Virus record (IMG/VR): IMGVR_UViG_3300038456_000033 | Location: 1-30,073 of that record | From: a virus | Direction: 5' to 3' (one strand) | Length of the DNA stretch: 30,073 nucleotides | Part shown: piece by piece, positions 1 to 30,073 of the stretch | Position numbering within the stretch: position 1 is the stretch's first letter | Layout: the number at the start of each line of letters is the position of its first letter | The notes under the pieces: generated by a model | Databases searched by the model: none | What the model was told of the DNA's origin: nothing | Seen by the model: only the letters and a program-made list of their open reading frames with translations | Position numbers and translations under genes: made by a program

Positions 1-41
1 AGATCGCCGATGATGGCGACGAGCTTGGCTGCGATGGTCAT
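1..41 (-). CDS. Partial gene, first 13 codons only
   Basis: An ATG at 41 overlaps the TGA of the pentapeptide gene (40-38) in the ATGA arrangement used throughout this window. The visible residues read [14 protein letters not shown] before the window ends. The start is hydrophobic and could begin a small membrane protein, but 14 residues are too few to assign a function. The overlap with its neighbour suggests translational coupling. Confidence 0.5.
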
Positions 42-754
42 TTTGCTCCCTTCGGCACGTTCAGCGCCTTGTCGACATTGTCGGCCCTGGAGAGGTCGGC
101 CCCGTAGAGGTCGGCCCCGTAGAGGTCGGCCCCGGAGAGGTCGGCCCCGGAGAGGTTGGCCCGGGCGAGGTAGGCCCCGGAGAGGTTGGCCCCGGAGAGG
201 TTGGCCCCGGAGAGGTTGGCCCCGGACAGGTAGGCCTCGGAGAGGTCGGCCCGGTAGAGGTTGGCCCTGGAGAGGTCGGCCCCGGACAGGTAGGCCCCGT
301 AGAGGTTGGCCCCGAAGAGGTTGGCCCCGAAGAGGTCGGCCCCGAAGAGGTTGGCCCCGTAGAGGTTGGCCCCGGAGAGGTCGGCCCCGGAGAGGTTGGC
401 CCCGGCGAGGTTGGCCCGGGAGAGGCTGACGAGGGCGAGGTTGGCCCGGGAGAGGCTGACGAGGGCGATAACCTTAACGGCTTTTGCCCGGAGTTTGGAG
501 CCAGTGTCGATGATGGGGCCGAGGGGCCGCACGCTCACCACGGTGCCGCCTCGTGCCCACTTTAAGGCTTCGGGAAGTGAGCGACAAAAGAAGATCCCAG
601 GAGCACACTCGATCGTTGGATCCAGCTCCAGCGTGTCAGATCGCACCGTGGTCCCTGGCGTGTATGTACAGTCTCCGCGAGTCGGCGACCTGAGGTCCGC
701 CGTCACGCCTTTGAACCACAATGTGTCGTCTGCCAATAGGATTGTATGCTTCAT
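38..754 (-). CDS. Pentapeptide-repeat protein with a separate N-terminal domain
   Basis: The 238-residue product has two parts. Residues 1 to about 92 are a non-repetitive domain; its central segment ([18 protein letters not shown], then VVSVRPLG) resembles a small domain I recall from phage proteins that is often joined to pentapeptide repeats. Residues about 96-226 are almost pure A(N/D)LxG-type repeats, which in known families fold into a right-handed quadrilateral beta-helix. Some family members (Qnr, MfpA) mimic DNA and protect gyrase, but nothing here proves that role. A strong ribosome binding site, GGGAGGA, lies four bases before the ATG at 754. The preceding gap of about 38 bases is one of the few in this window. 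The repeat part contains an exact 30-base tandem duplication. Confidence 0.85.
405..464 (-). repeat. Exact 30-base tandem duplication in the pentapeptide gene
   Basis: Two identical 30-base units, 405-434 and 435-464, stand head to tail and encode [10 protein letters not shown] twice. They lie at the start of a longer stretch (about 80-470) where the DNA repeats with a 15-base period. Because the two copies are identical at every base, the duplication looks recent. Confidence 0.9.
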
Positions 755-791
755 CGCTTCCTCCCTATCGTTTGTCCAGAGTGTAGCGCAC

Positions 792-1553
792 TCACGGCAC
801 CATTGTGTGCGTTACGTCAACTTTCTCCAGAGCACGGCCGGCCACGATGCCCCGGCAAGCCCGACACCGGAAAAGAGGCCGGCGGGTGACGGCGTTGTAG
901 CGGTATTCCTTGAACGACATACGTCCCACCACGCCGCACTTGGGGCAAGCGTCTGGCTTGTCGCCGTACAGGGCGAGGTTGGGTGAACGCTCTGCCCAAG
1001 GACGCAGGCGCAGGTAGAGCTGCTCAAGCAGGAGCACGTCGCTCTTGCAATATCGCTTCATCTTGCGCCAAGCGGCTGGGTCGCCGTCCATACACCCAAG
1101 CCAAGTGTCAAAGCCGCCCGTAGCCGCTTTCCTGCCGATTCCAAGCACCTGGCATACGTCGTCCAGTTTGTTGCTCGTGAACTTGAAGTTGCGCCTAGCC
1201 AGTTTGAGGGTGTCCACCGTCTTGTAAGGAATGGGCGGATCCATACCGTGGATAATCATGCGAGCTCTAGCCTTGGGCTCGTCAAAGGCGTCGTTGTTGT
1301 GTGCAACGATAATGTCTGCCTCCTCGAATAAGGCATGGATGTGTTCTACAACGCCGCGATCGTCGTTGTTTGCGCACTGATAGTCGTCAATGCCGACAAC
1401 GTGCGCAGTCTTTTCATCCAACCACTTATATCCAACGCACAAAATCCGCCATTGTTCCTTGACTCGAATGACGTTTTGTTCGTACGTCCCCCACGTCCAC
1501 CCAAGCAACGGCGCGGTTTCCAGGTCATATAGAAGCACCTTGGGACCGGTCAC
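792..1553 (-). CDS. DEDDy-type 3'-5' exonuclease with C-terminal zinc ribbon
   Basis: This 253-residue protein has the pattern of an RNase H-fold 3'-5' exonuclease of the DNA polymerase B proofreading type. The visible motifs are Exo I YDLETAP (D10, E12), Exo [12 protein letters not shown] (D91 likely catalytic) and Exo III YCKSD (Y168, D172). These residues would bind two metal ions for phosphodiester cleavage. The C-terminal part has CPKC (203-206) and CRAC (230-233), a probable zinc ribbon for nucleic acid binding. There is no polymerase domain, so it is a stand-alone nuclease. The start is a GTG at 1553 that overlaps the upstream TGA (GTGA). It sits downstream of a Cas4/RecB-like nuclease and an HNH gene, which points to DNA processing, recombination or repair. 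The catalytic class is well supported; the substrate is unknown. Confidence 0.85.
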
Positions 1554-1918
1554 TCTGGCAACACCTCGAGAATCGCTCTCGTGACGTGCTCGACCGCCAG
1601 CTCACAAATCTTGTTGGCGAGGGGCTCGTCTGGGATCTGCATTTCCATGGACGCCACCAGCATGTGGACGGCTTCGTGGACGGCCACTCGTTTGAGCTCG
1701 AGGTCGGTGAGGAGCAGGGTGATCGGCAGGCGCCACTCGACTCCAGCCTGGAGGTACTCCCAATCCGTGGTCGTCTCAGCCGCCACTCGGGCGTCATCGC
1801 CGTCCGTTTTGGTGCTGAACTTGTGATGCACCGTGAGCCAGTCCATGCCTAGCGCCTCTAGCACCTCGTCAAAGACGTTGGCACAGCGGGCCTCCTCCAG
1901 CTTCTGGTTGCGGATCAT
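1550..1918 (-). CDS. Small HExxH (zincin-like) protein
   Basis: This 122-residue protein is of unknown function with one clear feature, VAVHEAVHMLVAS. H81, E82 and H85 form a HExxH zinc site of the kind found in metallopeptidases; E110 or H111 could be a third ligand. The preceding LPITLLLTDLELKR looks like a beta strand leading into the active-site helix, as in small phage zincins. The start is placed at the ATG at 1918, which shares one base with the nuclease stop (TGATG). A longer frame from 1999 would overlap the nuclease by 80 bases and adds Arg-rich residues typical of a shadow frame. Whether it is an active protease is not shown; the fold could also be non-catalytic. Confidence 0.75.
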   Translation of the reverse strand: MIRNQKLEEARCANVFDEVLEALGMDWLTVHHKFSTKTDGDDARVAAETTTDWEYLQAGVEWRLPITLLLTDLELKRVAVHEAVHMLVASMEMQIPDEPLANKICELAVEHVTRAILEVLPE

Positions 1919-2715
1919 CAGACGACTTTCACCTTCCCGTGCTCCTGCATCCACTCGGTGCCGGCGGGACACTGGGCGCTGTAGGCGCACCAGGGGCATA
2001 AGAACCCCGGCTTGGGCCGAAACTCCGTCTCCGTGCTGTGCATGATGCTCTCGGCCATGGCCTCCACTCGGAGGAAGCCGCCGTCGATCTCGTGCTCGTC
2101 TACCTTGGCCGACACCACCACAGGGATCTTGCCCTTAGGCGTGCTGCGAAGGTACATCAGCTCCACGTCCCGGACCTTGATCCCTGGGTGGAGGATTTCG
2201 TACATTCCGGCATAAAGCATCAGGGGTCGCAGGCGATCCCGGTGGTCGCGCTTCTGCGCCGGCTTGCCTGATTTGTAGTCGATGATGGTCACCGTCCCGT
2301 CTGCGTTGTAATCCAAACGGTCGTACCGCCCCGTGATGTCCCAAGTATCTGTTTGGACCTCAAGCGTGCCTTCCGTTAAACACCGTTGATCGGAAGGATC
2401 CTCGATGGAGAAAATACGGTGAGCAAACACAGCCGCCGTCTCGGTCAGATCCGACCTCGCATGCAAAGAGAGATCGAGGCCATCCAGCTCCTCGGTATGC
2501 TCTTGCACGCTCTGATCGAGGCCGTCGTCGAGGGACTCGGGCGTACGATCCCACTGAGGCTGCTGATAGAACAGTTCCAGCCCTCGATGCATGATATTGC
2601 CCAGTACGGTTGCCTCCGTTGGGGGTGACGGCAGGCGCTCCACATATTGAAAGCGGTACTTCAGCCCGCACTGAGCAAAACACTCTAACCTCGACGGGGA
2701 CAAGTGGAGGGTCAT
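1918..2715 (-). CDS. PD-(D/E)XK nuclease, Cas4/RecB-like, probable Fe-S protein
   Basis: This 265-residue single-domain nuclease belongs to the RecB/Cas4 group. From the start at 2715, H43 (in IMHRGLE), D132 (in GRYDRLD) and the D146-x-K148 pair (in IIDYKSG) form the expected active site. C16 (in FAQCGLKYRF) and C240, C243 and C249 (CPWCAYSAQC) match the four cysteines that hold a 4Fe-4S cluster in Cas4 and AddB. Relatives act on DNA ends during recombination or repair. The ATG at 2715 overlaps the HNH stop as ATGA, which I prefer to the in-frame ATG at 2739. No cas1, cas2 or repeat array is nearby, so this is a phage recombination or repair nuclease rather than a CRISPR component. Confidence 0.9.
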   Translation of the reverse strand: MTLHLSPSRLECFAQCGLKYRFQYVERLPSPPTEATVLGNIMHRGLELFYQQPQWDRTPESLDDGLDQSVQEHTEELDGLDLSLHARSDLTETAAVFAHRIFSIEDPSDQRCLTEGTLEVQTDTWDITGRYDRLDYNADGTVTIIDYKSGKPAQKRDHRDRLRPLMLYAGMYEILHPGIKVRDVELMYLRSTPKGKIPVVVSAKVDEHEIDGGFLRVEAMAESIMHSTETEFRPKPGFLCPWCAYSAQCPAGTEWMQEHGKVKVV

Positions 2716-2999
2716 CTCTTGGCTCTCTTGGCATCCCACATGCGTTGATTGTTCTCGCCCTGCGTCACGGCTTCCAGGTGGTCGGGATTCACGCAGGCAC
2801 GATTACGGCAGAGATGGTCGATGTGCAAGCCATCAGGGATGGGTCCGATAAAGAGTTCGTATGATAGTCGATGAGCGTACATCACCGACCCCGGCCTACC
2901 CCCAGGACGCCCCAGAGCACCGTAGCCGTTGCGCTTAGCGGCGGTCCACGTCCAACAGGCGGGGCCAACAGATACCTTGGTCATCAGGCGGTCCATCAT
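2712..2999 (-). CDS. HNH endonuclease (HNH_3-like)
   Basis: This is a small HNH nuclease of about 95 residues. The core HIDHLCRNRACVNPDHLEAV contains the DH pair (D61, H62), N71 and H74 of a beta-beta-alpha-metal site, plus C64 and C69. The N-terminal part (TKVSVGPACWTWTAAKRNGYG, residues 7-27) matches the usual opening of this family, which favours the ATG at 2999 over an in-frame ATG at 3089 that would overlap the upstream gene by 50 bases. An ATG at 2984 is also possible. Such genes are often free-standing homing endonucleases; this one sits between the lysis genes and the nuclease genes. It could instead be a functional member of the DNA-processing group. Its stop overlaps the next start. 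Confidence 0.85.
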   Translation of the reverse strand: MMDRLMTKVSVGPACWTWTAAKRNGYGALGRPGGRPGSVMYAHRLSYELFIGPIPDGLHIDHLCRNRACVNPDHLEAVTQGENNQRMWDAKRAKR

Positions 3000-3039
3000 T
3001 CGCGCACGAGGGTACAGCGCAGGAACCTTAGACGTGACC

Positions 3040-3300
3040 CTACTTGGGCTCAGACGGAGCTTTGGGCTCGAAACCGTGCTTGCGATCATCGAATGCTGGA
3101 ACCTCCGGTAGATGCTTCACGAGGTGATCGACCTTGGCGTGGAGATGGGCTGTCTCCCGTTGGGCCCACTTGCGTAGCGGTGGGTACACCGCCATCGCTA
3201 TTCCAGCATACACCACAGTCTGGACGCCAGCTTCCGGCCCGTTGCCGCGCAGGGACGGGTAGATCCAGACGAACCACCACTCAGCCGGGGACCAGTCCAT
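3040..3300 (-). CDS. Small membrane protein, holin candidate
   Basis: The product has 86 residues. A Trp-rich start (MDWSPAEWWFVWIYPSL) is followed by one probable membrane helix around residues 25-45 (VQTVVYAGIAMAVYPPL), then a charged, His-containing tail (ETAHLHAKVDHLVKHL) and a hydrophilic C-terminus. This shape is common in small membrane proteins beside actinophage endolysins that are annotated as holins. The start is the ATG at 3300, which shares a base with the upstream TGA (TGATG); the TTG at 3303 is less likely. Its position two genes after the endolysin supports a lysis role, but the holin function is inferred. Confidence 0.65.
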   Translation of the reverse strand: MDWSPAEWWFVWIYPSLRGNGPEAGVQTVVYAGIAMAVYPPLRKWAQRETAHLHAKVDHLVKHLPEVPAFDDRKHGFEPKAPSEPK

Positions 3301-3842
3301 CAATGGATGTGCGGACTGACGAGGACGGCGACCATAAACAGGACGCCGAGGATGCTGAACAGCGTCGTCCTTGTCTCGGCACTGACGCCCTTCTGCTCTG
3401 CGCTCTGGTTCTTCTCGCCCTGCTGGCGGAACTGGACCTCACGGAGCACGGCGACGTCGTTCTGGATTGGAGAGAGGGCAGCGGCCAGGGTGTCGGCGGT
3501 GGTGATTCGGGTGGCTTCCACCTGGGCCCGCAGGGCCTCGGCCGACACCTGGAGTTGAGCGGCCAAGGCGGTGGCCTGGGCGGCAGCCACTTCAGAGGCC
3601 CGGGTGACGTTGCCCTGGTCGACGGCTCGGATGGCGTCGATCCTCGAGGACTCGGCGGCTCGGAGCTTGTCGTCGTAGGCAGCCCGGAGCTCCATGACCT
3701 CCATGAGGTGTGCTGCTCCCATGTCGCGCAGGTCATCCTGCCGCCGGTTGGCGGCCTCCACAAGGTCGAGGACGTTGCCCGATGGGTCGCTCAGGGCCGG
3801 GTGGCCGTTGCCGTTGCCAGGAATGACGGGTGCGGTGGTCAT
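3300..3842 (-). CDS. Coiled-coil protein with C-terminal membrane helix
   Basis: This 180-residue protein has an Ala/Glu/Arg-rich middle (about 30-145), predicted by eye to form a long helical coiled coil, and a single hydrophobic segment near the end (FSILGVLFMVAVLVS, about 161-175). It therefore looks like a tail-anchored membrane protein with a large cytoplasmic coiled coil. It lies directly after the endolysin (ATGA overlap) and before the small holin candidate (TGATG), so a role in lysis timing or membrane disruption is likely but unproven. I recall similar architecture in phage genes annotated as holins or membrane proteins. There is no signal peptide and no catalytic motif. Confidence 0.7.
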   Translation of the reverse strand: MTTAPVIPGNGNGHPALSDPSGNVLDLVEAANRRQDDLRDMGAAHLMEVMELRAAYDDKLRAAESSRIDAIRAVDQGNVTRASEVAAAQATALAAQLQVSAEALRAQVEATRITTADTLAAALSPIQNDVAVLREVQFRQQGEKNQSAEQKGVSAETRTTLFSILGVLFMVAVLVSPHIH

Positions 3843-4738
3843 GCTGTGAGCAGGACGGCCCAGGTGGCCTGACCGACCACCCCATCCACCGCCAGCTTGA
3901 AGAACGCCTGCACGTTCTTGACGGCCTGCACCGTCTGGACCCCGAAGTTGCCGTCAGGAGGGCCGAGGGCTTGGTTGAACTTGTCACGCAGGAGGGCCTG
4001 GACCGACTTCGTCACATTCGAGCCGGGAGGCGAGGAGCTGTTAAGGGTGGGCAGGGTGGCCATATCGAAATCTCCTGGGGCTGGAGGGGTCGGAACGGGA
4101 TCGGGGGGCTTAGGAGGCACAGGGGCCTCTCCGGACGAGATGAAGGCTTGCCACTGTACTTCGGTGCCTAGAAACACGTCCGGGTCGATGGAGGAGAAAC
4201 CACCCTCGGGGCGTGGTGCAGACTGCAACACAAGGCAGGGTTTGTGTGGGGCCCCGGGATTCGGGTCAGCCAGCCACACCAGCCGGCCCCAGGGGAAGCC
4301 GGGGAGGTTGCCGTAGTAGTTCAGATTGACGTAGAACATCGCCAGCGGGCAGCGGACTACGCTCGGCTCGGACTCGATCTGCATGGCCATGGCGACCATG
4401 TCGTTGGCCAGCGCCGGCCAGGACGGACCCGCCGTCTCGCTGTCGATCGCCAATGGTAGGTCGGATCCTCCGAGGGCCGCTGCCGTGACGAGGAAGAACT
4501 GAGCCTGGGAGCTCGAGGTGTCGTCCGGGGTCAAAAAATGATAGAGGCCCACGTGGAAGCCAGCGTCCCGGAGCGCCTTCGTTTGTTGGGGCGCGTCGGG
4601 GTTTTGGTACCCGTTGGTGCCCCCGCCCTGGGTGGCCTTGACGTAGACAGCCCCGACCCCGGCCGCTTTGAGCGCCGTGATCTCCTGGGGCGTGATGTCG
4701 CCCTGGTAAACGCTGAGGTCCACCATGTTGTGTGTCAT
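3839..4738 (-). CDS. Endolysin: GH25 muramidase with peptidoglycan-binding domain
   Basis: The product is a 299-residue modular lysin. Residues about 5-200 form a glycoside hydrolase family 25 (Chalaropsis-type lysozyme) domain: DLSVYQGDI near the start (D7) and LAIDSE (D99, E101) supply the acidic catalytic residues, and YVKATQGG and GLYHFL are the usual strand motifs. A Pro-rich linker (about 206-225) leads to a C-terminal peptidoglycan-binding domain (about 228-299) with VQALLRDKF, DGNFGVQTVQAVKNVQ and DGVVGQATW. It would cleave the MurNAc-GlcNAc beta-1,4 bond in the host wall. No signal peptide is present, so release needs a holin. The ATG at 4738 overlaps the upstream stop (ATGA). Confidence 0.93.
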   Translation of the reverse strand: MTHNMVDLSVYQGDITPQEITALKAAGVGAVYVKATQGGGTNGYQNPDAPQQTKALRDAGFHVGLYHFLTPDDTSSSQAQFFLVTAAALGGSDLPLAIDSETAGPSWPALANDMVAMAMQIESEPSVVRCPLAMFYVNLNYYGNLPGFPWGRLVWLADPNPGAPHKPCLVLQSAPRPEGGFSSIDPDVFLGTEVQWQAFISSGEAPVPPKPPDPVPTPPAPGDFDMATLPTLNSSSPPGSNVTKSVQALLRDKFNQALGPPDGNFGVQTVQAVKNVQAFFKLAVDGVVGQATWAVLLTA

Positions 4739-4929
4739 TTGCGTCTCAACATTCTGTCAGCAACGAGGAATAAGAGGCCGCCGATGACGGCGATGGCACC
4801 CACGAGGATCCCCTCGTTGGCGTTGAAGCCGGTAAAGGCCAGGTGTGCGGATACTGGGACATGTGGCGCATGCGTCACGATGTGCGCATATCCCGGCACG
4901 GGGCAGCTTGGATAACAGGTTGATGTCAT
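4735..4929 (-). CDS. LAFTG mini-protein: sortase-type signal and membrane helix
   Basis: This 64-residue protein ends exactly like a cell-wall sorting signal. LAFTG (residues 30-34) is followed by a hydrophobic stretch (about 40-57, ILVGAIAVIGGLLFLVA) and a basic tail (R59, RRK at 62-64). LAxTG is the motif of class E sortases in actinobacteria. Residues 1-29 are Pro/His-rich with two cysteines, and there is no N-terminal signal peptide. The start at 4929 has an AGAGGA ribosome binding site ahead of it, inside the preceding stop region. It opens the lysis cassette, so it may be a holin or antiholin, or a decoy or substrate for host sortase. The function is unknown; the motif itself is clear. 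Confidence 0.75.
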   Translation of the reverse strand: MTSTCYPSCPVPGYAHIVTHAPHVPVSAHLAFTGFNANEGILVGAIAVIGGLLFLVADRMLRRK

Positions 4930-4940
4930 TTCATGTCCTC

Positions 4941-6971
4941 TCAGCCAACTATAGCCTTCATGTATATTACAACAACCCCGTCAAATCCTCGCTGTTGCGT
5001 GTCTCTCTCATGCTCCGGGAGAAAGTCCATCGAGTCGATCGTCACCGTCGCCTGGTAGTAGACGCCGTTCGGATTTCCCTCGGTGTAGATGCACGGCTGC
5101 TGCGACAGACGCAGCGTCTCAAGGTAGTTGAGCTCCGCATACGGATCGACCGCCCTGACCACGCCGTGAGAGTCCACCGCAGAGTACAGCATGGCCACGA
5201 CCGAGATGGTGGTGCCGGACACCACGGCCGGAATCGACTTGAGCGTCCAGCGTCTCAGCAAGGGCGTCTCGTTGCCCGTCCCCTTCGTCAGGACCACGCT
5301 GACGTTGAGCTCAGTGTACCGCACGAGGGGACTCAAGAGCTCCGGGGCCGTGGTCGGAGTCGCGGGAGCGATCGGCCCCAAGGCGGCGTAACCCCCGCCG
5401 TCAGCCTGAGCGTTGAAGGACACCGTTCCCGTCCCTGAGGATTGCTCGTTGATCATGGCAGCGATCTTTTGGTCGGGGATGTTGTTCTCGACGAGGCCCG
5501 AGTCGATGAAGCCAGATGCGACCACGTTGGCGGGATCCTGGGTCCAGACGCCCGAGTAGGACACACCGAGCATAGGCCCGTTCGTGATGGGGTCCCAGTC
5601 GAGCGACCACATGTAGCCCTCCACCGGAAACACCAAATCCGAGCAGTACGCCGGCTGGAGATCGTCCACCATCGTCTCCATGTCCAGCTTACCTAGGACA
5701 CAGGAGCCACCAGAGAGTCCGTTGCTGGTGATGGTGCCACCCACAAAGGTGTCGTCGTAACCGGTCCAGGTGAACCACACGAAGCGGCCGTTGGCCGTGA
5801 ACCCGGTGATCCAGCCGTTGGCGGGCTGGAGTAGGCCAGGGACGAGCGGACCAGCGATCAGGTCGCCCGAGTTGCCCTCGGGGTCGTTCATACTCACGGT
5901 GCGGCACACTCGCACGCCCTTGGTGGTGCCGAGCAAACAGAGATTGCCGTACGCAAAGATGGTATTGCACACCTCGCCGGGAGGAAGCACGAGGGCGATT
6001 TGCGGCACGGGGAGAGCCCCGCCCTCGAGGTTATTGACGTTAGCGGCGGCAAAGGCGGTCATCCAGATTTCGCCGGCACAGTTGACAATCAGCGCCGAGT
6101 CGTTGTCGGTGGGGATGCCCGTGAAGTAGAAGATGCCGCCCACGAACGCGCACCCGGTCCACACCCATTTGGGGTTGGGGTGGATGGCCAGAAGCCCGCC
6201 GGCAAACCCCTGCGTCGTAGGCAGCGCCGGGGGCGTCGTGGGGCTGAGGACGGAAGTCACGTCGTAGAGCTGGTTCTGGTTGGCCAGAGCCCACGGAGCG
6301 ACGAATACTCGCCCACCGGCCGCCCCCACGCAGATGCAGCCCTGGCTGATGACCTTAACGGCGTCGGGAGGCGTGCTGCCGTTGAACACTTGGCACTGAT
6401 ACAGCGCAGCGGTGGTGGCGATGTAGACGCTGGACGTATCGTGCATGATGCCGAGGATGATCTCGCTACCGCCGAAGTCCGAACCGGTCAGGCCCAGGGC
6501 CGTCTTGGACGTCCAGTTCGTCGTCCAGTAGACGACGGTGTCCTCGGTCCAGAACACATATGGCCCGAGGCTGATAGCGTGCGGGCCCTCCTCTGTGTCG
6601 GCGACGACCCTTACTTGCTTGGTGGCGGGGAGGAGCGAGGCTTGGTACTGAGTGGTGAATACGTCACACCCAGTCGACGCCAGAAACCGGTTGGCGACCG
6701 AGCCTGATCGATCTGCGTAAAGCTGACCCGCTCCGTAACTCCAGTCTGGGGCTTGAACTCGCCAAAGGCCCTCGCTATTGACCGTGCCTTCTCCAGTTTT
6801 TCCCTCAAGGTTGATGCTCTCTCTCTGCGATGGGATCGTTGTGTGCCTAGTCGACTGTCTACGATAGGCTTCGAACGAGGTATCCAGTTCGTACGATACG
6901 CCTGGGAACGAGTCGTCCATCGGGACGATTGAACACTGACTGATGGCAGGATAGTCGGTGACTGCGGGCAC
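4941..6971 (-). CDS. Putative tail nozzle protein (tail tubular protein B-like)
   Basis: This 676-residue protein is rich in beta strands, Gly, Thr and aromatic residues, with repeated blades of the type HAISLGPYVFWTEDTVVYW, GGRVFVAPW, NGRFVWFTWTGYDD and EGYMWSLDWDP, suggesting a beta-propeller core. In podoviruses a propeller-containing nozzle protein of roughly this size follows the adaptor gene, and here it directly follows the adaptor-like gene. I therefore infer the distal part of a short tail. A C-terminal jelly-roll-like region (about 520-676) could bind fibres. The start is a GTG at 6971, two bases before which the adaptor gene ends with TAG; GAAGG about eight bases upstream can serve as ribosome binding site. 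An ATG at 6920 is an alternative. The assignment rests on context and fold-like appearance, not on a recognised motif. Confidence 0.55.
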   Translation of the reverse strand: MPAVTDYPAISQCSIVPMDDSFPGVSYELDTSFEAYRRQSTRHTTIPSQRESINLEGKTGEGTVNSEGLWRVQAPDWSYGAGQLYADRSGSVANRFLASTGCDVFTTQYQASLLPATKQVRVVADTEEGPHAISLGPYVFWTEDTVVYWTTNWTSKTALGLTGSDFGGSEIILGIMHDTSSVYIATTAALYQCQVFNGSTPPDAVKVISQGCICVGAAGGRVFVAPWALANQNQLYDVTSVLSPTTPPALPTTQGFAGGLLAIHPNPKWVWTGCAFVGGIFYFTGIPTDNDSALIVNCAGEIWMTAFAAANVNNLEGGALPVPQIALVLPPGEVCNTIFAYGNLCLLGTTKGVRVCRTVSMNDPEGNSGDLIAGPLVPGLLQPANGWITGFTANGRFVWFTWTGYDDTFVGGTITSNGLSGGSCVLGKLDMETMVDDLQPAYCSDLVFPVEGYMWSLDWDPITNGPMLGVSYSGVWTQDPANVVASGFIDSGLVENNIPDQKIAAMINEQSSGTGTVSFNAQADGGGYAALGPIAPATPTTAPELLSPLVRYTELNVSVVLTKGTGNETPLLRRWTLKSIPAVVSGTTISVVAMLYSAVDSHGVVRAVDPYAELNYLETLRLSQQPCIYTEGNPNGVYYQATVTIDSMDFLPEHERDTQQRGFDGVVVIYMKAIVG
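4948..4975 (-). promoter_or_regulatory. Possible promoter for the lysis cassette
   Basis: On the minus strand TTGTTG (4975-4970) and TATAGT (4953-4948) are separated by 16 bases. The -10-like box matches consensus at five of six positions; the -35-like box matches at only three. They lie in an AT-rich patch at the end of the 676-residue tail gene, just before the first lysis gene. The implied leader would be very short. This is a weak prediction. Confidence 0.25.
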
Positions 6972-7898
6972 CTAGAAACCTTCGCTGTTCTTGTAAGCCC
7001 GCTTGATATTAGATGCCTCGTCGTCGATGCGGCCCTGGTACCGACGTTGGAGAGCGTTGGTGGAGTTCATCACGGCAGTCGCCGGCACCTCGGGCGCCTT
7101 GCGCGGGTCGCGCTGGAAGCTCAGCGAGTTGCGCTCGATCTCCCGGTCGGGGGCCAGCCTGAGCTCGGCACCCATGTCGACGATATCTTGCATGTACACC
7201 GGCACGCCGGCCACCGTGTCAAGGTCGTCGGTCAGGCTGACAAGGGGCGAAAACGGAGCGATGAACGTGACGTGGATCGGGAAGCCCACGAAGGCATCCT
7301 TGTAGATGAGGACGCCGTTGCCGTTCGGGAAGATGCTCGGCTGGTTGGTGGCCCGGATCACTCGGTAGTCCCCGCGGCGGATCAGCGGGTTCTGGCGCAT
7401 CGGCGCCGGCAGGGCGAAGCTGATCTCCAGCACCCGGCTACGGACAGAGTCGAAGTTGGGGCCGAGGTCGTAGCCCATGTAGACCGGGACGAAGTTGGTG
7501 TCCCAGGTGTCGATCTTTCCGATCCCCTGCTTCGGGGTGGTGAGCGCCTGGAGTTCGTCGTTGATGGCCACGCTGATGTCCCACCTGGAGAACCTGGGGT
7601 TGATGTAGGCCAGAGGGGTCGGCGTAGCGTCGTAATCCACGTTGGCGTCAGTCGAGCCCTGCTGGCCGCCGACGACTGTCGTTACGCCGGTGCTGACATT
7701 TGGTGACCCGAGGACGCGAATCTGGTTGAGCCCGATCGACAGCATGACGCCAGGCTGCACGCCGTTGAAGGCCAGCGAGGCGTGATCGAGCGTGATGGTC
7801 CCCGAGCCGGCGGTGTAGTCGGCCAGGAGGGCGAGACAGGCGCCCGTCGTGGGCTCCAGCCGCCGGCTGACTTTTTCTATGCAATCTGAGAAGTTCAT
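6972..7898 (-). CDS. Head-tail adaptor-like protein
   Basis: The product has 308 residues. Residues 1-20 (MNFSDCIEKVSRRLEP) and the segment NPRFSRWDISVAINDELQAL (about 120-140) are helical, as in podoviral adaptors. Between them lies a beta domain (about 25-105) containing GVMLSIGLNQIRVLG and VVGGQQGST, a pattern often seen in phage connector proteins. The C-terminal part (MQDIVDMGAELRLAPDREI, then QRRYQGRIDDEASNIKRAY) is again helical. This helix-beta-helix plan and the position before the nozzle-like gene support an adaptor joining portal to tail. The ATG at 7898 overlaps the glycosyltransferase stop (ATGA) and is preferred to the longer frame from 7967, whose first 23 residues are Arg-rich shadow sequence. 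Confidence 0.6.
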   Translation of the reverse strand: MNFSDCIEKVSRRLEPTTGACLALLADYTAGSGTITLDHASLAFNGVQPGVMLSIGLNQIRVLGSPNVSTGVTTVVGGQQGSTDANVDYDATPTPLAYINPRFSRWDISVAINDELQALTTPKQGIGKIDTWDTNFVPVYMGYDLGPNFDSVRSRVLEISFALPAPMRQNPLIRRGDYRVIRATNQPSIFPNGNGVLIYKDAFVGFPIHVTFIAPFSPLVSLTDDLDTVAGVPVYMQDIVDMGAELRLAPDREIERNSLSFQRDPRKAPEVPATAVMNSTNALQRRYQGRIDDEASNIKRAYKNSEGF

Positions 7899-9286
7899 CG
7901 GGCGCCTACGAGGTTCTCGGGATGGGTGGAGGTGTCGCTGCCGAATCTCTGATTGCACCAATGGCACCGCTCGTGGGAGGTGTCCGGGGGCTGCATCCGA
8001 GCGTCGATCCCCACCTCACGAGGGTCGATGCAGTCTGGGGTCAGGTCACCCAGCTCAGCGATCCTCAGCTTATCGGCCCAGGGGATCCAGTACGTGTGCC
8101 CGGGGTCGTACGTGTGGTGGATGCCGTTCACGGCCCAAGTCGAGTGCTGCTTGACGCGCACCTCGTAGAGCCGTTGCGGCATCGTGTGCCACTCGCCATC
8201 CGGGGAGAGGTCGGGGTTGCCCAGCTCGGGGAGGTTCTCTATCACGAGGGCCGCTGTCTTGCTCCACGAGAACTCCTCGGCTATACGCTCAGATTGATCG
8301 GCAGCGTAACGAAACTCAGACTCATGGCTACGGTAGACTTGCTCCATCATGGCGCACATCTCGTCAAAATCGGGCTTCCACTCCTGACCGCCCCCTCCCC
8401 AGTGAGTGTGGATTTCGGGGTCAGCGAGCGGGGAGTCGATCGGGATGCCGTAGTGGGCGAAGGCGTGGTGTCCACTGTGGTCGCCGAGGATGGTGGGGAT
8501 GCCCTGAGCGATGGCCTGGTGCGGCATGAAGCCCCACCCCTCGCCCTTCGACCCAGACACGAAGCAATGCGCCTCGCGGTAGAGCTGGAGTTCGGCTTTG
8601 GCCGACAGGGACTTGCGCAGGTAGGTGACTCGCTTCGGGCCACCGATTTCGTCGGGCAGGTGAACGACTCGGCCGATGGCGGCAGGACCGGCATCTACGT
8701 CAGCCTTAAACACGCTGGCGGCCCGTACGGTCAGATGGGGTTCCGGGCCCCAGGATGGCGTCCAGTCCCGGAACACCCTGTCGAACGCCCGGATGACGTC
8801 GTTGCAGCCCTTCCTCGGGCCGGCGCCTCCGGTGAGGAAGTTGAACCGCCCCGTGGCATTTGGGTCCGTACGTTGCTCGTAATGCCATTCTGAGCCTACG
8901 GCGAGGGGGATATAGCGCACGTCGTTGTTGAAGGCCGAGAACAGATCGAGGTTCTGGAGTGATGGAACGAAGATCCGGCCGAAGTCGGGGACATTGGCCC
9001 TGAACCCGACTGGCATCTCGCTAAACTCCCACATCGTGAACAGCGCCGAGAGCTGGCCCTCTATCCAGCCGACGACGTGCGGCGGGGTCGCTGCGTAGAA
9101 AGCCACTGGAGCGATGCCCGTCGTGGCGTCAGCGCCAAACTCCTCGTTGACTCCCACCGGGCCCAGATCGGCCACGCCGGCTCGGCGCAGAGCCGTGTGC
9201 AGCTCGTAGCCGAACCGCCCGTAGCCGGTGCCGCGGTCGTGGTGGTAACCGGCGTTCATTTTCCAACCGACAGCGTTCATTTTCAT
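7895..9286 (-). CDS. GT4-like glycosyltransferase (GT-B fold)
   Basis: This 463-residue protein has the layout of a retaining GT-B glycosyltransferase. GTGYGRFGYELHTALRRAG (about 19-37) is the N-terminal nucleotide-sugar fold start, TGGAGPRKGCNDVIRAF (about 152-168) begins the second Rossmann domain, and GSKGEGWGFMPHQAIAQGIP (245-264) is the signature that holds the EX7E-like donor site. It would transfer a sugar from an activated donor, probably to a virion protein or host surface glycan. A C-terminal extension of about 100 residues (about 365-463) ends with CHWCNQRF and nearby histidines and is not part of the usual enzyme. The gene is embedded in the structural operon with ATGA overlaps on both sides, which points to a virion protein as acceptor. 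The acceptor is inferred. Confidence 0.85.
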   Translation of the reverse strand: MKMNAVGWKMNAGYHHDRGTGYGRFGYELHTALRRAGVADLGPVGVNEEFGADATTGIAPVAFYAATPPHVVGWIEGQLSALFTMWEFSEMPVGFRANVPDFGRIFVPSLQNLDLFSAFNNDVRYIPLAVGSEWHYEQRTDPNATGRFNFLTGGAGPRKGCNDVIRAFDRVFRDWTPSWGPEPHLTVRAASVFKADVDAGPAAIGRVVHLPDEIGGPKRVTYLRKSLSAKAELQLYREAHCFVSGSKGEGWGFMPHQAIAQGIPTILGDHSGHHAFAHYGIPIDSPLADPEIHTHWGGGGQEWKPDFDEMCAMMEQVYRSHESEFRYAADQSERIAEEFSWSKTAALVIENLPELGNPDLSPDGEWHTMPQRLYEVRVKQHSTWAVNGIHHTYDPGHTYWIPWADKLRIAELGDLTPDCIDPREVGIDARMQPPDTSHERCHWCNQRFGSDTSTHPENLVGAR

Positions 9287-9678
9287 GCGATCAGCTCTCC
9301 CGGGTTCGAGGCGTCCTGCCTGTCAAGGTGAGCCTTGGCCTCGAGGGCCCGACGCCTGTACTCAGGAGCACCCCTCGCCACGTCCCGCCGAGCATCCGCA
9401 TCCCCACGCTTGTACGACGGAGAGGTCTTGGCCATCTCGGCCGCCGACTGACCACGCTCAATCTCGAAGGCCGACTCGACGTGCTTCTCGAGCTCCGTCA
9501 GACCGTCGATCCCCTTCGGGCTGTACCCCTGCTCACGCAGCGTCTTGAAGGTCGCCAGATCCTTGGAGAGCTCCTTGTCGGCCTTGTTGGCCGACGCGCA
9601 GTGAGCCCCGTCCCGGCGCGAGGGCATCGAGGACGGGGTGAACTGGAGGGAGCGCAACTTCTCCAGATAGGGATTCAC
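9283..9678 (-). CDS. Hypothetical protein, helical and charged
   Basis: I do not recognise this 131-residue protein. It is rich in Lys, Arg, Glu and Ala and looks mostly helical (ADKELSKDLATFKTLREQG; LEKHVESAFEIERG; AEYRRRALEAKAHLDR-like region near the end). There is no signal peptide, membrane segment or cysteine cluster. The start is a GTG at 9678 in a GTGA overlap with the Ig-like gene, and its stop overlaps the glycosyltransferase start. Position within the head-tail gene block suggests a minor structural or assembly protein. That is context only. Confidence 0.65.
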   Translation of the reverse strand: MNPYLEKLRSLQFTPSSMPSRRDGAHCASANKADKELSKDLATFKTLREQGYSPKGIDGLTELEKHVESAFEIERGQSAAEMAKTSPSYKRGDADARRDVARGAPEYRRRALEAKAHLDRQDASNPGELIA

Positions 9679-10013
9679 GGCGTCGAGTAGGCCGTGTGCG
9701 AGGCCGATTGGGCCGTCGGGCGGATGGCGGCGGTCTGCCAGACGGAGGTCGTCAGGGTGGCCGTGGCCGTGTTCGTGCCATCGGTGACCGAGACGGTCAG
9801 GGCGGCGGCCGCCTTGTTCGCCAGGGCAGCGTTGAAGCTGTCAGCGATCGTGCCGGTGGCGCTGACGACCCCGCCGTTGTCAAACGGAACGGAGACTCCG
9901 CCTACGGTGACGGTGACCGTCCCATTGTCGGTGAAGCCAGTCCCGGTGACGCCCACATGCACCGAGGTGCCTACGGGTGCGACTGAGCGATCGAGGGTGA
10001 TTGCAGCTGACAT
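9675..10013 (-). CDS. Ig-like domain protein, possible capsid decoration
   Basis: This 112-residue Thr/Val/Ala-rich protein reads as a single beta sandwich. ITLDRSVAPVGTSVHVGVTG, TGFTDNGTVTVTVGG and the following strands resemble IPT/TIG or bacterial Ig-like repeats, where GxGF marks the turn. Such domains decorate phage capsids or tails and help weak binding to glycans. The start is the ATG at 10013 with a good ribosome binding site (AAAGGA) and a 30-base gap before it. That is unusual here, where most genes overlap. A possible extended -10 promoter sits in that gap, which could give extra transcript for an abundant decoration protein. The fold call is moderate; the role is inferred. Confidence 0.7.
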   Translation of the reverse strand: MSAAITLDRSVAPVGTSVHVGVTGTGFTDNGTVTVTVGGVSVPFDNGGVVSATGTIADSFNAALANKAAAALTVSVTDGTNTATATLTTSVWQTAAIRPTAQSASHTAYSTP

Positions 10014-10037
10014 GGTGATCCTTTCAGAGGTGGTTCT

Positions 10038-10046
10038 AGTATATCA
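10038..10046 (-). promoter_or_regulatory. Possible extended -10 promoter
   Basis: On the minus strand TGATATACT matches the extended -10 form TGnTATAAT except at one base. It overlaps the stop codon of the 45-residue gene and lies about 25 bases before the Ig-like gene start. No convincing -35 box is seen, as is allowed for extended -10 promoters. It is an AT-rich island in very GC-rich DNA. Evidence is by eye only. Confidence 0.3.
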
Positions 10047-10181
10047 GGTCAGGCGGGCATAAGGGGTCAGGTTGCGCACGAGCGCCTTCCAGACATCGAG
10101 TCCCTGTCCCTGCCACGGAGAGTCAACGAAGGTGATCTGATCCGGCGTCGGAACGATGGGAGGGAGGGAGGACGTAGCCAT
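10044..10181 (-). CDS. 45-residue mini-gene
   Basis: A short frame starts at the ATG at 10181, sharing one base with the TAA of the 405-residue gene (TAATG), and ends with TGA at 10046-10044. The product begins MATSSLPPIVPTPDQITFVD and ends VRNLTPYARLT. It fills what would otherwise be an unexplained gap of about 170 bases. The coupled start and the fit to the local pattern of overlapping genes make it likely real. I recognise no family; Pro-rich N-terminus, one Trp-containing helix, no membrane segment. It may be a minor virion peptide. Confidence 0.55.
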   Translation of the reverse strand: MATSSLPPIVPTPDQITFVDSPWQGQGLDVWKALVRNLTPYARLT

Positions 10182-11397
10182 TAGATCGGGACCACGTCGT
10201 ATAATATAACGCCGGTTGCGGTTACTACGCCCGTCGTTGAAGTGATGTTTGCCGATGCGGACGTGTTGGGGTCGCTCATCTCACCGATGGGGAAGATTCC
10301 GGCGAGGTTAGATAAGCCATTAACACCGTCGGTAACCACGACGGTCTGTCCAGCGACCCCGTTCTTTGTTGTTTGTACCGATAGTTGGACCACGCTTGAT
10401 CCCACTAGGGCCGACAACGAATAGGCACCTAGCATAAGGCGGAAGCCTGCTCCGGGGGCAGCGATTGTGACGGCACCAGTGGCGGTGAGCGAACCGGAAG
10501 CTACTTGACTGTTCAACGGCATCCCCCGACCGTCGCCCCGGAGCGTCGTGGCGATCTGTAGGGGGGACAGAACGGCGGCGAGGTTCATCTTCGACGCCGT
10601 TAGTGCCGTGGGCCCGGTGTAGTCAATGGCGATGCTGTCGCCGCTTGTCACCGGGAGATTAAAATAGAGAGTGGTCGCTACATTCGTACCGTTGAACAAC
10701 AGTCCCGTACTCTGCCATCCGGTTATCATCCCGGTGGTCGTGTTGCGAACACGGACACAACAGTTCCCCGCCATCTGTGCGGCGCCGATCCAGTTGGCCG
10801 TTACTACGACGCACCGTCCAGTTGCGCCCGCCGTCACTGTGACTGTCTGAACCGCCGTCGTGACGCTTTCGGCCGTCGTCGCTAGTAGGACGTTGTTCGG
10901 CTGTTGGATGACGAGGCGTCCAGACGCGTCAGTCAACAGCGCCCGAGAATCCGTTCCATCCGATCCGCCAGCCATCACCACGTCTGCGGGAATGGCCGAT
11001 CCAGGGGCCTGGATGCTTGAGGCCAAGGCCGTCAAGCCGGCGTTAGTGACTGCAACCGTACCCGAAACGGGTTGCGTGGCCTGGTAGAAGGTCCCAGTGA
11101 CGGCGACGGTCGGCATCGCCTGGACGTTGACCTCCAGGTGCGAGGAGCCGTCAAAGGTCAGTGCCGTAAGACCAGCGTTCGTTACGGCCACCGTACCGCT
11201 CACCGGCTGCGTCGCTGGGTAGAAAGTACCAGTGACGGCGATGCTGGCGCTGGAGTCGATGATGGTGTGCAGTTGCCCGGTGGTCGACACCAGCAGGGAA
11301 CGGGCGTCGGTCCCGTCTGTGCCGGCGACCACAATGCAGTTGCCTGGTACGGCGGCACCAGGCGCCACGTAGGCGGGCGGGAAAGGCGAGTAAGCCA

Positions 11398-11398
<1 letters not shown>
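10181..11398 (-). CDS. Structural protein with internal duplications
   Basis: This 405-residue protein is rich in Ala, Thr, Val and Gly and looks all-beta. Two duplications are visible. AVTGTFYPATQPVSGTVAVT with its following residues (54-80) recurs at 99-125. A second element, APGSAIPADVVMAGGSDGTD (131-150), echoes residues 12-31 near the N-terminus. The pattern PVSGTVAVT is common in repeats of phage fibre and surface proteins. The remaining part (about 170-405) holds beta strands and a distal domain. It overlaps the collagen-containing gene at TGATG and leads into the 45-residue gene by TAATG. I infer a surface or fibre protein; nothing identifies the ligand. Confidence 0.65.
11024..11239 (-). 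repeat. Two diverged 27-residue repeats inside the 405-residue protein
   Basis: Positions 11159-11239 and 11024-11104 encode nearly the same 27 residues (AVTGTFY, P/Q, then ATQPVSGTVAVTNAGLTAL). The two DNA copies differ at many third codon positions while the protein hardly changes. That suggests an old duplication kept by selection on the protein. Confidence 0.85.
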
Positions 11399-12311
<913 letters not shown>

Positions 12312-12315
<4 letters not shown>

Positions 12316-13124
12316 GGCGCTATTGAGACAAGGTAGCTGAGGGCGTACACCGCACCGCCCGCAGAGTCTACCGTCAGCCCCGTCATGCTGAGGTCGGTCC
12401 CAGTGACGCTCGTACTGTCGGGTGCTGGCAGGTTATAGTTCGAGCCCGTACCGTCAGATCCGACGTAGACCAACGAGTCGCCGGGAGTCCAGATGGCCTG
12501 CAAGATGTTGGCGAAGGTCGGGTCACTGATCAGCAGCCGCGCGAAGACGATGGTGGGCAGACCGCTCGGAGTAGGCGTAATCGTCAAGTTTTCTATGGCC
12601 ACCAGGGCAGCAGACGAGGCAAGGTTGGCCGCGCTAATGACAACGCTGAACTGTGATTTGGCATCCTTTGGGGCGCTCTGGTTGAAGCTAAGCCCCTCCA
12701 TGTACAGACCGGCAATCATTGAGCTACCAGCCGACCCCGGAGTACCAGAGGGCCCAGTCGGCCCAGGCGGTCCCGGAGGGGCCACGACCGGTCCCTGCTG
12801 CGAGGGCACTTGCACCTGCATGGCGCCGGCACCCGAGCTATTGCCTTTCTGCCAGGAAACGGGAAACCAGTGCGAGTATCCCTGCGGGTTGAACACTCGC
12901 AACCAGTACGACTTCGTATTGTCGAGGCCCGTAAGCGAAACGGCGGTCCCGGTGAAGGCAACGGTCACCGTGGCCGAAGCGTCAGGGCTGGCAACTGGTG
13001 GCAGACTCGAGCTCGAGGGGGCGTTGTAGAAGTCGCTCGCCTTGTAGATGTCCACGAACACCTTGGCTGTGCTGCCGTACGGCAACGGGTAGACGCCGAC
13101 GTTCAGGTACAAAGTGTCGGTCAC
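12312..13124 (-). CDS. Fibre protein, paralogue B with short collagen linker
   Basis: This 270-residue protein shares its first 97 residues with paralogue [38 protein letters not shown] and [12 protein letters not shown] align almost without gaps. The shared domain is followed by only about six Gly-X-Y triplets ([16 protein letters not shown]) and then a different C-terminal domain of about 130 residues ([15 protein letters not shown] to [11 protein letters not shown]) that looks all-beta and could be the receptor- or glycan-binding tip. The start is a GTG at 13124 overlapping the previous stop (GTGA). The two genes look like a duplication followed by exchange of the distal domain. The function is inferred from architecture. 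Confidence 0.75.
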
Positions 13125-13579
13125 GACAGGAACTCCGTGAAGCCGGCGGCCAACAGGATCTCATACATGGCGTCAGAGATGGAGTACGACGTCACTCCAC
13201 CCCTGAAAAACGAGACGCAGTACGGGGACGTCGACACTTCGAGCACCTCAGGCGACGCCAGCGGGTTGTCGACGTGGATGAACGGGAAAGATCCCTTGAC
13301 GGGAAGCTGCTCACCGCCGGTGGCCGGGTTTGTGTGGTCTACCGGGGACTGGGTAGGATTCCAAGGGTACGGCGAACCAACCACGGAGAATACCGCTGGC
13401 GGACCGGCCGAGAGCTCGACGGCGTAGTCGGTCAGCACCGACCCGTCCGACATGACGAAGATATTCACTCCTCGCTCTCGGAGCTCGAAGTGCCGGAATA
13501 AGGCAAACGCCTGCCCCGTCGTGTCTGGAGCAAAGGGAGGGACGACGGCTACCCCCGGCATGGTGAGGGTATGCGCCAC
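13121..13579 (-). CDS. Hypothetical structural protein
   Basis: This 152-residue protein has no family I can name. It is well-folded in appearance, with aromatic and hydrophobic residues spread evenly (TGQAFALFRHFELRERGVNI, FVMSDGSVLTDYAVEL, PYCVSFFRGGVTSYSISDAM). The start is uncertain: a GTG at 13579 has GGGGGT about seven bases upstream, and an in-frame ATG lies at 13561. It sits between the small-gene cluster and the fibre genes and overlaps the next gene as GTGA. Because it precedes fibre genes, it could be a fibre-attachment or minor head protein, but that is a guess from position. Confidence 0.65.
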   Translation of the reverse strand: MAHTLTMPGVAVVPPFAPDTTGQAFALFRHFELRERGVNIFVMSDGSVLTDYAVELSAGPPAVFSVVGSPYPWNPTQSPVDHTNPATGGEQLPVKGSFPFIHVDNPLASPEVLEVSTSPYCVSFFRGGVTSYSISDAMYEILLAAGFTEFLS

Positions 13580-13582
13580 AGC

Positions 13583-13843
13583 CTACCCCCGAGTCTTATA
13601 CCGCTCCGCGGTCTCGGCGGCGAGGCCTCGGGTGTTCTCCTTGCCGGGGCCGTTCGGACCAGAAACAGCATCGGTGCCATCGACCGCCTTGGTGGCCACC
13701 ACGGGCCGACTGGCAGAGTGCTGGCCGGTGTCGACGTGGCGATCAGTGTCTGGCACGCCCATCCGAGCCAGCGGGCTCCGGGAGCCGAGATCGGCGTCGT
13801 AATCGGATTTGGGGCTGGTGGGCCCTGTGTCGGGGGTGCTCAT
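13583..13843 (-). CDS. Small disordered protein (86 residues)
   Basis: The ATG at 13843 has a strong ribosome binding site (GAAGGAGA, five bases upstream). That decides against a longer frame from 13897. The product is rich in Asp, Gly, Pro, Ser and Thr and lacks hydrophobic clusters, so it is probably disordered (MSTPDTGPTSPKSDYDADLG, then GPNGPGKENTRGLAAETAER). It is the last member of a run of eight small genes after the capsid gene. A role in the virion, as a minor or cement protein, is possible but not shown. Confidence 0.65.
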   Translation of the reverse strand: MSTPDTGPTSPKSDYDADLGSRSPLARMGVPDTDRHVDTGQHSASRPVVATKAVDGTDAVSGPNGPGKENTRGLAAETAERYKTRG

Positions 13844-13844
13844 C

Positions 13845-13991
13845 TCAGTCTCCTTCGAGGGTTCCTTGACTATGCGTGCCAGCGCCTGTATCCCCATAGC
13901 CGTCCTCGGAGCAGGTGCAGGGGTCTAGCGGCCCCATGGCGGGCAAGGAGGGGCCCTGGGGCGTCTCGCGCAGGAGCGGGCCGGCTGCCAT
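13845..13991 (-). CDS. 48-residue mini-gene
   Basis: The ATG at 13991 shares a base with the TAA of the previous mini-gene (TAATG), and the stop TGA lies one base before the next ATG (TGAGATG). The product opens MAAGPLLRETPQGPSLPAMG and contains DPCTCSEDGYGDTGAGTHS, with two cysteines spaced CxC. The longer frame from 14213 would overlap its neighbour. I do not recognise it. The Cys-plus-Gly-rich tail faintly resembles YGTQDPGCAHTQGG in the 124-residue protein two genes upstream. Confidence 0.5.
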   Translation of the reverse strand: MAAGPLLRETPQGPSLPAMGPLDPCTCSEDGYGDTGAGTHSQGTLEGD

Positions 13992-14158
13992 TACCGGGTG
14001 GCCGCGGACGAGGTGGCGACAGTCTGGGCAGAGGGCGCCCAGACTGCGGCAGCGGTGTTGTCGGCATCCAGAAGCACGGCGCCAGCCTGCTGGACGCCAC
14101 CGACCGGGGCATCGGCCGACCACGCCTTGGTCTGAGCGGTGGGGGCTAGGGTGCTCAT
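13991..14158 (-). CDS. 55-residue mini-gene, Ala-rich
   Basis: The ATG at 14158 shares a base with the TAA of the preceding gene (TAATG) and the frame ends with TAA at 13993-13991, itself overlapping the next ATG. The product (MSTLAPTAQTKAWSADAPVG, then AGAVLLDADNTAAAVWAPSA) is Ala/Thr-rich with no membrane segment. Two coupled overlaps, one on each side, are the main evidence that it is real. Function unknown; probably a minor virion peptide. Confidence 0.5.
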   Translation of the reverse strand: MSTLAPTAQTKAWSADAPVGGVQQAGAVLLDADNTAAAVWAPSAQTVATSSAATR

Positions 14159-14532
14159 TACGAGTCGAAGTTCTCTGCGGCAGGACCGGCCATGCCGCCG
14201 TCACGGACGCCACCCATGCCGCCCTGCGTGTGAGCGCAGCCGGGGTCCTGGGTGCCGTAGCCGGCGATGTCGGTCGGGACGGGAGCCATCACCTCGGGCT
14301 CGGCGCCCTTGAGGTCCCCTCGGGTCGACTCGGGCGAGAAGGTAGCCGTGCGGCTGGCGCGGCCGTCACCGGTGTTGGCTTCCATGCCACGGAGCGTGGG
14401 CTTGTTGTTGGTCGCCTCACCGGCCGTCTGGAGGTTGTTGGCACCGATACGCCAACCGCTGGCGCTCTTGGCCGACTCGGCGGCAGGGGACGTGGTGGGC
14501 TCAGTAGAGCCGCGAGGGAATGGATTCTTCAC
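14158..14532 (-). CDS. Small hydrophilic protein (about 124 residues)
   Basis: The GTG at 14532 overlaps the upstream TGA as GTGA and has GGGAG five bases before it, so I prefer it to the in-frame ATG at 14544, which lacks a ribosome binding site. The product is rich in Gly, Ala, Thr, Pro and Asn (MKNPFPRGSTEPTTSPAAES; IGANNLQTAGEATNNKPTLR) and probably disordered, with a Gly-rich end (GYGTQDPGCAHTQGGMGG). No family recognised. It belongs to the small-gene run downstream of the capsid gene. Confidence 0.6.
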   Translation of the reverse strand: MKNPFPRGSTEPTTSPAAESAKSASGWRIGANNLQTAGEATNNKPTLRGMEANTGDGRASRTATFSPESTRGDLKGAEPEVMAPVPTDIAGYGTQDPGCAHTQGGMGGVRDGGMAGPAAENFDS

Positions 14533-14732
14533 ATGATCTCCCATGGGTTCTTGACCATCTCGGTGGTCAGGGCGGAGGCGGCGTCGACAGTGGAGACGGC
14601 GTCGTCACGGATCTTGTTGGCGGCATCGTTGGCCTCGGAGCGCGCCGTGCGCCCCGGAAGCGGGGTGCCGGCGACCTGGGCGGCGTCGAGGCCCTGGCAT
14701 TCACCGGTACCAGTCGGCTGGGGGTTTCCCAT
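14529..14732 (-). CDS. Small protein (67 residues), unknown
   Basis: The ATG at 14732 shares a base with the upstream TGA (TGATG); a GTG at 14735 is an equal alternative, and GGAG lies six to nine bases before either. The product starts MGNPQPTGTGECQGLDAAQV and continues with a helical Ala/Asp-rich segment (ARSEANDAANKIRDDAVSTV) ending KNPWEIM. No membrane segment and a single cysteine. No family recognised; it may be an accessory head protein judged only by position. Confidence 0.6.
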   Translation of the reverse strand: MGNPQPTGTGECQGLDAAQVAGTPLPGRTARSEANDAANKIRDDAVSTVDAASALTTEMVKNPWEIM

Positions 14733-14920
14733 CACTTACTCCATTTCGCTGCGTTGCGGGCGAAGTTTGCCTTGGCCTTCAACGCATTAGACGCCTTAGA
14801 TCCCGGAGCAAGCACAGCAGCCGCTTTACCCTGGACGGACTGACCAGATCGCTTCGCGGCCGCAGTGAAAGTTCCACGTTTGCTAGGCTTGATCTTGATC
14901 GCACTTTTACCTGCCATCAT
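14732..14920 (-). CDS. Small basic protein with FTA-KR / ANFARNA-KW motifs
   Basis: This 62-residue, strongly basic protein reads KIKPSKRGTFTAAAKRSGQS at the N-terminal side and KAKANFARNAAKW at the C-terminal side. From memory this pairing is typical of a widespread family of very short phage proteins of unknown function, often encoded near head genes. Its charge suggests nucleic acid or scaffold contact. AGGAG lies four bases before the ATG at 14920; an ATG at 14917 directly follows. The stop overlaps the next start. The family resemblance is recalled, not computed. Confidence 0.7.
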   Translation of the reverse strand: MMAGKSAIKIKPSKRGTFTAAAKRSGQSVQGKAAAVLAPGSKASNALKAKANFARNAAKWSK

Positions 14921-15147
14921 CCGGCTCCTATTCCGCCGACTTGCTGGGCCTGCTGCACTGCGGTGTTCTGCTGGGCACCAGGCTTAACGACCAGCTTTTT
15001 GCCGGCCTTCGGTGGCTTCGGCGCCTTGTACGGCGCCGTGGCCTTGAGATTGGCCTTGGCTTTGGCGATGGTAGCGTTGACTTGAGCCTCGGTGTAGTTG
15101 GGGCTGGCCGCCTTCTGGCGGTCCTGCTGTGTCTGCTGGCCTGCCAT
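14917..15147 (-). CDS. Small Ala/Lys/Gln-rich protein (76 residues)
   Basis: The ATG at 15147 shares a base with the preceding TAA (TAATG), which fixes the start; the longer frame from 15315 is Arg-rich shadow. The product has a helical N-terminal part (PNYTEAQVNATIAKAKANLK), a Lys/Pro-rich middle (APYKAPKPPKAGKKLVVKPG) and a Gln-rich end. Net charge is positive. It lies just before the basic 62-residue gene. No family recognised; possible contact with DNA or capsid interior is suggested by charge only. Confidence 0.6.
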   Translation of the reverse strand: MAGQQTQQDRQKAASPNYTEAQVNATIAKAKANLKATAPYKAPKPPKAGKKLVVKPGAQQNTAVQQAQQVGGIGAG

Positions 15148-15338
15148 TACTCGGCCTTCCTGACGCCTTGCTGGCTTCCACCACGCCAACCTTCGACGGC
15201 GGGGAACACGGCGTCGGGGGGTAGAAGGTTGCCGCGGAGGTCGGTGCAACGGCCACACACCAAGCAGGTGTACCGGTCGAAGCCGGCAGTCATGTCGCCC
15301 ATGCCGCCAGGGCACGCGGGGTTGCTACAGTTCGGCAT
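15147..15338 (-). CDS. Small zinc-ribbon-like protein
   Basis: The ATG at 15338 has GGAG five bases upstream; a GTG at 15344 is possible but less well placed. The 63-residue product has cysteines as NCSNPACPGG near the start and CLVCGRC at about residues 25-31, a spacing that suits a zinc ribbon or short zinc finger. The rest (RGNLLPPDAVFPAVEGWRGG) is unremarkable. It is the first gene after the capsid gene and the hairpin. Metal binding is likely; function unknown. Confidence 0.6.
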   Translation of the reverse strand: MPNCSNPACPGGMGDMTAGFDRYTCLVCGRCTDLRGNLLPPDAVFPAVEGWRGGSQQGVRKAE

Positions 15339-15368
15339 CGTCACTCCGATCGCTTCTGTGGGAGCGTG

Positions 15369-15398
15369 GCTGGCACCGGGGGAGGAACCAGTGCCAGC
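15369..15398 (-). terminator. Strong hairpin after the capsid gene (partial terminator or processing site)
   Basis: An 11-base-pair inverted repeat (15369-15379 against 15388-15398) with an 8-base loop lies 31 bases after the capsid stop. In the minus-strand RNA all pairs are Watson-Crick except one G-U. There is no U-run after it, so it is not a classical intrinsic terminator. It could reduce read-through, stabilise the capsid message or be an RNase cleavage site. It lies in an 85-base gap, one of the longer ones here. Confidence 0.55.
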
Positions 15399-15429
15399 AC
15401 ACGCTCAACCAACAGATCCGTCCGTTCGA

Positions 15430-16407
15430 TCAGGTGTTGTCGATCGACGGGATGGTCAGTGCGGCATCGATCGAAGACACCGATTCTACCCTCAAAAGTG
15501 CCGGTTGACGGAATACCGAGTAGCCAACGATTTGGTACCAACCGACCGGAACGAACCTACGAAGCACGTCGGTCACGGGACCCGGCACGATGTGCGGATT
15601 CGGGCCGTTGCCGTCCACGATCGAGTGGGCCTTGGCGAACCCCTGCACTCCACCGAACAGGGTGGCGAACACGTCGGACGGCGAGGAAGCGGAGCTCGAG
15701 GCCCCGGCAAACTCAGGCGCCCGAGGCGTCTCGATGAACCGGACACCCTCGAACTCGCCGATCTCGCCAGTCCAGATTTCGCCAGGCTGCGAGTATTCCT
15801 TCGGCGTACGCCAGGTCCCGGAGCCCGTCTGCGACCGGAGGTCGAAGGCCGTGGCCGGGTGGACGAAGCCCCAGTAGGAGCCGTTCACCGTGGGGACGTT
15901 GTTGGTGCGGAGCGTGGCCGTGGCCAGGCGCACGTCGTACGCCGACAGGTAGTCGGGGTTGTTCAGGGTGGCGCGGCTGGAAGCCCCACCGGAGTAGTTG
16001 ACGTTGGTGCCGGCAGCGACGACGGCCCGAGCGACAGAGTCGATCGAGACGGCGGCGTTGTAGCCCAGGACGTTGGCAACTACCTCATCAATGTCCACAA
16101 AGGACCCAGCGCGGGCCTTTCCGGTGGTGACGATGGCATTGCCGTACTCGGCGAGGACAACGCTGATCTGGGAGCTCGAGATCGCCACGGGGGTGATGTC
16201 GGTGGACTCGTTGATCGGGGAGGTCGCCGAAGCCAGGTCGTTCTGGATCTGGAAGGTGACCGTCAGGCCAGGCTTGTCCTGGCGGGTGGGCTGAACGTCC
16301 GCAAGCTGGTCGAAAAACAGCTCAGGCCGCAGGGCGGCTCGGGCGAGAAGGTCGTAGGCGACCTGAATGTAGTTCAGGTTCGCCGTCTGGGTCGTGACGT
16401 AGGCCAT
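15430..16407 (-). CDS. Major capsid protein, HK97-fold, N4-gp56-like
   Basis: This 325-residue protein sits directly downstream of the scaffold and has the expected size and pattern of a phage coat protein. TANLNYIQVAYDLLARAALR begins an N-terminal arm, VTFQIQNDLASAT and GNAIVTTGKARAGSF are E-loop and spine-like segments, and GYWGFVHP-like (SYWGFVHPATAFDLR) with GEIGEFEGVRFIETPRAP is the pattern of the P-domain end in the N4-gp56 group. It would form the icosahedral shell. The ATG at 16407 has AACAGGAG about 12 bases upstream. A hairpin follows the gene and it is preceded by a 42-base gap, consistent with separate expression control of an abundant product. Confidence 0.85.
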   Translation of the reverse strand: MAYVTTQTANLNYIQVAYDLLARAALRPELFFDQLADVQPTRQDKPGLTVTFQIQNDLASATSPINESTDITPVAISSSQISVVLAEYGNAIVTTGKARAGSFVDIDEVVANVLGYNAAVSIDSVARAVVAAGTNVNYSGGASSRATLNNPDYLSAYDVRLATATLRTNNVPTVNGSYWGFVHPATAFDLRSQTGSGTWRTPKEYSQPGEIWTGEIGEFEGVRFIETPRAPEFAGASSSASSPSDVFATLFGGVQGFAKAHSIVDGNGPNPHIVPGPVTDVLRRFVPVGWYQIVGYSVFRQPALLRVESVSSIDAALTIPSIDNT

Positions 16408-16449
16408 GTTTGGCGTGTGCTCCTGTTGAGGGTCGGAGCCCCACCCCGC

Positions 16450-17013
16450 TTAGTTGATGTCGGGGAGCTTGATCCCGTAGACCGTGCGACCATCTTCATC
16501 CACGACCGGCGTGCTGAACTTGCCGTTCGCTTCGATGAAAGCCTTGAGGCCGGCGGAACCGCCCTTCTCGAAGGCGTCTTCCATGCCTACGGCAAGGTCG
16601 ATGTCTCCGGGGGCTCCGGTGCCAGCTCCTGCTGCTCCTGCGTCCACCGTTCGGCGGGCTGCATCGGTAGCAGGATCTCCAGTCGGCTCACCAGCGCCCG
16701 AGGGCTCAGGGGGTCCGAAAGCGGCTTCCCATGTGGTCTTGATTTCTGTCGGGTCGGTCAGATCCGGGTACGCCTTGGTGAACATCTCACCCTTGGCGTC
16801 TGCGGGGATCCCGGCCTTGCGGAACGCTTCCCGCCGGTCGCTCTCGGCCACTCGGCCTCGGAGCTCGGCGTTCTCGTGCTGCGTCACACGGGCCTTGCGG
16901 ATCTCGTCCCTGATTCTCGGGGAGAGAGGTTGTCCGCTTTCGGGGTCCTTGTCCCAGTTCTGTCCGAGATTAAGTTCCTCATCGGTATAGGCGGTGTAGG
17001 GAATGGGAATCAT
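16450..17013 (-). CDS. Putative scaffolding protein
   Basis: This 187-residue acidic, helical protein lies immediately before the capsid gene, the usual place for a scaffold. It has a charged helical segment (RDEIRKARVTQHENAELRGR, continuing to AESDRREAFRKAGI), a flexible Pro/Gly/Ala-rich part (about 100-135) and a C-terminal end that may bind coat protein. The start is unusual: GGAGG touches the ATG at 17013 with no spacer, and no other start exists because an in-frame TAG lies upstream. An AUU codon nine bases later is spaced normally from the ribosome binding site. The leader may fold over this site. The scaffold role is inferred from context and composition. Confidence 0.7.
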   Translation of the reverse strand: MIPIPYTAYTDEELNLGQNWDKDPESGQPLSPRIRDEIRKARVTQHENAELRGRVAESDRREAFRKAGIPADAKGEMFTKAYPDLTDPTEIKTTWEAAFGPPEPSGAGEPTGDPATDAARRTVDAGAAGAGTGAPGDIDLAVGMEDAFEKGGSAGLKAFIEANGKFSTPVVDEDGRTVYGIKLPDIN

Positions 17014-17151
17014 CCTCCGTCGCTATAGCGCAGGCATCCCGGAGGCGGGACCCTGGACGTTCGTTCGGTGGCCCATCCGGCTCCGCTCCGTAGAGTGGCC
17101 AAACTAGCTCACGCCTTGTCTACCATCTTACCACAGATTCCGAAACGATGC
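17014..17151 (-). promoter_or_regulatory. Leader before the scaffold gene, with possible promoter and SD-hiding hairpin
   Basis: This 138-base gap is the longest non-coding stretch in the window. At 17125-17143 the minus strand carries a 19-base motif also found before the portal gene, containing TGTGGTAAGAT (extended -10-like). Downstream, CCTCCG (17045-17040) is complementary to the ribosome binding sequence CGGAGG (17019-17014), and the 10-base palindrome CGCTATAGCG (17021-17030) lies between them. A folded leader could therefore cover the start of the scaffold gene. No open frame of note is present. Confidence 0.4.
17125..17143 (-). promoter_or_regulatory. Shared 19-base motif, copy 1 (before scaffold)
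   Basis: The minus-strand sequence reads TCGGAATC then TGTGGTAAGAT. It matches the copy before the portal gene at 15 of 19 positions, counted by eye. TGGTAAGAT resembles an extended -10 element. It may be a promoter or a binding site for a phage regulator. Confidence 0.4.
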
Positions 17152-18240
17152 TCAGCCGCCCATAGGATCTGATTTGGCCCCGCCCTCGGAGGCCGATCCC
17201 ACGCCCAGACCACGGCTCTCGGTCCCGAAACCGCCCCCGCCCGAGCCGGCGGCACCACGAGCCTCGCCGGCACCGATGATGTTGCGCTGCTGGGCACCGG
17301 TGGCCTGATTCAAGCCCTGGGCCAACACGGTCCCCGGAGCCACCGTCTCGAGGGCGTTAGCATTGCTCCCGGCCAGCGGCTTCTCCAGACCCAGGAGCGG
17401 GGCGTTGGCCTCGAGGCCACCCTTCTCGCTGGAGACGGTCCCACCAGTCTGGGCGGCTGCCAGGAGCTGGCTCTTGTCGAGGTTCTGGTAACCCAGGCCC
17501 TGGGCCAGAGCGCCGACGTTGGCGGCATTGAAGGTGTTCTGGGCGTCGTTGGGCCCGTAGAGCGGGCTCGAGGGGTTCAGGAAGTACCCGGTCAGAGCGC
17601 CCTTGCCGGCGGCCGTGGTGACGTCCACGCCGTACAACGACTTCATCAGCGCCAGCGTCTGTGGGTTGGAACTCGTAGCCGCATTCTCGGCCTGGCTGAT
17701 GCGGGTGCCCACGTCGCTGAGGGTCATGTTCGACGCCACCATCGACCCGATGTCCTCGTCGGTGACGAACCCCTTGGGCAGACCCAGGCTCGACGTCATG
17801 CCGTTGACGTCTTGCTTGAAGCTGACGTAATCCTGTATCGACATAGGAGACTGGTTGCCAGCCGCCATCTGCGCCTTGATGCCGGGGAAGTATTTGGCGA
17901 AAATCGGGGTCTGGTAGAAGTTCGACAGAATTGTCCCCGGTGGAACCAGGGCGTCCTGTTGGCCCTGATACCAGTTCGACAGCGTTTGAGCGTCGGCAGC
18001 GGACATCCCCATCGACTGGAGATCCGCCATGTCGCTGGCAATCGAACCCGTCTGGCCAGCGCTAGCGTTCAGAGACTGCTGCTCAGAGTTGGTATTGGCC
18101 ATCCCCTGGTTGATGTAAGAGACGCCCTGCGCCGTCAACGGCGCGGCCTTGGCTGGCGACGCCACCACAGGAGAGCCGCCAGTGAGCCACTGGTCCGGGT
18201 TGGTGTCGACCTGAGTAGTAGTGCCGCCTTTAATCGCCAT
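17152..18240 (-). CDS. Virion-type protein, Ala/Gly/Gln-rich (362 residues)
   Basis: The product is a 362-residue, mostly helical protein. The segment TPIFAKYFPGIKAQMAAGNQ followed by MSIQDYVSF and LGLPKGFVTDEDIGSMVA, then LYGVDVTTAAGKGALTGYFL, follows the consensus of a domain I recall in phage internal virion proteins (PIFKxRFPG, then GLPKGF, then YGV and YFL). The C-terminus is Gly-rich and disordered. It is encoded next to two larger proteins of similar composition, so it is probably part of the ejected or internal core. The ATG at 18240 has AAGGA five bases upstream. The stop precedes a long leader of the scaffold gene. Domain resemblance is from memory. Confidence 0.65.
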   Translation of the reverse strand: MAIKGGTTTQVDTNPDQWLTGGSPVVASPAKAAPLTAQGVSYINQGMANTNSEQQSLNASAGQTGSIASDMADLQSMGMSAADAQTLSNWYQGQQDALVPPGTILSNFYQTPIFAKYFPGIKAQMAAGNQSPMSIQDYVSFKQDVNGMTSSLGLPKGFVTDEDIGSMVASNMTLSDVGTRISQAENAATSSNPQTLALMKSLYGVDVTTAAGKGALTGYFLNPSSPLYGPNDAQNTFNAANVGALAQGLGYQNLDKSQLLAAAQTGGTVSSEKGGLEANAPLLGLEKPLAGSNANALETVAPGTVLAQGLNQATGAQQRNIIGAGEARGAAGSGGGGFGTESRGLGVGSASEGGAKSDPMGG

Positions 18241-18248
18241 TATCGTCC

Positions 18249-20210
18249 TTAAGGTTGCTCAACGCCGGCAGTAGAGCCAGACGAGGGGAGAACGCTGCTA
18301 CCCGCGGGGCTGATGCCCATGAGGCCGGCGATGCCCATGACGCCGGCCGAGCCAGTCGCCTTCGACTCCTGCGACTTCTCATAGCCGTAAGCGGGATCGG
18401 TCATCAGCATCTGAGCGTAAGCCGAGGTGGACATGGGGCCGCCGCCCGGGCCGCCCGTCTGCCACTTCATGTAGAGCGGGTTGGTCGGCGTGATGTCGGC
18501 TGCTGGCACACCGAGAGTGTTCTGGGCAACCGTGAAGTAGGGCGACGAGAGCTGGGCCAGCGTCTGCCCGTTCATAATCTGCTGGCCCAGGTACGTGTCT
18601 TGGCCACCAACGTTGGTGGCCGCCTGCTGCTTAGCCCCCGGGACCGCCTGCCCCTTGGAGTTCACGAAACCGTCCGCAGCGTAGGCACCAGCCTGGTCAA
18701 TGGTGGAGTAGACCGAGGTGACGCCCGAACCGAGCACGCCCGAGACAATGGTGGCGAGCTGCTTGTTGCTCAGCTCGATGCCCTGCCCAGCGTACGCCTG
18801 CGTCACCGCCTGAGCCGCAGCGCTGGCCCATCCATCGTATCCATCCTGTGCGGGAGCGTTGCCGCTCTCCACCTGATTATTCAGATTGAATGCCGCGGCG
18901 TCGGTGACCGCCTTGTTAACCCAGTCCTCGGTGTTAACGTTCGTGCTGCCCTGGGCGTACATCTGAGTGGCGATCGAGTGAAGTTGCGGCTTCGTGAGTT
19001 GCACGCCCACCTGGGCGGCGACGTGCTCCACGTATGCGTCGTCGGGACTGGCGCCGCCGGCGGCGACCGTCAAGGGCAGCCCCTCGGGCGTCTTGCCGTT
19101 GTAGGCGTTGGTCAGAATGGTGGTCAGCCCCACGGGCTTGCCGTTCTTCTCGGCCGTCTGCGCTTGCTGCAACAACGTGATGACACCCTGGCCGACCATC
19201 TCGGCGCTGGGCTGCGTGGCGCCGTTGAGGCCCGACATGTCGATAAGGCCGGCCCCCTCCATCTCCGTTGCCATAGAGGTCGCCCACCCGGCACCCGAGT
19301 TGTACGCATTCCTGAACTCCGAATAGAACTGGCTTCCGCTCATCGTCTGGGCGTTCGGAATGGCTGCCGATCCCTTGCCGCCCGGGGCGCCCTTCTGAAA
19401 CTCGTCCTGGTCAGAGATCATGTCCTTGAAGCTGTAGTTGGGCCCGACGTTAGCCCACCCGCTGTCACCGAGCTCGATCTTCGTCGCCTGCATCACCGGA
19501 AAGTTCCCGATGGTCTGGAGAGTCTTGACGGCGTTTGCCATCTTGGGCGGCGTTTTCAAGCTCTCGGGTAATCCGATGATGCTGTTTGATGCCTGAGCCA
19601 TGTCCTTCCAGGCAGCTTCATAGAGAACCTGACGATCGCTGGCATCTAGCGTCCGAGCATGAAAGTCGTGCCCGGCGGCGGTGCCCGTGTTGGCGGCGCC
19701 TTTCGGGCCTGCCACGGCCGAGGAGAACATGGCCCCCACGTCGCCGATGATGCTCTTGAGGCCACCAACCGGAGCCTTCATTCCAACCTGCTTATAGAGA
19801 GCGTCCACTGTGTCGGGGTTCATCCCACTCAGCGAGCCGCCCGTCGCCAGCGCATGGACGAGTTTCACCAAGTTCGCAGCGTTGGTCAGAGGCGTTTCCT
19901 TGCTGCCCTTGCCGTAGCCCGCGGGCCGCGCCGGCGTGGCCGACATCGTTGCGCCGAAGTCGACACCCTGAAGACTCTTCGGCAGCATTGGGAAAGCGCC
20001 CCCGGCGCCGACCTCGCCGGCTTGTGCCGTCGCCGTTGCGGACGTTGTGGCCGCAGGGGTGGGAGCCGGGGTTGCAGCGGGCATCGTTGTGCCGGGACCG
20101 GTAGACGTGCTCGGTGCCGGCGTGCCCCCACTCACGCTGGCCGGGGCGGCGGGTGACCCGCCCGGGAGCGGGGGGATGGGAACGGTGGGAGTTGTCGTCT
20201 TGGGTGCCAT
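18249..20210 (-). CDS. Putative internal virion protein (653 residues)
   Basis: This 653-residue protein has a long disordered Pro/Thr/Ala-rich N-terminus (about 1-70) and a helical body containing repeated alanine-rich segments (AQASNSIIGLPESLKTPPKM; HSIATQMYAQGSTNVNTEDW; LATIVSGVLGSGVTSVYSTI). No transmembrane helix or catalytic motif is obvious, and no lysozyme motif was found. Its position between the 1768-residue protein and the 362-residue one, well before the coat gene, suits an ejection or core protein of a podovirus. The ATG at 20210 shares a base with the preceding TGA (TGATG). An alternative is a short tail assembly component. Confidence 0.55.
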   Translation of the reverse strand: MAPKTTTPTVPIPPLPGGSPAAPASVSGGTPAPSTSTGPGTTMPAATPAPTPAATTSATATAQAGEVGAGGAFPMLPKSLQGVDFGATMSATPARPAGYGKGSKETPLTNAANLVKLVHALATGGSLSGMNPDTVDALYKQVGMKAPVGGLKSIIGDVGAMFSSAVAGPKGAANTGTAAGHDFHARTLDASDRQVLYEAAWKDMAQASNSIIGLPESLKTPPKMANAVKTLQTIGNFPVMQATKIELGDSGWANVGPNYSFKDMISDQDEFQKGAPGGKGSAAIPNAQTMSGSQFYSEFRNAYNSGAGWATSMATEMEGAGLIDMSGLNGATQPSAEMVGQGVITLLQQAQTAEKNGKPVGLTTILTNAYNGKTPEGLPLTVAAGGASPDDAYVEHVAAQVGVQLTKPQLHSIATQMYAQGSTNVNTEDWVNKAVTDAAAFNLNNQVESGNAPAQDGYDGWASAAAQAVTQAYAGQGIELSNKQLATIVSGVLGSGVTSVYSTIDQAGAYAADGFVNSKGQAVPGAKQQAATNVGGQDTYLGQQIMNGQTLAQLSSPYFTVAQNTLGVPAADITPTNPLYMKWQTGGPGGGPMSTSAYAQMLMTDPAYGYEKSQESKATGSAGVMGIAGLMGISPAGSSVLPSSGSTAGVEQP

Positions 20211-23200
20211 CAGTAACCGCTTTCACCGGGATTGGTGTTCTGGAGAGCGTCGCGCCAGACGGACGTAATCATGGGGGCGAGGTTGGGAATCGCCGCAGCC
20301 TGCTTGGTACAGAAAGCCTGCCAGTTCTGCACAACCGTTTTCTCAGCCGTCGAGTAGTCAGCACTCTGTCCGGCCGCAACGTACTGGGCGTTGTAGTCCT
20401 TGTACCAGCCGAGCATGTTCTGAACGTCCGTCGTTTGCGGACCCTTGGGAGCGGTGCCGTTCTTGAACGCTTCCTCCAGGCCGTTAATCGTGTTGATGGT
20501 ATTCGGCCCTTTTTGTGACGAGACATAACTGGAGTACCACGTCGGGTAGGCCCCTGACATCCAGTTCAAAACGGTGCTCCACCGCGAGTACGCGGCGTTC
20601 TTGGCTTGTGGACTATTGCCCGCAGCCGCCACGGCGCTCTGGTACTGACTGTAATAGTGTTCGTACACTCCATCCCCCTGCGCCACGTAGAGCGCATTCA
20701 GAAACTGCGAAGGCGTGTCCCGGTCGCGCAGGCCATCGGCAATCTGCAAGAGGTAGGATGCCTGGGAGTAAGCGCCACCCTTGGTTACCGGCATCAGCCA
20801 CATCAGGGCCGGATTGGCCTTGGGGCCAGTCAGCTCTCCCAGGTGCGCTGTCACCCAGTTCATAGCCTTCACCGTTTCCGGCAGTTCGACGCTGTTGGAT
20901 CCGGGCTGCGGATTGAGGGCGTCGCTGGTCCCCGGCAGGAATGACTCGGCCACGGTAAACGGTGTGGCGAAGGGATGCTGTTCAGCAAAGTGGGTGTACC
21001 CGTCCGTAGTGCCGTAACGATTCATGTCGTTGGTCAGGTCCTGCCGTAGGCCGAAATCGTTGACCGTCAGGTCAGAGCCGATGGGCGATACCAGCGCCAT
21101 TATGGAGTTGATCAAGGAGCGCGCCTGGGTCTGCGTGCGCGTCTTGGCGAGAAACGCTTCCTTGACGGCCGCCGGTGCGTCGTCAGCGGGAAAGATGTCC
21201 GGCGGCAGACCCTTGCTGCCGGCGGCCTGCCACTTGGCGTATGCTTCGTCCTGCTGGACGTTGAGGTTGGCTAGCGTCAGCAGCAACGCACTGTGGAACG
21301 ACGTGCCGGTACCGGTCAGCGCCTCACCGAACTTCGTCGCCACCGAGTTGGGTACGACCTGCTCGAGGGTGCTCTCTGCCATGGCCTCGGAGCCCAGAGC
21401 CGCCGTGGTGAGGTTGTTCACGTCTTTTGCCGCCGGCTCGATCGAAGGGAAGTCCCTTCCAAGCGACAGCATCCGCCCGTCGAGAGCCTCGAGGGGCACG
21501 ATCACAACCGGCGAGACGTCCGGGCGCTCGCCCTGTGAAGTCGGGAACACCACGTTGGCTGACGACAGCGTGCCGCCGAAGCCGGTGGGGTTGACGCCAT
21601 ACGAGGTGCCGGCTAGCATCGTCAGGGCGTCCACGATCGGACGGGTGAGAAAGCCAGCGCCGGGGATGGCAATGTAGTTGTTGCCCGAGCTGTCCTGCAT
21701 TTTGGAGGTGAGGTTAGAGGCCCCCATGATGGAGAGCTGGTAACGCCGAAAGGCTCCGGGGTCGTCCACGAACAGGCGAGCCGCGCGGCGGTACGCCTGG
21801 TTCTGGGCGAAGAAGAACGGCGCAAAGTTGCCGAGCATGATGTCGAGCTGCGTGCGGTCGGCCGGGTTGTGAATGTAGCGCACCATGTCGATCATCGTGT
21901 CAGTCTGCGCCCGGATCACGGCTTGATCGAGCGTATAGTAGCCCTTGTCGACGTCGGCCTGATAAAGCGTCATGCGCCGAGCAAACTCGGTAGCGGCCAT
22001 CGGTTCCCGTGCGATGGAGTCCACGATGGGCGCCATCACGTGCTCGAAGCCAACGGTCACGGCGCGATTGAACCAGTGTCCCGTCAAGGGAACCAAGGCG
22101 TGGCCCGGGATCGACAGGGGGACGTTATCCACGTCGATGCTCTGAAGAAGCTTCTGGGATGGCGCCTCCCCTCGGACGATGGATCGCAGCAACGCCTCGG
22201 TCTGCTCGTGTGGCCCTCCGTCCATGGCCAAGTGCTGCGCCGTGAGCGTCGGATCGCCGGTGACCTCCCGCACGGCCTCGGGGTCGAGGAGGGGTTTGTG
22301 CGTCAGGGCCAGCAGGTTTTCGACGTGCTGATCGGCCCAGTCGTCCAGCGCCGACTTCGTCATCGGAGAGCCCTTGACCTTGTAGATGGCGTGTACCATG
22401 TGACCCAGCGAGTTGTTGTCCAGCTTGTCGATCTCGGCACGGGAAGTGGTGGTCGCCCGCCGGATGACTTCGTCCATCGGCACGCCCTCGGCATGGGCCG
22501 CAAGGATCGTCTTGGCAACTTCCTGGTCGGCGGGGTTGCGTCCGAGCTGACGCAGTTGCGACTGCCACTCAAGCGAGCGACGAAAGTCGGCGTTGGCCTG
22601 CCGCGCCAAGTCGTCGGCGCTGCCCGTTGCGGCGCTGGCCGCCTCCAGGCCCGTGTAGTCCTCCGACTGTCTCATGGCAGGGCCCGGGCCATACGTGCTA
22701 AGGGCGCCCTTGCCAACCGCCTTGAACCGCTTCACACCACGCAACCTGGCAGCCGGGTCGTTAGGATTATACGGATCTCCGATCTTGTTATGGAGGACGG
22801 ACTGCTTGATCCCAAGCGTGTCAGAGGCGTCCTCGAGGCCGAACGTCTTGGACGAGAGACTTTCGTCAATCCCGTGGCCCTCAGTGTTGACCATGTGCAT
22901 GAAGTGGTATTGGAGCTCCGTGCTATCGCCAGCTGCCGTCTTGCGAAGGAGTCGACGCCACGAGACGTCGCCGATCTGGTCACGCAGAGACGCGGCGTAC
23001 CCGGCAATGGCGGCGTCCGTGGTTGGTGAATCTTCCAACCCCAGCTTGGCCGCGCCGGCAAGCCACGACTGCTTAACAACGTTGAGGGCACCACCTCGCA
23101 TTAGGTACATCAGCATCTCCGACGCACCCATATGGAATGGGTAACCCACGGTGGCCAGCATCACCGGCTTGATCTTCGAGGTCACGTTCCGCAACAGCCA

Positions 23201-25516
23201 CGCATTGATGCCGCCGGCGTAGTCGTGCCCGTACTTCATAAACTTGGCAGCCGAACGGACATCGTTCATCGGCGGCAGCTCGATGTCGTGAGCCGCCTGC
23301 TCGGGGCGCAGCGCACCCGACACCTCGAAGCCGTCTGGCGTCACCATCGGAAGGGCCGCCGCGCCCGTGCGAGTGGTCTGGAACACGCCCGTGGCATCCG
23401 GGGCCGTGATCGGAGAGATCCGATCAAGCGTCGCCTGAAGATAGTCCTTCACGGCGGGATGCGCCATACTGCTGTTCAGGAAGTCCTCCACCGCATTCTC
23501 GTCGTGCAGGTCGTATCGGAGGGCCGAACGAGTGGCCCCGATCCAGTTATTGATGAGCAAGTTCCGCAGGATCGTATAGCGGCCACCTCGGTCGGCGTCG
23601 TAGAGCATATTGACGCCCGAGATTGCCTCGTCCTTCCTGAGGCCCACCTGGAGGTACTCCACGAGGTTGTTCATGCGCTTCATGTTGTCGAGGTCAACCG
23701 TCGAGGTGTACGCCCGCTTGGCGATATCGAGCTCACCGGGGATCCGGGTCGTCAGGTTCGATAGCGTTCCCATCAGCGTCTTGGGGTTCAGCAGCCCCCT
23801 CACGACGTGGAGCTGGTTGGCGTCGGCGTTAGCGGCCAGGTCCCGGATCTCCCGCATCCCCATCTTGCCGTATGACGTGGAGGGAATCCGGCTGCCGACG
23901 TACTCGCCGTTCTTGACCACACGGCTCATCAACACGTCGGCAACCTCGTCCGACGTCTTGGCGCTGGCCAGGCCCTTGAGCGTGGTCTGCGGGACAGCGG
24001 CGATCTGCTGACGCACGGTAGCCAGTTGGGATTCAAGATCGGGCACGGTAGCGTCCCGCATATTGGCGAGGTGGCCCGACAGGTTCCCCGAGTCGGCGGC
24101 ACCCAGCGTGTTGGCGTACCGGTTGCGGACCAGGTGGGTCCGCACGTCGTCCGTCACGTTCGTCAGATCAGGCTCGGGCGGCACGCCGGCCGCCGGTGTT
24201 GCAGTCTGCGACAGCACCTTCCGGGAGAACTTGAGCTGGTTCTCAACGGCAGTTTGGTGCGCCAGATATTGGCTGAGCTGCGCCTGCTGGTCGCCATTGG
24301 CGGCCACCTTCTGGTCTGCCACGATGGGGTCCATGCGTGGATCCCGACTGACAATCGTACCGGCGTCGGCGTCGGCCGTCTCTTGGAGCCAGCGACGGGC
24401 GTTGTCGGAGAAGATCCCCTTGCCCTCGACGGCGGCCACGAAGTTGTCGCCAGTCAGAACGGTACCCCTGGCCGAGGCGCCAGCGATGGTCTGGCCGCCC
24501 TCGAGACTCTTCCCAACACCAAACGTCCCAGACAGCGCCGCCTGGGTGGGGTCACCAAACAGGTCGGCCAAGGCATCCGTGACCCCCGACAGGGCAGCGT
24601 AAGTGCCACTCTTGCGGTTGATGTGGAGCCAGCCCCCGATGACGTCGCGACCGAACGATACCTGCTGATGGGTGTTCGGGTCTGTGTAGGTGTCCCCGTT
24701 GGCCGTCCGGTCCCACGAATCCTGGTATATCAGGTGGCCCATCACGGGGCCCATCGGCCCGTTGATGACGGCGCCTCGGCCGCCCGAGGTGTTCATCAGC
24801 TTCGAGAGTGTTCCTGGGCCCTTGGCCGCCTCACCGGCACCCGCTTCGACCCCCTCGCCCTCGCCCACGGAGGCAACGTCCCCCGCTGCCCCAGCAGCCA
24901 CATCGGCCCCGGCCCCGGCGGCGACGTCTGCGGTCGCCCCGAAGCCTGCCATGGCGACATCGCCCAAACCTCCCGTCACCAGGGTGCCAGCGGCCACGGC
25001 CCCAGTGATGGCCAGTCCCTCGGCCAGGGCGGCGAACATGCCGTGGCGAGCTTCCACGTCGTGCAAATAGCGCCATTCGTGCTGCACAGTCTGGAGGGGG
25101 ATGTTGGCGGCCTTGGCCACGTCACCGATGCCATCCCCAACGTAGTGCCCGAGCGCTTTGCCAAGAACGAGGTCGCCGATGTGGGCCACGCCCTCGACCC
25201 CCTTGCCAGCCAGGCCGGCGACGTGCGACAGGAACCCCGCTGTCCCAGCGTTCACGCTGTCGGCGGCCAGCGCCGTCGTGGTCCGGTTGCCCTGGGCGGC
25301 CACAGCCTGGGCGGCCACGGGCACGTTCCCGCCCTGCGTGGCCACGTCCATGGCCGCGCCGGGGGCGTTCTTGAGCTCGGGGGCAGCGTGAACGGCCGCC
25401 GTCAGGTTGGCAACGGCAGCACCGGCCTGCCCACCGGAGGGGTCTGGGGCCTGGACGCCGACGGTGGGGTTCGTGGCCTGAGCGCCACCTGCAGCCGGAT
25501 TCAGGACATCAGGCAC
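20210..25516 (-). CDS. Giant putative internal/ejection protein (1768 residues)
   Basis: This gene takes up almost a fifth of the window. The product has an Ala/Gly-rich N-terminal part with a glycine-and-alanine-rich hydrophobic segment (about 163-215: GLAITGAVAAGTLVTGGLGD and onwards), a long mixed helical body, and a C-terminal Gln/Asn-rich helical tail (AYSRWSTVLNWMSGAYPTWY and onwards). Segments such as NFAPFFFAQNQAYRRAARLF and VEDFLNSSMAHPAVKDYL recall the large polyvalent internal proteins of phages. I see no RNA polymerase, lysozyme or protease signature. Size, gene order and lack of a tape-measure alternative suggest an injected internal virion protein. The start is a GTG at 25516, eight bases inside the preceding gene. 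Confidence 0.6.
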   Translation of the reverse strand: MPDVLNPAAGGAQATNPTVGVQAPDPSGGQAGAAVANLTAAVHAAPELKNAPGAAMDVATQGGNVPVAAQAVAAQGNRTTTALAADSVNAGTAGFLSHVAGLAGKGVEGVAHIGDLVLGKALGHYVGDGIGDVAKAANIPLQTVQHEWRYLHDVEARHGMFAALAEGLAITGAVAAGTLVTGGLGDVAMAGFGATADVAAGAGADVAAGAAGDVASVGEGEGVEAGAGEAAKGPGTLSKLMNTSGGRGAVINGPMGPVMGHLIYQDSWDRTANGDTYTDPNTHQQVSFGRDVIGGWLHINRKSGTYAALSGVTDALADLFGDPTQAALSGTFGVGKSLEGGQTIAGASARGTVLTGDNFVAAVEGKGIFSDNARRWLQETADADAGTIVSRDPRMDPIVADQKVAANGDQQAQLSQYLAHQTAVENQLKFSRKVLSQTATPAAGVPPEPDLTNVTDDVRTHLVRNRYANTLGAADSGNLSGHLANMRDATVPDLESQLATVRQQIAAVPQTTLKGLASAKTSDEVADVLMSRVVKNGEYVGSRIPSTSYGKMGMREIRDLAANADANQLHVVRGLLNPKTLMGTLSNLTTRIPGELDIAKRAYTSTVDLDNMKRMNNLVEYLQVGLRKDEAISGVNMLYDADRGGRYTILRNLLINNWIGATRSALRYDLHDENAVEDFLNSSMAHPAVKDYLQATLDRISPITAPDATGVFQTTRTGAAALPMVTPDGFEVSGALRPEQAAHDIELPPMNDVRSAAKFMKYGHDYAGGINAWLLRNVTSKIKPVMLATVGYPFHMGASEMLMYLMRGGALNVVKQSWLAGAAKLGLEDSPTTDAAIAGYAASLRDQIGDVSWRRLLRKTAAGDSTELQYHFMHMVNTEGHGIDESLSSKTFGLEDASDTLGIKQSVLHNKIGDPYNPNDPAARLRGVKRFKAVGKGALSTYGPGPAMRQSEDYTGLEAASAATGSADDLARQANADFRRSLEWQSQLRQLGRNPADQEVAKTILAAHAEGVPMDEVIRRATTTSRAEIDKLDNNSLGHMVHAIYKVKGSPMTKSALDDWADQHVENLLALTHKPLLDPEAVREVTGDPTLTAQHLAMDGGPHEQTEALLRSIVRGEAPSQKLLQSIDVDNVPLSIPGHALVPLTGHWFNRAVTVGFEHVMAPIVDSIAREPMAATEFARRMTLYQADVDKGYYTLDQAVIRAQTDTMIDMVRYIHNPADRTQLDIMLGNFAPFFFAQNQAYRRAARLFVDDPGAFRRYQLSIMGASNLTSKMQDSSGNNYIAIPGAGFLTRPIVDALTMLAGTSYGVNPTGFGGTLSSANVVFPTSQGERPDVSPVVIVPLEALDGRMLSLGRDFPSIEPAAKDVNNLTTAALGSEAMAESTLEQVVPNSVATKFGEALTGTGTSFHSALLLTLANLNVQQDEAYAKWQAAGSKGLPPDIFPADDAPAAVKEAFLAKTRTQTQARSLINSIMALVSPIGSDLTVNDFGLRQDLTNDMNRYGTTDGYTHFAEQHPFATPFTVAESFLPGTSDALNPQPGSNSVELPETVKAMNWVTAHLGELTGPKANPALMWLMPVTKGGAYSQASYLLQIADGLRDRDTPSQFLNALYVAQGDGVYEHYYSQYQSAVAAAGNSPQAKNAAYSRWSTVLNWMSGAYPTWYSSYVSSQKGPNTINTINGLEEAFKNGTAPKGPQTTDVQNMLGWYKDYNAQYVAAGQSADYSTAEKTVVQNWQAFCTKQAAAIPNLAPMITSVWRDALQNTNPGESGY

Positions 25517-25964
25517 CGGCGCCGGCCGCCTGGGCTAAGGACTTCACGATAGAGCTAGCCCCGGGCACCTGGGCCATTCCCTTAAGGAGCGTCTGTAGGG
25601 TGCCCTGCTCCGTGGACTGCTGGGCATGCCACTGGGCAGCGGGGCCGGTCAGGGCCTCCGGGCCAGCGCCGGGGCCGTACGGCCGGCCAGTCGTCACGGG
25701 CAGGCCATGGTTGGTGGGTTGGAGCCAGGGTAGTTCGCCGGGGAGCGGCCCCTGGCCCCCCGCCGGCCCCGCACCCGGCGCCGCGGCGCTCTCGGGTGGA
25801 GTCGGGGCAGCGGCGGGAGGAGTCTTACCGCCAAGGGGGAGCATGGTGAGACTTTGCTCCTGGGCGGTGCGATGACCGTATGCCTGGTCCTTCTGGACCG
25901 TTCCGGCCGGGAGCTTCGGCGTCATGGTGTCGGTGCGGGTGTTGGTGGCCCGGGCCCGGGGCAT
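25509..25964 (-). CDS. Pro/Ala/Gly-rich protein after the portal
   Basis: This 151-residue protein has a basic start (MPRARATNTRTDTMTPKLPA), a low-complexity Pro/Ala/Gly middle (about 48-105) and a helical end (TLQTLLKGMAQVPGASSIVK). It shares one base with the portal stop (TGATG), and its own last codons overlap the giant gene's GTG. Both the portal's tail and this protein are Pro-rich, so it may be a portal-associated or internal core protein. I do not recognise a family. Low complexity limits what can be said. Confidence 0.6.
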   Translation of the reverse strand: MPRARATNTRTDTMTPKLPAGTVQKDQAYGHRTAQEQSLTMLPLGGKTPPAAAPTPPESAAAPGAGPAGGQGPLPGELPWLQPTNHGLPVTTGRPYGPGAGPEALTGPAAQWHAQQSTEQGTLQTLLKGMAQVPGASSIVKSLAQAAGAGA

Positions 25965-27856
25965 CAGGAACCCACCGGTGCGCTAGGGGCCAGGCCGGCG
26001 CCGGGGGGGGCCGGGGCCGCCCCGGACAGAGACTTCTCGGCGCCAGACTGGGCCGAGGGCTGCCGTAGGCTCTGGAGGAGCTGAGCGAGCTGCGGGGGAG
26101 GCGCTCCACCACCGGCACCCGGGGGAGGCGCCTGTGCCATCCCGGGCATCTGCGGAGCGCCCGGAGGCGCCCCCGGCGGCGGCTGGTTGGCGGCGAGAGC
26201 GGCCTGCTGCTTCTGGATCTGAGCCTGAGCTTCGAGGATCACCTCGGAGATGTCCAGTTCGGGGTGCTGCCGACGCAAGCGGCCGATCAATGCCACCTCG
26301 TGGATGTCGACGGAACCCGACTGGACCTGCGCTGCGATCCCACCCAGGGCGGCGGCGTCAATCGTTTCGATATCGACTTGGTTGCCCTCGGCCTCCCCGT
26401 CCTCGATCATGGGGTCGACCTGGCGGCCCGTCTTGAGCGACATGATCTTCGTCTGGAGCCGCTGGCCGATTTCGATGGGGATACCGGCCGAGTCCACCCC
26501 CGGCATGCTGAACTTCACCGTATGGAAGTCCGAAGCGAACACGTCGTTCGGGACGAAGTCACCCTCGTCGGTCTGCTTTCCATCCCTGGGAATGTAGAAA
26601 CTAGTGAGCCTCCCGCCCCACTCTGACTTACTGATGGCGATAGCCCGCTCGTCGGCGGCGGCGAACAGAGTCGAGTAAATGTTTTGCGCTTCGCCGATAT
26701 TCGGGTCCATGGCGCTACCCATGACCTCGGCACCGCGCTTCGCCGTCCTGATATTCGTCGCCGACTCACCACCGACCTCGGCGGGAAGCTGGGCGCCGAC
26801 TCGACCCTGTTGCTCGAGACGGTCGATGGCCTGGCTGGTCATCTGGCTCACCTGAGGCGTAACGGTTAGGATGGTTCCGTTGGCGATTTCTCCGATGTCG
26901 CCCTGCTTGCCATTAGCAAGAGTGAGGATACGCGCCTCTCCAGGGGCGTTAGGGTGAGACACGACCCACTGCTCGGGGAAGATCGTGCGACGAACTCCGA
27001 TAAGCTCGTAGGCCTGGAGCTGCGCTTGGGTAAAGAAGATGCCCATGAGCTGGTCAAACTGGCCTTGGGCTCTGTCGAGGGTGATGCGCCCCGCCTGGAC
27101 CGCCAGACAGATACCAGCCTTGTTCTCATACTGCTCCAGAAGCTCGGCATTGCTGACGCCCTCCTCATAGGACCCATAGTCGTATTTCCCTCGCTTCTGC
27201 CCCGCCAACACCAGGACCGTGCCCTCCTCGTTATTGAACTCGAGGACGTCGAAGAGCAGGTCGGCCCGCGCCTTCTTGCCCTTGAAGATCATCTGCGCCT
27301 GAGCAGGATAGTGTGCCTTGAGCCACGCCAACGACTGCTGCTTGAGAATAATGACGTCGGCCGGTTCGTGCTCGTCGGGGTCGGCGCTGGGAGAGGCAAA
27401 GGTATTGAGAGGCGAGACGATGTGCCAGTGGGGCATCTTCCTCTTGTCAAAGTAGCCCGACCCCACAGAACGAACCATGAACGTCGTGCTTCCGTACGCC
27501 ACATAGTGCCTCGCGCTACGAGCAAACTTGAGGTCTAGCCCGGTCATGTCCCACCACGCCAAGACCGCTAGACGAGCCTTGCGGGCACGTTCGTTCGCCT
27601 TCTCGTTAGCCAGCAGTGCCGTGGAGAATACGAGGTCGGGCATCCGGCTGGAAATGCGGATCGCAAGCTGATCCACGCCCTGAGCCAGGAGGTTGGCCAC
27701 GGCCGGCCGCTCGGACTCGTCCATTTCCGGCATCGGAATGACCGTTTCACCGTTATAGAAGCGGCAGACCTCCCGCATGATGGCGATGCGGGGTCCCATG
27801 TGCTCCAGACGCTCTCGGTACATGGTCACGACTTCGCTGGGGGTGGGAAGACTCAC
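25964..27856 (-). CDS. Portal protein
   Basis: This 630-residue protein lies directly after the terminase. Residues about 1-530 have the mixed helix/strand pattern of podoviral portals: VTMYRERLEHMGPRIAIMRE at the start, then ARHYVAYGSTTFMVRSV, HWHIVSPLNTFASPSADPDE and QLPAEVGGESATNIRTAKRG, the last suiting the long helix around the channel. Residues about 555-630 form a Pro/Gly/Gln-rich tail. The portal would be a dodecameric ring at one vertex, the entry for DNA and the site of terminase docking. The start is a GTG at 27856 with GGAG seven to eight bases upstream. The 28-base gap before it contains a possible promoter. Confidence 0.85.
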   Translation of the reverse strand: MSLPTPSEVVTMYRERLEHMGPRIAIMREVCRFYNGETVIPMPEMDESERPAVANLLAQGVDQLAIRISSRMPDLVFSTALLANEKANERARKARLAVLAWWDMTGLDLKFARSARHYVAYGSTTFMVRSVGSGYFDKRKMPHWHIVSPLNTFASPSADPDEHEPADVIILKQQSLAWLKAHYPAQAQMIFKGKKARADLLFDVLEFNNEEGTVLVLAGQKRGKYDYGSYEEGVSNAELLEQYENKAGICLAVQAGRITLDRAQGQFDQLMGIFFTQAQLQAYELIGVRRTIFPEQWVVSHPNAPGEARILTLANGKQGDIGEIANGTILTVTPQVSQMTSQAIDRLEQQGRVGAQLPAEVGGESATNIRTAKRGAEVMGSAMDPNIGEAQNIYSTLFAAADERAIAISKSEWGGRLTSFYIPRDGKQTDEGDFVPNDVFASDFHTVKFSMPGVDSAGIPIEIGQRLQTKIMSLKTGRQVDPMIEDGEAEGNQVDIETIDAAALGGIAAQVQSGSVDIHEVALIGRLRRQHPELDISEVILEAQAQIQKQQAALAANQPPPGAPPGAPQMPGMAQAPPPGAGGGAPPPQLAQLLQSLRQPSAQSGAEKSLSGAAPAPPGAGLAPSAPVGS

Positions 27857-27883
27857 GGGCGCGCTCCAGACAGGGGTGCATCA

Positions 27884-27902
27884 ATCATACCACACCTCCC
27901 GA
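27884..27902 (-). promoter_or_regulatory. Shared 19-base motif, copy 2 (before portal)
   Basis: The minus strand reads TCGGGAGG then TGTGGTATGAT; the final part overlaps the terminase stop. TGGTATGAT resembles an extended -10 box (TG-n-TATAAT-like). The copy before the scaffold agrees at 15 of 19 bases. Because it is partly inside the terminase coding end, it may be coincidence. Confidence 0.35.
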
Positions 27903-29747
27903 GGCCGAACGGATCATGTCCTGGTAGCCAGCGGTCGTGGCCTCAAATAGCGCTCTGTGGCCCGCCTGCTCTTTGCCCGCCCGCCCGGCCACCCAGCCAG
28001 GGCGCCACGCCTTCTTGGCCGCACCGGGGGCGTGGTAGATGTTCTTCATCTGGAACGCCATGAACCACGTCGACATCACGAGGTCGTCAGGAGGGTCGCC
28101 ATCGTACTTGGTCACCTCGCCGATCAGATCTAAGCTTCTGAACCTCGACTGGTTGCCCTTCATGGGGAGTCGAATGTGCCCGAACTCAAACAGCGGGGCG
28201 ATCGTCTCCACCCCGAGCTCGGGGTCAGACTTGTTGCGAGAGGTAGTGTGCTGGAGGGTGATGACATGCTGCTTCCTACACCAGACCTGCCAGAAGTCGT
28301 ACTGGACAAAAAATCGCTGGGCAGCGTTGATCTCGAAGACGACATGAGTGATCGGCACGCCCAGTGCCTTCGAGTCGTTGACCCACTCCTCGGCCAGACC
28401 GTAGAACACCTTGTCGTTGATGTTGTACCCGAGGAAATCAGGCGCCTCCATCCGCCGGTTGTAGAGGTTCATCAGGAAGTACTGCTCGGACTCGGGGTGG
28501 TACAACCACCACGTGATGCCCCAAGACTTCGTGGGCGAAGGGTCGACCGAGAGCACGGAGACGAAGCCACTCATCTGCCCATGGCCGGGAACCTCCAGGA
28601 GGCTGCGGTCGTTGTCGAGGCACCCAATGTGCCCGTCCTCGCCGTAGATCCACGCCCTCGGCACCAGGACGTTGGTGGGGTCGACGTCCTCCTGCTGGTA
28701 GACAACCTCAAAGTTGGGGCTGGTCGCCTGGAGGCCGACGAGCTTGCGGTGACTCAGACGCCGGGGAGAGAGCAGGCAGCCCTCGGGGTACGCCGGGGCC
28801 CCGACCTTGTGGCTGCCCTCGGAGCACCGATCCAGGAAGTGGGCCGGGAACTTGATGTGCTCGTACTTGGGATGGGCGGGCACCTCCTCGCCCGTGTCAT
28901 CGTCCACGTAGGCCGGCTCGATCTTGTTGAGCGAGTAGCGGTACAGGTCGTCGGCGTAGAGGCGCTGCCCCTGGAGCACGAGGAGGCCGTTGGGCTCGAG
29001 GCGGGTTTCGCAGAGGTCGTCCCAGTCAGTTTCAAGGTTGCGGCGAGCTTCCTCCGAACGATGCCGCTTGGGATCCACGAGGTCGTCCCAGAGGATCACA
29101 TCGAAGCGACCGCCGATGAAGCCAGAGTCCAGACCGTACGACTGCCAGGTGGCCTCCTTCTCCGTCACGGCCCCGCCGCCCTGCTGCAAAACGATGAACG
29201 CCTCATTCGTCCAGAGGTCCCGCTCGACGGGCCGGAACCGCCCGAAGTCCCCCGCCAGGGTGGCGACTGCGTCGAACGCCGTTCCCGCTCGGAGGTCCTG
29301 CACCTTGGCCCGCACCGGGATCGTCTGCTCGAGGCTCGTCCGAATGCGTCGCAGGTAGCGGCTGGCCAGGGGTCCCGTGGCGGATCCGATCTGGCCACGG
29401 ATGGAACGATCACGCACCGTCAGCCAGACGGCGATGTCGTGCCAGAGGATGGACTTGCCGGCGCCTGGGGGGGCATTGACCACGAGGAACGATTCGCCGG
29501 GGGCGTTGAGCATGTCCAGCGTTTGCTCCGCCGCCTCCTGCTGCCAGGGGATCGGCAGACGGCCGAAGTACCGGCGTTGGAAGACCCCGAAGTCATCCCA
29601 CGCCTCCTGCGCCTCGGGCTTGAGAGACTCGTAGGGGATGGGGTCGGAGAGCTTGAGTTCACGGCCTGCCTCGACAGCGGTGCGCCGATGGACACGCTCG
29701 CCCTTCATAAGGACCTGGATCGAGCTCAGGCTCATACCTGAGGCCAC
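27885..29747 (-). CDS. terL: Terminase large subunit
   Basis: This is the ATPase and nuclease that packages DNA into the procapsid. From the GTG at 29747 the product is 620 residues. Walker A is NAPPGAGKS (91-99) and Walker B is RFDVILWDD (214-222) with the catalytic acidic residue. The nuclease domain starts with VLSVDPSPTK (D402 a metal ligand) and continues with VFEINAAQRFF. The C-terminal residues touch the portal gene. The GTG used here has no good ribosome binding site, and the frame stays open upstream over a helix-turn-helix-like segment without a normal start; see the separate entry. The terminase identity is firm; the true N-terminus is not. Confidence 0.93.
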   Translation of the reverse strand: MASGMSLSSIQVLMKGERVHRRTAVEAGRELKLSDPIPYESLKPEAQEAWDDFGVFQRRYFGRLPIPWQQEAAEQTLDMLNAPGESFLVVNAPPGAGKSILWHDIAVWLTVRDRSIRGQIGSATGPLASRYLRRIRTSLEQTIPVRAKVQDLRAGTAFDAVATLAGDFGRFRPVERDLWTNEAFIVLQQGGGAVTEKEATWQSYGLDSGFIGGRFDVILWDDLVDPKRHRSEEARRNLETDWDDLCETRLEPNGLLVLQGQRLYADDLYRYSLNKIEPAYVDDDTGEEVPAHPKYEHIKFPAHFLDRCSEGSHKVGAPAYPEGCLLSPRRLSHRKLVGLQATSPNFEVVYQQEDVDPTNVLVPRAWIYGEDGHIGCLDNDRSLLEVPGHGQMSGFVSVLSVDPSPTKSWGITWWLYHPESEQYFLMNLYNRRMEAPDFLGYNINDKVFYGLAEEWVNDSKALGVPITHVVFEINAAQRFFVQYDFWQVWCRKQHVITLQHTTSRNKSDPELGVETIAPLFEFGHIRLPMKGNQSRFRSLDLIGEVTKYDGDPPDDLVMSTWFMAFQMKNIYHAPGAAKKAWRPGWVAGRAGKEQAGHRALFEATTAGYQDMIRSASGGVV

Positions 29748-29828
29748 GGCTGCGTCTCGGTACGAGTACCCGTTGTCGATGCGCTGAAGGGCTATCTTCT
29801 TGGCGTCGAGGCTGATCTTCTTAGGAAT
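29748..29828 (-). other. Upstream extension of terminase without canonical start
   Basis: The terminase frame is open for 27 codons beyond the GTG at 29747, up to a stop at 29840-29838. The extension reads IPKKISLDAKKIALQRIDNG and continues YSYRDAAVASGMSLSSIQVL, a helix-turn-helix pattern that is cut in half if translation starts at the GTG. There is no ATG, GTG or TTG in the extension. Possible starts are ATT (29828), ATC or ATA, or a +1 shift from the upstream gene at TCC TAA G. An undetected indel in the assembly is another explanation. Confidence 0.55.
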
Positions 29829-30073
29829 CGTCCCCCATCACAATCCCCTCCTCGTACGTGATGCCGTCGATCTCAAACGGCGCAGCGTTGGCCCGTGCCG
29901 TATTCTTCAGGTACGGTTGTGCCTGCTCCAGATCAGCGTCCTGGTCCTGGTTCGTCGGGTTGTGGTCGCTTCTGACAAATCGAGCGACGTAGCCGACCGG
30001 CGTCTCGACTACCTCGTACACCATCGACCCGAGCGGCTCACCGGTCAGCGGGTCGGTCGTACCGCCACCGCCA
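29821..30073 (-). CDS. Partial gene at the right edge
   Basis: The frame is open from the window edge (30072) to TAA at 29823-29821, so the start lies outside. The visible part is GGGGTTDPLTGEPLGSMVYE followed by VVETPVGYVARFVRSDHNPT and ends EEGIVMGDDS. An ATG at 30024 exists inside, but the coding-like Gly-rich residues before it suggest a longer protein. It precedes the terminase; small terminase subunits often do, but I see no recognisable motif, so no function is assigned. Its end overlaps the terminase extension described separately. Confidence 0.55.
   Translation of the reverse strand, partial: GGGGTTDPLTGEPLGSMVYEVVETPVGYVARFVRSDHNPTNQDQDADLEQAQPYLKNTARANAAPFEIDGITYEEGIVMGDDS

Follow-up and report, generated by a model that had tools for sequence, protein, structure and literature searches.

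An orphan one-helix membrane protein with a probably fortuitous LAFTG motif in the lysis region of a putative actinophage

Introduction

Actinophage lysis cassettes commonly include several small membrane proteins, among which small one-helix proteins with an N-out/C-in topology are usual (PMC9671378, PMC13056207). In the published one-helix lysis proteins of actinophages, 4-22 residues lie outside the membrane, and 52-115 lie inside in the Gordonia phage set (PMC9671378, PMC13056207). On the bacterial side, class E sortases prefer LAxTG (PMC5148588), and their substrates carry this motif ahead of a membrane helix and a basic tail. The literature searched (titles and abstracts) offered no precedent linking sortase motifs to phage lysis or to actinophages.

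Here, we analyzed a 30,073-base virus record that comes without a host genome (hereafter the window). A sequence-only reading of this DNA had singled out a 64-residue protein at the start of a putative lysis cassette, and proposed that it bears a class E wall-anchoring signal through which a phage protein would be anchored by, or compete for, host sortase. We investigated the coding support, topology, motif, and relatives of this protein, along with its neighbours.

Results

The 64-aa gene lies between a 676-aa tail gene, upstream, and a GH25 endolysin gene, and is translationally coupled to both (Table 1), with its stop overlapping the endolysin ATG (ATGA). There is no upstream in-frame start, and the 64-residue product reads MTSTCYPSCPVPGYAHIVTHAPHVPVSAHLAFTGFNANEGILVGAIAVIGGLLFLVADRMLRRK. 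Codon statistics place the ORF's own frame best of the six; its score nevertheless ranks beneath the 10th percentile of the genes around it, so that coding support is moderate; short genes and genes gained recently are expected to score low. The same low score, together with the lack of a homologue, would fit an ORF that is not translated at all, but such an ORF would not be expected to combine a good ribosome-binding sequence, an ATGA overlap with the endolysin gene, and the best-scoring frame, and without it an otherwise compact operon would be left with an empty stretch. We regard this alternative as very improbable: judged by its ribosome-binding sequence and coupled start and stop, the ORF looks like a genuine gene. 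A sigma-70 promoter scan of the region found nothing.

Table 1 Positions of the features discussed, in window coordinates
Feature	Position	Strand	Basis
676-aa tail protein, upstream in same operon	4941..6971	-	Distant relatives
Ribosome-binding sequence GAGAGGA, overlaps tail-gene stop	4936..4942	-	Direct sequence reading
Gene for the small 64-aa membrane protein carrying LAFTG	4735..4929	-	ORF, ribosome-binding sequence, coupled start/stop
LAFTG codons (CTG GCC TTT ACC GGC), residues 30-34	4828..4842	-	Sequence
Hydrophobic stretch, residues 40-57	4759..4812	-	Sequence; predicted helix 37-62
Basic tail RMLRRK, residues 59-64	4738..4755	-	Sequence
Endolysin, 299 aa, GH25 + PG_binding_1	3839..4738	-	PF01183 E 6e-19, PF01471 E 1.2e-13, PHROG endolysins
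180-aa protein with single C-terminal hydrophobic helix	3300..3842	-	No family match
87-aa one-helix protein, His-rich basic C-terminal region	3040..3303	-	Homologue in relative L247
Pentapeptide-repeat protein	38-754	-	PF00805, E 1.7e-42
HNH endonuclease	2712-3089	-	PF13392, E 3e-16
GT4-type glycosyltransferase among tail genes	7895-9286	-	PF20706 E 8e-13, PHROG glycosyltransferase
Tail-region protein with collagen-like repeats	11398-12315	-	PF01391, E 7e-13
1768-aa protein	20210-25516	-	No Pfam or PHROG match

The adjoining endolysin, with its GH25 and peptidoglycan-binding domains, supports the earlier assignment of this region to a lysis cassette. By direct reading, the endolysin has no N-terminal hydrophobic stretch and is leaderless, so that its release must depend on some membrane protein, and no protein of the cassette could be recognized as a holin by homology to a characterized one. 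Downstream of the endolysin, overlapping genes encode the 180-aa and 87-aa one-helix proteins. Neither matched a family in Pfam, PHROG, or NCBIfam. Relatives L234 and L249 encode proteins of comparable layout to the 180-aa protein, which has no sequence match, while the 87-aa protein has a homologue in L247 (E 1.1e-9). These two proteins are better holin candidates than the 64-aa protein, with the 87-aa protein showing the best conservation of any holin-like candidate there.

Within the 64-aa protein, our reading of the ORF confirmed the order claimed previously, i.e. LAFTG, membrane helix, and basic tail, as well as the absence of a signal peptide: there is no N-terminal hydrophobic stretch, and only one long helix. 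In a single-sequence AlphaFold2 model, this helix (residues 37-62) had a mean pLDDT of 91-93 for residues 41-60, and the N-terminal tail was modelled with low confidence, which we read as disorder. Residues 2-38 include no K, R, D, or E, a property found in only 3 of 1719 phage ORFs with a ribosome-binding sequence, among which the 64-aa protein alone has a terminal helix, the other two being tail-like. By the positive-inside rule, the basic flank of a membrane helix stays inside. The uncharged residues 2-38 and the four basic residues after the helix therefore predict an N-out/C-in topology, which would place LAFTG on the outer face, just above the membrane. Since an uncharged N-terminal tail could allow export, the missing signal peptide is not fatal to the sortase idea.

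How often such a motif should arise by chance was estimated in several ways. The frequency of L[AP]xTG is 1.1e-4 per residue in 992 long phage ORFs, and the chance of finding it in a 12-residue slot before a helix is about 0.13%; shuffling the protein's own linker yielded the motif in 0.26% of cases. Overall, about 0.1-0.3% of such proteins, i.e. one in 400-800, would carry a chance motif. No L[AP]xTG-type motif was seen in any of the 81 phage ORFs from 1.6 Mb that end in a helix and basic tail, and in bacterial loci the same layout was accompanied by the motif in 10 of 49 cases, these loci having been fetched by that motif. The motif is unusual for one protein, yet expected many times among millions of viral contigs.

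The alternative to chance is that the protein is a true host-sortase client without a signal peptide, or a sortase decoy. The uncharged N-terminal tail would be pushed out, and a host class E sortase would cut between T and G in LAFTG; the resulting 33-residue N-terminal peptide would be joined to cell-wall precursors, or the protein would occupy the sortase as a decoy, with the wall or surface altered shortly before lysis. Beyond the LAxTG preference of these enzymes cited above, several observations suit this scheme. The protein has the L-A-x-T-G sequence at residues 30-34, followed by a helix and basic tail at normal spacing: the first basic residue after the helix is at +25 from LAFTG, compared to 19-29 in bacterial examples. 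The uncharged tail predicts an exported position for the motif, and sortases were present in all seven tested genomes fetched by a LAFTG pattern. Against a profile built from 13 C-terminal LA(F/Y)TG tails of bacterial loci, some of which may not be working signals, the protein scored 22.9 bits, which is within the range of bacterial tails held out one at a time (2.7-38.5 bits) and above all 167 background phage ORFs ending in a helix and basic tail (best, 7.4 bits).

However, once the motif residues were removed, the tail scored 5.0 bits, inside the background (maximum 9.1), i.e. the likeness to a sorting signal rests on the five motif residues. Curated anchor models from Pfam and NCBIfam gave zero matches to the protein, whereas among five bacterial LAFTG tails used as positive controls, four were matched by Pfam Gram_pos_anchor, most of them under its cut-off, and all five by NCBIfam LAXTG/LPXTG models, one weakly. 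The signal peptide of class E substrates is also absent. The proposed sorting signal is thus partly supported, by its full-length likeness and by the side of the membrane on which the motif is predicted to lie, but is weakened by a score that five residues carry and by the anchor profiles that miss it.

The distribution of the gene weighs on the same side. No homologue of the 64-aa protein was found in Pfam, PHROGs, NCBIfam, or 50,697 phage records, nor in viral contigs, genome contigs, or any of 50 related virus records. When 2.9 million viral contigs were scanned twice, with narrow DNA patterns encoding LAFTG, a spacer, RR, and a stop, 39 stretches were returned, none of which was a real sorting signal; this absence is weak evidence, since matches depend on particular Leu and Arg codons and the 64-aa gene itself would escape detection. 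A tblastn search of phages with three bacterial LAFTG tails, too short to be informative, gave no match. We also considered LAFTG as the mark of a conserved phage family, and rejected this candidate as no second member was found.

Scanning with single proteins (endolysin, tail protein, or terminase) gave nothing, but relatives could be reached by alignments including distant relatives. The 676-aa tail protein has distant relatives in Streptomyces podophages of the Beephvirinae (E 3e-8), in which the small genes after the tail gene include no LAxTG. Aligning the 331-aa protein encoded nearby led to 80 more viral loci, none with a sorting signal. A closer relative (L107, terminase 42% identical), met through a chance reverse-strand pattern match, provided a terminase that led to 80 further loci. 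Of 50 of these records, 17 had a tail gene that we could place, and the downstream region was taken from 15; at the same site, none of the 15 has an LAxTG protein or the 64-aa gene. With no match or equivalent gene in related phages, the 64-aa gene looks lineage-specific. Based on the Streptomyces phage relatives, the host would be an actinobacterium.

Taken together, the idea that this phage uses host sortase draws on a motif predicted to face outward and a normal spacing, and is set back by the lack of homologues and by the absence of the gene in 15 relatives. We consider a sortase client or decoy unlikely, albeit a serious contender.

Several other features of the window and its relatives were recorded. 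A large clade of related phage contigs (L126-L205, terminase 40-53% identical), missed by single-protein searches, has different lysis genes at the same site. The HNH endonuclease gene overlaps the ends of both neighbouring genes, and its homologues are at other places in related loci. The pentapeptide-repeat protein, possibly a DNA mimic, adjoins genes for a DNA polymerase exonuclease and a RecB-like nuclease. The glycosyltransferase encoded among the tail genes is conserved in L107 (36% identity) and may glycosylate the virion or the host surface, and the 1768-aa protein is, by its size and place, probably an internal virion or ejection protein.

Discussion

We favour the reading that the 64-aa protein is an orphan one-helix membrane protein of the lysis region, in which LAFTG is probably fortuitous or at best incidental. 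Without the motif, its tail scores like generic phage helices, as this reading would have it; on the other hand, 22.9 bits and a 25-residue spacing match bacterial signals well, which a chance motif need not do. The gene, which comes first among the small ones of the lysis operon and is translationally coupled to the GH25 endolysin, would be expressed late. The uncharged 38-residue N-terminal tail would be exported and the RMLRRK tail kept in the cytoplasm. Accumulating in the host membrane late in infection, the protein may help disturb it, acting with the 180-aa and 87-aa one-helix proteins as a lysis accessory, and this disturbance would let the leaderless endolysin reach the wall. The position of the gene suggests such an accessory role, whereas the domain proportions, which are reversed with respect to published one-helix actinophage lysis proteins, argue against it.

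This reversal in a single-helix protein would instead suit an antiholin-like regulator, or a protein acting at the surface or in superinfection exclusion whose gene happens to adjoin that of the endolysin, especially as another one-helix protein of the cassette (87 aa), conserved in a relative, could be the holin. The close coupling of the gene to the endolysin start suggests that the two functions are linked, however, and nothing specific points to exclusion, and we judge this alternative quite improbable.

Whether or not the motif is used has different consequences. If it is not used, as in the reading that we favour, the protein is a warning that five-residue motifs before helices in orphan phage proteins arise by chance, and many such cases will turn up in metagenomic virus collections. 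If it is used, phages would hijack wall-protein anchoring for lysis or for host surface remodelling, and signal-peptide-free sortase substrates would gain plausibility. In its specific form, i.e. a signal-peptide-free mini-substrate of host class E sortase, with its peptide attached to wall precursors or tying up the sortase just before the endolysin, we see this as rather unlikely; if true, it would represent a sortase-dependent lysis or surface-modification step without precedent in the literature searched.

Compared to known systems, the 64-aa protein has the LAxTG motif, helix, basic tail, and spacing in common with class E sortase substrates (LAXTG signals, e.g. the Streptomyces chaplins ChpA-C). 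Unlike these, it is phage-encoded, has no signal peptide and only 33 residues before the cleavage point, is missed by anchor profiles, and has no homologues. The NCBIfam model NF058583 (LAXTG_small_WW; 54 positions, cut-off 65 bits) also describes a very small protein with an LAXTG tail; bacterial LAFTG tails match it at E 4e-7 to 0.17, whereas the 64-aa protein gives no NCBIfam match at E up to 10. Among phage proteins, LysZ, from the lysis cassette of Corynebacterium phages, likewise has one helix, and an action on the envelope has been proposed for it, but it is 177 aa long and predicted to be N-in/C-out (PMC13056207). Closer in general layout are LysF1b (cluster F1) and the 1-TM proteins of Gordonia phages, which, like the 64-aa protein, are small, have one helix with a predicted N-out/C-in topology, and are encoded beside the endolysin in a lysis cassette. 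The short outside and long charged inside domains of the LysF1b type are not found here, however: judged by charge, the 64-aa protein would have about 39 residues outside and 6 inside, i.e. the reverse. Within this cassette, it is the 87-aa protein that fits the LysF1b/Gordonia 1-TM class better.
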